From: Calothrix sp. FI2-JRJ7
GTDB lineage: Bacteria; Cyanobacteriota; Cyanobacteriia; Cyanobacteriales; Nostocaceae
DNA: 64,000 nucleotides
Assembly (NCBI GenBank): GCA_019359675.1
Contig: JAHHGX010000020.1
Span: 248,001 to 312,000 of the forward strand
Reading direction: 5' to 3'
A program made the position numbers and the translations under genes. The notes below the pieces were generated by a model that worked only from the letters and a program-made list of their open reading frames with translations, did no database searches and was not told the origin of the DNA. Below, in pieces: positions 1 to 64,000 of this stretch. Every line of letters begins with the position of its first letter. The first letter of the stretch is position 1.

Positions 1-152
1 AAACGCATCTCAAACCTCTACTGAGTTCTAATGCTAACTTAGATAAAGGCACGCGCGAGCTAATTGACTTAGCCAATAAGTGCAACGGTCATGATAACAT
101 CACTGCTGTGCTTGTACGAGCCAAAGTACGTCCAAATCCAGGGGCTGGTTAA
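1..152 (+). CDS. PP2C-family Ser/Thr protein phosphatase, C-terminal fragment
   Basis: This is the last ~49 codons of a gene that begins before the window; the reading frame starts at base 3 and ends at the TAA at 150-152. The tail contains LANKCNGHDNITAVLV, which matches the final conserved motif (GxxDNITxxxV) of PPM/PP2C metal-dependent phosphatases, where the Asp binds a metal ion. These enzymes remove phosphate from Ser/Thr residues. The FHA-kinase starts 46 bp downstream on the same strand, so the two probably form an opposing phosphatase/kinase pair. The family call rests on one motif. Confidence 0.75.
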   Translation, partial: THLKPLLSSNANLDKGTRELIDLANKCNGHDNITAVLVRAKVRPNPGAG

Positions 153-198
153 TACATATTAACTGTCCACTACTACTAAATTTTATAATTTCAATAAT

Positions 199-1410
199 GT
201 GGTTACGCTCACCTTACTAGAACCGCGACAAAAAAAACCACTTCACCAGTGGAATTTTAGCGATGAACCCTTAATACGGATTGGTCGCGCGTCAGATAAT
301 CATATAGTTATTTCAGATGATTTGGTATCTCGCTATCATTTGGAACTTCGACGAGTTGATACAGGTGGGTTAGATGGTTCTTGGCATCTAGTCAATAAAG
401 GAATAAATGGCACTTTTGTGGATGGTGTTTTAGTACCTCAGGCGCCGATACCCAATAACTGCCTATTACAATTAGCAAACGGTGGTCCTTTATTGAGGTT
501 TCAAATCGAGCAAAAAGTCGAGCAACCAGCAGTAAAGCCTAAAATTACTCTACCTACCTGTAACCACGAAGGCAATAACCCCAATAATTTATTTTGTATA
601 CATTGTGGTCAACCCATCAAAGTTCTACAAACAGTACGTAATTACCAAATACTGCGAACTTTAGGACAAGGAGGTATGGGGACTACCTTCTTGGCATGGG
701 ACTCTGTGGGTCAAACAGGGCGCCCGCAACTGTTAGTATTAAAACAAATGAATGCCGATATGGCACGAATAGCGAAAGCGCAGGAATTATTCGAGCGTGA
801 AGCAAATACGTTAAAATCGCTATCGCATCCAGGAATACCGAAATATTATGACTTTTTTGTCGAGGAAGGGAAAAAATATCTAGCAATGGAGCTAGTCCAC
901 GGGGAAGATTTGGAGAAATTGGTTTTTTTAAAAGGGCCAGTTACACCAAACCAAGCAATATTTTGGATGATTCAAACCTGTGATGTACTAGACTACTTAC
1001 ATTCCCAGGAGCCACCATTAATACATCGCGATATCAAACCAGCGAATTTAATGATGCGCTCGTCGCATAATAATATAGTAGTACTGGATTTTGGCGCCGT
1101 CAAAGAAAGTTCAACGGCGCCGGGAACCCGTATAGGTGCAGAAGGATATTGTGCCCCAGAACAGGAGAGGGGGCAACCGTTAACGCAATCAGATTTATAC
1201 GCCATAGGACCTACCCTGATATTCTTGCTATCAGGTGAAAGCCCATTCAAATATTACCGCCAGCGTGGGCGCCAGTTTCGGTTTGAAATAGGAAATATTC
1301 CAACAATTACCCCTAAATTGCGAGAAGTCATCGACCGTTTGACGGAACCATTGCCACGCGATAGATATCAAAACGCTCTAGAGGTAATTGCTGCGCTGAA
1401 AGAATTGTAA
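199..1410 (+). CDS. FHA domain / zinc-ribbon / serine-threonine protein kinase
   Basis: This 403-residue protein begins at a GTG. Residues ~22-100 form an FHA phosphothreonine-binding domain (GRASDNHIVI then SRYHLEL). A short Cys cluster follows (C121, C133, C136; zinc-ribbon-like). An eukaryotic-type kinase domain spans ~149-403: Gly-rich loop LGQGGMG at 155-161, probable ATP Lys at 182, catalytic HRDIKPAN from 276, metal-binding DFG at 297-299 and CAPE at 318-321. All catalytic residues are present, so activity is expected. No transmembrane segment is visible, so it should be cytoplasmic. Domain order and the upstream PP2C gene fit a phospho-signalling pair. Targets cannot be read from the sequence. 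Confidence 0.93.
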   Translation: MVTLTLLEPRQKKPLHQWNFSDEPLIRIGRASDNHIVISDDLVSRYHLELRRVDTGGLDGSWHLVNKGINGTFVDGVLVPQAPIPNNCLLQLANGGPLLRFQIEQKVEQPAVKPKITLPTCNHEGNNPNNLFCIHCGQPIKVLQTVRNYQILRTLGQGGMGTTFLAWDSVGQTGRPQLLVLKQMNADMARIAKAQELFEREANTLKSLSHPGIPKYYDFFVEEGKKYLAMELVHGEDLEKLVFLKGPVTPNQAIFWMIQTCDVLDYLHSQEPPLIHRDIKPANLMMRSSHNNIVVLDFGAVKESSTAPGTRIGAEGYCAPEQERGQPLTQSDLYAIGPTLIFLLSGESPFKYYRQRGRQFRFEIGNIPTITPKLREVIDRLTEPLPRDRYQNALEVIAALKEL

Positions 1411-1421
1411 AATTCGACCCC

Positions 1422-1449
1422 GTAGAGACGCCATTAATCGCGTCTCTAC
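1422..1449. terminator. GTAGAGACGC hairpin after the kinase gene
   Basis: A perfect 10-bp inverted repeat (GTAGAGACGC / GCGTCTCTAC, 8-nt loop) lies 11 bp past the kinase stop and before the convergent DUF4327 gene. There is no long T-run, so its role as a terminator is inferred from position. The arm sequence recurs in other hairpins of this window (2771-2834, 19651-19714). Confidence 0.5.
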
Positions 1450-1461
1450 ATTAGTGGGTCA

Positions 1462-1683
1462 TTATTCTTCTTCGTCCCATGTTTCCACGGATAATAATTC
1501 GCCAAGAGGGTCTTGCATAGTAAATCCAAAATCTAGCAGTTCCTGTTTCCAGTGCTGCCAGTCATTGCCAAAAAGTAGAGCAATCTTCCAAATGCTGTCT
1601 GTTGGTTTGACAATATTAGAATCTACAAGTGATTGCACATTACGCTGCAATTTCACCATTGGGTGAAGTACTTGTTGAGCCAT
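1462..1683 (-). CDS. DUF4327 family small protein
   Basis: The 73-residue acidic protein has an ATG start and ends in DEEE. The segment HPMVKLQRNVQSLV...IVKPTDSIWKIALLFG resembles the small cyanobacterial DUF4327 family as I remember it. Its function is unknown. It has no membrane segment and no signal peptide. It converges on the FHA-kinase gene, with a hairpin between them. The assignment comes from recalled family appearance, not an alignment. Confidence 0.7.
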   Translation of the reverse strand: MAQQVLHPMVKLQRNVQSLVDSNIVKPTDSIWKIALLFGNDWQHWKQELLDFGFTMQDPLGELLSVETWDEEE

Positions 1684-2540
1684 AACCTCAATTTAATTTT
1701 GATTTGATTAGAATAAAAACTTGGTCAAAACTGCTTTCCATTTATTTTGGAAACCTTGCCTATACGTAGAGTGATATTACCTTTGGCAAAGTCAGTCTTA
1801 TCTACTTAACTATATCACAACAAACCCAATGTTGTGAGCATCGGATTCTGGTTTTGTACGGTAATTACCACAAAGTGCATATAGTACTGAGTTACGACGT
1901 TAAATTTGGGCAGAATAAATCATCCTACAAGGACTTGCAGATATTACACGGTTTATAAAAATCCGGATAATTGAGCAAAGATTACAATATTACTATTAAT
2001 TGCTACTTTTTCAACTATAACGGCGAATAAACGCTTATTTGTTCAATCTGTCAAAGTTGGCAAGATGCATTTAGCTGTTGGCGCCATCTACAAGAGGGGT
2101 AACGACGCGAAAAAGTCAAGTAACTGCGACTCTTTAAATATGACATTGGAAAAGAAATAGCAGTTAATCGTCTTATAGCTTATCGCAAACATCTGTAGAT
2201 AGAAACAAAAGGCGGCAATCTTTAGAAAAATTTAATATTTTTGCCCAAAGAACTTTATCCGGATTTGGTTTTGGAGATGTAATTGTAGTTTTAAGTACTT
2301 TATAATTAGTGTAAATACTAAGAGTGTATGAAGTTTAGATGCTTGCAGTATATAGAATCCCCCCTAGCCCCCCTTAATAAGGGGGGGACAAGAGTGTAAA
2401 ATATATCATCATATGGAATAGGCAGTTCTTGTGGAATGGGCATCCTTGCCCGTTCTACCAATTTAATCTGCATAATTTAAAAAAACTAAACAATAAATGT
2501 GGTAAGCATTGCAACACAGCTTCCATTAAATATTTGTAGG

Positions 2541-2569
2541 TTGGGTGGAGCGCTTTGCGCTCCACCCAA
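2541..2569. repeat. 13-bp perfect hairpin of the TTGGGTGGAGCGC type
   Basis: Arms TTGGGTGGAGCGC and GCGCTCCACCCAA flank a TTT loop. Imperfect relatives occur at ~19165-19192, ~47474 and ~48863. This is a dispersed intergenic palindrome of unknown function. Confidence 0.7.
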
Positions 2570-2770
2570 CAAAATCCCAACTATATAAGTACATAGTAGC
2601 GCCTGTATACCAACTTTCTATTACCACTCAGTTTCTCATAGCTACTGCTACCCAACACAAAAGTAAAAGGCGCCATCTGTAAGAAGATGTTTGAAAAGTA
2701 TCAATATTAACTAAAAACCTAACCCCTTAAAAGCGATGATACAAAAGAGCGCCAAACGGGGTAACACCCT

Positions 2771-2834
2771 TCATTCCACACAAATTGGTAGGTAGAGACG
2801 CGATTTAATCCGGTCTCTACGTAGTGTGGAATGA
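2771..2834. repeat. MITE-like nested inverted repeat, 64 bp
   Basis: Outer arms TCATTCCACAC (2771-2781) and GTGTGGAATGA (2824-2834) are perfect complements. Inside them is a second pair, GTAGAGAC (2792-2799) / GTCTCTAC (2813-2820). The ATTGGTAG..GTAGAGACG core resembles the element at 19651-19714. This looks like a small non-autonomous hairpin repeat. A minus-strand ORF across it (2719-2982) is probably not a gene. Confidence 0.65.
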
Positions 2835-3058
2835 CGAAAAATTGTGGAACTAAGGGGTCAGACCAACGATTCGCTTTTCTGTATCTGTTTAGACTTTTCA
2901 AATAACTTCTAAAGTTATTCTCACTTTCCCCCAACTCCTCTGTTATGTATAAAAGTCTGTCGTGCTTAGTGGATAGAAACAATTAAGGGATTTTGAACCC
3001 TATTTGTAAATAAGCTCTCATGGTAGATAATTAAAATATTTTGTTACGGTGTGGGTTA

Positions 3059-3139
3059 ATGATTCCTGAGTTTGACGAGAATGGTAATCTACCTCCAGGT
3101 GTGCATTTTTGTGAGTGGGAGAGTTTGAAAAAACCATAG
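3059..3139 (+). pseudogene. N-terminal remnant of a DUF6932-like protein
   Basis: A 26-codon frame, MIPEFDENGNLPPGVHFCEW..., ends at a TAG. The opening 'IPEFDxNGNLPPGVH' is, from memory, the typical start of DUF6932 nucleotidyltransferase-like proteins, often the partner of a small HTH protein. The rest is missing: the frame runs into the HTH gene at 3115 in a different phase, as if a deletion joined the two. Confidence 0.55.
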
Positions 3140-3714
3140 CAGCAATGGAGCAAGACGAAGAAAGAAAAAGGCACAACTACCAAAAATGGGAAATGGGACG
3201 AGGAGCAGCACAGTGTCACCTTGATAAATTAAGAGCAGAAATAGCTGAGTACGAAATGTTAATAGCTCATGACAGTCAGGCCCCTATTATATTAGAGCTT
3301 GATGATATTGATTATCTACCGGATATTTTAATAAAAGCGTGCATTGCTGCAAAACTGAGCGAGAAAGAACTTGGTGCCTTATGTGGACTGACAGAAGAGC
3401 AAATTAAACGTTACGAAAAAGATGATTATCAAAGTGCTAGTTACCTTAACGTTAGGGGTGTGATTTTCGCCCTCAACATAAAAATACAGAGTGGCAAATT
3501 TTTGGTAGCACTAGATACTTTAGAAAAAACACCTATTACGATAGATGATTTACGTTCATCTAAAAGTCGTGCGACTCGTCAGAAAGCAAAAATAACTCTT
3601 ACGCACAAGCATGATAATCAATCCCACCACGCAAACAATAGCTGTGATGAAACTTCAATATCGTCACATCCTCTGGTAAATTTGACAAACTCACCAACAA
3701 AGTCTAAATCTTGA
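3115..3714 (+). CDS. HTH (XRE-like) antitoxin-type regulator with rearranged ends
   Basis: The frame encodes 199 residues from a GTG; an ATG at 3148 is an alternative start. An N-terminal helical part (~1-50) is followed by a helix-turn-helix of XRE type (~80-125: ACIAAKLSEKELGALCGL then EEQIKRYEKDDY). This resembles the antitoxin-like partner of DUF6932 proteins. The similarity seems to begin right at the junction with the truncated DUF6932 frame, so the native start was probably lost. The basic/polar C-terminus is unlike the family and overlaps the opposite-strand gene at 3618-4001 by 97 bp, so the 3' end may be altered as well. It probably binds DNA, if it is expressed. Confidence 0.6.
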   Translation: MGEFEKTIAAMEQDEERKRHNYQKWEMGRGAAQCHLDKLRAEIAEYEMLIAHDSQAPIILELDDIDYLPDILIKACIAAKLSEKELGALCGLTEEQIKRYEKDDYQSASYLNVRGVIFALNIKIQSGKFLVALDTLEKTPITIDDLRSSKSRATRQKAKITLTHKHDNQSHHANNSCDETSISSHPLVNLTNSPTKSKS

Positions 3715-4001
3715 ACGCCTACAACAGTTATGGTATCCATACGAGTATCACCATCTTCACCAATAAAAGCAACACCGTCAAATGTTGCAACTGCTCCAAT
3801 ATCAGTACAACGTTTACCAAACTCAATAAACTGAGCAGTTGTTGGCGCCGCGTTGAAATATGATGTCGCAGTGGTAAAACCTTCTGCTAGCAATTGTTCT
3901 AGCTGATGTAATGAGATGGCTGTAAACTTGATGGCGTTGGGTGTGTATTCGGTAATAGAGGCGCCTAAAATTTCTTTTAAGCGCTGGTTGTTCTTAGTCA
4001 T
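3618..4001 (-). CDS. Hypothetical protein, 127 aa
   Basis: It has an ATG start and 127 residues, with no membrane segment and no motif I recognise. The composition looks like a folded α/β domain (FTAISLHQLEQLLAEGF; DTITVVGVQDLDFVGEFVKF). It overlaps the 3' end of the HTH gene tail to tail. It contains two GGCGCC sites, like most native genes here. No function can be assigned. Confidence 0.6.
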   Translation of the reverse strand: MTKNNQRLKEILGASITEYTPNAIKFTAISLHQLEQLLAEGFTTATSYFNAAPTTAQFIEFGKRCTDIGAVATFDGVAFIGEDGDTRMDTITVVGVQDLDFVGEFVKFTRGCDDIEVSSQLLFAWWD

Positions 4002-4160
4002 AATGTCTCACAGTTGGTTTTAGAAGGGACTGTAAAAATTTTATAAAGCGAATGTTAGTTTTTGATGGGTAAGTGGGTATCCTCAGTACGGATATGTTTT
4101 TGTCAACAGTCAGCCCACAACTTTTATTTATGGCAAGGTGTTTCCTTGCTTTGTTTTACT

Positions 4161-5747
4161 ATGGAATCATCTGTATCACATCAAGATTCGTATTTACAGT
4201 ATATTAAACAAAGCGCTCCAAATATTGAGGTTGGTAGTTTATCGCAAATTACCCATATCTTAGAAAATACCTCTTGGGAAAATCCGAATTCTTCAAGCGA
4301 TTGGAATAATGTAGCGGTGGTTGCTCTAGCTGAAGCTGAACAATACAGCGATGACATGGAAACACGCTCGCTTTATCTGGAAATGGCTTTTGATGCTTTG
4401 AATAATGGGCTAGAACTAGAACAACATCCTCTGTGTGCTGCTCATCTTGCTTTAGTACATAGCATGATAGGAGAAACACAACGAGCTATAGAAATTGCAT
4501 TCAATACATTTATTAATACGCTTTATGTTGCTTACGAGAGTACAAACACAGATTCTCAGTATTTAGTGTACTTGTTTCCAAAGCAGCAAGGCTTATCAAA
4601 ATCTGATTATCAACTGACGCAAACAGCTTTATATAGACAAAGTAGTTATCAACAAGCGCTTATTGTTTTAAGCCAAGTTTTATGTAGTTCACAACTAGTA
4701 TTTTATAATGCTGTAGGTCGTCGCTTTTTACAACTTGCATCTCAAGTTATACCAGAATCAGCAAGTATTGCACTTCAACTTGGAATTTCAAGTTTAATGG
4801 CTAATGAGTGGGAAGGGATACTGCATTTACATCGTGCTAAACAGTTAGCTCCATATTCTTCTGCGACTCATCAAGCTCTGTATTTAACATATCGAGATTT
4901 AAACCAAATTGAAACTGCAAATTATTGGTTAAAATTAAGTCAAGAATTTTATCAAAGAAATCCTCAATCTCCAGATTGGCAATGGACACAGCTTGAGACC
5001 GAGAATGCATTTACCTATGTCCCATTTGAAGGTTTAGCAATGGCTGTTGAGCCAAGTTTACGTAGTATTGTTACTAGTCTACTTATTGGTGAAGGGGAAT
5101 GGTTTGAAAAGGAGATGGAGTTTTGGCGCCATTTCATCAAACCAGGTATGACGGTGATAGATGTTGGCGCCAATGCTGGGGTTTATACATTTAGCGCCGC
5201 GCTGCAAGTTGGTTCTGAGGGAAGAGTATTGGCAGTTGAACCTTTTTCAAGTTGTGTCAATTATTTAAAAGAAACTTGTCGAGTAAATAAATTGACACAA
5301 GTAACCGTGTGTTCTGGTGCTGCAAGTAACTTTAACGGTACAGTTAAATTGCTTCTTCACAATGCTAGCGAGTTGAACGAGGTGGTTTCTAGCGAAGCCG
5401 CAGAAAATATGCTAGACAGTCGTTTTGAAGAAGCAGAGTGTTTTACATTGGATAGTCTGGTTGAACGAGAAAAGCTAGAGCGAGTCGATATACTCAAAAT
5501 TGATGCAGAAAATCATGAGCTTGCAGTACTAGAAGGAAGTAACAAGATTTTATCCGAAATGGCACCAATCATACTTTACGAAAATATTGCTGGTAGCAAA
5601 GGTAGTAATTTTCAAGTTGCTGAATACTTAAATAAGTTAGGTTACCAGCTTTTTAAATATCAGCCATATTTACAAAACTTGGTTCCTCTAGAATTGCTTG
5701 AAGATATTCAAGGACATCTTAACCTGATTGCTTTCCCAAACAAATAA
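4161..5747 (+). CDS. FkbM-family methyltransferase with helical N-terminal region
   Basis: From the ATG at 4161 the protein has 528 residues; the frame stays open to an ATG at 4062, but the extra 33 residues look non-conserved. The first ~300 residues are helical and TPR-like (repeated AHLALVHSMIGETQRAIEIA-type pairs). The FkbM SAM-dependent methyltransferase domain follows: motif I TVIDVGANAGVYTF at ~330 and the ILKIDAENHELAVLEG signature near 446. FkbM enzymes usually O-methylate sugars or small molecules. A second FkbM gene follows after 82 bp on the same strand, and a glycosyltransferase converges on both, suggesting modification of a glycan. The substrate is unknown. Confidence 0.88.
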   Translation: MESSVSHQDSYLQYIKQSAPNIEVGSLSQITHILENTSWENPNSSSDWNNVAVVALAEAEQYSDDMETRSLYLEMAFDALNNGLELEQHPLCAAHLALVHSMIGETQRAIEIAFNTFINTLYVAYESTNTDSQYLVYLFPKQQGLSKSDYQLTQTALYRQSSYQQALIVLSQVLCSSQLVFYNAVGRRFLQLASQVIPESASIALQLGISSLMANEWEGILHLHRAKQLAPYSSATHQALYLTYRDLNQIETANYWLKLSQEFYQRNPQSPDWQWTQLETENAFTYVPFEGLAMAVEPSLRSIVTSLLIGEGEWFEKEMEFWRHFIKPGMTVIDVGANAGVYTFSAALQVGSEGRVLAVEPFSSCVNYLKETCRVNKLTQVTVCSGAASNFNGTVKLLLHNASELNEVVSSEAAENMLDSRFEEAECFTLDSLVEREKLERVDILKIDAENHELAVLEGSNKILSEMAPIILYENIAGSKGSNFQVAEYLNKLGYQLFKYQPYLQNLVPLELLEDIQGHLNLIAFPNK

Positions 5748-5829
5748 AAAAGTTATATTCCTAGATTACCAAATTTTCAAATAAGTTAGGAATATAGATA
5801 AACTCATATTTTTCCACAGGAATAAAATT

Positions 5830-6798
5830 ATGTCAGTATTTCTCAACAGTTTAAAGAAAAATGGTCATTTAGACCAAATTCATATGACAGTTTGTAACGT
5901 TGGCTCCCGCAAGCTAGGATTAAACGATGATTATGCTAGTTTAGGCTGGGAAATATTTGCTCCTAACTTAAGTATATATGGGTTTGATGCAGATGCAGAT
6001 GCATGTGAAGAAGCAAACGCGAATATTGAAGCTAGACAAGTAAGTTGGAAAGAAAAACATATTCCTTTAGCATTAGGAAGCTCTGTTGGAGAATCTACAC
6101 TTTACGTAACAAAACATCCAATGTGTAGTTCGCTTTATCCTCCTAACGAACCTTATCTAAAACGCTTTCAAGGATTATCAGAGTTAGTTAATCTAGATTT
6201 TACTTTAGATATTGAGACAACAACCTTAGATAGTTTTTTTCAAAATGAAGTAATCACAGAAATTGATTTTTTACAAATCGACGTTCAAGGAGCAGACCTT
6301 GATGTGCTAAAAGGAGGTTATTCTATATTAGAAAATAGCGTTTTAGCAATTCAAATAGAAGTAGAATTTTCACCTTTGTACGTTAACCAACCTCTATTTA
6401 CAGATGTAGACATTTTTTTAAGACACCAAGGTTTTAGTTTATTCGACTTAGCTACATCCTACCGTACTCGTTCTGATTCTCCAATTCAATCAACTATTCG
6501 CTCAGGACAAATACTGTGGGCAGACGCATTTTATTTCCGTGATTTGATTCGAGAAGATATAGACATTAGTTTGAAAACCCCTCAGCAAATTTTTAAATTA
6601 GCTTGTATAGCTGATATTATGCACTTTCCTGACTATGCTTTGGAATTACTTACATATTTGACACTCAACTACGGTAATGACGCAAAGTACAATTTTGCTA
6701 ATAGTATTGTCAAAAGTTTATCTGAAATTCCAAATATTGGAACAGATGGGATAGAATCTTTACCTGCTATTAATAAATTAAAAAATTATATAAGCTAA
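5830..6798 (+). CDS. FkbM-family methyltransferase
   Basis: The 322-residue protein has an ATG preceded by an AGGAA at a suitable distance. An SAM-binding region near residue 18 (TVCNVGSRKLG) and the FLQIDVQGADLDVLKGG signature near ~145 place it in the FkbM family. The C-terminal ~100 residues are helical and may bind a partner. It is transcribed with the preceding FkbM gene. The pair may methylate sugar residues added by the neighbouring OGT-like enzyme; this is inference from position. It contains no GGCGCC. Confidence 0.87.
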   Translation: MSVFLNSLKKNGHLDQIHMTVCNVGSRKLGLNDDYASLGWEIFAPNLSIYGFDADADACEEANANIEARQVSWKEKHIPLALGSSVGESTLYVTKHPMCSSLYPPNEPYLKRFQGLSELVNLDFTLDIETTTLDSFFQNEVITEIDFLQIDVQGADLDVLKGGYSILENSVLAIQIEVEFSPLYVNQPLFTDVDIFLRHQGFSLFDLATSYRTRSDSPIQSTIRSGQILWADAFYFRDLIREDIDISLKTPQQIFKLACIADIMHFPDYALELLTYLTLNYGNDAKYNFANSIVKSLSEIPNIGTDGIESLPAINKLKNYIS

Positions 6799-6852
6799 TC
6801 CATTGATTCACTATGTAGGGTAAGTATTATCTACCCTACTTTTAAGTAGCTA

Positions 6853-9078
6853 TTAACGACTTTCGAGATATATTTGCCACATTTTTTGATAAGCTTTTTC
6901 CATCTCGCGAGTAAACTGTTTCGCATTCCACAATGGCGCTGTTTGTCGTGATTGCTTTAATTTCCAAGAAATTTGCTGCCTTAAATTAGCATCCATCCCA
7001 AGACGAATACCCCATTCAATATACTCTTCATCGCTCCAAGCTATACCTTCTTCTATACCAGCATTTCGCATCATTGTGTAGCTATTGCGTGCAACAAATT
7101 GCTCACCAACTCTAGTAACAATAGGAATGCCCATCCATAATGTTTCCAACGTTGTAGTGGCACCATTGTAAGGATAAGTATCTAGTACTACGTCAGCTAT
7201 TGCTAAATTGGCACGATGTATTGCTTCCAAAGATGTATTGGGTATAAATTTTAGTCTCTCAATTTCTACCCCCTCTTCTTTCGCAATATCAAAAAAGAAA
7301 CTTTTAATTGATTCCTCTTCTGCAAAGCCTTTAATTAAAAAATAACTATTTGGAACTTCTTTAATAATTTTCATTTGCAGTCTTGCTGTTTTGGGATGAC
7401 GTTTAGCACCTCGTTGAGCGCTAAGAAAGATAACTGCATCATTCGGAATATTTAATTCATCTCTACGTAATGTAGGAACATCAACCTCAAATCCATCCAC
7501 TGCTATGTAAGTTTGAGGCAACCGCCAAATTTTTTCAGTATAATAATCTTGCGCTTGTTCGGGTAAAACATAAGGGTCAGCAATGAAATAATCAACAGCA
7601 GGTATACCAGATGCATCCCAGCCAAGCCAAGTTGCCTGTATTGGCGCTGGTTTTAGTGCCATTACTTGGCAACTAATATCTAAAGTTATACTATCTAAGT
7701 CAATCAAAATGTCAATTTGATCATTATATATTTGTTCAGCAATTTCTAAACCATTAATTCCCATTTTTCTAACTTGATTAGCATGTTGACAATACCATTC
7801 TTGAAGCCCATTATTTACTACTGAGTAATTAATTATGTAGGCATATATTTCAAAATTATCTCTATCATGATGTTGAAAAAGCCATCTTGCTAACCAGCCT
7901 ACAGAGTGCGATTTAAAGCAATAAGATAAATAACCTATTTTTAACTTACGATGTGAGTTTATAGTATTTTTATTAATTGAATAGTGTTTGAGATAGCGTT
8001 TTGCTTGCTCTGGGTAAATCAATTGAATATTTTTTTGAAAAAAATCTGATACTCCATTATAAATTTTTCTAAATTCTGCTGGAGTATCTTTGATATGTGG
8101 AATAGCAAAATATGGTGTAAGAAGTCGGAGTACAGAAACCTCTCTCCAGGATGTAGGTTGTGTTTCAATAAGTTCCTTTAAAGCGACTTCTAACTCTTCG
8201 CATTTGCATTCTATTTCCTCCCAGCAATAACCTCCTGTTTTCATTAAGCTTTTTAATAGCAGATGTAAAGTTGTAATTCTATCTGATAAATCACGCGCTA
8301 AAGAATTACATATTTTTGCTTTTTCTATGCCTTCTTTATAGTTTGCAGATTCAACTAGTAAGTCAGTTAAAATTTTTAAAGCTTCTAAATTATCAGGTTC
8401 TAACTTGAGAAAAACTTTTACTAATTTTACGCCAAATTTAGGTGTTCTATATCTATGACAAGCAACTAGTGCTGCATTCAGCATTATGCTAAAATATCTC
8501 TCATTGTCCACAACATGCTTTAAGCAAGCTTCTGCAAAACTTATAACACTTGTGTGCCAAGGTACGGTATCTAAAACTCCATGTAAAACATCTAGCAACA
8601 ATTCTGAATTTAAATTTAAATTAAGTTCTGAACTTAATAGTTCTAAAATTCTCCATTCTATTAGTTCATCACCTGTAAATAGTTCTATTTTAATAGAAAG
8701 TATGCAAAGTTTTAAAATATTATTAATATCAACAGGATTAATCTCTTTAATATGCTGAATGATTGCCCAAGCAAGAGAATATTCCGCCAAATTTTCACGT
8801 TTGTCCGCTTCTGATTGTAAAATTTGGATAAGTTCATCTGTATAAAATTCTAATTCGTTTGCATCAGCTTCTGACATCCGAAGCATCCAAGTCATCTGTG
8901 CTTCTGTTTCTTGCCCATTCAGTAATAGTGCTAACCCTAAATACCAATAGTGAGTTGATACATTTGGTTCTTGAGAAATTGCGTCTTCACATAAATTAAT
9001 AGCATTAATATAATTATTTTTACTTATATAATCGCATATCTCTTGATTCCAATTTTTTTTAATTATTTCTGCAATCAT
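6853..9078 (-). CDS. SPINDLY/OGT-type protein O-glycosyltransferase (GT41)
   Basis: The 741-residue protein starts with ATG. Residues ~1-370 are TPR-like helical repeats (e.g. THYWYLGLALLLNGQETEAQ). Residues ~375-735 match the O-linked GlcNAc transferase C-terminal domain: KIGYLSYCFKSHSVGWL near 378, PIQATWLGWDASG near 476, and DTYPYNGATTTLETLWMG near 629 (nucleotide-sugar binding). GT41 enzymes move a sugar from a nucleotide donor to Ser/Thr of proteins. The pilin-like gene lies directly upstream on the same strand, 203 bp away, which makes the pilin a candidate substrate. Target and sugar are not visible in the sequence. Confidence 0.9.
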   Translation of the reverse strand: MIAEIIKKNWNQEICDYISKNNYINAINLCEDAISQEPNVSTHYWYLGLALLLNGQETEAQMTWMLRMSEADANELEFYTDELIQILQSEADKRENLAEYSLAWAIIQHIKEINPVDINNILKLCILSIKIELFTGDELIEWRILELLSSELNLNLNSELLLDVLHGVLDTVPWHTSVISFAEACLKHVVDNERYFSIMLNAALVACHRYRTPKFGVKLVKVFLKLEPDNLEALKILTDLLVESANYKEGIEKAKICNSLARDLSDRITTLHLLLKSLMKTGGYCWEEIECKCEELEVALKELIETQPTSWREVSVLRLLTPYFAIPHIKDTPAEFRKIYNGVSDFFQKNIQLIYPEQAKRYLKHYSINKNTINSHRKLKIGYLSYCFKSHSVGWLARWLFQHHDRDNFEIYAYIINYSVVNNGLQEWYCQHANQVRKMGINGLEIAEQIYNDQIDILIDLDSITLDISCQVMALKPAPIQATWLGWDASGIPAVDYFIADPYVLPEQAQDYYTEKIWRLPQTYIAVDGFEVDVPTLRRDELNIPNDAVIFLSAQRGAKRHPKTARLQMKIIKEVPNSYFLIKGFAEEESIKSFFFDIAKEEGVEIERLKFIPNTSLEAIHRANLAIADVVLDTYPYNGATTTLETLWMGIPIVTRVGEQFVARNSYTMMRNAGIEEGIAWSDEEYIEWGIRLGMDANLRQQISWKLKQSRQTAPLWNAKQFTREMEKAYQKMWQIYLESR

Positions 9079-9281
9079 AATTAATCACTGTCCGTTTATT
9101 TACAACTTAATCTTTAATTATTTGTTGAGAAAATATTTCTTACAAGTAAAATGGGTAGAGATATCTACCCACTAAACGAAGAATATTGACATTCTAATTC
9201 TAAAAAATGTTAGCCGAAAGATTAGAACAATCAGCCAAACTAAATAAATTACGAACTAACACATTCAGCAATGTTATCAAA

Positions 9282-9866
9282 TTATAACTTTTTGTAAGTT
9301 GACTTACAAGTTGGAGCAGTCGCAGAGCCAAAAGTGAGTGCATCAGCTTCAGCACCAGTAGCTGCGTTAGGTATACCTTTAGCATTGATACCTTCACACA
9401 GTGCTGCTAACGTTGTTGCTTCACTTGTTGCTGCTATGTTTGATAAAGATACGCCACCCACATAAGCCTTAACAGCATTTTTTTGAACTATAGCTTGGTT
9501 CATCACTGTTGTCGCAGGTGTAGCATTAGTACCTGTACCAGTAGAACCTCCTCCTGAAATTGCATACTTGTAATTATCAGTGTTGGTTTGAACACCAAGC
9601 CCTAATTTACCGAATTCACTGCTTCCCGCAAACTCACCTACTTCCGCGAAGTAAGCCTGTTGTGAACGATTCATTGAACCAACGTATGTTTTTGCTTCAG
9701 ATTGTTTCGCTTTGTTAGCTTGGTTTAAGAAAGAAGGTAGTGCAATAGCAGAAAGAATACCAATAATGATAATTACAACTAACAGTTCAATTAAGGTAAA
9801 ACCTTGATCATCTTTCTTTTTGTTGAGGATGTGTTGGAGAAATTTAGCTTTTAATTCAGTCTTCAT
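9282..9866 (-). CDS. Type IV pilin-like protein (PilA-type)
   Basis: The 194-residue protein has a class III signal peptide. A basic leader ends in KKKDDQG, and processing by prepilin peptidase is expected between G22 and F23. The mature N-terminus FTLIELLVVIIIIGILSAIA carries Glu at position 5 and forms the assembly helix. The C-terminal region is Gly/Thr/Ala-rich and has a pair of Cys (LCEG ... APTCKS) that could close a D-region disulfide. It would be exported through the type IV pilus machinery. The Ser/Thr-rich globular part offers many possible O-glycosylation sites, and a GT41 enzyme is encoded next. Major versus minor pilin cannot be decided. Confidence 0.9.
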   Translation of the reverse strand: MKTELKAKFLQHILNKKKDDQGFTLIELLVVIIIIGILSAIALPSFLNQANKAKQSEAKTYVGSMNRSQQAYFAEVGEFAGSSEFGKLGLGVQTNTDNYKYAISGGGSTGTGTNATPATTVMNQAIVQKNAVKAYVGGVSLSNIAATSEATTLAALCEGINAKGIPNAATGAEADALTFGSATAPTCKSTYKKL

Positions 9867-9986
9867 TTTATATTTACCTTGTTGCAGAGTGATTAATTAT
9901 TGCCTTCTACAAATAACTTACCCACTCGCTTTTACTTTCATATCATTTCGACCAAAAAAATTACTAAATATCAGTAAATGTTAAAA

Positions 9987-11309
9987 TTAGCGCTCTACCA
10001 TTACATACCCCAAACTCTCTAACCCTGTTATAAAGCGCTGCAACGCCTCAAAAACATCTTTGTATTCAGTGGTTTTCAAAGTTACTGGGTCAACAGGTCT
10101 AAGTTGCCTCCAACGCTCAACCAAGGTATTCATCACTTGCGGTTGCTCTAATAATGGGACGATACACAGTAACTTTGAACTATCGATAGTTGTATAACTC
10201 CTATCCAACGATAAAAACTCACTAATCACGAAAGGTTTCATTTCTGTCACAGCATTTATTAGACTCTGACGAAAGTTGGGAGTTCGCAGTTGTGGATGTA
10301 AATGTACCTTCGCGTTTTGCCAGTCATCGTTCGTCCATTCGTCTAATGGTGCCAAGGTTGGAGTAACATCAGGATGACCGCACCAAAAATCCAATAGACG
10401 ATGTTTCGGGTTGAGTAACTCAAATAAATATAAGCGGTCTTCTTCTGATAGTTCAGGTAAACTCATTGCCAGAAAGGCAGGTAAGTTATCTGGCTCTTTA
10501 AACAAATTTACCAGTTCCCATTGTAGCCAGTTAACCATTTTAATAAATTCCAAGCCGGCATTTTGTATCGCGGCAAACATTTCGCGGATTGAGTAACCTT
10601 TGTCACCTTGGAATAAATAATTCATTAAAACGTGTTCTTCTTGGTCTTCCCCGTCAAAGCTAGAGTTCCATGTCAAAACTTTAAGCGGCACATTATCACG
10701 CAATGCTCTAATCGTCTCCACTGCAATTTCTATCTCAAGTTCACGCGGGTTGTCATTCATCAACCCCATCATTGCGAACATTTCCTGCGCGCGGAAAAAA
10801 GCTTGGCGTTGAAATTTACAATGGAAGTTGCTGCGAATAATCCCTTCTGGCTTCAAAACCCTCTTCATCGCTTGTAGCGCGTTGCTAGGATTGGGAAAAA
10901 GGTATAGTAGCTCATCGCAGTTAATATAATCAAACTCCATACCTAGTTTGGGCAAATCCTCAAGCGATAAAGCATGGAATTCTGCATCTTCAACTCCATG
11001 ATACAGCAAGCGCTGTTGAGCAAGTTTTACAGATTCTTCCGAAATATCTATACCTATAATTTTGGTACCTGGATTTGCCTGCGCTAATAACAGTGATGTC
11101 CAGCCACTGCCGCATCCTGCATCTAAAATTACTTTTTCCTTTGTATCTATAACTTTTTGGTTCCTCAGATAGTAAGGTGTTACCAAGTTATGTATATAAA
11201 GGGAATTTGCGTCGTCTTTCAAAGATTTATCCAAAGGAACTCTTGGATAAGGAGCGCTATCAAATTGCTGACGAATTTTTTCTAGCAAATCAGATGCTGT
11301 TACAGTCAT
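9987..11309 (-). CDS. Class I SAM-dependent methyltransferase with C-terminal extension
   Basis: The ATG start gives 440 residues. The Rossmann domain spans ~45-200: motif I ILDAGCGSGWTSLLLA near 61, then GIDIS at the end of strand β2, a YINCDELLYLFPNP segment and the post-motif LKPEG. After it, ~230 residues show no catalytic motif I recognise (ELLNPKHRLLDFWCGHPDV...). Proteins of this layout are common in cyanobacteria and annotated only as methyltransferases. It lies 120 bp upstream of the pilin on the same strand, has its own start region and contains no GGCGCC. The substrate is unknown. Confidence 0.85.
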   Translation of the reverse strand: MTVTASDLLEKIRQQFDSAPYPRVPLDKSLKDDANSLYIHNLVTPYYLRNQKVIDTKEKVILDAGCGSGWTSLLLAQANPGTKIIGIDISEESVKLAQQRLLYHGVEDAEFHALSLEDLPKLGMEFDYINCDELLYLFPNPSNALQAMKRVLKPEGIIRSNFHCKFQRQAFFRAQEMFAMMGLMNDNPRELEIEIAVETIRALRDNVPLKVLTWNSSFDGEDQEEHVLMNYLFQGDKGYSIREMFAAIQNAGLEFIKMVNWLQWELVNLFKEPDNLPAFLAMSLPELSEEDRLYLFELLNPKHRLLDFWCGHPDVTPTLAPLDEWTNDDWQNAKVHLHPQLRTPNFRQSLINAVTEMKPFVISEFLSLDRSYTTIDSSKLLCIVPLLEQPQVMNTLVERWRQLRPVDPVTLKTTEYKDVFEALQRFITGLESLGYVMVER

Positions 11310-11483
11310 GGCAATTTTCCTGATACTAAATTTTCCCAGATATGACTTCTCACTTAAGTCTGGCTGAAATGCATGACATTACATACCACAGACGCTTAAG
11401 TGTGAAGCTTGTCGATTTTTAGTATTCCCACATCAACGCGCAAACTATCATATTCATAAAATTTTGATAGTTAAGGACTAAGC

Positions 11484-11866
11484 AATGGGCAGAAAATATT
11501 GTTATTTTCCGCACAGACTGGAAAGAAAAACACAGCGCCGAAACTAGGCAGCTAGCTCATACTGGTGCAATAACGGATATCCTTGTCGAACACTTTGACT
11601 CCAGCACTTGTCCAATACCGCAACCTGGTTATAGACCAAGAGAGTTTTATCGAATTAAGCAGTTTGCTGACCCACAGCTTCCTAATGCTAGTACCCACAG
11701 TCGCATTGGAGATTGGCTGGTAACGAGAGTCGAGGAGTACCCATCAGGACAACCTAACAGTGATTTTGAAGCAATAGTTATTTGTTACTGCCATTACTCC
11801 CCAGTTAGCACACCCTTGGAACCACTGCCCAAAATTCAAATTACGCAGGAATGGCAACGGATTTAA
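11484..11866 (+). pseudogene. First copy of a duplicated small hypothetical gene, frameshifted near the start
   Basis: An ATG at 11484 opens a frame that ends early. Shifting by one base inside an AAAA run (11493-11496) opens a ~120-residue frame, ...NIVIFRTDWKEK...LAHTGAITDILVEHFDS...THSRIGDWLVTRVEEYPSG..., ending at the TAA at 11864-11866. That protein is clearly homologous to the copy at 11963-12299 (shared HTGA-TDIL-EH, STHSRIGDW, TRVEEYPSGQP, EAIVICYC). The family is unknown to me. The shift may be a true mutation or a homopolymer sequencing error. Confidence 0.6.
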
Positions 11867-11962
11867 GCGGATGTAACGGATAGGTTTATTCGCTACATTT
11901 GTTACTGGGTGGCGCCGTTTGACAACACTAAATTTCCTGATTATTACCAAGAGGGTTAAAAA

Positions 11963-12299
11963 ATGGGCAAATATATCATTTTTAAGACTGAAACAATGTC
12001 AGGTTCTGGGTGGGAACAGAGGGTACTAGCTCATACAGGCGCCTTGACGGATATTCTTGCAGAACACTATGACTCTTCCAACTCCCCGACACCAACACAA
12101 GGTTATAGATTAAGGAAATATCACAAAATTGAACAATATGCTGACTCTACATTTCAGCCGCGCTAGTACCCACAGCAGGATTGGAGATTGGGAGGTCACG
12201 AGAGTCGAAGAGTATCCATCGGGACAGCCAAGTAGCAATTTTGAGGCGATAGTTATTTGCTACTGTCGTTACTCCCCTGTTACTACACCGCCTTCATAA
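11963..12299 (+). pseudogene. Second copy of the duplicated small hypothetical gene, frameshifted internally
   Basis: From the ATG, MGKYIIFKTETMSGSGW... runs 67 residues to a TAG at ~12164-12166. The homologous continuation (STHSRIGDWEVTRVEEYPSG... to a TAA at 12297-12299) lies in another frame, so a shift occurred near 12150-12160. The upstream copy covers the same region without a break, which fixes the original frame. Neither copy is now intact. Function unknown; the Cys-containing EAIVICYC segment is conserved in both. Confidence 0.62.
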
Positions 12300-12339
12300 C
12301 ATTATTTATTTGGTATATAAAATCACTTGTAGGCTCACG

Positions 12340-12468
12340 ATGTCCTACCTGACCTTCCCACAGGCAACTAACGTACACAAAATAGTTGGCGAAAGCGCGC
12401 TTGAAAAGGCAAATCAAAAACTAAAAGCGAATGAACAAAAACGCTCAAAACAAAGTATAAACGAATAA
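12340..12468 (+). CDS. Possible small protein, 42 aa
   Basis: An ATG-initiated frame encodes 42 residues, ending in a Lys/Gln-rich helix (LEKANQKLKANEQKRSKQS). It stops 16 bp before the Uma2 gene on the same strand, so it could be a leader peptide gene or a fragment. I recognise no family. It is shorter than most gene callers accept. Confidence 0.3.
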   Translation: MSYLTFPQATNVHKIVGESALEKANQKLKANEQKRSKQSINE

Positions 12469-12484
12469 AAAGGTTAAATAGTTT

Positions 12485-13114
12485 ATGACTCAAGCCCTAA
12501 CCCAGACCTTACCTCAATTACTAACCCATCAAGAATTCATGGATTGGTATCCTAACGACGGTAAGCGGTACGAATTACATAAAGGAGTTATTGTTGAGAC
12601 GGCGCCACCTACTGGAGACCACGAAAACGTTGTTGGATTTTTAACAGTGCAATTAGGCTTCCAGCTTTTACAAATGGGACTCCCATATCGCATTTCCAAA
12701 ACCGCATTTGTCAACCCAAATGAATCTACTTATATACCAGATATTATTTTAATAAATCCTAACAATCTTGTTAATGAACCTCTTTGGAGGAAGCAATCAA
12801 CTGTAACCAAGGCAGTTTCGGTTCCCTTAGTCGTCGAGGTTGTCAGCACAAATTGGCGGGATGATTACCACGATAAGTTCGGGGATTATGAAGAAATGGG
12901 TATTGTTGAATATTGGATTGTTGATTATAACGCGCTAGGGGGTAAAAAGTTTATCGGAGACCCTAAACAGCCTACTTTTTCGGTATGTCAATTGGTAGAG
13001 GATGAGTACCAAGTTTCCAAATTTGTGGGGAACCAGCTTATTGTTTCTCCAACCTTCCCTCAACTTAACCTTACTGCACAACAGGTTTTTGATGCGGCTC
13101 TTATAGAACTATAA
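12485..13114 (+). CDS. Uma2 family protein (PD-(D/E)XK endonuclease fold)
   Basis: The 209-residue protein matches the Uma2 (DUF820) family, which is greatly expanded in cyanobacteria. Features in order: HQEFMDWYPNDGKRYELHKG, the predicted active-site segment YIPDIILINP near 83-92, LVVEVVSTNW near 117-126, and the DYEEMGIVEYWIVD motif near 135-148. The fold belongs to restriction-like nucleases, but the biological role of most members is unknown. The start is the ATG at 12485. It lies downstream of two decayed small genes and may be monocistronic. Confidence 0.88.
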   Translation: MTQALTQTLPQLLTHQEFMDWYPNDGKRYELHKGVIVETAPPTGDHENVVGFLTVQLGFQLLQMGLPYRISKTAFVNPNESTYIPDIILINPNNLVNEPLWRKQSTVTKAVSVPLVVEVVSTNWRDDYHDKFGDYEEMGIVEYWIVDYNALGGKKFIGDPKQPTFSVCQLVEDEYQVSKFVGNQLIVSPTFPQLNLTAQQVFDAALIEL

Positions 13115-13133
13115 ATAATTTTGCGCTCCTTAG

Positions 13134-13239
13134 TTATACCGTTTCTCGATGAAGATGCGCTTTATCCCTGACTGTAGAGATTGACATGTCAATCTCTACG
13201 GGATTTATTTGGCGCAACTTTATGCAGAATTGGTATTAC
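13134..13239 (+). repeat. 106-bp dispersed repeat (copy A) with a central palindrome
   Basis: An identical 106-bp sequence occurs in inverted orientation at 26716-26821. The centre is the palindrome GTAGAGATTGACATGTCAAT-CTCTAC. The outer flanks are not complementary to each other. No ORF is needed to explain it, so a MITE-like mobile or structured repeat is the best description. It sits directly after the Uma2 gene. Confidence 0.8.
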
Positions 13240-13555
13240 TAATATTACTTATTTAATCAGTCCTCTTTAAGAGGACTTTGGCTATTAGCGTGGGGTTTGC
13301 AACCCGAAGCGGGTAGGAATGTGGTCTAAAAATCTACAAATGCTTGGTTAAGGTGAATACGTTGCGTTCCTCCAACGCCACTCTCCTCAACGGGGGGAAC
13401 CCCCCGAAGTTTGGCGGTGTCGGCTTCCGTCCCGCCAACTTCTCTCCGCACGGAGGTGGCTCCCCAACCTACATCTTTTATTATGCCGTAACAGACCCGA
13501 AGATAATATGTTATATTAAATAAAACGTAGTCGTTATGAGTTTGTATAAGCTGTT
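13240..13555. other. GC-rich repetitive leader upstream of NTRC
   Basis: It carries short palindromes: CCTCTTTAAGAGG near 13262, GGGTTTGCAACCC near 13292, and CGGGGGGAACCCCCCG near 13391, followed by paired TTTGGCGG / CCGCCAA segments near 13410-13438. This is a typical dispersed intergenic repeat block of cyanobacteria. The NTRC promoter must lie within the last ~80 bp or upstream of the block; no -10/-35 pair stands out. Confidence 0.5.
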
Positions 13556-14920
13556 ATGACAAATCCCACAGTTGAAAACGTAGTAATTATTGGTTCTGGT
13601 CCTGCTGGTTATACCGCTGCTATATACGCAGGTCGTGCGAACCTTAAACCTGTTGTGTTTGAAGGTTTCCAAGCGGGGGGTTTACCTGGTGGGCAGTTGA
13701 TGACGACGACTGAGGTTGAGAATTTTCCTGGTTTTCCTGCTGGTATTACTGGCCCTGAGCTGATGGATAAGATGAAGGCTCAGGCTGAACGGTGGGGCGC
13801 CGAGTTATATACTGAGGATGTGATATCAGTTGATTTGAGTCAGCGTCCTTTTACTGTTCGCTCGGAAGAAAGGGAATTTAAAACCCACAGTATTATCATA
13901 GCTACTGGCGCCACTGCGAAGCGTTTAGGTTTACCCAGCGAGCATACTTTTTGGAGTCGAGGTATTTCAGCGTGTGCAATTTGTGACGGTGCAACTCCGA
14001 TATTTCACGGTGCTGAACTCGCTGTAATAGGCGCCGGAGATTCGGCGGCAGAAGAGGCTATTTACTTAACTAAATATGGTTCTAAGGTGAATTTGCTTGT
14101 GCGTACCGAGAAAATGCGCGCGTCGAAGGCAATGCAAGACCGTGTATTAACTAACCCCAAAATCAGCGTACATTGGAATACCGAAGCTGTAGATATTTAC
14201 GGTAACGGGCACATGGAAGGTGTAAAAATACGTAACACTAAGACGGGTGAAGAAAGTTTATTACATGCCAAAGGATTATTTTACGCCATCGGTCACAAAC
14301 CCAATACTTCTTTATTTGAAGGACAAATTCAACTTGACGAAGTAGGTTACATCGTTACTAAACCCGGTTCACCAGAAACGAGTGTAGAAGGTGTATACGC
14401 TGCGGGTGACGTACAAGACCATGAATATCGCCAAGCTATTACAGCCGCAGGTTCGGGATGTGCCGCTGCAATGTTGGCAGAGCGCTGGTTGTCTGTAAAT
14501 GGCTTAGTTGAAGAATACAAACAGGCGCCGCACACTCCAGACAACGAACTCGAACATGAACCCGAAGCCAAAACTGTGGCGCCAGTCGAATTTGATATCA
14601 ACACAACACGTCACCAAGGTGGTTTGGCACTGCGGAAACTATTCCACGACAGTGATAGATTAATCGTCGTTAAATATGTATCACCAGGTTGCGGCCCATG
14701 CCACACCCTCAAACCCATATTAAACAAAGTAGTAGACGAATTCGACGGTAAAATACACTTCGTCGAAATAGACATCGACAAAGACCGCGACATCGCCGAA
14801 AATGCAGGTGTAACAGGCACACCAACAGTTCAGTTCTTCAAAGACAAAGAGTTACTCCAAGAAGTCAAAGGTGTCAAGCAAAAAAGCCAATACCGCCAAT
14901 TAATCGAAGCCAATATCTAG
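13556..14920 (+). CDS. trxB: NTRC: NADPH-thioredoxin reductase fused to thioredoxin
   Basis: The 454-residue protein combines both domains. The reductase spans ~1-320: FAD motif [18 protein letters not shown] from 11, redox-active C140-A-I-C143, and NADPH motif [12 protein letters not shown] from 157. A linker (~321-350) leads to a thioredoxin domain (~350-454) with C379-G-P-C382. The fusion is the NTRC enzyme of cyanobacteria and plastids. It uses NADPH to reduce 2-Cys peroxiredoxins and redox-regulated biosynthetic enzymes, also in darkness. All four Cys are present. It contains five GGCGCC sites. Confidence 0.97.
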
Positions 14921-14979
14921 ACAGCTCCCAAAAACCAAACCAACTATCTTGCGCTAAACATCTTGCGCTAAACATCTTG

Positions 14980-15005
14980 TGGGATGGGCATCCTTGCCCG
15001 TCCCA
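14980..15005. repeat. Dispersed palindrome TGGGATGGGCA-TCCT-TGCCCGTCCCA
   Basis: A near-perfect 11-bp stem of the 'gggcatccttgcccgt' family. Relatives lie near 2438, 16019, 57422, 57750 and 57791 (the last inverted). Just before it, the 14-mer CTTGCGCTAAACAT is tandemly repeated (~14948-14975). Unknown function; it could help termination after NTRC. Confidence 0.65.
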
Positions 15006-15060
15006 TAAAATTATCTAAAAAGCTTAAAGAGAAAACACAGTTACAACGGAGAAACACAGA

Positions 15061-15207
15061 ATGATATCTTACAAAGAAAAAAGAAAGCAGTTTTCAGATG
15101 AAGCTCAAAAGCGTATTCAGAACCGCGCTCAAGAAATAAAAGACGAACTTCACATTATTAAAAAAATCGAAGCAAATTATGCAAAACCTCACTCGAATTA
15201 CTCGTAA
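15061..15207 (+). CDS. Small protein, 48 aa, resembling the N-terminus of an XRE antitoxin
   Basis: The ATG frame reads MISYKEKRKQFSDEAQKRIQ...EIKDELHIIKK and stops at 15205-15207. This helical stretch resembles the N-terminal part of small HTH antitoxins, but the HTH itself is absent, so it is probably truncated. It overlaps the start of the DUF433 gene by 29 bp in another frame. Low certainty. Confidence 0.4.
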   Translation: MISYKEKRKQFSDEAQKRIQNRAQEIKDELHIIKKIEANYAKPHSNYS

Positions 15208-15403
15208 CCCAGAAGTCATGGGTGGTAAGCCTTCCATTCGAGGTATGCGTGTTACCGTTGGCGCCGTTGTTGGTTTACTAGCATCTAGACACTCACATGG
15301 GGATATTTTACTAGCTTATCCTTATTTGGAAAAGCCTGATATTCATGAAGCACTTGCTTATGCGGCAGGTTGTGCAAAAAACCCAAACATAGCAGAAGAT
15401 TAA
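15179..15403 (+). CDS. DUF433 family antitoxin-like protein
   Basis: The 74-residue protein has the DUF433 pattern: ITRNPEVMGGKPSIRGMRVTVGAVVGLL, then LLAYPYLEKPDIHEALAYAA. DUF433 proteins carry a winged-helix-like fold and commonly act as antitoxins next to a DUF5615/PIN-like toxin. No such toxin follows here: downstream is a short GC-rich stretch and then the convergent parDE remnants. It may therefore be an orphan. The start at 15179 matches the usual N-terminus. Confidence 0.85.
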   Translation: MQNLTRITRNPEVMGGKPSIRGMRVTVGAVVGLLASRHSHGDILLAYPYLEKPDIHEALAYAAGCAKNPNIAED

Positions 15404-15486
15404 TATAAACCCGCCCCAAACACCCAGGCGCCAATTAATTGATACATAAAAAATTTTGCCGGTTCGGGCGCCTAATGTGGGCAGGT

Positions 15487-15642
15487 TTAGATTTCAATAT
15501 CGGGTAAATATCTTGCACCATGAACTATGCGAACTATCTCAACACCTTCATTAAGCTGTCATTGGCAACATACATCCATATTTCAATTAAATCTTCTTCA
15601 GCTTTTGCTGTACGAGTAAAGTATCCCACGATAACCAGACAT
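15487..15642 (-). pseudogene. parE: ParE-type toxin remnant with frameshift and internal deletion
   Basis: Directly after parD, the minus strand encodes TRTAKAEEDLIEIWMYVANDS, the N-terminal α-helices of ParE. After a change of frame it gives VEIVRIVHGARYLPDIEI, its C-terminal strands, ending at a TAA at 15487. About 45 residues of the middle are missing and the ATG at 15642 is out of frame. The toxin is therefore dead; only the family signature remains. Confidence 0.7.
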
Positions 15643-15648
15643 CCTTAC

Positions 15649-15876
15649 TTACGAAATATTATCTAAGCGCCTGCGAGCTTCTTTTTTTATAGCTTCGATG
15701 TCTGTATATTTACCCGCACCGCTTTCAATGCCTTCAAGCCACAGATTTCGCACTTCCTCTATATTTTGCAATTGCAACAGACGTTTTTGCTTCCAGTCGC
15801 GCAACGCTTCGCGGATTACCTCACTGCTGCTAACGTATTCATCTGAAGAGACTGCATCATGGACTGATGCAGCCAT
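15649..15876 (-). CDS. parD: ParD-type antitoxin, N-terminus probably damaged
   Basis: The 75-residue frame contains the ParD/CopG helix SSSEVIREALRDWKQKR and a charged C-terminal tail that would bind ParE. The DNA-binding β-strand that should precede it (QKVSVALTSEM) is encoded just upstream in the same frame but has no ATG; an ATG-containing start lies one frame off at ~15917. A one-base shift probably broke the native start, leaving internal ATG 15876. Its toxin partner is degraded. Confidence 0.7.
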   Translation of the reverse strand: MAASVHDAVSSDEYVSSSEVIREALRDWKQKRLLQLQNIEEVRNLWLEGIESGAGKYTDIEAIKKEARRRLDNIS

Positions 15877-16255
15877 TTCGGAGGTTAAAGCAACACTAAC
15901 TTTCTGAACATAGACATAAAAAATATCCTTGTTGCTCTAAAGTAGTAAAGATTCCTACCGTTACTAATATAGCGTATCGTTAATCTACAAGCATGTGCTT
16001 GGAGAAAAATGTAACAGGCAGGGATGCCTGTTCCACAAGAAGTATATTTGTTTCACAATTTGTTAAATTTGCCCGAATGAAACATTTTGTTGCGATGTGC
16101 GTTCAATTGGTTGTATGTTCCATTGACAAAACTCGTATTATATATTAAAACTCTTAACTCATAACTCGTAAGGTGCGTGACGCCACCAGATGATTGCTTC
16201 GTTTAAGAATTTTTGTAGCGTCACGCACCCTACCTCCTAACTCCTAACTAATATT
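15877..16255. other. Intergenic region with dispersed repeats upstream of the ABC permease
   Basis: About 380 bp. It holds the out-of-frame ParD N-terminus (to ~15917), a 'ggcagggatgcctgttccac' element near 16019 and the 12-bp inverted repeat at 16172-16229. No further gene is seen. Confidence 0.5.
16172..16229. repeat. GGTGCGTGACGC inverted repeat
   Basis: Perfect 12-bp arms GGTGCGTGACGC (16172-16183) and GCGTCACGCACC (16218-16229) enclose 34 bp. A related element with arms GGTGCGTGAAAGC lies at 48956-49015. Dispersed palindrome of unknown role. Confidence 0.75.
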
Positions 16256-17146
16256 ATGGCTGTTACAAAGAGTCCTCTACCTAAGTTTCTACAGCTTCCC
16301 CAAAATCCTAGTCTTTCGCAGAAGTTGATGTATGTAGGGTTGGTGTTAACTTTATTTTTTATCTTTCTGGCGTTTTTTGCGCCTGTTTTACAAGCTGTTG
16401 GAATACTACAAAATCCTACTGAGTTTCTTAGTAACCCTATGCATGAGGCGCCTTCCCCTAAGTACTGGTTTGGTACTAGTCGCCTTGGATATGATGTGTT
16501 TTCTCGGACTATGTTCGGCGCCCAAGCTGCGTTACAAGTTGTAATAGTCGCGACGGCGTTAAGTATGGTGATAGGTGTTCCACTGGGAATGTTGAGTGGT
16601 TATATGGGCGGCAAGTTAGACAAAGTATTGCTATTTATTATGGATAGTATTTATACTTTGCCGGGATTGTTGCTTTCGGTAACGCTAGCGTTTGTTGTTG
16701 GACGTGGAATATTAAACGCTGCTATCGCTATTAGTATTGCTTATATACCTCAGTATTATAGGGTTGTACGTAATCATACAGTTAGTGTAAAAACAGAAGT
16801 GTTTATCGAAGCAGCACAGGCAATGGGCGCCAATACTTGGCAGGTACTTAGCAAATATTTATTTTTTAATGTTATTCAAAGTGTACCTGTACTCTTTACC
16901 CTTAATGCTGCGGATGCCATTCTAGTGTTGGGTGGTTTAGGATTTTTAGGTCTAGGGCTTCCTAATGAAGTTCCCGAATGGGGGCATGATTTAAAGCAAG
17001 CTTTAGAGGCTTTACCTACAGGAATTTGGTGGACTACTTTATTTCCGGGTTTAGCACTAACTTTGATGGTAGTAGGTTTATCACTGTTTGGTGAGGGGTT
17101 GAATGATTTGGTTAACCCACGCTTACGAAAACAAATTAGGAATTAG
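16256..17146 (+). CDS. Peptide/nickel-type ABC transporter permease (DppC/OppC family)
   Basis: The 296-residue inner-membrane protein has an N-terminal transmembrane helix (~24-46) and a binding-protein-dependent transport domain with about five further helices (~88-285). WFGTSRLGYDVFSRTMFGA near 72-90 is the hallmark (FGTDxxGRDVxSRxxxGxR-like) of DppC/OppC permeases. The EAAQAMGANTWQVLSKYLFFN segment near 182 is the EAA loop that contacts the ATPase. Such permeases import di- and oligopeptides with a DppB-type partner and ATPases. Those partners are not in this window, so the gene is an orphan here. Confidence 0.92.
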   Translation: MAVTKSPLPKFLQLPQNPSLSQKLMYVGLVLTLFFIFLAFFAPVLQAVGILQNPTEFLSNPMHEAPSPKYWFGTSRLGYDVFSRTMFGAQAALQVVIVATALSMVIGVPLGMLSGYMGGKLDKVLLFIMDSIYTLPGLLLSVTLAFVVGRGILNAAIAISIAYIPQYYRVVRNHTVSVKTEVFIEAAQAMGANTWQVLSKYLFFNVIQSVPVLFTLNAADAILVLGGLGFLGLGLPNEVPEWGHDLKQALEALPTGIWWTTLFPGLALTLMVVGLSLFGEGLNDLVNPRLRKQIRN

Positions 17147-17162
17147 TGTAGAAGATCGTTGT

Positions 17163-17206
17163 AAGCACTTTAGTGCTTTCTTTCATGTGCAAGCACTGAA
17201 GTGCTT
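17163..17206. repeat. Paired AAGCACTxxAGTGCTT palindromes
   Basis: Two hairpins in a row: AAGCACT-TT-AGTGCTT (17163-17178) and AAGCACTGAAGTGCTT (17191-17206). The same two palindromes form the ends of the element at 38301-38406. The position just after the permease fits a transcription end, but no T-run follows. Confidence 0.6.
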
Positions 17207-17286
17207 AATACGATAAACGCAGCACAAATCCCAAATTCATTTGTTAATCTATATATTTTGTTCTATTTATTACAGAGAGTCTGAAC

Positions 17287-17472
17287 GTGAAAGATAAGAT
17301 GTCCTTGATTGCTGCTACGACTGGCGGTTTCATGCTATCGGTTGCTTTAACCGGGATATTACATGGTAAGCCTGTAACTAATATTGCTAGTGAAGCTAGT
17401 TTTAATATTTCTCCTGTCACTTATGTGAGTGTTAAAAAATCTGAAGTACACGAAATCAAGAAATTAGGCTAG
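17287..17472 (+). CDS. Small hypothetical protein with hydrophobic N-terminus, 61 aa
   Basis: GTG start at 17287. A hydrophobic helix (~7-26, LIAATTGGFMLSVALTGILH) is followed by a polar tail ending KKLG. It could be a small membrane-anchored or exported protein. It ends 15 bp before the ROK kinase gene on the same strand. I recognise no family. Confidence 0.45.
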   Translation: MKDKMSLIAATTGGFMLSVALTGILHGKPVTNIASEASFNISPVTYVSVKKSEVHEIKKLG

Positions 17473-17487
17473 GCAAAAAAACTACCA

Positions 17488-18396
17488 ATGACAAATAATA
17501 ATATTCAAGTTATTGGGATTGACCTAGGTGGGACAGCGATAAAGTTGGGGAGATTCACTGTTGACGGCGCCCTTTTACAGTCGATGACGGTTGCAACTCC
17601 TCAACCTCCTGCTCCTGAAATGGTATTGAATGTAATAGTTAACGCACTACAAGAACTTGATGCAAATAATCAAGCTTTTGCTATTGGTGTGGGAATGCCT
17701 GGACCTTCTGACCCAGAGGGACGAATTGCGCTTGTATCTATTAATTTACCAGGTTGGCGTGATGTTCCATTAGCTCAATGGTTAGAAGAAAAAACAGGCA
17801 AACCTACTATTTTGGGTAATGATGCTAACTGTGCTGGTTTAGGTGAAGCTTGGTTAGGTGCCGGTCGTCGGTTCAAAAATTTTATAATGCTTACTTTGGG
17901 TACTGGTGTTGGTGGCGCCGTCTTTATTGACGGTAAATTATTTATTGGACATCATGGCGCCGCAGGTGAACTAGGTTTAATTAGCTTACACGCTTCGGGG
18001 CCAGAATGTAACAGTGGCAACCAAGGCTCATTAGAACAATTTACTTCAATTCGAGCAATTAGGCGCCGTACTGGTAAAGAACCTTCGGAGTTAGGGGAAT
18101 TAGCAGAAACTGGCGATGTAGAAGCTTTAAACTTTTGGCAAGAATACGGAAGAGATTTAGGTATTGGTTTAACAAGTTTAATTTATGTGCTGACACCACA
18201 AGCTATTTTAATTGGTGGTGGAGTAGGCGCCAGTGCGAAGTTTTTTTTACCTAGTGCCAAAGCTGAAATTGAAAAACGAGTCTTTATTACATCGCGCATT
18301 GGTTTAGAAATTTTACCAGCAAAGTTGGGTAATTCAGCAGGAATGTTGGGCGCCGCAAAGTTAGCATTAACAAAAATAAATAGGGGTGACAATTGA
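17488..18396 (+). CDS. ROK-family sugar kinase (glucokinase-like)
   Basis: The 302-residue protein has the phosphate-1 motif IGIDLGGTAIKLG (from ~9), GNDANCAGLGEAWLGAG near 110 with the probable catalytic Asp, and the LTLGTGVGGAVFIDGKL adenosine region near 134-150. It would phosphorylate glucose or a related sugar with ATP in the cytoplasm. The ROK zinc motif CxCGxxGCxE is altered to ECNSGNQGSLE: two of the three Cys are Ser. Glucokinase versus another hexose kinase cannot be decided. GGCGCC is frequent (six sites), which suggests a long-resident gene. Confidence 0.9.
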   Translation: MTNNNIQVIGIDLGGTAIKLGRFTVDGALLQSMTVATPQPPAPEMVLNVIVNALQELDANNQAFAIGVGMPGPSDPEGRIALVSINLPGWRDVPLAQWLEEKTGKPTILGNDANCAGLGEAWLGAGRRFKNFIMLTLGTGVGGAVFIDGKLFIGHHGAAGELGLISLHASGPECNSGNQGSLEQFTSIRAIRRRTGKEPSELGELAETGDVEALNFWQEYGRDLGIGLTSLIYVLTPQAILIGGGVGASAKFFLPSAKAEIEKRVFITSRIGLEILPAKLGNSAGMLGAAKLALTKINRGDN

Positions 18397-18467
18397 ATTC
18401 TTTCAGTAAGTCCAGGATTACTTCTTGGTTCAATGTGGAATGACTATAGTAGTTTAGAGAGTTACGG

Positions 18468-18968
18468 TCAAAACAGGGTAATGGTTTGTACTTTGAAAAT
18501 GCTTGCGCCAAATATTTCGTCCATTATAATTTTTACTGGGAAAGCCATATTCTCGTCTAGGTGAACGTATATGGCGCCTTGCTCAGATAAAAGTTCTTTT
18601 AGTAATATTAGTCTCTGACGCAAAAATTCTAAATATACCGCTCCTGACATACAGTCGTGGTATGCGTGGTCGCTTTTACGAGATTCAAAGCTGCTTCCTG
18701 TTGCGTAGGGAGGGTCTATATAGATTAATCCAACTTTTCCAGCAACGGTAGGGTCTTTTAATAAGGAGCTTAATACCCTTAAATTTTCTCCGTAGATTAA
18801 TTTATTTTTCAGGTTTTTGTCTACAGTGACGACATGCTTTAATTTGGCTGGTTGAGTTTTGAGTATATATTCTGCTGGAATTTTGCCTTCGTAATTTAAT
18901 TGAAAGGATATATTTGTATTTATCGAGTTACTGATATAAGCGTTTTTACCTGGTATCCCTGTTGCCAT
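18468..18968 (-). pseudogene. N-terminal fragment of a site-specific adenine DNA methyltransferase
   Basis: The 166-residue frame carries motif IV LIYIDPPYATGS (DPPY at 85-88), followed by a helix and the GAIYVHLDENMAF strand typical of Mod-type N6-adenine methyltransferases. Complete enzymes run to about 300-600 residues and also carry the SAM-binding FxGxG motif, which is absent here. The frame ends in VQTITLF soon after MDEIFG, where homologues continue. The fragment therefore lacks part of the catalytic domain and is probably inactive. No restriction partner is nearby. Confidence 0.72.
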
Positions 18969-19042
18969 GTAAAGTGTTTAGTTTTATTGGTACATTTGTC
19001 TATATTACTTGATAAATAAACAAAGGTGAAGTATTTATGTGG

Positions 19043-19135
19043 TTATGCTTCAAATGCTTCTAGAATATCATCACGCAAAGGTTCATCAAAATCAGGCGCC
19101 ATTTTTATCATTCCTACCGCAGTACCTGGAACTCT
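19043..19135 (-). pseudogene. C-terminal remnant of a small DUF2281-like antitoxin
   Basis: The minus strand reads RVPGTAVGMIKMAPDFDEPLRDDI...A then TAA. The 'G-x-I-x-M-x-x-D-F-D-E-P-L' tail is typical of short DUF2281/prevent-host-death-like proteins. The N-terminal part is missing and a dispersed hairpin repeat (19165-19192) lies at the break. Call made from the motif only. Confidence 0.4.
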
Positions 19136-19197
19136 TGGGGGCAGGGTCGGTTTTGAATTATGATGTTGGGTTCCGCTGCGCTCCACCCAACCTACGA

Positions 19198-19647
19198 TTA
19201 CATAGAGTATCCTGTGGCTTTTTCTATGTAGTCGATAACTTTTTTGTATGATTCGGGGTTGCTGACGGGGTTGATGATGATGGGGATTGTACTATCGGGT
19301 AGCCAAAAGGTGATTCTACCATTGGGTTCGCGGCAAAATGAACTGATACATTTTAGGTTGATTATGTACTCGTTTCTTTCGTATATTATTTTTACCCAAT
19401 ATGTATTTTCAGGCAATTGTGTAACTTTTTCGGTGTAGTTAAGAATTTTTTGGTAGTCTTTTGGGTTACTTTGTGGGTTTATCACAATTGGAATGGCGTT
19501 ATCTGGTAGCCAAAATGTTACTCTACTATTCGGTTCGCGACAAAAGGCACTGACACACTCGAAGTTTACTATGTACTCGTTGCGGTCAAAAAGTACTTTT
19601 TCCCAGTGCGCCACATTTTCCCCTTTTGTATTATTTGGTGGAAACAC
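19198..19647 (-). CDS. Hypothetical protein made of two tandem ~61-residue repeats
   Basis: The 149 residues divide into two near-identical halves, ~16-76 and ~85-145. Shared blocks are RNEYI(V/I)N, C(V/I)S-FCREPN, R(V/I)TFWLPD and IP(I/V)(V/I)INP-SNP--Y. The pattern suggests a small β-rich domain duplicated inside one gene, with two conserved Cys per repeat. There is no signal peptide or membrane helix. I recognise no named family. It lies between a decayed antitoxin/methyltransferase area and pyrG, separated from pyrG by a hairpin. Confidence 0.65.
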   Translation of the reverse strand: MFPPNNTKGENVAHWEKVLFDRNEYIVNFECVSAFCREPNSRVTFWLPDNAIPIVINPQSNPKDYQKILNYTEKVTQLPENTYWVKIIYERNEYIINLKCISSFCREPNGRITFWLPDSTIPIIINPVSNPESYKKVIDYIEKATGYSM

Positions 19648-19650
19648 AAT

Positions 19651-19714
19651 AAATTGGTGGAGACGTGATAAATCCCTTCGGGAAATCCTCCGGATTACAC
19701 GTCTCTACAACAAT
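19651..19714. repeat. AAATTGGTGGAGACGTG inverted repeat between pyrG and the tandem-repeat gene
   Basis: Left arm AAATTGGTGGAGACGTG and right arm CACGTCTCTACAACAATTT are complementary with few mismatches. The centre contains TCCCTTCGGGA and TCCTCCGGA mini-hairpins. It belongs to the same family as 2771-2834 and ends at the pyrG stop codon, so it could act as the pyrG terminator. Confidence 0.6.
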
Positions 19715-21355
<1,641 letters not shown>

Positions 21356-21413
21356 TCAATTATCAATTTTTAGCAACTTCTTTAAAAGACACCCCGTCAT
21401 TGTGCCACAGTAA

Positions 21414-23249
21414 ATGTTATGTTCTTATTTATTTAGTGGCGTGAAACCTGTTTTAGGATTATTCTTAATTAGCTCAATACTCACCCCCTATAGCGTTTTG
21501 GCAGAACAATCCCTTAAGGTTGTTTACCCCCGAACCAATCACAAAACAAGTGCCGATAAAATCTTCTTCATTGGCACGGCGCCGTCAACCGGACAAGTTT
21601 TCATTAATGGTAAGCTAATCAAAAGAAGTCAGAGTGGTCATTTTGCACCAAGCTTACCGCTCTCGATTGGGGTAAATAACTTTACAATTCGTTACCAAAA
21701 TCAAGAATTGTTGATAAAAGTAACGCGGTTGAGTTTACAACCCGAAATTCCCACTGGAGCTGCTTTTGCTCCAAATTCTCTCACACCATTCGTTGATATT
21801 GCCCGATTACCAGGAGAGACTGTGTGTTTTAGTGCCGTTGCACCTCCTGCAACAAAAGTCTCTGTCAAACTTGGTTTACAAACAATTTCTCTTTTACCTC
21901 AACCACAGATTGCACAACTTCCAGATAATAAAGCAGCTTTAACAGGAAGGAACCAACCAATTGCGAGTCCGAGCGTTAGTAAGTATGAAGGCTGCACCAC
22001 TGTTGGGCTTAATCAACTACGAGACAATAACACCATTAAAAGTACAGTTATTCCAGATACTCCCACTTTGATTGAGTTAGGTAAACCGGAATTCCAACTA
22101 ACCGTCAATGGTAAGACTATTACCCAAACTGGTACTGGTAAAATTACTGTACTTCCTCAAGCGCAATTGCAAGTAGCTGAAGTTACATCCGACGCGGGTG
22201 TCGCAAGAACTGGACCCAGTACCGACTTTTCTCGGCTTACACCTCTACCAAAAGGTACAAGGGCTTCTATTACCGGAAGAGACGGTGATTGGTTACGCTT
22301 AGATTACGGTGCCTGGATTAATAGTAAAGAGACTCGTATTATACCAGGTAGTGTAGCACCGCGCACAATTATTCGCAGTGTTGGCTATCGGAATTTACAG
22401 GGCAAAACTGAGATAGTTTTTCCTCTACAGGTGCCTGTTCCTGTCAGTGTTCAGCAAGGTGACAAGTCTCTAACTTTGACTCTTTATAACACCACTGCAC
22501 AAACCGATACGTTCCGCACTGACAATAACCCAATTATTTCACGTCTCGATTGGCAACAAGTTAACCCAAATCAAGTTACATACACTTTCAACCTCAAGAC
22601 AAATCAACAGTGGGGTTACAAACTTCGCTATGAAGGCACTAGCTTAGTTTTAGCAATGCGTCACCCCCCCACTAAAACTGGACGCAAACCATTATCTGGT
22701 GTCAAAGTACTACTCGACCCAGGACATGGTGGAGCTGAATCTGGCGCCAGTGGACCAGAGGGTACTTTGGAAAAAGATGTTAATTTAGTTATTTCTAGGT
22801 TAATACGCGACGACTTAATCAAACGTGGTGCCACTGTAGTCATGACGCGCAACTCAGATGTAGAACTCTCACTAGTTGACCGTCAAAAAATTATTGACGC
22901 AGAAGAACCAACAATCGCTTTATCTGTTCACCATAACTCGCTACCCGATGATGGTGATGCCGAAAACATTAAGGGATTTGGTACGTTTTGGTACAATACG
23001 CAAGCACACGACTTAGCTTTATTTCTGCATAACTATGTAGTAGAAAAAATAAGGCGTCCCTCTTATGGAGTATTTTGGAATAACTTAGCGCTAACACGTC
23101 CCGCTAGTTCTCCATCTGTACTACTAGAACTAGGGTTTATGAGTAATCCTAATGAAATAGAACTAATTACCAACCCTGAAGACCAAAGGAAGATGGCACG
23201 CACTATTTCTAATGGTATCGCCGAGTGGTTTAAGAAAAATCAGAAATAA
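21414..23249 (+). CDS. N-acetylmuramoyl-L-alanine amidase (AmiC-type, Amidase_3) with SH3-like domain
   Basis: The 611-residue exported protein has an N-terminal hydrophobic segment (~10-28) followed by VLA-E, a plausible signal peptidase I site. A bacterial SH3-like domain lies near 260-320 (VARTGPSTDFSRLTPLPKGT) and may bind the wall. An AMIN-like β region precedes the zinc amidase domain (~428-608): LLDPGHGGAESGA with the first Zn ligand, the zinc-binding Glu in the GTLEKDVNL region, SVHHNS with the second His, and LLELGFMSN with the catalytic Glu. It cleaves the amide bond between muramic acid and the stem peptide. In filamentous cyanobacteria such amidases drill septal nanopores; that role is inferred here. 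Confidence 0.93.
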   Translation: MLCSYLFSGVKPVLGLFLISSILTPYSVLAEQSLKVVYPRTNHKTSADKIFFIGTAPSTGQVFINGKLIKRSQSGHFAPSLPLSIGVNNFTIRYQNQELLIKVTRLSLQPEIPTGAAFAPNSLTPFVDIARLPGETVCFSAVAPPATKVSVKLGLQTISLLPQPQIAQLPDNKAALTGRNQPIASPSVSKYEGCTTVGLNQLRDNNTIKSTVIPDTPTLIELGKPEFQLTVNGKTITQTGTGKITVLPQAQLQVAEVTSDAGVARTGPSTDFSRLTPLPKGTRASITGRDGDWLRLDYGAWINSKETRIIPGSVAPRTIIRSVGYRNLQGKTEIVFPLQVPVPVSVQQGDKSLTLTLYNTTAQTDTFRTDNNPIISRLDWQQVNPNQVTYTFNLKTNQQWGYKLRYEGTSLVLAMRHPPTKTGRKPLSGVKVLLDPGHGGAESGASGPEGTLEKDVNLVISRLIRDDLIKRGATVVMTRNSDVELSLVDRQKIIDAEEPTIALSVHHNSLPDDGDAENIKGFGTFWYNTQAHDLALFLHNYVVEKIRRPSYGVFWNNLALTRPASSPSVLLELGFMSNPNEIELITNPEDQRKMARTISNGIAEWFKKNQK

Positions 23250-23256
23250 AGAAACT

Positions 23257-23287
23257 GGGTTTCTATGCAAAAGAAACCCGATTTTTT
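23257..23287 (+). terminator. Rho-independent terminator after the amidase gene
   Basis: Stem GGGTTTCT (23257-23264) / AGAAACCC (23272-23279) is followed by T6 at 23282-23287, only 8 bp past the stop codon. Its stem belongs to the GAAACCGGGTTTC palindrome family found across the polysaccharide cluster. Confidence 0.8.
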
Positions 23288-23995
23288 AGGTATAAAAACA
23301 CGAAAAGCTCATCAAGATAAGTATAAGTAATTTAAAAGTTTGACAGAACCTATATTAAGATAGCTTTATATAAAAATACACAAAATATGTAAAGAAAGTA
23401 TTAAGAAGTTGCAAATAGAAGTTCAGTGAGGGAAGTGCTTGAAATAGCTTGACCTTAGCCATTTATACAAAATAATCTGCGTGTAAAAAATTAAGATTAA
23501 CTTGATAAAGCCAGCTTTATATTATTGCTCTTTTTAACCGAATACCCTAATTGACAAGGGTTAGAGGTTATGCACACTCAATTAATTGCTGATATTTTTG
23601 TGTATTTTGATTAATTGAACAAAGTTGGTATATAAAAATATGGCAATCATGAGATACTTATCTATCAGTAGATGTTGTCTTCATATCGGCGGAGATTGCG
23701 TAAGTATTTGATTGTAACGTTTGTAAGTTTTTATCCGTTACGGATGATACATTTTCATGAAGTTGTGATTAAATGTTATTACAAAAATATTTTGGGCATG
23801 ATAAAACATTTGACTATTTAGTAGTTTTTGCTACATAATTATTTGTAATAAAATATACAAGCTTAAGTGCATTTACCTTAGTGAATGTACTAGATTCTTA
23901 TGACTCGATAGCATGTGCATTTTTTTGTCTACATATTCAACGTTTGTACGCACTAGAGCGAAAGTTGTTTAATAATCTAGCAAGAGGAAAACCCA
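23288..23995. other. Long AT-rich leader before the FG-GAP-like protein gene
   Basis: About 700 bp with no coding potential in any frame. It is strongly AT-rich and contains no GGCGCC site. No riboswitch could be recognised by eye. Its length suggests an elaborate promoter or an unannotated small RNA upstream of the surface-protein gene. Confidence 0.4.
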
Positions 23996-26233
23996 GTGTC
24001 TAATTCATTACAGCTCCAACTCAAAGAATACTACCAAAGTCTATCAACAGAATTACCAACTACCCAGTCTAACCCGATATCACCTTCTCCAACTCCGTTA
24101 AGTGCTTCTTCTAGTTTAAGTTCTGCTGTTGCTGCGGATGCTAGTGGAGAGTTAGGAAATATTTCTGGCAACATTAATTACACAGGTACTGCTCCACAAG
24201 TTATTGATCCAGATTTAACTATCACAGCTACAAGTACAAATGGTCTGGCTACACTCAATGGCGCACGGGTGTTAATTGCTAACTTTGATGCTAGTAAAGA
24301 CCGTTTAGGTATTGGTGGAGTTACAAATGGTAGCGAAAGTGGAGTTAATTGGAACTATGACCAGGCAAGAGGTGTGCTGACTTTAGATTCAGCGACTGGT
24401 GTTAGTTCTGATCTTTACCAAGATTTACTACGTCGAGTTACGTATGCTAATACTGATGCTAGCAACCCAGGAGCAGCGCGCAATATTCAGTTCTCTTTAG
24501 GTAATTTGCTCGCAAATCCAGAAAATCAGCATTTTTATGAGTTTGTAACTAATGAAGGCATTTCTTGGAATGATGCCAGAACTGCTACTAATGGTCTTAA
24601 CTATTTAGGCAAACAAGGGTATTTAGCGACAATCACCACTCAAGCTGAACAAGATTTTATTCAAAGTCGAGTTAGTGGCAATGGTTGGATAGGCGCCAGT
24701 GATGCAGTGGTAGAAGGAGACTGGAGATGGGTAACGGGGCCTGAAGGTTTAGCAAACAATAATACTGGGACACTATTTTGGCGAGGAAATAGTACAGGTG
24801 CTGCAATTGATGGACGCTACAATAATTGGGATTTACAAAGGGGTGAGTCGAACAACTCTACTGATGGTGGTAAACCTGACGGTGAAGATTATGCCCACAT
24901 CGTTGGAAATGCGAATGCTGGAAATATAGGTAAGTGGAATGACCTTCCTAACCAGCAAGATTACACTAACCTTGCCGCTTACAGACCCCAAGGTTACATC
25001 GTTGAGTACGGTGGTTTATCAACAGATTCTTCGCCAGCTGTTAGTGCTAGCGTCACACTTAACTTTACTGGCACCATTGGTAACGCTGGTACTCCTGCTG
25101 TTGGTACCACTACAACGGTTCCTAATTTTGGGGGTAGTGCCGACGCTAATGGTTTTAATAGACCTGAAATACTATGGCGCAATTATGGGAATGGAAGCGA
25201 CAGTAGTGGAAATGTTGTTTGGGGTATTAATTACGACCCTGCAAACCCAAGTAACCCCTTTAGTTTGAATACAGACCCAAGACTAACTAAGCCCATTCTC
25301 CCAGCAACAGACACTAATTGGGAAATTGAAGGTTTGTATGACGTAGATAACAACGGTATTACTGATATCTTCTGGCGTAACTACAATACAGGTGACAATG
25401 TTGTCTGGTTTATGACATTTGATGCCAACACTGGCATTGATGTTGATCTATCCAGTACAACTAGAACTCAGAATCTTCGTCCTGTAGAAGATACAAACTG
25501 GGAAATGGAAGCGGTGACAAACTTTGGTGGCAGCAGTGGACCTCAGATTCTTTGGCGCAATTACAGAACTGGTGATATAGTTATATGGGCATATAACTAT
25601 GATGCTAACGTACCCGGAACTGCCGCCCTTACTCTTGACCTCAGCAGAAGTAGAACTCTCGCTGGGAATGTACCTACTGACTGGTTTATCGAAGGCTGGG
25701 CTGACTTTAATAATGACGCGATTCCCGATATTCTCTGGCGTAATTATAGAACTGGCGAAAATGTTATCTGGAAATTAAATAATACTACCACTGGTAACAA
25801 CCCTTACTTTAATGACGCTGATGGGTACGTCATTACTCCCGTCGCTGACACTCAGTGGGAAGTTGCAGATGTAATTGACTTCGATGCTGATGGTGTTGCT
25901 GATATTCTCTGGCGCAATTACCGCACTGGCGAAAATGCTATCTGGGGAATGCAAAGTGGCGGTGACTATGACCCAGCCAAGACAAACCCCATTAATACTC
26001 CTGCTGTCACAGATACCCAGTGGCGCCTTGATGGAACTGCGGACTTTACAGGAGATGGTGTACCTGACTGGGTATGGCGCAACTACCGTACTGGTGAAAA
26101 TACAATTTGGGAGATGATACGTGATGCAAGCAACGGCAACCGCTATGCTTTTGGTGCTGGTTCCGCTATTTTCAGAGTTGAGGATGTAACTTGGGAAATT
26201 GAAGGTCCTAGCCCATCACGTGACATAGTGTAA
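23996..26233 (+). CDS. C-type lectin-like domain protein with FG-GAP/VCBS-like repeats
   Basis: The 745-residue protein starts at GTG with AGAGGA upstream. Its regions are: a Ser/Pro-rich N-terminus (~1-50) without an obvious signal peptide; a cadherin-like β region (~55-165, ending LLRRVTYANTDASNPG); a C-type-lectin fold (~170-340: HFYEFVTNEGISWNDART, GWIGASDAVVEGDWRWVTGPEG, WNDLPNQ); and six ~50-residue repeats (~388-735), each with D-ILWRNYRTG-N-(V/A)IW. Several of these regions resemble Ca2+-binding β-propeller surface proteins. Lack of a signal peptide fits type I secretion, which is inferred. It may bind glycans or neighbouring cells. Confidence 0.82.
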   Translation: MSNSLQLQLKEYYQSLSTELPTTQSNPISPSPTPLSASSSLSSAVAADASGELGNISGNINYTGTAPQVIDPDLTITATSTNGLATLNGARVLIANFDASKDRLGIGGVTNGSESGVNWNYDQARGVLTLDSATGVSSDLYQDLLRRVTYANTDASNPGAARNIQFSLGNLLANPENQHFYEFVTNEGISWNDARTATNGLNYLGKQGYLATITTQAEQDFIQSRVSGNGWIGASDAVVEGDWRWVTGPEGLANNNTGTLFWRGNSTGAAIDGRYNNWDLQRGESNNSTDGGKPDGEDYAHIVGNANAGNIGKWNDLPNQQDYTNLAAYRPQGYIVEYGGLSTDSSPAVSASVTLNFTGTIGNAGTPAVGTTTTVPNFGGSADANGFNRPEILWRNYGNGSDSSGNVVWGINYDPANPSNPFSLNTDPRLTKPILPATDTNWEIEGLYDVDNNGITDIFWRNYNTGDNVVWFMTFDANTGIDVDLSSTTRTQNLRPVEDTNWEMEAVTNFGGSSGPQILWRNYRTGDIVIWAYNYDANVPGTAALTLDLSRSRTLAGNVPTDWFIEGWADFNNDAIPDILWRNYRTGENVIWKLNNTTTGNNPYFNDADGYVITPVADTQWEVADVIDFDADGVADILWRNYRTGENAIWGMQSGGDYDPAKTNPINTPAVTDTQWRLDGTADFTGDGVPDWVWRNYRTGENTIWEMIRDASNGNRYAFGAGSAIFRVEDVTWEIEGPSPSRDIV

Positions 26234-26571
26234 AATTACTATCAAATTTGTAGTTATTAAATGATTATGCAGAGGCGCCTGACTAAGGTGTTTCTGCATA
26301 CTCTATGTCTTCATATTTAAATGTCTCTTGTAACACTTTATAAATTCTTTTTAATTGTGCTTCATCATTATTGATTTTTATTTGTGTATTAAGACAATTT
26401 TTTCCTAGAACTTCAGGGAAAAAACGCTTGCTTTACAATTTCTTTATAAAAACTTATTTCTTTCTAAACATTAGCTTTACACTAAGTATTTAAATTCGAG
26501 CAAAATAAAAGATATATTAAAGCTTAACAATTCGCATTCGCAGACTCACGCAGTCACTGTGTTTGATAAAT

Positions 26572-26579
26572 GCGATCGC
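26572..26579. repeat. HIP1 octamer GCGATCGC
   Basis: This is the single copy I found in 64 kb. Many cyanobacterial genomes have HIP1 about once per kilobase or more, so its scarcity is notable beside the abundance of GGCGCC. Confidence 0.85.
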
Positions 26580-26715
26580 AGGTCAAGTTGAATACTTTCG
26601 CTTTTTCACTCTGAAGTCCTCTGTCATACAGTATGTTTATTTTGGAGCGACAAGAAAGTAAGCGTGCGTTCCTTTGACCATAGCAGATATAAATGCTGCC
26701 TTCCTTGAGATACGT

Positions 26716-26821
26716 GTAATACCAATTCTGCATAAAGTTGCGCCAAATAAATCCCGTAGAGATTGACATGTCAATCTCTACAGTCAGGGATAAAGCGCAT
26801 CTTCATCGAGAAACGGTATAA
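26716..26821 (-). repeat. 106-bp dispersed repeat (copy B), inverted relative to copy A
   Basis: Base-for-base reverse complement of 13134-13239, with different flanks on both sides. Both copies sit in intergenic DNA. The central palindrome can fold as a 13-bp-arm hairpin. Perfect identity suggests recent spread or gene conversion. Confidence 0.85.
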
Positions 26822-27295
26822 GCTTTATATGTTTATCTTAGGATGAAATCTATTTTGTTTAATCTAAGATTGCTCATTAGGGATGAATTTTACTTACAAA
26901 TTCTCCTAGTTGAGGCGCCGCTAAAATAAGTATGTAACATTTAAGCCAAGATAATTAAAAAATTCTACCTAATGATTGAAGCACAAATACAGTTAAACAA
27001 AGTTAAATAGGATGTGAAACTAAATGCTTAATAGTTGAATCGCCATAAAGCTATGCATTCTGTTTGATTTGATTAACATTAGGAGGACATCGAGTTGATT
27101 TGAAATTAACCATTCATTTAAATAGATTTTATCTATATAAGTTTTGGCTCCCAAACGGGATTTTAAGCTAGATTCAAATTTATGTAATGGCTCAATTTTA
27201 ATTAATATAAGTTTCGTGTTCTGATTCGACAGATGGCTAGGCAGGATGATGAGCAAATACGTAAACATTAAATATCACTTGTTTTGAGAGCGGTG

Positions 27296-28129
27296 ATGAG
27301 GCAAATAAACTTACTAAATGTCAAAATTCATAACATCACAATGGTGGAGCTTTTAGAAAAGCTTTATCACGGTGGGATTGTATTTACTCCCAACGTTGAC
27401 CATATTATGAAATTGCAAGAAAACTACGAGTTTTATGATGTGTATCAGGAGGCCGACTACCGAGTTTGCGATAGTAAAGTTTTGATGTATGTGTCAAATT
27501 TTCTTGGAACCCCAATTCAAGAAAAAATCTCTGGTTCAGATTTGTTCCCAGCATTTTACGATTACTACCGTGACGACGAGAATATTAAAATTTTTTTGCT
27601 GGGGTCTGAACCAGCGGTTGTTAAAAAAGCTCAAATGAGCATAAATTCCAAAGTTGGAAGAAACATTATTGTTGCTGCTCATTCTCCATCATATGGGTTT
27701 GAAAGTAACGAGCAAGAGTGTCGAAAAATTGTTGATTTAATTAATCTTTCTGGTGCGACTGTGTTAGCAATTGGTGTTGGTGCCCCAAAGCAAGAAATGT
27801 GGATTGCAAAATATCGACACGCATTAAAAAATGTCAAAATATTCCTGGCAATAGGAGCAACAATTAACTTTGAGGCTGGAGATATTCAACGTTCACCAAA
27901 ATGGATGAGCGAAGTCGGTTTGGAATGGTTATATCGTTTAACTTCAGAACCAAAAAGACTTTGGAAACGTTATGTATTAAGCGCACTCCCATTCTTTTGG
28001 CTAATTTTAAAACAGCGGATTCATCTGTATCAAAATCCTTGGTTAGGATTTGAAGCTCCATCAGAAAAGCCATCAGACAAAATAACAGAAAAAGCATTAG
28101 CATCGACAGTTAGGAGTAATACTATCTAA
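27296..28129 (+). CDS. WecG/TagA/CpsF-family glycosyltransferase
   Basis: From ATG 27296 the protein has 277 residues; a GTG one codon upstream and a TTG at 27284 are alternatives. Family features are GGIVFTPNVDHIMKLQ near 26-41 (the catalytic region of TagA/WecG, with T and N-x-D), FLLGSEPAVVKKA near 97, and VLAIGVGAPKQEMWI near 160, which is characteristic. These GT26 enzymes add the second sugar (often ManNAcA or ManNAc) to a lipid-linked GlcNAc-type primer on the cytoplasmic face of the membrane. It opens the polysaccharide cluster, 70 bp before the Wzc-like gene. Confidence 0.92.
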   Translation: MRQINLLNVKIHNITMVELLEKLYHGGIVFTPNVDHIMKLQENYEFYDVYQEADYRVCDSKVLMYVSNFLGTPIQEKISGSDLFPAFYDYYRDDENIKIFLLGSEPAVVKKAQMSINSKVGRNIIVAAHSPSYGFESNEQECRKIVDLINLSGATVLAIGVGAPKQEMWIAKYRHALKNVKIFLAIGATINFEAGDIQRSPKWMSEVGLEWLYRLTSEPKRLWKRYVLSALPFFWLILKQRIHLYQNPWLGFEAPSEKPSDKITEKALASTVRSNTI

Positions 28130-28199
28130 TAAATTACGAACAAAACAAACAATGCATGTGCATCTAATTCAACCAATCTTTACTACATAAATAAACTGT

Positions 28200-30383
28200 A
28201 TGGAGCAGCAACACAACCGTTCCGAAGACATTGATATTCGCAGCTACTGGCTAGTTTTAAAACGACGCTGGTTTGTTGCATCAGGGATTTTGATTACATC
28301 AGTTGCATTATCAGGATTTGCGATTTCGTTGCAACGTCCTACTTATCAAGCTTCCGGGAAACTACTGTTTCAGGCAAACCGTGCTTCGCTGCTAACAGGA
28401 GTAGGAGAGAAAGTCGGAGATTTAGAAACTGTAAGACGTGAAGCAAATCCTCTTTCGACTCAAGCTGAAATTTTGCAATCACGTCCAATCATAGAAGAGG
28501 TGATTAAAAAGCTTGACTTGCGAGATAAAGATGGTGAACTTTTAAAACCTGAGTCTATCAATATTAAAATCGAACCAATCCCTGGTACTGATGTTCTAAA
28601 CGTGGCGCATATATCTGGCGAATCGAAGAAAGCTGCGGACGTTGTAAATCAAATCATGCGGTCATATGTAAATAGCAATATTCAAAATAATCGCCAGGAG
28701 ACAATTGCCGCACGCAAGTTTATTGAGGGTCAACTGCCACGCGCGGAAGGTGAATTAAATAGAGCAACTGAACAATTACGCTCGTTTAAGGCAGCGAATC
28801 AAGTTATTAATTTAGAGAAAGAAACAGAGGAAACCGTCAAAAATATTGGTGAGCTTGATAAGCAACTCAACGAAGTCAAAGGACAACTAGCAGAAGTTAC
28901 ATCACAGCAGGCAGAGCTTCGTTCTCAAATTAAAATACCCAGTTCAGAAGCTGTAGATAGAACATCGCTGTCGCTAATACCTGGTGTGCAAGAAGCATTG
29001 GGTGAACTACAAAAAGTGCAAAGTCAAATAGCTACACAACAAGCGCTTTATACGAGTGACAACCCGATAATGATTACCTTAAGGGAAAAAGAAGCAGCCT
29101 TAAATAAATTATTGCAACAGCGAGCTAGTCAGTCTTTAGGTACGAACGTTAAAGTTTCACCTGACAAGTTACAGTTAGGTCAACTCAAAGAACAGTTAGT
29201 TGGAGAGTCAGTGAGACTGCAAGCGCAGCGCTTAGGTTTGGAGAGTAAAGTCCAAACTCTATCAGGTCTCCACGAGCAGTTCAAACAACGCGCGCAGGTT
29301 TTGCCGAATTTAGAGAAGAAACAAGGTGACTTAGAACGGCGCCTAATGGTGGCTCAAAAGACCTACGAAACCTTACTTGGTCGTCTTCAAGAAATTCGCG
29401 TTGCTGAGAACCAAACTATTGGTAGTGCGCGCATCGTCCAAAATGCCGTTGTCTCGCCAAACCCAGCGCGAATGAGAATGATGCTGCTTTTAGGGGCAGG
29501 TGGAATTTTTATTGGCGCCTTATTAGGAGTTGCTGCTGCGTTCCTAGTTGATGTCATCGATAAATCAATCAAGACTGTAAAAGAAGCTCAGGATGTGTTT
29601 GGTTATACATTGCTTGGCTTAATTCCCAAATTTGATACCAATAGTGCTTCTATAGAGCAAACAATGGAAGGCGCCTCACCAAGGGTAGTTGTAGGAACTT
29701 TGCCACGCTCAGTAATTCATGAAGCATATCAAATGCTACAAGCGAACTTAAAATTTATTAGTCACAAAACAGTTCGCACTATTGTAGTTACTAGTTCAGT
29801 TCCAGGTGAAGGTAAATCTGAGGTGAGCGCGAATTTAGCGGCTGTAATTGCACAAGCAGGGAAACGTGTCTTACTTGTAGATGGAGACATGCGTAATCCT
29901 TCGCAACATCATTTATGGGGAGTAATGAATTTAACGGGGTTGAGCAATGTGATAGTCGGACAAGACCGAATTCGCAATTGTATTCAACCGGTAACACGAA
30001 ATCTATCAGTATTAACGGCTGGGGTAATACCACCAAATCCTCAAGCTTTACTAGACTCTGAAGGCATGAGCGCTTTGATTCAAGCTTTATCACAACACTA
30101 TGACTATATAATTTTTGATACTCCTCCTTTAGCTGGAACTGCGGATGCAGCAGTTTTGGGTAAAATGGCGGATGGTGTTTTGGTTGTAGTTCGTCCTGGT
30201 GTCGCTGACTTGAAGAGCGCACTTGCAGCTAAAACTTTGCTCATGCGTTCAGAAGCGTCGGTTTTAGGTTTGGTCGCTAATGGCATCAATATCAAACATG
30301 AGCCTGATAGATATTTCTATTACAACAGTACCCGTGATACTGATAATAGTTCGCTTGTAGTTCAAGCATCTAATAGTAAGTAG
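28200..30383 (+). CDS. Polysaccharide co-polymerase / BY-kinase tyrosine autokinase (Wzc-like)
   Basis: The 727-residue inner-membrane protein has a Wzz domain with two transmembrane helices (~31-49 and ~425-447), a long periplasmic coiled-coil between them (~170-400), and a C-terminal kinase. Kinase motifs: Walker A SSVPGEGKS near 531, Walker A' LLVDGDMRNP near 558, Walker B YIIFDTPP near 637. The C-terminus has a Tyr cluster (RYFYYNS), the usual autophosphorylation site. Cycles of tyrosine phosphorylation tune chain length and export in Wzx/Wzy pathways. It is followed after 21 bp by the acyltransferase gene, probably co-transcribed. Confidence 0.96.
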   Translation: MEQQHNRSEDIDIRSYWLVLKRRWFVASGILITSVALSGFAISLQRPTYQASGKLLFQANRASLLTGVGEKVGDLETVRREANPLSTQAEILQSRPIIEEVIKKLDLRDKDGELLKPESINIKIEPIPGTDVLNVAHISGESKKAADVVNQIMRSYVNSNIQNNRQETIAARKFIEGQLPRAEGELNRATEQLRSFKAANQVINLEKETEETVKNIGELDKQLNEVKGQLAEVTSQQAELRSQIKIPSSEAVDRTSLSLIPGVQEALGELQKVQSQIATQQALYTSDNPIMITLREKEAALNKLLQQRASQSLGTNVKVSPDKLQLGQLKEQLVGESVRLQAQRLGLESKVQTLSGLHEQFKQRAQVLPNLEKKQGDLERRLMVAQKTYETLLGRLQEIRVAENQTIGSARIVQNAVVSPNPARMRMMLLLGAGGIFIGALLGVAAAFLVDVIDKSIKTVKEAQDVFGYTLLGLIPKFDTNSASIEQTMEGASPRVVVGTLPRSVIHEAYQMLQANLKFISHKTVRTIVVTSSVPGEGKSEVSANLAAVIAQAGKRVLLVDGDMRNPSQHHLWGVMNLTGLSNVIVGQDRIRNCIQPVTRNLSVLTAGVIPPNPQALLDSEGMSALIQALSQHYDYIIFDTPPLAGTADAAVLGKMADGVLVVVRPGVADLKSALAAKTLLMRSEASVLGLVANGINIKHEPDRYFYYNSTRDTDNSSLVVQASNSK

Positions 30384-30404
30384 TACCAAAATATAGGCGC
30401 CTAT

Positions 30405-30947
30405 ATGGATAATACGGTTGATACACAATTAAGTTTTTGGGAGCAAATAAAAGAAGATTTCAGGTCACACGGGTGCGACTGGACACTTCCTGGGTTTCGT
30501 GCAGTGGCAGTACATCGATTTGGTGTATGGCGTATGACAGTACAACCAAAGCTTTTACGCGCTCCTTTAAGTCTTCTCTACCGAATGTTATTCCGTAAAA
30601 TTCGCAACGGTTATGGTATTGAACTACCTTACACTGTTAACCTTGGGCGCCGTGTAGTTATTGAACACCAAGGAGGTATTGTAATTCACGGTTACAGCAC
30701 AATTGGTGACGACTGCATTATTCGTCAAGGTGTAACTTTAGGAAATCGTTATCTCAACCGTCCGTTAGATGCACCTTGTTTGGGCAACCGCGTTAATGTT
30801 GGTGCTGGCGCCAAAATTTTCGGTGATGTCACCATTGGTGATGATGTGAATATTGGCGCCAATGCAGTCGTACTATGCGATATTCCTTCAGGATCAACTG
30901 CTGTCGGTATTCCCGCAAAAGTTATTCAGAAATCACTCGTTAGTTAG
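30405..30947 (+). CDS. Serine-acetyltransferase-like hexapeptide acyltransferase
   Basis: The 180-residue protein ends in a left-handed β-helix of hexapeptide repeats (~85-170: VVIEHQGGIVIHG, IGDDCIIRQGVTLGN, VNVGAGAKIFGDVTIGDDVNIGANAVV). The order resembles CysE, but it is short at the N-terminus. Such stand-alone versions in exopolysaccharide loci O- or N-acetylate sugar residues using acetyl-CoA. The conserved H of the active site could be that in VIEHQGG. Context favours polysaccharide decoration over cysteine synthesis. Confidence 0.88.
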   Translation: MDNTVDTQLSFWEQIKEDFRSHGCDWTLPGFRAVAVHRFGVWRMTVQPKLLRAPLSLLYRMLFRKIRNGYGIELPYTVNLGRRVVIEHQGGIVIHGYSTIGDDCIIRQGVTLGNRYLNRPLDAPCLGNRVNVGAGAKIFGDVTIGDDVNIGANAVVLCDIPSGSTAVGIPAKVIQKSLVS

Positions 30948-31010
30948 AAACCGGGTTCCTTATGACAAGTTGAAATTTTTACCATAGTTTTTCACAGGAA
31001 CCCGGTTTCT
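30946..31010. repeat. GAAACCGGGTTCCT inverted repeat after the acyltransferase
   Basis: Perfect 15-bp arms AGAAACCGGGTTCCT (30946-30960) and AGGAACCCGGTTTCT (30996-31010) flank a 35-bp AT-rich loop. The stop codon overlaps the left arm. It is a member of the palindrome family scattered through the cluster. Confidence 0.75.
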
Positions 31011-31045
31011 TGGATAAATATTAGGAAATTTGGAAATTCTCCAAT

Positions 31046-32245
31046 ATGTATATTAACCAGCTAGTGCATCTATCAATAGAAATAATTCTGCTGATAAGTG
31101 CCTTTTTTTTGCTTGTTCTGTGTTCTGTTTTATTAATTGAATGCGTCGCTGCTCTGTTTCCACTCACTCCCACTACTTCAAAAATTCAGACTAGTAAGGT
31201 AGCAGTCTTAATTCCTGCTCATAATGAAGAAGCTGTCATTTCATATACATTGAAAAGCTTAAAATCTACGTTATTACCACATCATAAAATTGTGGTAATT
31301 GCTGATAACTGTACAGACGCAACTGCTGAAATCGCGTCACGTGCAGGAGTTACAGTCATAGAAAGACAAGACGACAACAAGAAAGGTAAAGGATACGCTC
31401 TAGACTACGGATTAAAATTTCTAGAGAATGACCCACCTGAAGTTGTTGTATTTATTGACGCTGATTGTGTAGTTCAAAGAAATACAATAACGCTGTTGAC
31501 CGAGAAAGCTAATAGTACAGGTAGACCAGCACAAGCAGTCTACTTGATGTCAAAACCTAACCACCCGACTCCTAAAGATTCAATATCAGTCTTTGCATTC
31601 AAAGTAAAAAATCTTGTGCGTTCAAGCGGTTTAGTACGCATGGGTTTACCGTGTTTGCTGGCAGGTACTGGAATGGCATTTCCCTGGTCAGTTATTCGTT
31701 CGGTTGACCTGGCAAATTCTGAGATTGTCGAAGATATGAAACTCGGACTAGATTTAACTATTGCTGGATATCCACCAATTTTTTGTCCACAAGCAAGTGT
31801 GAATAGTTGTCTACCCCAAAACGTGAAAGCAGCTAAAAGTCAACGTACTCGTTGGGAACATGGTCATATTCAAACTTTGCTTACTTATGTACCTAAGTTA
31901 ATTATTAATGGAGTACGTCAAAGAAGATTAGACTTGTTTTTCAGCGCACTTGATTTGTGTATTCCACCCCTATCGCTGTTTGTGGCAATCTGGTTCGGGT
32001 TGATGTGCATATCACTTGTATTCGCATTTGTAACGTCTATTTGGACTCCTGCGTCAGTAACCGCTATTGCTGGTGCATTTATTTTGACTGCTATTTTGAT
32101 TGCTTGGAGTAACTTCGCACGTTCTGATTTACCACTGTTAGAACTACTTGCTGTACCATTTTATATACTGTGGAAAATCCCTTTATATTTTAAATTTCTG
32201 ATTCAACCCCAAAAAACCTGGATTCGTACCGAACGTGATGTGTAA
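31046..32245 (+). CDS. Membrane glycosyltransferase family 2 (processive-type)
   Basis: The 399-residue protein has one N-terminal membrane helix (~10-36) and about three C-terminal helices (~300-385) around a GT-A domain. Motifs: VLIPAHNEEAVI near 52 (donor fold), VVFIDADC near 133 (DxD-type metal ligand), IVEDMKLGLDL near 228 (ED base), and SQRTRWEHGH near 267 (QxxRW-like). This is the layout of hyaluronan/poly-GlcNAc-type synthases. It could build or extend the repeat unit. The missing large transmembrane domain suggests a priming or branching role over polymer extrusion; this is inference. Confidence 0.9.
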   Translation: MYINQLVHLSIEIILLISAFFLLVLCSVLLIECVAALFPLTPTTSKIQTSKVAVLIPAHNEEAVISYTLKSLKSTLLPHHKIVVIADNCTDATAEIASRAGVTVIERQDDNKKGKGYALDYGLKFLENDPPEVVVFIDADCVVQRNTITLLTEKANSTGRPAQAVYLMSKPNHPTPKDSISVFAFKVKNLVRSSGLVRMGLPCLLAGTGMAFPWSVIRSVDLANSEIVEDMKLGLDLTIAGYPPIFCPQASVNSCLPQNVKAAKSQRTRWEHGHIQTLLTYVPKLIINGVRQRRLDLFFSALDLCIPPLSLFVAIWFGLMCISLVFAFVTSIWTPASVTAIAGAFILTAILIAWSNFARSDLPLLELLAVPFYILWKIPLYFKFLIQPQKTWIRTERDV

Positions 32246-32308
32246 CGCACCATAAATATTTGTTACAATTATGATTCGGTGCGTAACGCTAAAATTGAAG
32301 TCAATCAC

Positions 32309-33499
32309 ATGTCCAAACAACTGCGGATTGTATACACAATTGGACCCGAAGACGTTATTGAATCATACAAGTGTTGGAAAAATGGCAAAGATACGTCTTC
32401 TCAAGTTTCGATGACTTTCTCAAGTCATTTCTACGATGTGTGTACAGCTTTGGATGCTTTTGGATATGTTATTGCCGAAGCAACCTCTAAAGAAGTTATT
32501 CGTGACGAACGCTTTATTGTTGAACGGCGCCCTCTTCCATTTAACAAAGCGACGGGTGTATTCTATCATTTACGGCAAATTCTACGAGGATTACAATTAT
32601 TTGTCTCGGCTACTAAGTTTGGCGCCAATGTGGTAATTGCTGATAGTGGTACAACTCATTGGTTCGCTTTATTACCTTTAACTTGGATTGGCATCAAAGT
32701 CATTCCATCGCTGCAATGTACCTTGTGGCCTAAGTACTCTAAGCAAACTCTTGGAGAAAAAATTAATTTGAAATTAAGTCAAAGTTTATTTAAAACAGCG
32801 TGTCATAGTATACATGCCGTTTCTCATGATATTTCAGAACAAATTTCACAGCTAACAGGAGGTACACACCGACCGATTCACGAATTTTTGCCAATGTACA
32901 GAAGACACGACTTCGCGAATATCACTGCTCCCTCAGATGTTCGCACCCCTTTACGAATTTTGTTTGCCGGTCGAGTAGAATATGACAAAGGCGCCTTTGA
33001 CTTACTAGAAATCGCTAAAATATTGCTTGCAAGTGGTTTGAAAGATATTGTTTTTGATATTTGTGGAGATGGTACAGCTTTACAACCGCTACAAAAGTCT
33101 GTACAAGTCGAAGATGTCGAAGAATTTTTTGTATTTCATGGATATTGCATTAAACAGCAAATGCGAGAAATGTTCGTAAAGTCCCACGCTGTAATTGTAC
33201 CAACTCGTACCGATTTTATCGAGGGGTTCAATCGAGTTGTCGCTGAAAGCATTTTATCTGGTCGTCCCGTCATTACTTCCGCTGTCTGTCCCGCTTTGTC
33301 TTACGTGCGTTCCGCTGTTGTTGAAGTTCCTCCTAATGATATCCCAGCATATGCAGCAGCTATACATCAAATATATACTGACCACAATATTTACGAGCAA
33401 AAGCGACTAGCTTGTTTAAAATTACAAGAACAATTTTACGATATTAATAATAGTTGGGCAGCCGCACTCAATAAAAGTCTTTCTACCATCAAATCCTAG
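32309..33499 (+). CDS. Glycosyltransferase family 4-type (GT-B), paralogue 1
   Basis: From ATG 32309 (MSKQLRIVYTIGPEDVIE) it has 396 residues; a GTG at 32279 is in frame, but the paralogue at 35865 starts at the matching ATG. C-terminal GT-B signatures: LFAGRVEYDKGAFDLLEIAK near 224, DICGDGTALQPL near 250, and EGFNRVVAESILSGRPVITSAVCPA near 305 with the E-x7-E donor-binding pattern. It probably adds one sugar of the repeat unit at the cytoplasmic face. The two copies are strongly similar along their length and share three colinear GGCGCC sites. Confidence 0.88.
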   Translation: MSKQLRIVYTIGPEDVIESYKCWKNGKDTSSQVSMTFSSHFYDVCTALDAFGYVIAEATSKEVIRDERFIVERRPLPFNKATGVFYHLRQILRGLQLFVSATKFGANVVIADSGTTHWFALLPLTWIGIKVIPSLQCTLWPKYSKQTLGEKINLKLSQSLFKTACHSIHAVSHDISEQISQLTGGTHRPIHEFLPMYRRHDFANITAPSDVRTPLRILFAGRVEYDKGAFDLLEIAKILLASGLKDIVFDICGDGTALQPLQKSVQVEDVEEFFVFHGYCIKQQMREMFVKSHAVIVPTRTDFIEGFNRVVAESILSGRPVITSAVCPALSYVRSAVVEVPPNDIPAYAAAIHQIYTDHNIYEQKRLACLKLQEQFYDINNSWAAALNKSLSTIKS

Positions 33500-33555
33500 A
33501 AACCAGAAACCAGGCGCCAAGTTAAAATCTATACTCGTAGAAATTCAAGCTATAA

Positions 33556-34407
33556 ATGCAGTTACGTGATTTTTGTTTAATTACTCCTAGCTATGCACCT
33601 GACTATCATCGTTGTCAGCTGCTGGCTTGGAGTATAGAAGCATTTGCGCCCGAAAAAACGAAGCATTATATAATAGTTCCAAACCGTGATTTACGTCTTT
33701 TCCGTCAAATCAAATATAGAAACACAGAAATAATCACCGTTGAATCAATTTTACCAAGTTGGGTTCAACTACCTTTTATTGACAGTTGCTGGTTTAACTT
33801 CAAGCATTTAGTCGTGCGAGGATGGATAATTCAACAAATCATCAAACTCGCAGCAGCAGAATATATAACCGAGCAGGTATTTGTATTTGTAGACTCTGAC
33901 GTTGCTTTTATACGTCGTTTTGACTGGGACTTTTTTATTCGTGATGGTCGAGTACGTTTGTATCGCATTCCTGGAGAACTTTGTCCACAGGCGCCGATTG
34001 GTGAAAAATGGAATTATAATGCTCGTCGTTTACTCAATTTACCGGGTGGTAATATTCCTGTCACAGGTTATATAAGTCAAATCATGACATGGAGAAGTGA
34101 TAATTTAAAGCTACTGTATAAGCATATTGAAAAGGTATCAGGACGTAGATGGATTGAGGCTGTATGCAGTAATTGGGATTTATCAGAGTATGTAATATAT
34201 GGTCTTTTTGTCGAAGAAGTACTCAAAGCATCTGGACATTACTTTGATTCTGAGTGCATTTGTCATGAGTATTGGTTTAATCGACAAATGTCTGATGTGG
34301 AGTTGCAAGACTTCTTTGCTCGTACCCCAAAAGAATATATTGCTGTGATGATATCAGCCAAATCAGGTATGAGAGTGCAGCAATATGAAAATTTCATAAA
34401 ATCCTAG
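33556..34407 (+). CDS. DUF6492-like, probable GT-A glycosyltransferase
   Basis: The 283-residue protein starts MQLRDFCLITPSYAPDYHRC. VFVFVDSDVAFIRRFD near 113-128 supplies a D-x-D-like metal site, and the WNYNARRLL and NWDLSEYVIYG segments match, from memory, the DUF6492 family found in polysaccharide loci. There is no membrane helix. It sits between two GT-B genes on the same strand, suggesting one transfer step in the same pathway. Donor and acceptor are unknown. Confidence 0.7.
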   Translation: MQLRDFCLITPSYAPDYHRCQLLAWSIEAFAPEKTKHYIIVPNRDLRLFRQIKYRNTEIITVESILPSWVQLPFIDSCWFNFKHLVVRGWIIQQIIKLAAAEYITEQVFVFVDSDVAFIRRFDWDFFIRDGRVRLYRIPGELCPQAPIGEKWNYNARRLLNLPGGNIPVTGYISQIMTWRSDNLKLLYKHIEKVSGRRWIEAVCSNWDLSEYVIYGLFVEEVLKASGHYFDSECICHEYWFNRQMSDVELQDFFARTPKEYIAVMISAKSGMRVQQYENFIKS

Positions 34408-34481
34408 AAACCGGGTTTCTTTATTGCGATATTGTAATCAAATGACGATTTGTCTGCGACAATGAATGCGTAGAAACCCGG
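34406..34481. repeat. GAAACCGGGTTTC element between glycosyltransferase genes
   Basis: AGAAACCGGGTTTCT at 34406-34420 is itself a palindrome, and TAGAAACCCGG at 34471-34481 can pair with it as a larger arm. It begins at the stop codon of the preceding gene. Confidence 0.65.
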
Positions 34482-34505
34482 AATATTTCCATCTATAATG
34501 CGAAA

Positions 34506-35720
34506 ATGCGAATTGGCTATTTAGTACCTGAATTTCCAGGACAAACACACATTTGGATTTGGCGAGAAATTACCCATCTACGTGAGTGGGGAACTCAAAT
34601 TGAGATTTTTTCCACTAAACATCCTTCCCCAGATATTAAAGCTAAACACGATTTTGCTGATACTGCACAAACTTACTATCTGTGGAAGCAAAATATTTTC
34701 AATAATATAATTCACATTTTTGTTAGTCTATGCTGGGCATTAACTCACCCGATTGGTTTATATAAAGCAATAAAACTAGCTTTAACTATAAATGTAGAGG
34801 CGCCACGTTGGCATATTATCGCTTTAGTGCCAATGGGTTGTATATTAGCTCGCTGTTGTGTGGCAAGTAATATAGAGCATATGCACTGTCATAGCTGTGG
34901 AAATTCAGCAATATTAGCAATAATGCTCAAACAGTTAACTGGCATTTCATACTCGCTGACGCTAAACGCGAATTTGGAATGGTGGGGAGGTGGAATGACG
35001 GCAAAGTTTACCAATGCAGCTTTTATTATTGCTATCACGAAAAAGTTAGAAGCAGAAGTACGATGTAATTATCCAGTACAAGAAAACCAAGTGCTGCTAG
35101 GACGTATTGGTGTAGATACAGCTAAATGGAATCCACAGCTTTATAAATTAAATAATAACAATAATCAAACCTTTCAAATTCTCACCGTTGGGCGCCTACA
35201 CACGAGCAAAGGTCACGATACTGTAATTCAAGCTGTAAAATGCCTTGTTGACGCTGGTAAATTAGTTCATCTTACAATTGTTGGCGCCGGTTCGGAGTTA
35301 GACAACTTAAAAGCATTAGCTTTCATACTCAAAATATCCAATTCAATCGAATTCACAGGCACTTTATCTGAAAACCAAATTATCGAAAAAATGTGTCATA
35401 CAGATGCATTTGTACTTGCTAGTCACTGCGAACCCCTAGGTGTAGTTTACATGGAAGCGATGGCGATGTCCGTAGCAACAATTGGCACTAATTCGGGTGG
35501 TGTTACTGAAATAATTACTGATGGTAAAGACGGATTATTGGTTGCATCGAGGGATGTTACAGCTTTAGCATCTGCGCTAATGCGACTGATTGAAAATCCT
35601 GCACTCAAAACACAACTAGGACGCAGTGGACGCTCTACGATTATTGAACATTTTGATAGCCGAATTGGCGCTGCTACATTAAGAACACAAATCATAAGCC
35701 AAATCAATTCGGGTATTTAA
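34506..35720 (+). CDS. Glycosyltransferase family 4
   Basis: The 404-residue protein begins MRIGYLVPEFPGQTHIWIWREI, the N-terminal pattern of WcaL/colanic-acid-type GT4 enzymes. The C-terminal half has ILTVGRLHTSKGHDTVIQA near 220, IVGAGSELDNL near 258 and CEPLGVVYMEAMAMSVATIGTNSGG near 309 (E-x7-E). It uses a nucleotide-sugar donor on lipid-linked acceptors. A related gene at 42063 has the same N-terminal pattern. A hydrophobic stretch near 70-95 may associate with the membrane. Confidence 0.9.
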   Translation: MRIGYLVPEFPGQTHIWIWREITHLREWGTQIEIFSTKHPSPDIKAKHDFADTAQTYYLWKQNIFNNIIHIFVSLCWALTHPIGLYKAIKLALTINVEAPRWHIIALVPMGCILARCCVASNIEHMHCHSCGNSAILAIMLKQLTGISYSLTLNANLEWWGGGMTAKFTNAAFIIAITKKLEAEVRCNYPVQENQVLLGRIGVDTAKWNPQLYKLNNNNNQTFQILTVGRLHTSKGHDTVIQAVKCLVDAGKLVHLTIVGAGSELDNLKALAFILKISNSIEFTGTLSENQIIEKMCHTDAFVLASHCEPLGVVYMEAMAMSVATIGTNSGGVTEIITDGKDGLLVASRDVTALASALMRLIENPALKTQLGRSGRSTIIEHFDSRIGAATLRTQIISQINSGI

Positions 35721-35864
35721 GTAATATTTTGGTGATATTATATATCCAGCAACTTGCTTGATTATAACTGCACTATGTAATAAATATATTAAAGTTTAAG
35801 TAAATATACGAGAAATGAATATAATCGTATCATTCACTCTTATGTAGAAAACCGAAGTTATAAA

Positions 35865-37088
35865 ATGTCCAAGCAACTGCGGATAGTATACGCAATTGGT
35901 ACGGAAGATGTAATTGAGGCATATAAATGTTGGAAAGAAGGTTCGGATGTGGGGTCACAGGTTTCGATAACCTTTTCAAGTTATTTTTATTCGGTCTGTA
36001 CAGCTTTAGATGCTGTTGGGTATGTAATTGGACTAGCGAGAAAAACAGAGGTTGTTTATGACGGTCGTTTTATAATTGAACGGCGCCGAGTATTGTTGTA
36101 TGGTGCCAAAGGTGTGTTTTATCATGTAAAGCAGATTCTACAAGGAATACAGCTATTTATTTCGGCAATTAGTTTTGGCGCCAATGTGGTAATTGCAGAT
36201 AGTGGTACAACTTACTGGTTTATGTTACTGCCATTGTCTTGGATAGGTGTAAAAGTAATTCCGTCGCTGCACTGTACGTTGTGGCGTAAATATTCCAAGC
36301 AAACTCTAGGAGAGAAAATAATTCTTAACTTGAGTCGTGATTTGTTTTACTCAAGATGTCATAGTATACATGCGGTTTCCTATGAGATCACGCAACAAAT
36401 TACTGTATTAACAAATGGGGTACACCCACCAATTTATGAATTTTTACCTATATATAACAAAAATGACTTCGCGGATATTCCACCTCCACCTCAACAACGT
36501 CTACCGTTACGAGTATTATTTGCGGGTCGAGTCGAGTATGATAAAGGCGCCTTCGACTTACTGCTCATAGCCAAACGAATTGCTGCGACTGGGATAAAAA
36601 ATATAATTTTTGATATTTGTGGAGATGGTGCAGCACTACAACCACTACAAACATCTGTAAAAAAAGAGGGTGTAGAAGACTTATTCGTATTTCATGGGTA
36701 TTGTGGCAAACAAAAAATGCGTTCCATGTTCGGTAAATCACACGTTGTTATTGTACCAACACGAACTGATTTTATTGAAGGGTTTAATCGCGTGGTGGCA
36801 GAAGGTGTATTATCGGGTCGTCCTGTGATAACAAGTGCTGTTTGTCCAGCATTATCTTACGTGCGTGAAGCTGTGATTGAAGTGTTACCGAATGATATAG
36901 AAGCATATGTAACAGCTATACTTCAAATATATAATGACCCAATCATTTGTGAACAAAAGCGACTTGCGTGTTTTGAGTTACAAGAACAATTCTACGATAT
37001 CAACAAAAGTTGGGCTACTGCATTAGCGTCCAGTCTTTGCGCTATCCAGGAACTATTATCTGTTGAGCAGCCTAACATCGTAGCTTAG
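35865..37088 (+). CDS. Glycosyltransferase family 4-type (GT-B), paralogue 2
   Basis: The 407-residue close relative of the 32309 gene shares MSKQLRIVY-IG-EDVIE at the start, LFAGRVEYDKGAFDLL in the middle and EGFNRVVAE-(I/V)LSGRPVITSAVCPALSYVR at the C-terminal donor site. A duplication of one gene, with two unrelated genes between the copies, best explains the pair. Divergence at many third and first codon positions shows it is not very recent. The two may add the same type of sugar at different positions. Confidence 0.88.
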   Translation: MSKQLRIVYAIGTEDVIEAYKCWKEGSDVGSQVSITFSSYFYSVCTALDAVGYVIGLARKTEVVYDGRFIIERRRVLLYGAKGVFYHVKQILQGIQLFISAISFGANVVIADSGTTYWFMLLPLSWIGVKVIPSLHCTLWRKYSKQTLGEKIILNLSRDLFYSRCHSIHAVSYEITQQITVLTNGVHPPIYEFLPIYNKNDFADIPPPPQQRLPLRVLFAGRVEYDKGAFDLLLIAKRIAATGIKNIIFDICGDGAALQPLQTSVKKEGVEDLFVFHGYCGKQKMRSMFGKSHVVIVPTRTDFIEGFNRVVAEGVLSGRPVITSAVCPALSYVREAVIEVLPNDIEAYVTAILQIYNDPIICEQKRLACFELQEQFYDINKSWATALASSLCAIQELLSVEQPNIVA

Positions 37089-37113
37089 ATTAGTATTATT
37101 ACCATTTATTACT

Positions 37114-38307
37114 GTGTTTAATATTACTTTTTTTGAAAAAATATTTGTGATTATTGGGGTGCTATTTTTTTCTGGAGCTTTTTCAGAATTATTTGCAGGG
37201 GCGCCGATAACGTTGCTACGCTATTTTGTATGGGGTGGTGCAACAGTTTTAGCTTGTTTACGTTGGAAAGATTCACTTTTGGTAATAAAATCAGATATAT
37301 TTTTAACTATTTTAACTATTATCGCATTCGCATCATTCTTGTGGTCAGATGTATTGATTAGCACATTAAAAGACAGCCGTGAAATTTTGCAGATGACATC
37401 ATTTGGGTTGTATATTGCTGCACGCTTTACAGTAAGAGAGCAAGTAGAAATTTTTGGCGTAGCTTTTTTTATTGGGGAATTGATGAGTTTTGGTGTAGCT
37501 GCTGTAATGCCAACACTGGGTATTCATGGCATCGACCACCCAGGCGCCTGGAAAGGGGTATTTGGGTATAAAAACTTACTTGGCCCTATCATGGTAATAA
37601 GTTCATTTACATTTTTTTTGTTACCGACGAGTCGTAATAAAGTAAAGCAAATTTATAAATGGACTGGTTTGGTGTTTGGGATAATACTGATATTGCTATC
37701 AACATCAAAAACTTCGCTAGTAGTATCAGCAATATTATTTTTAACTTTGTTTTTCTACCGTTATTTTCGTTTTCTAGGTAAAACGACGGTTATTTTTCTA
37801 GATTTGGTAATATTAGTAGCTGGTGCGGTAATGACGCTTGTATTGAGTAATTGGACAGAACTGTTAACAGCTATTGGTAGAGACCCAACATTAACAGGAA
37901 GAACACCAATGTGGGGTATTGCGCTGTCACGACTTATGGATAGACCATTACTTGGTTTTGGACGTGGTGCTTTTTGGGCGCCAGGTAGTCCATATGCACT
38001 AGAAGCAGGAAAAGCAGTGGCATCAGGTTTTGTGCCTCCGCATGGGCATAATGGATTTGTAGATTTAGCGCTTGATGTTGGGTTAATTGGACTTTTACTA
38101 TTTGCGATTAGTTTTGTAATAGCTTATTTTAGAGCCTTAAAGTTAGCATATGCCACCAAGGCGCCGGAGAAGATGTGGTATTTAGCCTTTCTGATGTTTT
38201 TTTTCATGAACAACATGACAGAAAGCTTCATGTTATTCAAAACCAACATCTATTGGACACTATACATTACATCAACCTTATCCCTAGGAAAAAAACACCC
38301 CTCGTAA
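37114..38307 (+). CDS. Wzy/O-antigen ligase-family polymerase
   Basis: The 397-residue integral membrane protein (GTG start) has about ten hydrophobic segments. The large periplasmic loop region near 285-320 has GFGRGAFWAPGSPY and PPHGHNGFVDLALDVGLIG, the characteristic HxHNGxxD-like motif of Wzy_C/ligase proteins. It would polymerise flipped lipid-linked repeat units, or ligate them, at the periplasmic side. With the Wzc-like kinase and the flippase at 43356 it completes a Wzx/Wzy set. Its stop codon lies inside the inverted repeat at 38301-38406. Confidence 0.9.
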   Translation: MFNITFFEKIFVIIGVLFFSGAFSELFAGAPITLLRYFVWGGATVLACLRWKDSLLVIKSDIFLTILTIIAFASFLWSDVLISTLKDSREILQMTSFGLYIAARFTVREQVEIFGVAFFIGELMSFGVAAVMPTLGIHGIDHPGAWKGVFGYKNLLGPIMVISSFTFFLLPTSRNKVKQIYKWTGLVFGIILILLSTSKTSLVVSAILFLTLFFYRYFRFLGKTTVIFLDLVILVAGAVMTLVLSNWTELLTAIGRDPTLTGRTPMWGIALSRLMDRPLLGFGRGAFWAPGSPYALEAGKAVASGFVPPHGHNGFVDLALDVGLIGLLLFAISFVIAYFRALKLAYATKAPEKMWYLAFLMFFFMNNMTESFMLFKTNIYWTLYITSTLSLGKKHPS

Positions 38308-38406
38308 TAAGCACTTTAGTGCTTAAAATCTGACTTTTACCTAGAAATTTTGGCGCCGTCTAAGCAGTTTATGTTTAGGATAAAGCACTGAAGTGCTTAT
38401 TACGAG
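38301..38406. repeat. Inverted-repeat element at the convergent gene ends, bidirectional terminator candidate
   Basis: Arms CTCGTAATAAGCACTT (38301-38316) and AAGTGCTTATTACGAG (38391-38406) are perfect 16-bp complements, and each continues into a small AGCACT..AGTGCT hairpin. A T8 run follows at 38409-38416. The element sits between the convergent polymerase and glycosyltransferase genes. The hairpin units also occur at 17163-17206. Confidence 0.75.
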
Positions 38407-38429
38407 GTTTTTTTTCGTGCTTGGTACAG

Positions 38430-39494
38430 CTACGTCCATCTGCCAGAAATTGGACGATATCCGTGAATACGATGATAGTCAGCGTCACGTACCGCTAGTT
38501 TTTGGTTGACTGCTCGCACAGAAAAATTAGTAATTTTATTTATAGAGCTGCGTTTACACCAGTTTGAATATGATGAAGCAACTTGTGTAGATAAAACTTC
38601 GTGCCAACGTAGTGCTATTTGTTCTGTTGAAAATTCTAACGCGCGTTTTTGCCCGTTGATAACCATTTGTTCATATAGACTAGGGTCACTCATTAGGCGC
38701 CGAATTGCAGAAAGTGCTGACTCTGGTGTTTTGACTTCGATATAATCTAGATGTGATTGTCGCAGTTGTTGAAATGCTGGTTCTGGACCTAATAGTGCTG
38801 GTACCCCTGCTGCCCAAGCGTTGATTAATTTACTTGCTGGTTTTACTAAAGCGTCTTTCTCTGTTAAGTCTCGTACAGCTAAAACTAAATCAGCTTCACT
38901 ATAATCATGCCATTGTACTGGTTTATCTTTATCCATACCATTAATTTGTAAGCAGGCGCCAAGATTTTCTAGTTCCCGAACAAACTCTGGTAAACGAAAT
39001 GCTTCATATAAATTCAACTCAGAACCTTTGAAAACAACGTTAGTTATATGATTACCACGCGCACTATCTCGTTTTATTAAACCAGGTTGTGGCCAATGAG
39101 GTATAAATATATCTGTATCCGACTTGATATTTGCTTGATTTTGAACAATTGCAATATCACACAAAGCAGGTCTTGGACCATCCGAACGACAACCCACGAC
39201 AAATGATGAGAAAGTTTTTTGTTTAATTCCAAAATCTAAAGCGCTGGCAACACATATACTACCTTGAACAAATTTATTAGATAAATACACATTCAGGTTT
39301 TTTCGCTTCAAGTGTAAATAAGTCATAATAATCCAGCATTCTTCGTTTGTAACTATTCGTTCAGGAATTGTATCTGGGTCAGGAAGCTGGTTATGATTAG
39401 ATAATAAATCCGACCACTTTTCCCAATAGCGACACACAAACGTAACTGGATAAGGCAACGTAGTGAATTTTGTTTCTAACTGTTCAGATTGCAT
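38430..39494 (-). CDS. Putative GT-B glycosyltransferase
   Basis: The 354-residue protein lacks the classic N-terminal signature but has a GT-B-like C-terminal half: DLVLAVRDL near 203, KLINAWAAGVPALLGPEPAF near 222-241 and PSLYEQMVINGQKRALEFS near 272. These match the donor-binding and closing helices of GT4/GT1 enzymes. It lies 6 bp downstream of the GT-A-like gene on the same strand, so the two form an operon transcribed opposite to the rest of the cluster. Family assignment is from pattern only. Confidence 0.68.
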   Translation of the reverse strand: MQSEQLETKFTTLPYPVTFVCRYWEKWSDLLSNHNQLPDPDTIPERIVTNEECWIIMTYLHLKRKNLNVYLSNKFVQGSICVASALDFGIKQKTFSSFVVGCRSDGPRPALCDIAIVQNQANIKSDTDIFIPHWPQPGLIKRDSARGNHITNVVFKGSELNLYEAFRLPEFVRELENLGACLQINGMDKDKPVQWHDYSEADLVLAVRDLTEKDALVKPASKLINAWAAGVPALLGPEPAFQQLRQSHLDYIEVKTPESALSAIRRLMSDPSLYEQMVINGQKRALEFSTEQIALRWHEVLSTQVASSYSNWCKRSSINKITNFSVRAVNQKLAVRDADYHRIHGYRPISGRWT

Positions 39495-39500
39495 TAGTTT

Positions 39501-40487
39501 CTAGTAGCTTTGACAATGTTTACAAAAAGCTAACTCTTGCTGTTTTCTAAAATAATCTAGCGTTTTCTTCATGATTCGTGATGGCATTGGTGCTTGGCTT
39601 TTCATTGGTCCAATCATAGCTAACCATTCTCCCACTTGAGGATGACTATCATTAACAGATTTATAGAAAGTATCCCAAAACCAGTGCCACATTGAATCAT
39701 GGTAGTGAAGAATTTTGGCAGTTTGAATATGTGTGTTATCGTACCAAGCTTCTGGAACGCATGTCCCAATAGCAAAATTATGCGAATACGAAAGTATGTC
39801 CCAAGGAATTCCCATTTTTGCAACAGTTAACCCTAATGCTACTTGGTCGTTGAAAAAGATTCCTGTTTTTTTAGACATGACTTGGCAATCACACAACCGT
39901 GTAAAAGTGTCTAAATAATATTGAGCAAAATTTGTGCTGCGACGATAAACAAAAACACCGCTATTAAAGCAGAAGCGCATTGGTGAATGCTCTGGTTCGC
40001 TTTTTACCCAAGGTAGTGCTTCTATATCTATATCAACACATTTACATATTTGGCGCCAGTAAGGGTCATTTGGGTCGTCTGCTCCAGAAGTTTCGTTACT
40101 CAATTTATCAGCAGGACAAGCAACAAAGCTAAAATCTTCCTTCATCATAAATTCACTTGGCTCATCCACCACAAGTAAATCGCTGTCTAACCAACTAATA
40201 AATTCAGTTTCAGCAATTTCTTCCACTGCTTTCAATGCCATTAGTTTGTTCAAAAACTTATTCCAAGAATATTTATGTTGATTACTAAAACTAATGTACT
40301 CAACTTGAAGTTGCTCTAATTGAATACGTGTGTTTTTAGAGATGGGTGGTCCAAAGCGAGGAGTAACGGCGTATACTGGACAAGAAGTATAGGCGCCTCC
40401 CCATCGACGTAAACTTTCAATCATGCGTAGTGTTTGAACTTCGAGCCATCCAGATTCTATACAGCAAACAAAAGTAATGGGCGCCAT
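39501..40487 (-). CDS. Putative GT-A glycosyltransferase
   Basis: The 328-residue soluble protein begins MAPITFVCCIESGWLEVQTL. FISWLDSDLLVVDEP near 97-111 provides a D-x-D motif, and a further FNSGVFVYRR segment near 170 is typical of GT8-like retaining transferases, which recognise UDP-sugars with Mn2+. The C-terminal KILHYHDSMWHWFWD has the His expected near the donor phosphates. The last residues, FCKHCQSY, contain a Cys pair. It leads the two-gene minus-strand operon inside the polysaccharide cluster. Confidence 0.7.
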   Translation of the reverse strand: MAPITFVCCIESGWLEVQTLRMIESLRRWGGAYTSCPVYAVTPRFGPPISKNTRIQLEQLQVEYISFSNQHKYSWNKFLNKLMALKAVEEIAETEFISWLDSDLLVVDEPSEFMMKEDFSFVACPADKLSNETSGADDPNDPYWRQICKCVDIDIEALPWVKSEPEHSPMRFCFNSGVFVYRRSTNFAQYYLDTFTRLCDCQVMSKKTGIFFNDQVALGLTVAKMGIPWDILSYSHNFAIGTCVPEAWYDNTHIQTAKILHYHDSMWHWFWDTFYKSVNDSHPQVGEWLAMIGPMKSQAPMPSRIMKKTLDYFRKQQELAFCKHCQSY

Positions 40488-40717
40488 ATTAGCTATTTTT
40501 TGAGTGAGAAACCGGGTTTCTATTGATTATTTTGCACAAAAATATTATTTTTGAAAATAGCATAAAAAATCTATCTTAAGTGTGATGTTTTATTCAGAAG
40601 GTAAAAAGTGAAAAAATATGGAAAAATGTTGAGAAAAAGGGCTGTTATCCTTATTTCATGATACTTGGCTGTTTTGAATAATTAATTTTGTGGTTTTGTG
40701 TTGCAAGGGGTTTAGAT

Positions 40718-41716
40718 ATGCAATCGATAGGGGTGGTAGTCATAGGCAGAAACGAAGGAAAGCGTCTCGAACGGTGTTTACTTTCGATATTATCAGAAGG
40801 AGTGATTGTTACGTATGTTGATTCTGGTTCTACCGATGGAAGTGTTGCAATGGCTAGTGCGTTGGGTGTATATGTTGTAGAACTTGATTTAACAATTTCA
40901 TTTACAGCAGCACGCGCTCGTAATGCAGGTTTTGATCAGCTTTTAAAATTGGCGCCAAATTTAGAATACGTCCAATTTGTTGATGGAGACTGTCAAATAG
41001 CACAAAATTGGCTGAATGTAGCGGCAAAATATCTTGATGAGCATCAAGAAGTTGTTGTCGTGTGCGGTCGGCGCCGGGAAAGGTTTCCGTCAGAATCGAG
41101 ATATAATCGGTTGTGCGATATCGAGTGGGATACACCAATAGGAGAAACCAAAGCTTGTGGTGGAGACTCGATGATGCGTGTTAGTGCATTTAAAGCAGTA
41201 GGTGGTTTTAACCAAGCTTTAATTGCCGGAGAAGAACCAGAATTATGTCTACGACTTCGTACTAATGGAGGTGTAATCATGCGTATTGATGAAGAAATGA
41301 CGCAGCATGATGCACAAATGACAAATATTGGTCAATGGTGGAAGCGTTCTTTACGTGCAGGTCATGCTTATGCACAAGTAGCTCAAATGCACGCTAACAA
41401 GTCTGAACGATATTGGGTAAAAGAATCTCGTAGCATTTGGCTATGGGGATTTATATTACCATTAATTGCCATTGCTACCAGTTGGATTACATACGGATTT
41501 AGTTTTTTTATACTTACATCATTATATACTTATTTATTTTATAGAATCTATCAATATGGAAGAGCGACCGGTTTAACAGCACAGGATGCTAAACTATATG
41601 CTTTATATTGCGTTTTAAGTAAATTTCCTCAAGCACAAGGTCAAATTAAATTTCACTTATCACGTTTACTCAAACGTCAACCAACTTTGGTTGAATACAA
41701 AAATGCTACGTCTTAA
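40718..41716 (+). CDS. Glycosyltransferase family 2
   Basis: From ATG 40718 the protein has 332 residues; a TTG ten codons upstream is less likely. GT-A motifs: VVVIGRNEGKRLERCL near 6, YVDSGSTDGS near 38, FVDGDCQIA near 88 (metal ligand) and GEEPELCLRLR near 172 (catalytic base region). Two hydrophobic segments near 240-285 may anchor it. GT2 enzymes of this form add single sugars with inversion. A strongly AT-rich gap precedes it, so it probably has its own promoter. Confidence 0.9.
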   Translation: MQSIGVVVIGRNEGKRLERCLLSILSEGVIVTYVDSGSTDGSVAMASALGVYVVELDLTISFTAARARNAGFDQLLKLAPNLEYVQFVDGDCQIAQNWLNVAAKYLDEHQEVVVVCGRRRERFPSESRYNRLCDIEWDTPIGETKACGGDSMMRVSAFKAVGGFNQALIAGEEPELCLRLRTNGGVIMRIDEEMTQHDAQMTNIGQWWKRSLRAGHAYAQVAQMHANKSERYWVKESRSIWLWGFILPLIAIATSWITYGFSFFILTSLYTYLFYRIYQYGRATGLTAQDAKLYALYCVLSKFPQAQGQIKFHLSRLLKRQPTLVEYKNATS

Positions 41717-42062
41717 GGAATAGATGGGATTTAATACAAGTCATATATGTACCTCACATATCTGCATTCAGATAGAGGTTGTACACATAAATTTATTAAA
41801 TCCTTTCAATTTAACTTATTTTTACAATAACTTCACAAAAAAATAAGAAATTTAAAGATTAACTTCACATAAGTAATTGATTTTGCATAAAAAAAATATT
41901 AATTTTACAAGTAATAAAGTGGCAACTCCGTGCAGTAAGACGCTCCTCAGCGTTGTTTTAAACTTACCAAAGTATACAAACGCACACAATATTAAAGATG
42001 CTTGGTTTAATTTTATTAGCTAGCCAATTTTTTTGAACAAATGTGGTGCATTATAAGCAACA
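41717..42062. other. AT-rich intergenic region inside the polysaccharide cluster
   Basis: About 350 bp with no open frame worth calling and no GGCGCC. Short poly-A and poly-T runs dominate from 41810 to 41900. It probably holds the promoter of the glycosyltransferase at 42063. Confidence 0.4.
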
Positions 42063-43316
42063 ATGAAAGTAGCATACTTAGTCAATAAATACCCGAAGGT
42101 AAGCCATAGCTTTATTAGGCGTGAAATAGCGGCCCTTGAAGCTTCGGGTATATCGGTGACTCGATTTTCGATTCGTTCTTGTGTCTCGGAATTGGTTGAC
42201 CCAGAAGATAAATTAGAATTCGAGAAAACGCGGGTAATACTAGATGTAGGAGTATTGAATCTACTATTATCATTGATTAGTTTTGCGATTTTCAAACCAA
42301 CAGCATTGCTTAGGGGTTTATTTTTAGCTCTTAAGGTTGGCATAAAATCCGATACTGGAATTTTGCACCATATTATATATCTAGCGGAAGCTTGCACTTT
42401 GCGACGCTGGCTTGTACAGTGTGAAGCAACTCATCTTCATGCCCATTTCGGAACTAATTCGACGACTGTAGCAATGTTATGTCATGCATTGGGTGGTCCC
42501 GAATACAGTTTTACAGTTCATGGACCAGAAGAGTTTGACCGTGCGGTTAATATAGCTTTAACAGAGAAAATCAATCGTGCAAAGTTTGTTGTGGCAATTT
42601 GCTCTTTTGGTTTAAGTCAGTTGTATCGTTGGTGTAGTTACGAGCAATGGCAAAAAATCCATGTTATTCGCTGTGGAGTTGATGACGAGTATTTTAACCA
42701 ACCACAAACAGATATTCGTGATGTTAGTAATTTAGTTTGCGTAGGAAGGTTATGCGAACAGAAGGGTCAAATCCTGCTATTAAACGCAATTAAACAACTT
42801 CGTGATGAAGGTTGGGATTTGCAGTTGACGTTAGTAGGTGATGGAGAAATGCGGGGTCATCTTGAAGCACTTATCCACGAATATAATTTGCAGAACTTCG
42901 TGAAAATTACGGGATGGGCAAGTGGTTCACAGGTACAACAATATATAAGGAATGCTCGTGCTTTAGTCTTGCCAAGTTTTGCTGAAGGTTTGCCAGTAGT
43001 GCTTATGGAAGCGTTTGCGCTGTCTAGACCTGTAATTAGTACTTATGTTGCAGGTATTCCCGAATTAGTTCAATCGAATATTAATGGTTGGTTAGTACCA
43101 GCAGGTTCAGTTGAAGCTTTAACTACTGCTATGCGTGAATGTTTACGAATGCCTCTTGAAATCTTAACTCAAATGGCGGACTCAGGCGCCCAATCGGTGA
43201 TAGAACAACATTCGGTTGCGGTAGAAGCGAAAAAGCTAGCAGTTTTATTTAATCAGTCGAACGAGCAGAATGAGAACCAGGTGTGTGAACCGAAGTTATT
43301 GTTGACAACACAATAG
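42063..43316 (+). CDS. Glycosyltransferase family 4 (WcaL-like)
   Basis: The 417-residue protein starts MKVAYLVNKYPKVSHSFIRREI, the classic N-terminus of colanic-acid WcaL-type GT4 enzymes. LHAHFGTNSTTVAM near 128 and TVHGPEEFD near 152 complete the acceptor half. LVCVGRLCEQKGQILLL near 224, LVGDGEMRGHL near 260 and EGLPVVLMEAFALSRPVI near 310 (E-x7-E) form the donor half. It is expected at the cytoplasmic membrane face. The flippase gene follows 39 bp downstream and is probably co-transcribed. Confidence 0.93.
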   Translation: MKVAYLVNKYPKVSHSFIRREIAALEASGISVTRFSIRSCVSELVDPEDKLEFEKTRVILDVGVLNLLLSLISFAIFKPTALLRGLFLALKVGIKSDTGILHHIIYLAEACTLRRWLVQCEATHLHAHFGTNSTTVAMLCHALGGPEYSFTVHGPEEFDRAVNIALTEKINRAKFVVAICSFGLSQLYRWCSYEQWQKIHVIRCGVDDEYFNQPQTDIRDVSNLVCVGRLCEQKGQILLLNAIKQLRDEGWDLQLTLVGDGEMRGHLEALIHEYNLQNFVKITGWASGSQVQQYIRNARALVLPSFAEGLPVVLMEAFALSRPVISTYVAGIPELVQSNINGWLVPAGSVEALTTAMRECLRMPLEILTQMADSGAQSVIEQHSVAVEAKKLAVLFNQSNEQNENQVCEPKLLLTTQ

Positions 43317-43355
43317 ATACAAGTACATATAAATAGAATACTTTTACCCCAATCC

Positions 43356-44711
43356 ATGACAACCCTAAAAAAACCGACTCTAAAAAAACTTGCTATTCGT
43401 GGTGCAGTGTGGACGATTATTGGTTACGGCGCCAGTCAATTTGCGCGATTAGTGAGTAACATTATATTGACTCGGTTATTAGTACCAGAGTTTTTTGGGT
43501 TGATGGCAGTAGTGAATACGCTACTGATGGGTATAGAGTTATTTTCAGACCTAGGTATCGGTCAAAGCATTATTCAAAACAAACGTGGTGAAGAACGAGA
43601 ATTTTTCAACACTGCATGGACACTACAAGCAACACGGGGGTTCTGGGTATGGTTGATTTGTTTAGCAATTACGTACCCAGCAGCAAAGTTTTATAATGAA
43701 CCACGACTGTTATGGTTAGTCCCAATTATGGGATTAACATCTATTATCCTTGGATTTGCCTCACCAGCGCCTCATCTACTCAACCGTCGCATGGAAGTTG
43801 GTAAAGTCATAATGTTCGACTTTATCGTGCAAATACTATCACTAATAGTATTAATAACTTTAGCTTGGTGGTTACGCAGTTTGTGGGCATTCGCAATTAG
43901 TGGACTGATTGGAGGTACAATTCGTGCGATTGGTAGTTTCTTCTTAATTCCAGAACAAAGACCAAAATTTTCTTGGGACAAAGCAGCACTCAAAGAACTT
44001 CTATCTTTTGGTAGATGGATGTTCATCGCCACAGCAATTATGTTCTTAGCAGAGCAATCTGACCGATTAATATTAGGAAAATTGCTATCGTTTAAAACGG
44101 TAGGTGTGTATACTATCGCAGCGACACTAGCAAATATGCCGCGTGAAGTAATAAAAACCCTAAGTTATCGAGTCATATTCCCAACAATATCCAATCAAAC
44201 CGACTTACCAAGAGAAACCTTACGAGCAAAAATACTTCGTCAACGTCGGTTGATAGTATTCGCATGTGCAGTATTGTTAGCAATACTAGTAAACATTGGA
44301 GACTTTGTTATTGCTCGACTCTATGACCAAAGGTATGCAGAAGCAGTATGGATGATGCCAATACTTAGCTGCGGTGTATGGTTCTCAATTTTGTATTACA
44401 CTACAAGTCCAGCTTTACTAGCGCTTGGGAAACCATTATACTCTGCTCAAAGTAATTTACTAAGATTTTTATTGGTAAGTATTGGTATGCCATTAGCGTT
44501 TACTACACAAGGAATATTGGGAGTAATTGTTGTGATAGCACTTTCAGACTTTCCATTGTATCTTGGAAACCTTTACGGTTTATGGCGCGAAAAACTTTTT
44601 TGTTTCATTCAAGATGTGCAAGCAACAATATTGTTTTTGGGAATGTTAGCTTTGTTCGTTTTGATTCGTAGTTCTCTCGGTTTCGGAACTCCATTTCAAA
44701 TTTTTATGTAA
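43356..44711 (+). CDS. Wzx-type oligosaccharide flippase (MOP superfamily)
   Basis: The 451-residue polytopic membrane protein has 12-13 hydrophobic segments. The N-terminus LAIRGAVWTIIGYGASQFARLVSNIILTRLL and the GLGIGQSIIQN-like segment (SDLGIGQSIIQNKRG near 65) are typical of the Polysacc_synt/Wzx family. It would translocate undecaprenyl-linked repeat units from the cytoplasmic to the periplasmic side for the Wzy-type polymerase at 37114. It follows a GT4 gene closely. The substrate cannot be inferred. Confidence 0.93.
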   Translation: MTTLKKPTLKKLAIRGAVWTIIGYGASQFARLVSNIILTRLLVPEFFGLMAVVNTLLMGIELFSDLGIGQSIIQNKRGEEREFFNTAWTLQATRGFWVWLICLAITYPAAKFYNEPRLLWLVPIMGLTSIILGFASPAPHLLNRRMEVGKVIMFDFIVQILSLIVLITLAWWLRSLWAFAISGLIGGTIRAIGSFFLIPEQRPKFSWDKAALKELLSFGRWMFIATAIMFLAEQSDRLILGKLLSFKTVGVYTIAATLANMPREVIKTLSYRVIFPTISNQTDLPRETLRAKILRQRRLIVFACAVLLAILVNIGDFVIARLYDQRYAEAVWMMPILSCGVWFSILYYTTSPALLALGKPLYSAQSNLLRFLLVSIGMPLAFTTQGILGVIVVIALSDFPLYLGNLYGLWREKLFCFIQDVQATILFLGMLALFVLIRSSLGFGTPFQIFM

Positions 44712-44775
44712 GAAACCGGGTTTCTAGTTAAATCTTTATTTTAATTACAATATCGATATAAGAAACCGGGTTTCT
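44711..44775. repeat. Two direct copies of AGAAACCGGGTTTCT
   Basis: Copies at 44711-44725 and 44761-44775 lie right after the flippase stop codon, 35 bp apart. Each is self-complementary, so they can pair together as a long hairpin. Another copy is at 40507-40521. Confidence 0.75.
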
Positions 44776-44862
44776 AACTTTCAGCTTTAATAGCGTTGTA
44801 TTGAGTTGTGACTTATAGCAACTTAGAAAAAGCGCTGTTTGTTCTTTATCGCTTTTAATATT

Positions 44863-45894
44863 ATGTTAAAGACAGCATCTCTTTGGAAGTGGCAATATTC
44901 ACATTGGAATAAACCAATCGACGAGCGAATTCTTGGCTATACAATTTTACTACCCGTTCCAGGTGATTTACCAGTTTTTCTCAAGATTGCTTTAGAAACT
45001 TGTTCAAATCAAAAACCAGACGGTTTATTTGAAACCATTGTCATACCAGACCAACTTGTACCAGGTTTTTCTGAACTGCTCGAAGAAACGCGCAACAAAT
45101 ATCATACTCCAATTCGTTTAATTAATCCCAACCGTTTAGAGCAAATAATTTCGCGTTACCAAAATAATCCGCACAACAACCATTGGTTACAACTTATTCG
45201 TGGAGTCAGTGCAACTCAAACGACACACGCACTTTTACATGATGCTGATTTGTTTATTACCGAAGATGAATTCATGAAGATTCATTACGAAACTTGTGAA
45301 TCAGAAAATTTAGCGTGTCTTGGTGTGAGTCCAGTATGGGATGCTTGGTATAAAGAGAATGGATTGAATCATCTCACCGCAACCTGGGAAATGATGTTCG
45401 ACGTAGACTGGGTAAGAAGTTTTCGACCTTGGGAACACCGTGGACATGACGGAGAAATATTAGGTCAACTTCATATATTTGATACAACACTATATCCGCA
45501 ATGCAAGACTAAACCAGAGTTGATAAGGTATCACCAGCAAGAATGGGGATTTATTCACTTTAATTACGTGATTTGTACTTATAGGTGGTTTCAAAGAAGT
45601 AAAACACCATTTGAAGACGAATGCTTCCGAATTCTTTTAATTCGACTACTCATCGAAGCATTTGACAAATCAGGGTGGAAATATCAAGTACCTTCTCTGG
45701 ATGAATTAATCAAAGGTATAACAGACGAAACTAAAAGAGTCACCTACATTCAAGATAAAACAAGGCAAAATTACTTCGATTTTCGCACCAAACTACAAAC
45801 CCTTATCGACAGTAATCTTTTAGAGTCTAAAAAAACCTGTATACTCAGTGAAGGCGCCACCAAATTTGATAAAGTATTTGGGTACAGCATGTAA
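44863..45894 (+). CDS. Putative glycosyltransferase-like protein
   Basis: From ATG 44863 the protein has 343 residues; a TTG at 44839 is in frame. TILLPVPGDLPVFLKIALETC near 30-50 resembles the start of a GT-A fold, and HALLHDADLFITEDEF near 123-138 carries an H-D-A-D metal-type motif. The rest (MMFDVDWVRSFRPWEHRGHDG) is rich in aromatic and charged residues and matches no family I know. There is no membrane segment. It sits between the flippase and a GT4 gene, so a role in the same pathway is likely. Confidence 0.6.
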   Translation: MLKTASLWKWQYSHWNKPIDERILGYTILLPVPGDLPVFLKIALETCSNQKPDGLFETIVIPDQLVPGFSELLEETRNKYHTPIRLINPNRLEQIISRYQNNPHNNHWLQLIRGVSATQTTHALLHDADLFITEDEFMKIHYETCESENLACLGVSPVWDAWYKENGLNHLTATWEMMFDVDWVRSFRPWEHRGHDGEILGQLHIFDTTLYPQCKTKPELIRYHQQEWGFIHFNYVICTYRWFQRSKTPFEDECFRILLIRLLIEAFDKSGWKYQVPSLDELIKGITDETKRVTYIQDKTRQNYFDFRTKLQTLIDSNLLESKKTCILSEGATKFDKVFGYSM

Positions 45895-45966
45895 TATTGA
45901 TTGTAGGTTGGGTGAAGGAACGTAACCCAACATACATATAAATACTAATATCACTTTATAGCTATA

Positions 45967-45975
45967 AAAGGAGGT
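45967..45975 (+). promoter_or_regulatory. Unusually strong ribosome binding site AAAGGAGGT
   Basis: A near-complete anti-SD complement lies 3 nt before the GTG of the gene at 45979. Most genes in this window show weak or no Shine-Dalgarno sequence, so this one fixes the GTG start; the short spacing is unusual. Confidence 0.75.
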
Positions 45976-45978
45976 ACT

Positions 45979-47037
45979 GTGAAGTACCACATCGTCTTAA
46001 GTCGTGCATTTGACCTACATTCCATAGCTCAAAACGCAAAAGCAGGTAAATCTCCTTGTCACGTCATGTGGGAAGCAAGTCAAATTTTACAAGCTGAGAT
46101 ACATCAACCAGGCAAACACTCACCTGTACAATCAGATACACTGCGTGCATTATTGATGGGTAACAAAGAACACTGGGCATTAGCACGCACACTATCACAG
46201 CAACTTACAGAAGACTCAGTAGTATTTTGTACAGGTGAAGACATAGGTATACCATTAGCTAGTTTATGTGGCGCCAATAAAAAGCGTCCAAAAACAGCAG
46301 TATTTATTCATAATATTAATCGATTACGTGGACGGTTGGCATTGAAACTATTCGAGGTGCAGGACAAAATAGACTTGTTCATGACTTGTACATTAGCAAG
46401 TGCAGAATTTTTGCGCGACTATTTAAACTTACCAGAAAGTAAAATCAAATTATTTTTAGAACAACCGACAGATATTACATTCTTTACACCAGGTAAAGTT
46501 TCTGCGACTAAAACACGTCCAATAATAGCGAGTGCGGGGTTAGAAAAGCGAGACTATCGTACCCTTGCTGCTGCAACTCAAGACTTATCAGATATAGAAG
46601 TCAAAATTTGTGTAGCATCACCAAATGCCAAAGCAACAAAACGTGCATTCCCAGAAGTGGCGCCAAAAAATATGTCGTGTTGCTATTACGATTGGCAAGA
46701 GCTAGTACAATTATATAGAGATGCCGACATTGTAGTAATACCCTTATTTGAAAATAACTATCAAGCTGGACTGAGTACCATGTATGAAGCGCTAGCGTGT
46801 CGGCGCCCAGTTATAATTACAAAATCCCCAGGAATAATAACAGAGCTAGAAAAAGCAGGTGCAATTAAAACTGTACCTCAAGGAGATGCACACTCACTAC
46901 GAGAATCCATAACCGAACTACTAAACAACGCAGAAAAAGCAGACAACCTAGCACAACGAGGATACGACTTAGTACTAAAACAGTACAACCACAAAATATA
47001 TATAGATAAATTTGTAGAACAAATAAGTTCCCTGTAA
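45979..47037 (+). CDS. Glycosyltransferase family 4
   Basis: The 352-residue protein has a GTG start set by the SD at 45967. The C-terminal domain shows IIASAGLEKRDYRTL near 176, LYRDADIVVIPLFENNYQAGLSTMYEALACRRPVIITK near 245-283 (donor-binding E region with the G-x-S-T-x-x-E-A-L-A-C pattern) and a closing helix. The N-terminal half is less conserved but contains TAVFIHNINRLRG near 109. It is the last gene of the polysaccharide block. A 25-bp palindrome follows the stop codon. Confidence 0.85.
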   Translation: MKYHIVLSRAFDLHSIAQNAKAGKSPCHVMWEASQILQAEIHQPGKHSPVQSDTLRALLMGNKEHWALARTLSQQLTEDSVVFCTGEDIGIPLASLCGANKKRPKTAVFIHNINRLRGRLALKLFEVQDKIDLFMTCTLASAEFLRDYLNLPESKIKLFLEQPTDITFFTPGKVSATKTRPIIASAGLEKRDYRTLAAATQDLSDIEVKICVASPNAKATKRAFPEVAPKNMSCCYYDWQELVQLYRDADIVVIPLFENNYQAGLSTMYEALACRRPVIITKSPGIITELEKAGAIKTVPQGDAHSLRESITELLNNAEKADNLAQRGYDLVLKQYNHKIYIDKFVEQISSL

Positions 47038-47053
47038 AAACCATATATCTCCA

Positions 47054-47078
47054 AAATGTGAACCAATGGTTCACATTT
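47054..47078. repeat. AATGTGAACCA palindrome (copy 1)
   Basis: Perfect arms AATGTGAACCA / TGGTTCACATT with a single central A. Another copy lies at 48546-48569. The two bracket the hicB-MAPEG-DUF2085 group. Copy 1 sits 17 bp past a stop codon and could terminate transcription, although T-runs are short. Confidence 0.7.
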
Positions 47079-47239
47079 TAGTTACGGCGCCAGAGCAAAT
47101 ATAAGTATCTGTTAGTTAAATAAATCACTTACAATAAAAATAAAACCTCGTATTAAACTCCATATAAACACGTTAATTTGATAATTAATGTGATTAAAAA
47201 TACTTTATTGTTGGTTGTGTAGGCGCCATTAAGCTGTTT

Positions 47240-47410
47240 TCAATAAATTTCTGAGTCAATATTAACCGATAAACACCCCTCAATAGCCTCATACAAATTT
47301 TCAAGTAGCTCTTCAAACGTATCCCCTTGAGTTGCACAACCGGGGATAGCTGGAACTTCTGCCCAGTATCCACCTTCTTCAGCTTCGTGAACTATGACTT
47401 TGAGTTTCAT
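47240..47410 (-). CDS. HicB-family antitoxin-like protein, 56 aa
   Basis: The minus strand encodes MKLKVIVHEAEEGGYWAEVP, then AIPGCATQGDTFEELLENL and YEAIEGCL, ending at a TGA at 47240. This is the HicB partial-RNase-H fold with the invariant GYW--VP-IPGC--QG-T pattern. HicB antitoxins bind the HicA mRNA-interferase toxin. No hicA frame was found on either side, so it is an orphan or solitary regulator. It lacks a C-terminal DNA-binding tail, as do the short HicB forms. Confidence 0.85.
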   Translation of the reverse strand: MKLKVIVHEAEEGGYWAEVPAIPGCATQGDTFEELLENLYEAIEGCLSVNIDSEIY

Positions 47411-47563
47411 TTTAACTTAAAAATACTTTATTTATGATTTTAAAGGTTGAAGGCTAAAATAAGTTGATTATTGTTGGGTTCCGTTCCTTTATCCAACCTA
47501 CAACTGTTGTTAGATTATTTTTAAGGTTAATATTGAATATAGTTGAAGTAGAGTTACATAATA

Positions 47564-47971
47564 ATGTTAAATATGTTTGCTTGGACAAGCCTTGTTACAG
47601 CTCTTACGCTTCTGGTTTATTTAGTGTTAACGATAAATGTTGGTAGAGCTAGAGCTAAATATAAAGTACCAGTACCGCAAATGAGTGGAGACGCAGATTT
47701 CGAGCGAGTATTGCGTGTACAGCAAAATACTTTAGAGCAATTAATTTTCTTTTTACCAAGTTTATGGTTGTTTTCTTTTTATGTTAGCCCTTTATGGGGA
47801 GCTATTATCGGCGCCGTTTGGCTGGTTGGTCGTATAGTTTACGCTTGGGGATATTACCAAGCAGCAGAAAAACGGACGCTTGGTTTTGGGATAAGCTCTC
47901 TTTCAGGTATGGTTTTACTTGTTGGCGCCATTATTGGTATAGTTACAAAACTTGTTTCTGGTGGAGTATAG
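47564..47971 (+). CDS. MAPEG-family membrane protein
   Basis: The 135-residue protein has four hydrophobic segments (~5-25, ~55-75, ~78-96, ~110-130). The loop FERVLRVQQNTLEQLIFFLPSLW near 44-66 with the R-x-x-x-N-x-x-E pattern and GRIVYAWGYYQAAEKRTLGF near 86-105 are MAPEG hallmarks, seen in microsomal glutathione transferases and FLAP. A glutathione-dependent detoxifying role is possible. Its 3' end overlaps the convergent DUF2085 gene by 29 bp. Confidence 0.9.
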   Translation: MLNMFAWTSLVTALTLLVYLVLTINVGRARAKYKVPVPQMSGDADFERVLRVQQNTLEQLIFFLPSLWLFSFYVSPLWGAIIGAVWLVGRIVYAWGYYQAAEKRTLGFGISSLSGMVLLVGAIIGIVTKLVSGGV

Positions 47972-48473
47972 GCATAGTGAATAAACCCCATGCTAATCCA
48001 GTAATGAAACCAAACGGTGTGACAAGATAATTATTAAAGTCCCACCATGCCAACACTTGCACAGCTAGTTCAAAAGGATAAGCCATCATTAAAATAGCGG
48101 CAATAGTGGCACCGTTCCAACCGTACTGACTCAACCAATAAAAACCTTTACCACCTGTAACCGCAAATAAAACGCGCGTTAAGAGTAAACCTGTAACAGT
48201 ACCATAACACCGCATACACACAGCCATGATAAATGGTGGCGCCATCATGACCCCCATATCAGGCTGTGGACACACATAATGTCCCATAAAATAAATAATA
48301 TCGGCAATTATCGGCAACATTGGTAAACCAGACGCAGCAAGGAAAGGAGCTACTATTGGACCAACTACCATCCCTGAAAGCAAAAAGTCTCCAATAAAAC
48401 TTACCCAGTTGATACGTGACTGTTTTTCTAAAATGGCACCTTGCATAGCCTGTTTGTAATAATTAGAGTTCAT
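47943..48473 (-). CDS. DUF2085 family membrane protein
   Basis: The 176-residue protein has about four membrane segments. The DUF2085 signature is present: a GHYVCPQPDMGVMMAPPFIM segment near 64-83 followed by AVCMRCYGTVTGLL near 84-97, with conserved His and Cys residues that suggest metal or redox chemistry. The function of the family is unknown. It converges on and overlaps the MAPEG gene, so the two mRNAs would be complementary at their 3' ends. Confidence 0.88.
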   Translation of the reverse strand: MNSNYYKQAMQGAILEKQSRINWVSFIGDFLLSGMVVGPIVAPFLAASGLPMLPIIADIIYFMGHYVCPQPDMGVMMAPPFIMAVCMRCYGTVTGLLLTRVLFAVTGGKGFYWLSQYGWNGATIAAILMMAYPFELAVQVLAWWDFNNYLVTPFGFITGLAWGLFTMPILHQKQVL

Positions 48474-48545
48474 TGTAAAGATATTGTAATATTTAATGAA
48501 TGAACAATTAATAATACATAAGTATTATTGAAAAATCTAATTGCA

Positions 48546-48569
48546 AAATGTGAACCAATGGTTCACATT
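48546..48569. repeat. AATGTGAACCA palindrome (copy 2)
   Basis: Same 11-bp arms around a single A as at 47054-47078, about 1.5 kb away. It lies upstream of the DUF2085 gene start. Confidence 0.7.
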
Positions 48570-48626
48570 CCACTTTATAACAAGTAAGCTGGCGCCTCCA
48601 TCACCTGAGATTTTAACTTATAACTG

Positions 48627-48806
48627 TTATTCAACAATTCCTAGTAATGTCCGGTCGGACATTTTTGTTTCAAGTTGTTTGATAATTACTTCTAGTTCAA
48701 CTCTTGCTTCTGCTTGAAGTCCTAAACACCTTGCAAGACCATCAGTGTCTGTACTAAAGCGTTCGCCATATAAACACTTAAGTTTTAATATTAATGTGAT
48801 TAAAAA
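48627..48806 (-). pseudogene. C-terminal fragment of an unknown small protein
   Basis: The minus-strand frame reads LKLKCLYGERFSTDTDGLAR, then CLGLQAEARVELEVIIKQL and ends MSDRTLLGIVE then TAA. It looks like real protein, a helix rich in Ala/Glu/Leu, but no start codon is available before an upstream stop. Probably a truncated gene; family not recognised. Confidence 0.35.
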
Positions 48807-48955
48807 TACTTAATTGCGCTTAGATGGATGGTTTGCGTAGACTAACATTATAATTGTGTTTATGTTGGGTTCCGTTCCTCCACCTAACCGACCCTGGTGA
48901 GGGGCAGGCAATAAGCCTACCCTACAGTAGAATGGCACTTACTTAACGATTAGAT

Positions 48956-49015
48956 GGTGCGTGAAAGCAGTTTAATATACGTTACATTGATTGATAGTAA
49001 TAGCTTTCACGCACC
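48956..49015. repeat. GGTGCGTGAAAGC inverted repeat
   Basis: Perfect 13-bp arms at 48956-48968 and 49003-49015 enclose 34 bp, the same spacing as the related element at 16172-16229. It sits just past the 3' end of agrE. Confidence 0.75.
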
Positions 49016-49078
49016 CTACCCCAATTTTATTGGTGCCTCCAAATGCGTGAAATAGCGACATTCTACCCTACGGTATAA

Positions 49079-51190
49079 TTATCTTGTTTTGGTTACATAG
49101 GGGCTGGTTAGTTTGTCGAGTTGCTGTATTAACAAACTTAGGAATAACCCAACGTCTGTGACTACACCAACTGACTCTACGGAACCTCTATCACTTAATT
49201 TGGTTACGACTGCGGGGTTAATATCGACGCAAACCATTTTGACTCCCGCAGGTGTCATGTTACCCACACCTATGGAGTGCAACATTGAGGACAGCATCAA
49301 AATCATTTCGGCGCCGCGAATATGTTCTGTATACTCAGCTTGTGCTTTAACCAAATCCATTTGAGTATCAGGAAGAGGTCCATCATCACGAATGGAACCA
49401 GCAAGTACGAAAGGTACGTTATTTTTAACGCACTCGTACATGATTCCACCTCTAATAATTCCTGCTTCTACGGCTTTAGCAATGCTACCATGACGGCGAA
49501 TTGTATTTATTGCTTTGAGGTGGTGGCGATGTCCTCCTCTTACAGAAACACCGCGTTTCATATCAACACCTAATGATGTCCCCATCATTGACTGTTCAAT
49601 ATCATGAACAGCTATAGCATTACCACCTAGCAATGCTTGTACATAACCTTCACGAATTAAACGTGATAAATGTTCACCACCACCAGTATGAATTACCACA
49701 GGACCTGCGGTGACAACTACTTTACCACCTGCATCACGAATTTTACGTAATTCCCAAGCGACCTGTTCCACAACTAATTCTACACGACGTTCGCTAGAAA
49801 CACCTGACGACATAAAGCTAAATTCCTCAGCATTACGTTTCTCACGCGATTCGGTTTTACGAATAGTGCGGATACCTAAAACATCAACAACGACTTCTTC
49901 GCCAACTTCTAAATCGCGTAACAATTTACACTTGGCAACAGTACCTTGAGGTGTTCGTGTAATTGCAATGGCGCCATCCATACGTTGGTTTTGCACCTGT
50001 ATCCACTCACCACTAATACGCACTTCAGTTGGGTATATAGTAGTGACATAGAAATCATCAGGCGCCACACCATTTTTCTCAACAGGTTCAAGTTTAGCAT
50101 CGCGTTCATCTTGGGGTAAATCTACAGCACCCAAATCAATTAAGTGCGAAAGAATACTTTCCATGACTTCGTGCGAAGGTGCAGAAACTTTAACTTCTGC
50201 TGCCGAAGTACTTTGACGCTGTTCACCCAAGTTAAAGTTTAATACTTGGAAGCTACCGCCGTTATCAATAATTAAATCGAGTGCGCGGTTAATTAAACCT
50301 GAATCAAGTAAATGTCCTTCAAGTTTGAGTATACGACTTTCAACGTACACACTTGCATGAACTTCATCGCGTACAGGTTCGGTGGTGCGTAATGTCAAAC
50401 ATTTTGCGGCGCCACCTGCTTTGAGGAATTCAGTTAATGGAGTTTCGAGTATTTGGAAACCAACTTCTTGTAGTCGTGCTTTTAAACCATCAGAAGCTTT
50501 ATTCATCACAACAATATGGTCAATGTTAACTGCATTACAAGCAAAGTTAACTGCATCAGCTTCTTCGAGGACAATGCGTTTTTCTGCTGCTACACGCATT
50601 TCAATCAGGCGATTTGAATATGAGTCAAAGGCGCCGGGATAGTAAAGTAAATACCCGTTAGCTAAAGGACAAAAACAGGTATCAAGATGATAAAATCTAT
50701 CATCAATAAGACGTAAAGACAATACCTCAATATCAAGCCACTTTGCTAAATAAGGGTGTGAGTCTAATTCTGAGCGAAAACCGTATGCAGCCCAAAGCCA
50801 GCGTCCTTCTCGGTCTAGAAGCGCATCACCGGCACCTTCAAAAGGTAAATCTTTGGGAAGTTCGTAGACAGTATAACCATTTTGCTCAAACCAAGCTTTA
50901 AAAAATGGTTCCTCTCCCTGCCGTTCTTTGTGTAAAAAGCGACTTAAAACTACATTCTTACCTAGTACTAAGCCAGCATTGGCGGTAAAAACCATATCAG
51001 GCACACCTTTTACAGGCGCCACCAAATCCACAATTGCGTGTTCTTTGAGTATATGGTGTAAACCCTGCCACTGTTCAACAGCCTTATCGCGCGAAGACTT
51101 ATGGATATTTCCCTCCATCCAAGGGTTAATCACATAGTCCACATCATAGTGGTCAGGAGCGCACATCAAAAACTTAATCCGAGGAGTCAT
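49079..51190 (-). CDS. agrE: Bifunctional arginine dihydrolase / ornithine cyclodeaminase-type enzyme (AgrE/ArgZ)
   Basis: The 703-residue protein has an N-terminal amidinotransferase-fold domain (~1-280) and a C-terminal TIGR00300/LOR-SDH-like domain (~285-700). The catalytic residues of cyanobacterial arginine-guanidine-removing enzyme are at the published positions: N71 in FTANAG, H168 and D170 in YHLDTCFC, and C264 in AAKCLTL. It turns arginine into ornithine, ammonia and CO2, and the C-terminal domain is linked to proline formation. In heterocystous species this feeds cyanophycin breakdown. The start is ATG with the family N-terminus MTPRIKFLMC. Confidence 0.95.
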   Translation of the reverse strand: MTPRIKFLMCAPDHYDVDYVINPWMEGNIHKSSRDKAVEQWQGLHHILKEHAIVDLVAPVKGVPDMVFTANAGLVLGKNVVLSRFLHKERQGEEPFFKAWFEQNGYTVYELPKDLPFEGAGDALLDREGRWLWAAYGFRSELDSHPYLAKWLDIEVLSLRLIDDRFYHLDTCFCPLANGYLLYYPGAFDSYSNRLIEMRVAAEKRIVLEEADAVNFACNAVNIDHIVVMNKASDGLKARLQEVGFQILETPLTEFLKAGGAAKCLTLRTTEPVRDEVHASVYVESRILKLEGHLLDSGLINRALDLIIDNGGSFQVLNFNLGEQRQSTSAAEVKVSAPSHEVMESILSHLIDLGAVDLPQDERDAKLEPVEKNGVAPDDFYVTTIYPTEVRISGEWIQVQNQRMDGAIAITRTPQGTVAKCKLLRDLEVGEEVVVDVLGIRTIRKTESREKRNAEEFSFMSSGVSSERRVELVVEQVAWELRKIRDAGGKVVVTAGPVVIHTGGGEHLSRLIREGYVQALLGGNAIAVHDIEQSMMGTSLGVDMKRGVSVRGGHRHHLKAINTIRRHGSIAKAVEAGIIRGGIMYECVKNNVPFVLAGSIRDDGPLPDTQMDLVKAQAEYTEHIRGAEMILMLSSMLHSIGVGNMTPAGVKMVCVDINPAVVTKLSDRGSVESVGVVTDVGLFLSLLIQQLDKLTSPYVTKTR

Positions 51191-51323
51191 AAAAGTTACC
51201 AGCGTTTAGATGCCTAGAGCCTGTATTATATAGACCTGCAAACGCTATCGTACCTGAAATAGCAAAAAAACGTCTGCTTTTTAATTTTGATTAAATAGCT
51301 TGGCGATGCGGTTAATACAAACT

Positions 51324-51396
51324 GGCAACGGATGCAACGGATGTAACGGATAGTTCTCCAGTTGCATCCGTTACATCCGTTACGTAATCCGTTGCC
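51324..51396. repeat. Inverted repeat built from AACGGATG tandem units
   Basis: The left arm GGCAACGGAT..GTAACGGAT and the right arm ATCCGTTAC..ATCCGTTGCC are complementary, and each contains two to three head-to-tail copies of an AACGGATG-like unit. A single arm (GGCAACGGATTTAAGCGGATGTAACGGATAGG) also occurs at 11853-11882, after the first frameshifted paralogue. It lies between the divergent agrE and radical-SAM genes, so it could also act as an operator. Confidence 0.65.
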
Positions 51397-51538
51397 AAGG
51401 GCGCCCAATTGGAAACTACTACATCTAATTGGGTAAAATCCGGTATGCTCAGTAATTAGGGCAAGTATTATTATAAGAAGTATAGATATAGCAACGCTTC
51501 TGCTACAAGCTTGAACACAACTCAATATAAGACTAATT

Positions 51539-52603
51539 ATGATGCTTGCCGATAAAGTTAGTACGGATAGTACCGAACTGCGTCCAGCGCGCGTTTGGAT
51601 GCCAGAACGAGTAGTGTTTACACCCGCAGCACTTGACGAACCGTGGGGACAAAAGATTAAGCAGCGTATAGAAGCGCTCAATTTACCTATTGAAGAGTTG
51701 CCACGTAACCGTCTTACTGGTTTACGCGGAGAAACTGAGCGCGAGACTTATGATATTTCTAAGCGTACCCTTGCTGTAGTAACGGCGCCACCAAGTCAGT
51801 TTAAGCTTAGTCCGATTCCACCTTCTGCTGACTGGCAGTTTCATTTAGCTGAGGGTTGTCCAGCACATTGTCAATATTGTTACCTAGCTGGCAGTTTAAG
51901 CGGACCACCAGTAATTAGAGCATATGCCAACTTACCGCAAATCTTAGATAATTTAGCTAAATACGAGCAACCAGGAAAGGCTACTAGTTATGAGGTTAGC
52001 TGTTATACCGACCCGCTTGGTATTGAGCATTTAACGGGTAGTTTAGCTGAGTGCATTCGTTATTTTGGTACTCGCTCTGATGGGTATTTACGTTGGGTAT
52101 CAAAGTTTGATGCTGTAGAACCACTTTTAGATTTACCACATAACGGACATACTCGCTGTCGAGTCAGTGTAAATGCGGCGCCTATTTCTGGTAGATTTGA
52201 AGGTGGTACTGCGTCAGTAGCATCTCGGTTGATGGGACTGCGAAAGTTAGCATTAGCGAAGTATCCAGTTGGGTTGGTAGTGGCGCCAATTATGCCAATG
52301 GAAGATTGGGAAATGCACTACAGTAATTTGTTCGACCAAATTAGCGAAGCGTTAGATTTTGAATGTGATTTAACTTTTGAATTAATATCGCACCGTTTTA
52401 CACCTGGTTCCAAGGAAGTATTACAAACCTGGTATCCACACTCGAAGTTAGATATGGATGAAGAAAAGCGCAGCGTTAAGCGTAATAAGTTTGGTGGTAC
52501 CAAGTATGTATACGATAACGACATCATGAAAACACTACGCCGCTTCTTTGAGGGTGAAATTGGGCGCCGTTTCCCTAACGCTAAAATCTTATACTGGACT
52601 TAA
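51539..52603 (+). CDS. Spore photoproduct lyase-like radical SAM protein
   Basis: The 354-residue protein has the radical SAM cysteine motif C107-PAH-C111-QY-C114 in HLAEGCPAHCQYCYLAGSL, binding a 4Fe-4S cluster. The overall pattern (RVVFTPAALDEPWGQKI near 24, SPIPPSADWQFHLAEGC, and the C-terminal NKFGGTKYVY near 318) matches the SPL family members of non-sporulating bacteria. True SPL repairs the UV thymine spore photoproduct with SAM. Cyanobacteria form no endospores, so the substrate here is uncertain. It may repair another UV lesion. Five GGCGCC sites lie within or at the end of the gene. Confidence 0.88.
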   Translation: MMLADKVSTDSTELRPARVWMPERVVFTPAALDEPWGQKIKQRIEALNLPIEELPRNRLTGLRGETERETYDISKRTLAVVTAPPSQFKLSPIPPSADWQFHLAEGCPAHCQYCYLAGSLSGPPVIRAYANLPQILDNLAKYEQPGKATSYEVSCYTDPLGIEHLTGSLAECIRYFGTRSDGYLRWVSKFDAVEPLLDLPHNGHTRCRVSVNAAPISGRFEGGTASVASRLMGLRKLALAKYPVGLVVAPIMPMEDWEMHYSNLFDQISEALDFECDLTFELISHRFTPGSKEVLQTWYPHSKLDMDEEKRSVKRNKFGGTKYVYDNDIMKTLRRFFEGEIGRRFPNAKILYWT

Positions 52604-52986
52604 TCGGAGCGTGGGAAATTGTAGCACAAAGTCTCAGATGTGCGATGTAGATTTGTATGGTGGGCAATGCCCACCTTACTTACTACAGAGGCGCAAAGGG
52701 CACAGAGATGTATAGAATGAACCACAAAGGGCACAAAGGGCACTTTGAAAGAATTATTAGGATAAGTTATAGGAAATTGATTACTTTGAAATAGCACCAA
52801 AGTCTATTTTACCTTTACATGCACGATATGCAGGAAAAAGGGATAAGCAAGTGGGTCAGTATATCCTGATTGTGATACCACCATTGATAGATATTGTGAG
52901 CGAGATTTGGGAAGCTGCAAGAAAGTCGAAAGTTGTGGATTTCAAAAGCTTTGAGAGAAGAACTAAAACTTTACCAATTTAGTCTC
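52604..52986. other. Intergenic region with simple repeats and a possible coding remnant
   Basis: Near 52662-52678 is the palindrome GGTGGGCAATGCCCACC. Between 52690 and 52742 the unit AAAGGGCACA occurs repeatedly. From ~52810 to 52983 a plus-strand frame (PLHARYAGKRDKQVGQYILIV...LPI) stays open to a TAG but has no start and no known family. It may be a gene tail. Confidence 0.4.
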
Positions 52987-53762
52987 TTACCCTCTGCTTA
53001 TACCTTCCCAAAGCTGTTTAATTATTCTTTTAGTAAAGATTAAAAAATCAGCTTCCATCATCCAATGGTAGTATCCAGGATTTTTCAAAAACATATCTAC
53101 AACAGGTTGCCCTTTATACTGACCAAAATTGAATATAAGTTCACCTTGTTCGTCGGTAATTATTTTATTAGTAGAGTCGATTAAATTAAAGGGCGTAAAA
53201 TCAGCTAAACTATCTATATGATTAGTTACAGAGTAAGATATATTTCCATCTTTGTCTTCATATGCTACATTGTCATACCGCAAAAGTTGAGCTTTGAGAA
53301 CTTCGTATGTAGCAACAATATCATTTTCTGCATCATGGGCGCCCACTAATTCTTTTCCGCAGTATAATTTATATGCGGCTTTTAGTGTACGAGGTTCCAT
53401 TTTATGAAATATTGTCATGACATCGATAAATTTCTTGTCTTCAATATTTAATTCTACACCAACACGTGAAAATTCTGTTATTAGCAAAGGGATATGAAAC
53501 TTATTAGAATTAAACCCCGCAAAATCACAATCTTTAATATATTCTGCTAAATTTACAGCTATTTGGGCAAAAGTCGGCGCCTCTTGTACATCTTCATCAT
53601 GTATATTATGTATCTTTGAGGCTCCTTCAGCAATAGAAATAGTTGGATTGAGTAGAAATTTTTTAATTCCTGAGTTCCGTTAGGGTATACTTTTAAAATC
53701 GCGATTTTTACAATTCTATCTTGATTTATATCTACACCTGTTGTCTCTAAATCAATAAACAC
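52987..53762 (-). pseudogene. DnaQ-like 3'-5' exonuclease, frameshifted
   Basis: The N-terminal frame (VFIDLETTGVDINQDRIVKIA, ExoI motif D-x-E) is separated from the rest by a one-base shift in an A6 run near 53668-53673. Restoring a seventh A gives KKFLLNPTISIAEGASKIHNIHDED (split here by function), then FAGFNSNKFHIPLL (ExoII) and GAHDAENDI (ExoIII), ending IIKQLWEGISRG. A C-terminal FNFGQYKGQPVVDMFLKNPG domain follows, as in many RNase T/ExoX-like exonucleases. The frame starts at a GTG. It lies divergent to dpdE, 264 bp away. The shift may be a real mutation or a sequencing error. Confidence 0.75.
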
Positions 53763-54026
53763 TAACGGACGTGTTAAATTTAACTTGACTCGGTATCTAC
53801 TCCTAATAATTAATGCTCTTAACGGCGCCTATTTTATTCTAATTTTTATAGGTACAAAGTAATTTATTTGCCGTAACAAATATCACTAATGTTACAATAA
53901 TAAAGTTATACGAAACGTTGCGTTATTAAGATTTATTTAATAGCACGGGTGTGTAAGTTGATTAAGTGATTTTAAAGAGATATCTTATTTAAGGTTTAAT
54001 GCAAAAGTACATGTGGGACTACCGCT

Positions 54027-57000
54027 ATGATTCAAATTGGTTCACTAGTACGTTCGCTTGATAATGAACTAGGTACGGGAAAGGTAGTTCAACATAGTAA
54101 TCAAGACGTAGTAGTTGAGTATTTCTGCTCAGTAGGGCAATGTATTGAGGAAACAGTACCTTTAGATGAGTTGCGTCGGGTAACACTTCAGCGTCAAACT
54201 CGGTGCTATGTAAAGTCAGAGAGTGATAGATGGTTGATAGGAAGAGTTTTTGGTTGGGATGATTCGCACGGCGCCTATCAAATTGATTTGCCTGACAGTA
54301 AAACTTTGTTTGCTAGGGAGCGGGATGTATATGTTCGCTGCAATTTGCCCATCGAAGACCCTATCGATATATTGACGTATAAGGGTCAAGAAACGCCTTA
54401 TTTCCACCAAAGACGTTTTGCGCTAGTGAAAAACCTAACTTCGCAACGCGCGGTTAGTCGAGGAATGACGGGGTTAATTTCGGCGAATATTGAGTTGCTG
54501 CGTCACCAGGTTGAGGTTGTGCGTCGGGTACTTGAAGACCCTATTCAACGGTATTTGTTAGCTGATGAGGTCGGATTAGGAAAAACGATTGAAGCAGGCG
54601 CCATTTTGCGTCAATATTTACTCGATGACCCAGAGAGACGTGCGATAGTATTGGCGCCGCAGTATTTACTCGAACAGTGGCGTACTGAGTTAAAGAATAA
54701 GTTTTATCTGTCGCATTTTCCCGATAGGGTAGTATTAGCAGCGGTTGAGGATGTTCACAAAGTTAATGCCAAAGCTGATATTGGGCTAATAATTATAGAT
54801 GAAGCTCATCACGTAGCAGCAATGGCAAGGTCAACGGATGCAGTAAAGCGCAGCAGCTTTGGAGCTTTCAAAAAGCTTGCTCACCAGTCAGAGCGGTTGC
54901 TACTACTTTCTGCGACTCCTGTCGTCAACAACGAGGAAGATTTTTTGTCAATGTTGCATCTGCTCGACCCGACAAATTATAAATTAGATGATTTGGAAGG
55001 TTTCCGTGACCGGGTGGCAAAGCGTCAAGATATTGGTCGAGTATTATTGTCGTTTCAAGAGGGTGCAAATCCTTTCGTTCTCAAAAATCAGGTTACACAA
55101 CTTTGCAGTTTATTTCCCGAAGATAAATACTTATCAGATTTGGCAGAAAAGCTACAAAATTCTTTACAAGAAAAAACTGGTAACGAAAATAAAATAGTTA
55201 GAGCGATTCGGACTCATATTAGCGATACATATAGACTTTACCGTCGAATGCTGCGTAATCGTCGCGCATCTGTGGAGGATGTAATATTTGACCGGAATGT
55301 GGCGCCGAAAGCTGAGTATGATTTAGATGAGCGTGTTTACGACATTCACGAGTTAATGGAAGAATGGCGTGGACTGGCGCCTGATAACTCAAACTATCAC
55401 CGCATCTTTTTACTATTGTTCCGTGCCAGTGGTACTTGGTTAGGAATTTTACAGCAAGTTATCGAAGCGCGTTTAAAGGGTAGTTTTCCTCAAGTGTTGA
55501 CGAAAGAGTTTGACACAGATAGTTTGAATATTCTGACTGAAACTCCCAAATTCGACAAGGAAGAAGAAATTTTACAAGGTTTGCTAAAAATTCTTGAGAA
55601 ACCTTCAGAAGATGGCGACCGTTTGGTGTTACTGAGAATAGTAATACTTTACAAGCTCTCAGAAAACTTTAAACTGCAATCGTTCCGTAGTAATTTACCT
55701 AAGTTACTCGAACAAGTGCAATTACGGTTAAGAAGACCAGTACCTGGAGATAAACTACCAAAATTAGTCATATTTACCAGTTATGTGCAAGTTTGCGCTC
55801 AAATTATTAAGTTTTTGCGAGATAGCTTTGGAGAATCATGTATTGCGAGTCATTTACTTGGAGAACCACGAGCGCAAGTAGAAAAAAGTCTTGATAGATT
55901 TAAAAATGACCCTAACTGCTTTATTCTCGTTTGCGACTATTCGGGTGAAGAAGGTCGTAATTTGCAATATGCTGACTCGATGATACATTTTGACTTGCCT
56001 TGGTCGCCAAATCGTTTAGAGCAACGAATTGGTAGAATTGACCGTATTGGGCGCCAGTTGAATGTAGAATTTACAGTATTTGCAGGCGCCGAGATAGATG
56101 ACAGTCCCCACGATGCATGGTATCAATTGTTGAAAGATGGATTTAATATCTTTGAGCAGTCGATAGCGAGCTTCCAGTTTTATGTTGATGGGAAACTGCC
56201 ACAGCTAGAAGCAAGTTTGTTTAAATCTGGGGCAAATGGGTTATTAGAAAGTGTAGAGCAAGTTAAACAAGAAATAGGCTTAGAGCTAGTTAAAATAGAC
56301 GAGCAAAACGCTCTCGATGAAATTAACGCTCTCGATGAAATAGCTAGCGAGTACTTTGAAAGCTTAGATAACTTTGATGCTCAACACCAAGAAATCGAGC
56401 GAGTCACCGAAGACTGGTTATGTAACGCTTTACGGTTAAAGCAGCTAAACGACCCAAACGTATCAGCAGCACAGCGTTATGAACCAACACAGAAAACCCT
56501 AATACCCATTGACGATTTGAGAACTTACTTCGTGGGATTAACAAACGATGTAGGTACATATAACCGAAGAGTTGCCAATCAAAAACCCAACGTCAACCTG
56601 TATCGAATCGGCGAAGGTTTAATCGACTCATTATCATCTTATATACATTGGGATGACCGAGGTCAAGCATTTGCCATGTGGCGAGTTGACGACACTTGGG
56701 ACAAGAGCGAAGGTGCTGAATGGTTTGGTTTTAGATTTGACTACATTATCGAAACCGACTTAAGTAGTTATAAAATAGACCCAATCAAGTACAAAACACT
56801 ACAACGTCGTGCAGATAGCTTATTTCCACCAATCATCCAAAGTATCTTTATCGACGCACGCAACGAGCCAATGAGCATTGTTGAAGACGAAGCACTGTTA
56901 GAAATATTACAACGCCAGTACAAAGGCAAAGGCAAACCACCAATTAAACCGCCAATTAAAGCTGCCGATAAAGCTGCCGCCAAAACCGCGAGTAAAACAC

Positions 57001-57413
57001 CTCCACCTGGCGCCAACAATCAAGATTACAACCTAGCAAAAAGTCGTTTGTCAATACTGGATAACTTTGTACACCCAGACGATTGGCAAGATTTTTGTCG
57101 CGACGCGCGTAACGCATCTGTAGAGTTACTAATCAGCCAAGATAACTTTATAGAAATGTGTGACAAAACAGCAGCAAGCGCAGAACAAAAACTAGGAAGA
57201 CGACTCGAACAACTACGTTTACGTCTTAACCGCATCAAGCAACAAGAAAAAATGATCGACAAATCACTTACCCAAGAAGTAATAGAAGAAGCCAAACTAA
57301 ACCAAGCAATAATAGAAGGTATCCGTCACCCAAATATTCGCCTTGACTCCGTAGGCTTCATTATCGTTTCTGGGCGCCCTCCCATTCAAGGAGGAGAAGT
57401 AGAAGACTGGTAA
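54027..57413 (+). CDS. dpdE: DpdE: SNF2-like helicase protein of the Dpd 7-deazapurine DNA system
   Basis: The 1128-residue protein has an N-terminal β-rich region (~1-110), a SNF2/RapA-like ATPase (Walker A ADEVGLGKTIEAG near 178, DEAH box IIIDEAHHV near 255, motif III LLLSATPV near 294), and helicase C motifs ending QRIGRIDRIGRQ near 667. A Lys/Pro/Ala-rich linker lies near 970-995, then a helical C-terminus. From memory the whole matches protein DpdE, part of clusters that insert 7-deazapurines into DNA and restrict unmodified DNA. DpdE belongs to the restriction part. dpdF, dpdG and dpdH follow in that order, which supports the call. Confidence 0.9.
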   Translation: MIQIGSLVRSLDNELGTGKVVQHSNQDVVVEYFCSVGQCIEETVPLDELRRVTLQRQTRCYVKSESDRWLIGRVFGWDDSHGAYQIDLPDSKTLFARERDVYVRCNLPIEDPIDILTYKGQETPYFHQRRFALVKNLTSQRAVSRGMTGLISANIELLRHQVEVVRRVLEDPIQRYLLADEVGLGKTIEAGAILRQYLLDDPERRAIVLAPQYLLEQWRTELKNKFYLSHFPDRVVLAAVEDVHKVNAKADIGLIIIDEAHHVAAMARSTDAVKRSSFGAFKKLAHQSERLLLLSATPVVNNEEDFLSMLHLLDPTNYKLDDLEGFRDRVAKRQDIGRVLLSFQEGANPFVLKNQVTQLCSLFPEDKYLSDLAEKLQNSLQEKTGNENKIVRAIRTHISDTYRLYRRMLRNRRASVEDVIFDRNVAPKAEYDLDERVYDIHELMEEWRGLAPDNSNYHRIFLLLFRASGTWLGILQQVIEARLKGSFPQVLTKEFDTDSLNILTETPKFDKEEEILQGLLKILEKPSEDGDRLVLLRIVILYKLSENFKLQSFRSNLPKLLEQVQLRLRRPVPGDKLPKLVIFTSYVQVCAQIIKFLRDSFGESCIASHLLGEPRAQVEKSLDRFKNDPNCFILVCDYSGEEGRNLQYADSMIHFDLPWSPNRLEQRIGRIDRIGRQLNVEFTVFAGAEIDDSPHDAWYQLLKDGFNIFEQSIASFQFYVDGKLPQLEASLFKSGANGLLESVEQVKQEIGLELVKIDEQNALDEINALDEIASEYFESLDNFDAQHQEIERVTEDWLCNALRLKQLNDPNVSAAQRYEPTQKTLIPIDDLRTYFVGLTNDVGTYNRRVANQKPNVNLYRIGEGLIDSLSSYIHWDDRGQAFAMWRVDDTWDKSEGAEWFGFRFDYIIETDLSSYKIDPIKYKTLQRRADSLFPPIIQSIFIDARNEPMSIVEDEALLEILQRQYKGKGKPPIKPPIKAADKAAAKTASKTPPPGANNQDYNLAKSRLSILDNFVHPDDWQDFCRDARNASVELLISQDNFIEMCDKTAASAEQKLGRRLEQLRLRLNRIKQQEKMIDKSLTQEVIEEAKLNQAIIEGIRHPNIRLDSVGFIIVSGRPPIQGGEVEDW

Positions 57414-58107
57414 ATACTAAGTGGAACGGGCATCCTTGCCCGTTTGTAACATTGCAATTTAGGTAAATTTTGAAGCTCTTATTTTTTACCACAGAGGCAC
57501 AGAGAACACAGAGAAGGAAACTAAGTAACTACTTACGTTACCCTTGTGGCAAAATAACAACAGTACATGTTAGACTTATGGGAATACGATAATCTTCTTA
57601 GTAACAAGTGCGTTCCAGTATTACTTACACTTAATAAGCCATACTTAGTACATTTGCCTTATTAAGATAACTAGCGCACCTAATTTTAGTTCCTATAAAA
57701 TTGTGTATTCTCTATTTTATCTTGTTATCTTATTTATCTTGTTGTCTTGTGGAACGGGCATCCTTGCCCGTTTGTAATATTGAAATTTATAGGACGGGCA
57801 GGGATGCCCATCCCACAAGATGCATTACAATATGTATAATTATCTACTCAAGATTACTTATTTTATTTTTACAAATATTAAACTGCTGGCACCGTTATCA
57901 TTCTCAAACCATCCAGTGCAAGTAGTATTACGAGTACGAAAAATTACAGTTGGCATTTTGAAAAATAAAATGTTACAAAAAATTTATCAGGATTAATCCG
58001 GATTTAATATTTTTTTGATGAATACAGTTAGCTAATATTAATCGTATTAGTTAAATTACTGAGATTATATAGATAAATATTATACATAAATGAAGCAGTG
58101 ATGATTT
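57414..58107. other. Repeat-bearing gap between dpdE and dpdF
   Basis: About 700 bp. It carries three copies of the 'gggcatccttgcccgt' palindrome: 57422-57443, 57750-57771 and, inverted, 57791-57818. The last two copies face each other. 'ACAGAGGCACAGAGAACACAGAG' microrepeats lie near 57491. The remainder is AT-rich with no gene. dpdF may have its own promoter in the last 150 bp. Confidence 0.55.
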
Positions 58108-60644
58108 ATGACAGATTCGTTTGCGGAACTGCAAGAAATTCTCGAAACAGGTAACATTCCTGAAGATACAAGACATATTACAGAACCTTGTCATCGGCGC
58201 CTTCTCGATGCATTACTTAACAATGCTGCTGCGGGAGATATTGCGAGTTTAGTACGTCATGTACTGCGACGAGAAGATGAAAAACAGGGTGGAAGTTCTT
58301 CAACTCTTATAAAAGTATCTCGTAAACCTCTTTTTCCAAAGCGTGAAGTTTGGGAAAAAAGTAGTATAGCAATTTTCAATGGTGACGATGATAAATATTA
58401 CACGATTAGCGTGCGTCCTTGGAAACCAGAATGGCTAGATTTTGGTAATGAATCTCCTGATAAACCTGTTTTTAAAGAAGAAATGCGACGAAATTATGAT
58501 TATGTCGCAGGAGACCCGTTTTTAAAGCTTATGGGTTTAGATAATTATCGCAGTGTTGGTCAGCGCAGTGCAATTCATGGTATTTTGACGGCGCCTGTTG
58601 ATGCTACTTTGATAATTAATCTACCTACTGGTTCAGGAAAAAGTCTTTGCGCGCAGTTACCAGCTTTGTTAAAGTCTCAAAATGGAGGTGTAAGTATAGT
58701 AGTAGTGCCAACAACAGCACTAGCAATAGACCAGGAAAAAGGATTAAAGTCTATTATTAAGCATGATACGGCTTATTACAGTGATGATAGCCAAGAGGGA
58801 AAAGAACGACGTGAGGCAATACGCACACGAATTCGTGAAGGTACTCAAAGGATTATTTTTACCTCTCCTGAAAGTTTAATGGATTCACTGGCGCCTGCGT
58901 TATACGAAGCGGCAAAGCAAGGAATATTAAAGTACTTTATCATCGACGAAGCGCACATGGTCGAGCAGTGGGGAGATGATTTTCGTCCTGCTTTCCAAGA
59001 AATTCCAGGTTTGCGAAAAGATTTATTACGTCTCGGTTCTTTTATAACACTTCTACTAACTGCGACTCTTACCGAATCTTGTCTAGAAACCTTAGAATCA
59101 TTATTTGGGAAAGACCTAAAAGTAATTTCTGCCGTTCAGCTACGTCCAGAACCTTCGTACTGGTTTAACGAGTGTAAAAACGAAGAAATCAGAAAAGAAA
59201 GGCTAATTGAAACAGTATGCAATCTCCCACGTCCCTTAATTATCTATGGAACCAAAGTTGAAGATGTTCAAAAATGGAAAAAGGAATTAGAGAAAGCAGG
59301 ATTTAAAAGATGTGACTTGATGACGGGTAAATCGACTTCTAAACAAAGATTAGAGCTAATTGAGAAATGGCGAGATAGAAAAATAGTATAGTAGTGGCAA
59401 CTTCTGCATTTGGATTAGGTATTGACCAAGCAGACGTGCGTGCGGTAATTCATGTTTGTGTACCTGAAACTATTGACAGATTTTATCAAGAAGTTGGTAG
59501 AGGTGGAAGAGACGGTAGAGCTTCAATCTCATTGATGTTGTATACAGAGACTGATATCAAAATTGCTCGTGGAATTAATGAGAATTCAGCCATCACTGTT
59601 GAAAGAGGTTTACAGCGTTGGCAAAATATGTTTGCTAACAAAACTCCTTTAAGCGATGGTAGATTTCGTGTTCCTACTGATACACCCCCCTCTTTACTAC
59701 CAGAAGATATAGATATGAGGGGAACCCAGAATAAAGCTAATCGAGCTTGGAATATCCGTACTTTAACGTTAATGAATCGAGCAGGTTTAATTGAAATCGA
59801 CTTTGAAGAACCACCTCTGAAAAAAAGCTTTGAGTTAGAAGAGATATATAACCAAGCATGGGAAAATTACCGAAATCATAAAATTATTAGTATTCGTAAC
59901 CAATCTCATTTGGATAAAGTTACTTGGGAATTTCAAGTAGAACCGATTCGTCTGCAACGTCAAAGTTGGAGTTATAAAAATATCAATCTAATGATAGAAG
60001 CTTTAAAAGCTAAACGATGCATTTCAAAAATATTTCAAGAAGCATACACCATTTCTTTCCAGGGTACAGAAGGAATTAGAAATAAAGTCACAGTTTCTCG
60101 TACTTGTGGGGGTTGTCCTGTTTGTCGAGAAAAAAGAGTTAAACCTTTTGCTGGAATTATGCCAGAACCTAGTCCAGTTTTGCATAACAAGGGTGTTTTT
60201 GTGGGTGAAGAACTCGAACGATTGCTGTGGGGTGAGAATTTACTATTAATTTTTTATGATTCGTTGGAAGAAAAAGGTAAAAAGCGTCAGATTAATAGAG
60301 TTTTTAGATGGTTGCTAGAGCAAAATATTAAAAATGTGATAGCTCCAGATCAATTTAGGGAACACTTTATAAAAGAAGTCAATCTAATTCAAAATGGTTT
60401 CATTTTTTGGTGGTCAAATTATCAACCGCTAAAAATGCCGTGTGTTGCAACTTTTATTTTTCATTCTCCAGGAGAAAAATTACCTTTATCTTATATATCA
60501 AAAAATAGTATGCCGCAGGCGCCAAGGATTATTTTATTATCTATAGATACACCTGACCCTAATCGTAACGATAGAAAAATGATTGACGTTTTTTCGGGAA
60601 GACATTTTAAATTTGATTCATTCTGTACGGAGATTGGGGTATGA
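58108..60644 (+). pseudogene. dpdF: DpdF: RecQ-like helicase, interrupted by a 5-bp tandem duplication
   Basis: Two frames make one protein of about 845 residues. The first (58108-59391) has Walker A LPTGSGKSL near 173, the DEAH box IIDEAHMVEQW near 279 and motif III LLTATL, and ends KWRDRKIV at a TAG. The second resumes as VATSAFGLGIDQADVR from 59394, with QEVGRGGRDG (motif VI of RecQ) and a CGGCPVCREK Cys cluster near the middle. Removing one TAGTA (59389-59393) restores one continuous frame. From memory the fused protein matches DpdF of the Dpd system. It overlaps dpdG by ATGA. Confidence 0.85.
59384..59393 (+). repeat. TAGTA-TAGTA tandem duplication that breaks dpdF
   Basis: Two abutting 5-bp units shift the helicase frame and create an in-frame TAG. 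One unit alone would read K-I-V-V-A-T-S, the motif-V region expected for the helicase. Slipped-strand gain or loss of one unit would switch the gene on or off. Confidence 0.8.
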
Positions 60645-61552
60645 GCTTTTTAAAAACACCAAAAGCAATACCAAGTAGAGTTAGAGGTATTTTTCGGTAT
60701 TTGCTCGCAGTAAAAAACCAAAAGCAAAAAAGAGATGTATTAGAGCAAATTCTTTCTCCTGATAAGTTATTGGAGCGACGTTTATCTGAAGAAATATCAA
60801 AAGAGGAAAAAGTATCACATGTCATGTTCAATGAAACGCTAGGTCAATGTGTCAAGTGTGGTCTTTTAGTAAAAGAAGACGACGAAATTGGTATTAATCA
60901 AAATTTACCAGAACCTGCACGCAGTCGAGAAAGTGGTGATGCTTTATTACCAGATACTCTTGTGACTTTACTTTTTGCCTCTGATAATGCAGACGAAGAA
61001 GACTTTGGTCTTGCTTGTGCTTGGTTTTTAGCACAGGATATATATGATGCACCTGGACATTGGGAAGCAGTACAAACTCAAGTTAGCAACCAACAAGTCG
61101 GAGATTTTTTAAGAATGACTAGCAACCTTTTGTATGACTCTATGGATAACTGGATGTGCTACATGGGTTTAGCTTGGGGTCATAAATTGGGAACAAAAAG
61201 AGTCACCGTTCCAGACCCGACACTATATATAAGACGAAAGTTAAAAGATATATTTAATCAAGAAGTCGGTGCAAAGCTTCTCATGCAAGAATTTATTGAT
61301 AAATTAGCTATAAAGTGTCCTTTATTTGAAACAGGTAAATTTCGAGACGAAATTGAAAAAAATATTGGGCAACGTCAACCCAATTACCTTTCTACTAGTA
61401 CTGCTTTTGCTTTGTTTCGTTTACGTGCAGAAGGTTATATCGAGATGAAGAGGGAGTCAGATGCTGACATCATGATATTACCAAAGGCAAATAACCAAGT
61501 TGATGATGCTGGACGAATTTCTCATATTATTTGGCAAGGTAATAAATCATGA
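60641..61552 (+). CDS. dpdG: DpdG of the Dpd DNA-modification system
   Basis: The 303-residue protein begins MSFLKTPKAIPSRVRGIFRYLL, the start I associate with protein DpdG. A Cys pair (GQCVKCGLLV near 67-76) may be a half zinc ribbon. The remainder is helical, with a possible winged-helix at the C-terminus (FALFRLRAEGYIEMKRES near 266). No catalytic motif is visible. ATGA overlaps join it to dpdF before and dpdH after, so translation is coupled and the proteins probably act together in the restriction part of the system. Confidence 0.85.
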   Translation: MSFLKTPKAIPSRVRGIFRYLLAVKNQKQKRDVLEQILSPDKLLERRLSEEISKEEKVSHVMFNETLGQCVKCGLLVKEDDEIGINQNLPEPARSRESGDALLPDTLVTLLFASDNADEEDFGLACAWFLAQDIYDAPGHWEAVQTQVSNQQVGDFLRMTSNLLYDSMDNWMCYMGLAWGHKLGTKRVTVPDPTLYIRRKLKDIFNQEVGAKLLMQEFIDKLAIKCPLFETGKFRDEIEKNIGQRQPNYLSTSTAFALFRLRAEGYIEMKRESDADIMILPKANNQVDDAGRISHIIWQGNKS

Positions 61553-64000
61553 GTTTTGAAAAGTTTGTTTGTTGGAATTTGGATATGGTACATCGGGTTA
61601 TGAACGTAGAAGCTACTCAACCCGAAAAACATTTGTTTTTAGCGACTCACCACCCAATTGCGATGTACCGTCAGCAACTCATTAATGCATCATCACGGGA
61701 TGAGTACAATGAGCAGCAGTTTCTTAGAGATTTCCTTGCTGAAAAAGATTTTGCATTTGTACCAGTTTTAGGTGGTTCTGGTACTGGGAAGTCACACTTA
61801 ATTCGTTGGTTAGATGCGAATATCGAATCAACCGAGAAACGCAAAGTACTACTAATTCCAAAAATTGGTACAAATTTAAAAGATATTATTACTCTTATCC
61901 TTAATGAAGTGGAAGGAGAAAGGTTTGATGAATACCGTCAACGTGTGAACCGAGCAACTTATACGTTAACGGAAACTCAAGCAAGGGTGAGACTTCTTAA
62001 CGAACTTGCAGCAGCATCGAGTCATAATGGAAACCGAGATATAACTCAACTTACTGACGAGCAAAATTATCTTGTTGAAAAACTCGACTCTTTTCTACAC
62101 GACCCTTTTTTCCGTGAATATTGGTTAAAAGATGATGGTATTATTCATCGTCTCATCACTCATACATTAGGATATAAGGATAAAGTCGAAATTATCGAAG
62201 AAAGACAAGGATTTTCGATAGAAGACTTACCCCTTGATATCCTTAACTGGCAAAAGTCAGCGGCAAAAACCCAAGAGTTTTATACTTTTCTGATTAGTAA
62301 TGAAAGTTTTCAAAAAACTACAGTTGAGTGGTTGAACGAACATCTTAACGAAGCTATCAAACAAGTACTTAGCTTAGGTCGGGAAGACTTGCAGCGATTA
62401 ATGCGTGAAGTGCGTGAAACTTTAGCGGAGCAGGGTGTCGAGTTAGTTTTACTAATTGAAGATTTTGCGAAATTACAAGGTATTGACCGAGAGGTGTTAG
62501 AAGCAGTATTAGCTCGACCACAGCAACCAGGAAGTAAACCTTTGTGTGCAATTCGTACTGCTTTAGCTTGTACTACAGGTTATTTCCAAAGTTTAATCGA
62601 TACCGTTCAACAGCGTATTACCTTTAGTGTCAACCTCGATATTGGTACAGTTGATAATCAATCTTTAATTACCCCAGATGATATTCAAGAGTTTGTGTCT
62701 AGATACCTAAATACGGTTCGTTTAGAAAATCAGGTTATCTCCGACTGGGCAAAAAACAACCAAGAAGAGGATTCTCAACAAGAATCTATCGTCAGTGCGT
62801 GTAACGATTGCGAACATCGTGAAGCTTGTCATGCAGGTTTTGGGAATGTTAACGACATGGGATTATATCCGTTCACACCCAAAGCTTTAGAACAAATGTG
62901 GAATCGTGTCAATACAGGTAACTTTAACCCCCGCATTCTCATTAAAGATGTACTAAAGTATACTTTAGAAAATGGATTCAATGATATTAAGAAAGGTAAT
63001 TTCCCATCTGTGACTTTGCGAGAGCATTTTGGTAAGGTGCGTTTGAATACTATGCTCCAAACAGATATTAGAACAAAAGACCCTTACAATACTGAGCGAC
63101 GTGCAATACTTATAGACTTATGGACTGACAGTAATGAGCTTTGTGACCTACCTGCTTCTGTTCATACTGCTTTTAGTCTACCAACTCTCGGCGCCAAAAT
63201 TCAGCAAACCGAAAATAAACGTACCATTCCAAACCCTCAAAATAATCTTCCCACACCACGCACGGGTGAAGGTGGAGGAAGTTATATAACCGAACCAAAA
63301 TCAGTTGATAAAGAACCAGAAATTCCAGAAACGTTACAAGAAAAGCTAAAAATTCTGGATAACTGGAACAACGAATCAATATTACCTCAAGACATAGCAC
63401 AAAATATACGCACGTTTCTTTTTCCTGCAATAGTTGAAAAAATCCAGTTGGATAATGAACTTTTACTAGAAAATTTTTTTGCTAGTAACACAAGTAAGTA
63501 TTTTAAACAGAAAAATATTTACTTCCATAGTCCGAGGTTTACAAGAGAAAAAGTTTTTGGTGTAAAGTTATTATTACCTCTTAACCCTAATGATAAGAAC
63601 GAGTTTCTTGAAACTGCTGTAGCATTCCAAGGAATTTTACTATATAGTCACCACAAAAACTGGAAGTTTCCGAACGGTGACCGTTATTTACTAACCTATA
63701 GCAAGCTTCTAGAAAAATGGAGTCAGTATGTATTGAAAGCAATTCGTCTTTATCCTAGAGAATCTGGAGAAATTTGGAATCCAGTTCCAGCAGCAGTAGA
63801 ACTGTTAGCGATTGCTGCAACAATGGGAGGACACTCGACTAATTCTCTAGAAAACTTAATTAATGCGTTATTTTTAGATTTAGATAGAAACGATACAGGT
63901 CGTAGTGAGAGTTGGGAAAATCTTTTAAAATCTTTGAAAAAACACCGTGATGAGTTACTAGAAATTGTTCAAACTCGAATTGCTTGTACTAAAGGTAGTT
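61549..64000 (+). CDS. dpdH: DpdH: ATPase of the Dpd system, truncated by the window end
   Basis: An open frame of at least 817 codons starts at the ATG overlapping the dpdG stop (ATGA) and runs off the right edge. It begins MSFEKFVCWNLDMVHRVMN. Walker A VLGGSGTGKSHLIRW lies near 73-87 and a Walker-B-like VLLIEDFAKLQG near 302. A Cys/His cluster CNDCEHREACH near 422 may bind zinc. This matches protein DpdH, a large P-loop ATPase of the Dpd cluster. It carries only one GGCGCC. The complete protein should extend some hundreds of residues further. Confidence 0.85.
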   Translation, partial: MSFEKFVCWNLDMVHRVMNVEATQPEKHLFLATHHPIAMYRQQLINASSRDEYNEQQFLRDFLAEKDFAFVPVLGGSGTGKSHLIRWLDANIESTEKRKVLLIPKIGTNLKDIITLILNEVEGERFDEYRQRVNRATYTLTETQARVRLLNELAAASSHNGNRDITQLTDEQNYLVEKLDSFLHDPFFREYWLKDDGIIHRLITHTLGYKDKVEIIEERQGFSIEDLPLDILNWQKSAAKTQEFYTFLISNESFQKTTVEWLNEHLNEAIKQVLSLGREDLQRLMREVRETLAEQGVELVLLIEDFAKLQGIDREVLEAVLARPQQPGSKPLCAIRTALACTTGYFQSLIDTVQQRITFSVNLDIGTVDNQSLITPDDIQEFVSRYLNTVRLENQVISDWAKNNQEEDSQQESIVSACNDCEHREACHAGFGNVNDMGLYPFTPKALEQMWNRVNTGNFNPRILIKDVLKYTLENGFNDIKKGNFPSVTLREHFGKVRLNTMLQTDIRTKDPYNTERRAILIDLWTDSNELCDLPASVHTAFSLPTLGAKIQQTENKRTIPNPQNNLPTPRTGEGGGSYITEPKSVDKEPEIPETLQEKLKILDNWNNESILPQDIAQNIRTFLFPAIVEKIQLDNELLLENFFASNTSKYFKQKNIYFHSPRFTREKVFGVKLLLPLNPNDKNEFLETAVAFQGILLYSHHKNWKFPNGDRYLLTYSKLLEKWSQYVLKAIRLYPRESGEIWNPVPAAVELLAIAATMGGHSTNSLENLINALFLDLDRNDTGRSESWENLLKSLKKHRDELLEIVQTRIACTKGS

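What the first reader, a model, noticed from the sequence alone, without database searches (positions are those of the whole stretch)
54027..64000. Dpd (7-deazapurine in DNA) restriction-type gene run in a cyanobacterium
Seen: a SNF2-like helicase, a RecQ-like helicase, a protein beginning MSFLKTPKAIPSRVRGIFRY and a P-loop ATPase in consecutive order on one strand, the last three joined by ATGA overlaps. Established: dpd clusters replace guanine with 7-deazaguanine derivatives in DNA and use DpdE-K for restriction of unmodified DNA. Inference: the modification genes dpdA/B/C and the remaining dpd genes lie to the right of the window. Alternatively this is a restriction half without its modification half, which would be new biology.
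Basis: partly seen in the sequence, partly recalled or inferred. Interest (0 to 1): 0.8.

Follow-up and report, generated by a model that had tools for sequence, protein, structure and literature searches.

The report
Orphaned Dpd restriction genes in cyanobacteria
A cyanobacterium carries the attack genes of a DNA-marking phage-defence system but not the gene that marks its own DNA; its copy is broken, yet some relatives keep an intact five-gene core without the marking gene, which raises the question of how it spares the cell's own DNA.

Summary
The four genes are dpdE, dpdF, dpdG and dpdH by curated models. Right of the window lie dpdI, a half-length dpdJ, dpdK and dpdD, then unrelated genes. 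The assembled 8.66-Mb genome has no DpdA over the family cut-off. The locus is decaying: dpdF is split by a frameshift absent from two close relatives, and a deletion removes the second half of dpdJ and the start of dpdK. It is an orphan restriction half, and a broken one.

It is not a lone case. In a draw of 386 cyanobacterial genomes, 8 of 11 with DpdH lack DpdA. Of 27 DpdH genomes gathered, 17 lack DpdA; 12 of these also have no DpdJ or DpdD match anywhere and keep only dpdE-F-G-H-I. Seven have all five genes intact. The state needs at least 2-3 changes on the trees, and its genes evolve under purifying selection. I read EFGHI as a core that does not need the 7-deazaguanine mark. Its function is inferred, not shown.

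The parts
54027..57413 (+). dpdE, SNF2/RapA-like helicase, 1128 aa, intact
   Evidence: NCBIfam NF041062 1073.8 bits, profile 1-1048 of 1048; Walker A, DEAH and arginine-finger patterns present
58108..59391 (+). dpdF, first piece (RecQ-like helicase, profile 1-428 of 813), ends at a premature stop
   Evidence: NF041063 522.7 bits
59380..59394 (+). frameshift in dpdF: one base fewer than in both PCC 7103 and PCC 7102
59394..60644 (+). dpdF, second piece (profile 434-813)
   Evidence: NF041063 393.2 bits
60641..61552 (+). dpdG, 303 aa, probable winged-helix protein; overlaps dpdF and dpdH by 4 bases
   Evidence: NF041064 123.4 bits; AlphaFold2 pLDDT 87.9, pTM 0.86; VIA rows are mostly winged-helix chains (my reading of their titles) at Z 5.6-7.1, below the tool's own threshold of 8
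61549..64000 (+). dpdH, AAA-type ATPase, 1031 aa; continues to 64644. Beyond the window, in extrapolated coordinates: dpdI 64650-65354, dpdJ first half 65398-67569 (cut by a deletion), dpdK 67590-68048 (first codons lost), dpdD 68058-70313
   Evidence: NF041065 829.2 bits in the window; downstream genes NF041066 42.2 bits (below its cut-off of 150), NF041067 1118.7 (1-715 of 1482), NF041068 196.9 (17-167 of 167), NF041061 535.5
59500..64000 (+). mosaic block, about 59500-65300: against D. desertica PCC 7102 nucleotide identity is 0.60-0.82 per 250-base bin (second part of dpdF, dpdG, dpdH, dpdI) and 0.86-1.00 in the bins of the cluster on both sides
   Evidence: protein identities

Best explanation
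The window carries the left part of an orphaned and decaying restriction half of a Dpd island (order E-F-G-H-I-J-K-D). Shown: no DpdA over the cut-off in the assembled genome; dpdF frameshifted; dpdJ and dpdK damaged by one deletion. Shown for relatives: cyanobacterial lineages lack dpdA together with dpdJ and dpdD, with dpdK also missing from the flanks I had, and keep dpdE-F-G-H-I, intact in seven genomes and under purifying selection. Inferred: the Dpd restriction half has two layers. EFGHI is a core complex that acts on incoming DNA without reading 7-deazaguanine: DpdG (probable winged-helix protein) touches DNA, DpdH (AAA ATPase) with the SNF2-like DpdE and RecQ-like DpdF uses ATP to move along, unwind or block it, DpdI is an accessory protein. 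DpdJ (YprA-family helicase), DpdK (PLD nuclease) and DpdD form the arm that goes with the mark and tends to be lost or disabled when the mark is lost. In the window's organism dpdJ and dpdK are already damaged, and the core has begun to fail too.
For: Family assignments. No DpdA over the cut-off: own genome; 8 of 11 DpdH genomes of a 386-genome draw; 17 of 27 DpdH genomes. Sensitivity of that search: in all 7 genomes where tblastn or blastp shows a DpdC-DpdA-like gene beside the island (G011, G129, G195, G321, and those of L077, L080, L082) it reports DpdA over the cut-off, and it rings on E. coli among the controls, presumably its tRNA TGT (14, 31). DpdJ and DpdD: 9 of 10 DpdA+ genomes have both over the cut-off, 12 of 17 DpdA- genomes have no match to either (41, 42; Fisher p 0.004 and 0.0008, not corrected for kinship). 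Intact EFGHI in 7 of the 12. Repeated origin: well-supported branches force at least 3 changes of the EFGHI-only label on the DpdH tree and 2 on the DpdG tree. Purifying selection: 40 gene comparisons in 9 chosen EFGHI-only pairs, dN/dS 0.04-0.59, 33 of them between 0.17 and 0.40. A 27-codon remnant of a modification-side gene just before dpdE in three EFGHI-only genomes points to loss from a full island. No Pfam nuclease family over its cut-off in DpdE-H of the window (H in part), the whole DpdH of PCC 7103, the window genome's DpdI, or any of the five Tychonema proteins.
Against: No function was tested. The winged-helix fold of DpdG rests on middling matches (no Foldseek match at E 0.001 or less). 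The DpdH model failed (pLDDT 56) and DpdI was not folded, so an unrecognised nuclease is not excluded. Several orphan loci are broken (own, PCC 7103, Nostoc spongiaeforme, G464, G226), which fits simple decay; but two DpdA+ islands are damaged too (G011 has dpdJ in two frames, G321 has a split dpdCA and a dpdE lacking its first 230 residues), so damage is not tied to the loss of DpdA. In PCC 7102 all eight genes are intact without a DpdA over the cut-off, which does not fit 'JKD is disabled once the mark is gone'. G129 has DpdA but no DpdD and only a 217-bit DpdJ match. The trees are rooted at the midpoint, and that each pair diverged after the loss is not proved.
Confidence: 0.5

Rival explanations
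1. Orphan Dpd restriction genes are just relics: the modification half was lost and everything else is on the way out, with no function left anywhere.
For: Broken genes in the window's genome (dpdF, dpdJ, dpdK), PCC 7103 (dpdJ profile match starts at 394 of 1482, dpdD cut at about a third), Nostoc spongiaeforme (no dpdE on the contig, dpdF cut, dpdG split), G464 (dpdE and dpdF fused by deletion), G226 (dpdH split).
Against: Seven EFGHI-only genomes have all five long genes intact; dN/dS is 0.04-0.59 in all 40 comparisons; the same five genes remain in lineages that the trees keep apart. Random decay would not be expected to keep about 10 kb of open frames.
Confidence: 0.2
2. The mark is made in trans by another enzyme: a divergent TGT-like protein, or another mark such as phosphorothioate.
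For: 4 of 17 DpdA- genomes have weak DpdA matches (20-67 bits); in the window's genome one lies on contig C65 near a DUF6884-like frame, but it carries an in-frame TAG. DndC is over its cut-off in 16 of the 17 DpdA- genomes, against 6 of 10 DpdA+ ones.
Against: 13 of 17 DpdA- genomes have no DpdA match at E 0.01, although the search rings on E. coli. DndC is over its cut-off in 140 of 176 genomes of the order anyway, and 3 of the 4 DpdA+ genomes without it are Brevibacillus, Paenibacillus and a Clostridiales MAG. No shared modification gene was seen beside EFGHI-only loci, but only 7 neighbours from 3 genomes were scanned with models and the rest were read by eye.
Confidence: 0.15
3. Inverted logic: orphan EFGHI acts like a type IV system and attacks phage DNA that carries 7-deazaguanines.
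For: Phages with DpdA-made 7-deazaguanines exist and are targeted by another modification-dependent system, GrwAB (PMC12137116, passages). A host without the mark could safely keep such a reader.
Against: Nothing here tests it; it would need the recognition rule to flip in each lineage that lost DpdA.
Confidence: 0.1
4. One reading: an ordinary complete dpd island with its modification genes to the right of the window.
For: The order E-F-G-H-(I)-J-K-D is that of islands on plasmids that also carry dpdA (Enterobacter, Agrobacterium).
Against: The next 19 kb hold I, J, K, D and then genes without a Dpd match; no DpdA over the cut-off in a genome rated 99.92% complete.
Confidence: 0.03

Closest known systems
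Dpd (7-deazapurine in DNA) restriction-modification islands, restriction genes dpdD-K
   Same: Same families and the same gene order E-F-G-H-(hypothetical in the place of I)-J-K-D as in plasmid islands of Enterobacter and Agrobacterium, and of Nostoc sp. C057 with extra genes between J and K
   Different: No DpdA in the window's genome; dpdF, dpdJ and dpdK broken; in the 12 EFGHI-only relatives DpdJ and DpdD have no match in the genome and dpdK none in the flanks seen
DISARM, ARMADA, Druantia (other systems with YprA-family helicases)
   Same: DpdJ belongs to the YprA family with DrmAB and DruE (PMC12458937, passages); DpdE also matches DISARM DrmD (174.8 bits, cut-off 610) and PADLOC BrxH (160.5 bits) models
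   Different: All eight proteins match Dpd models best; the EFGHI-only core has no YprA helicase gene
BREX-related capture (BRC) and BRIGADE systems with Dpd-like parts
   Same: Other cases of Dpd parts combined with other defence parts (PMC12839542 and PMC12458937, passages)
   Different: Those have a TGT or a predicted 7-deazaguanine gene cluster; the EFGHI-only loci have no DpdA
Dpd islands that lack the restriction operon (e.g. Hydrococcus rivularis, PMC11888242, passages)
   Same: The two halves of Dpd come apart
   Different: That is the opposite case, modification without restriction. That survey required dpdAB, so it could not see restriction without modification

Membership tests
Dpd restriction-modification system | Restriction-operon proteins DpdD-K | tested here: met
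   D, E, G, H, J (half) and K are over their NCBIfam cut-offs, F in two pieces; I only below its cut-off (42.2 of 150 bits)
Dpd restriction-modification system | DpdA, the TGT that puts the 7-deazaguanine into DNA | tested here: not met
   No match over the cut-off of 200 bits in the assembled genome; best 20.1 bits with an in-frame stop
Dpd restriction-modification system | DpdB | tested here: inconclusive
   No match in the window's genome, but over the cut-off in 0 of 27 DpdH genomes, the 10 with DpdA included, so DpdB does not mark complete islands here
Dpd restriction-modification system | DpdC | not tested
   No whole-genome search was run; in the DpdA+ cyanobacterium G011 a DpdC-like part (29.5 bits) is fused to DpdA
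Dpd restriction-modification system | dPreQ0 or dADG in genomic DNA | not testable with these tools
   Needs LC-MS
Dpd restriction-modification system | Restriction of unmodified incoming DNA | not testable with these tools
   Needs transformation and phage assays; the window's copy has dpdF and dpdJ broken
DISARM / BREX / Druantia | Best match of the proteins to the system's own models | tested here: not met
   DrmD, BrxH, DrmA and DruE models score far below the Dpd models for DpdE and DpdJ

The most novel reading that the evidence does not exclude
dpdE-F-G-H-I is a stand-alone, mark-independent anti-phage system, stripped more than once in cyanobacteria from Dpd islands by losing both the modification genes and the J-K-D arm; it tells self from non-self without 7-deazaguanine and has no recognised nuclease, so it should act by translocation, unwinding or blocking rather than cutting.
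Probability: 0.45. Interest if true: 0.75.

Novelty: new variant of a known kind. Interest (0 to 1): 0.6.

Why it matters
A restriction half without its modification half should either harm its host or be dead. In the window it is broken; in at least seven relatives it looks alive. That makes a question directly testable: which Dpd genes read the 7-deazaguanine mark and which act without it. The absence of dpdJ and dpdD wherever only dpdE-I remains divides the eight restriction genes into two groups. A review (PMC12707154, passages) says the restriction activity associated with ADG has not been further explored.

Tried and rejected
A tandem 5-base duplication as the cause of the dpdF frameshift (my first reading, in note 1) was dropped: against both relatives one base is missing. 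A trans-acting modification half on contig C65 was dropped as the general answer: the TGT-like frame there has an in-frame TAG, and 11 of the 12 EFGHI-only genomes have no DpdA match at E 0.01; its look-alike in Tychonema is intact (read by eye). The TGT-like match in PCC 7102 sits between a DNA polymerase delta'-like and an SSB-like frame (by eye) and looks like another subfamily. Phosphorothioate as a stand-in mark: DndC in 16 of 17 DpdA- and 6 of 10 DpdA+ genomes, and in 140 of 176 genomes of the order, so not informative. DpdB as a test of completeness: over the cut-off in 0 of 27, so not usable here; its four weak matches all lie within 3 kb of dndC on the same contig, so they are probably DndB. 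A shared partner beside EFGHI-only loci: seven neighbours of three genomes scanned, one hit, a type IIG enzyme in G006. Movement of EFGHI as a unit was considered because Tychonema and MAG 341R share one upstream flank while FACHB-DQ6, UBA11344 and PH2015 share another, but downstream stretches are shared in inverted order, so local rearrangement is as likely. The DpdH model was poor, so no fold search was run on it. Fold search of DpdG gave no Foldseek match at E 0.001 or less; long VIA alignments include SspB and FokI at Z about 6, too weak to name a relative. Sequence search of solved structures with DpdG and DpdH gave nothing convincing. Two Pfam matches below the gathering score, Cas3-like C-terminal in Tychonema DpdE and ArdA in its DpdI, were not taken as meaningful. 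Papers: searches of open-licence PMC listed nothing that describes an orphan dpdEFGHI; I saw passages only of five papers, and four central dpd papers are not held, so absence from print is not shown. Partial rows: of the 12 EFGHI-only contigs two start inside dpdF and two end inside dpdH, so for these last two the right flank was not seen. dN/dS was run on 13 chosen pairs: 9 EFGHI-only, 3 of the window's type, 1 DpdA+ (one member of which, G321, is itself damaged).
Full report
What is in the window. On the + strand from 54027 to the right edge lie dpdE, dpdF, dpdG and dpdH. NCBIfam gives DpdE 1073.8 bits (cut-off 500), DpdG 123.4 (80) and DpdH 829.2 for the part in the window (450). DpdF is in two frames that cover profile positions 1-428 and 434-813 (522.7 and 393.2 bits; cut-off 550 for the whole).

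What lies to the right. The window is C20:248001-312000 of an 8.66-Mb genome in 91 contigs, rated 99.92% complete. The next 19 kb hold the end of dpdH, then dpdI (42.2 bits, below its cut-off of 150), dpdJ, dpdK and dpdD over their cut-offs. After them come a frame without a match that looks Rpn-like by eye and nine frames that I scanned: PsbQ and a SigF-type sigma factor over their cut-offs, others below or without a match, none Dpd. dpdJ covers only 1-715 of 1482 profile positions. Against Dulcicalothrix desertica PCC 7102 about 3.95 kb is missing between dpdJ and dpdK, and the dpdK match starts at profile position 17. A search of the whole genome for DpdA gives a single match of 20.1 bits (cut-off 200) on contig C65, with an in-frame TAG. 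DpdB has no match there, but is over its cut-off in none of 27 DpdH genomes, DpdA+ ones included. DpdC was not searched genome-wide.

The frameshift and the state of close relatives. Calothrix sp. PCC 7103 and D. desertica PCC 7102 carry the same locus, with 97.7 and 98.3% identical DpdE. Their dpdF is one open frame with one base more than the window's at the break. In PCC 7103 the dpdJ match starts at 394 of 1482 and dpdD covers only 1-242 of 704; in PCC 7102 all eight genes are intact. Neither has a DpdA over the cut-off (no match in PCC 7103, one of 67 bits in PCC 7102). So decay of this orphan locus is in progress in two of the three.

A mosaic block. Against PCC 7102, nucleotide identity per 250-base bin is 0.86-1.00 to the left and right within the cluster but 0.60-0.82 over about window 59500-65300, that is the second part of dpdF, dpdG, dpdH and dpdI. 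PCC 7103 agrees with the window over this block (0.93-0.99). A recombination seems to have swapped this block as a unit in one lineage. This fits, without proving, that these parts work together.

How common are orphan restriction halves? In a draw of 386 cyanobacterial genomes, DpdH is over its cut-off in 11, DpdA in 6, both in 3 (G129, G195, G321); so 8 of 11 DpdH genomes lack DpdA. In a draw of 176 genomes of the order, DpdF is over its cut-off in 7, plus the window's split copy; DpdA is over its cut-off in 6, of which only 2 (G011, G129) are among these 8. I then took 27 DpdH genomes (19 named ones; G000, G006, G011, G129, G154, G195, G226, G321; two handles that proved to be named ones by shared k-mers are not counted twice). 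DpdA is over the cut-off in 10 and not in 17; 13 of the 17 have no match at E 0.01, and 4 have weak ones of 20-67 bits.

Two kinds of orphan. Of the 17, 12 have no DpdJ match (E 1e-30) and no DpdD match (E 1e-5) anywhere in the genome, and no dpdK in the flanks I had; they keep only dpdE-F-G-H-I. The other 5 (the window's genome, PCC 7103, PCC 7102, Nostoc spongiaeforme FACHB-130, G226) keep at least part of dpdJ. Of the 10 DpdA+ genomes, 9 have both DpdJ and DpdD over the cut-off; G129 has a 217-bit DpdJ match and no DpdD. Fisher tests give p 0.004 (J) and 0.0008 (D), not corrected for kinship.

Are the EFGHI-only copies intact? In 7 of the 12 (Anabaena sp. UHCC 0187, Microcoleus sp. FACHB-DQ6, Tychonema sp. 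LEGE 06208, Spirulina subsalsa FACHB-351, MAG UBA11344, G154, G006) all five frames are whole. In 2 (Dolichospermum sp. ST_sed8, MAG 341R) E, F and G are whole and the contig ends in dpdH; in 2 (Microcoleus sp. FACHB-61, MAG S11.Bin022) the contig starts inside dpdF; in 1 (MAG PH2015, the same as G464) dpdE and dpdF are fused by a deletion. Recalled helicase and ATPase motif patterns are found where the genes are complete, except that the arginine-finger pattern for DpdE was not matched in Tychonema and MAG 341R; the patterns also failed in several DpdA+ proteins, so they are strict. Damage is not confined to orphans: G011 has dpdJ in two frames and G321 a split dpdCA and a shortened dpdE.

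Did this happen more than once, and is it under selection? On trees of DpdH and DpdG (27 rows each) the EFGHI-only label needs 4 and 3 changes; well-supported branches force at least 3 and 2. With the midpoint root, the outermost branches are DpdA+ genomes, so loss is the simpler direction. Three EFGHI-only genomes keep the last 27 codons of a modification-side gene (the 274-aa TGT-like gene of full islands) just before dpdE, a trace of loss. In 9 chosen EFGHI-only pairs, all 40 gene comparisons give dN/dS 0.04-0.59; a DpdA+ pair gives 0.13-0.54. So the orphan core is kept by selection about as strictly as the complete system. The trees do not prove that each pair diverged after the loss.

Mechanism. 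Pfam finds helicase domains in DpdE and DpdF (ResIII, over its cut-off in both, is a helicase-core family despite its name; recalled) and an AAA domain in DpdH. It finds no nuclease family over its cut-off in these, in DpdG, in the whole DpdH of PCC 7103, in the window genome's DpdI, or in the five Tychonema proteins. The DpdG model is confident (pLDDT 87.9, pTM 0.86); its VIA rows are mostly winged-helix chains (Z up to 7.1, below the level at which the tool advises trust) and Foldseek has no match at E 0.001 or less. I take DpdG as a probable DNA-binding winged-helix protein. The DpdH model is poor. DpdJ and DpdK supply the YprA helicase and PLD nuclease of full islands (YprA assignment: PMC12458937, passages). 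From the co-absence I infer that JKD depends on the mark or is harmful without it, and that EFGHI does not need it. That EFGHI defends against phages is inference from family membership and selection, not shown.

Comparison with what is known. Outside cyanobacteria the halves tend to stay together: of 10 plasmid records with a DpdH relative, 8 are among the 25 listed of 32 records with a DpdA relative. The other two are Nostoc sp. C057 (the tally has one Nostoc record, another strain) and Deinococcus taeanensis, which is not in the listing (7 records were not shown) and has a DUF6884 protein upstream of dpdE. A broad survey that I saw in passages required dpdAB (PMC11888242), so it reports islands without restriction genes but could not report the reverse. 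I found no account of a stand-alone dpdEFGHI in open-licence PMC, but the central dpd papers are not held.

Verdict. I file it as a new variant of Dpd.

Noticed in passing
L063:15460-17574 and 17730-18554 (G011), also L077, L080, L082: In full cyanobacterial islands dpdA is fused to an N-terminal part with a weak DpdC match (29.5 bits in G011), and a 274-aa protein that looks TGT-like by eye (11.8 bits to DpdA, E 0.079; no Pfam match) sits beside it, before dpdE in G011, L077 and L080.
   Followed up: partly
27 DpdH genomes, 10 of them DpdA+: No DpdB over its cut-off in any of them: these cyanobacterial and Bacillota islands seem to lack DpdB.
   Followed up: partly
C65:439.5-441 kb of the window's genome (L005): A TGT-like gene broken by an in-frame TAG, near a DUF6884-like frame (PADLOC PDC-M57A, 20 bits) and an SbcC-like fragment (by eye); an intact look-alike lies in Tychonema (L051).
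   Followed up: partly
G011:C32:47982, G514:C65:30680, G509:C17:174030, G226:C5:114350: A second, 1655-1666-aa DpdJ-like (YprA-type) helicase; in the first three genomes it lies 3-5 kb beyond dpdD on the same contig.
   Followed up: no
G065, G075, G107, G121 (order draw): DpdA over the cut-off without DpdF over the cut-off, 4 of 6 DpdA genomes: the opposite orphan, modification without restriction.
   Followed up: no
L072 (G464): dpdE residues 1-258 fused in frame to dpdF from residue 282: an 810-aa open frame.
   Followed up: no
140 of 176 genomes of the order: DndC (phosphorothioation) over its curated cut-off, mostly at 660-740 bits; such uniform scores make a vertically kept role worth checking.
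   Followed up: no
window 51539-52603: Spore-photoproduct-lyase-like radical SAM gene two genes left of dpdE (322 bits, below the cut-off of 400).
   Followed up: no
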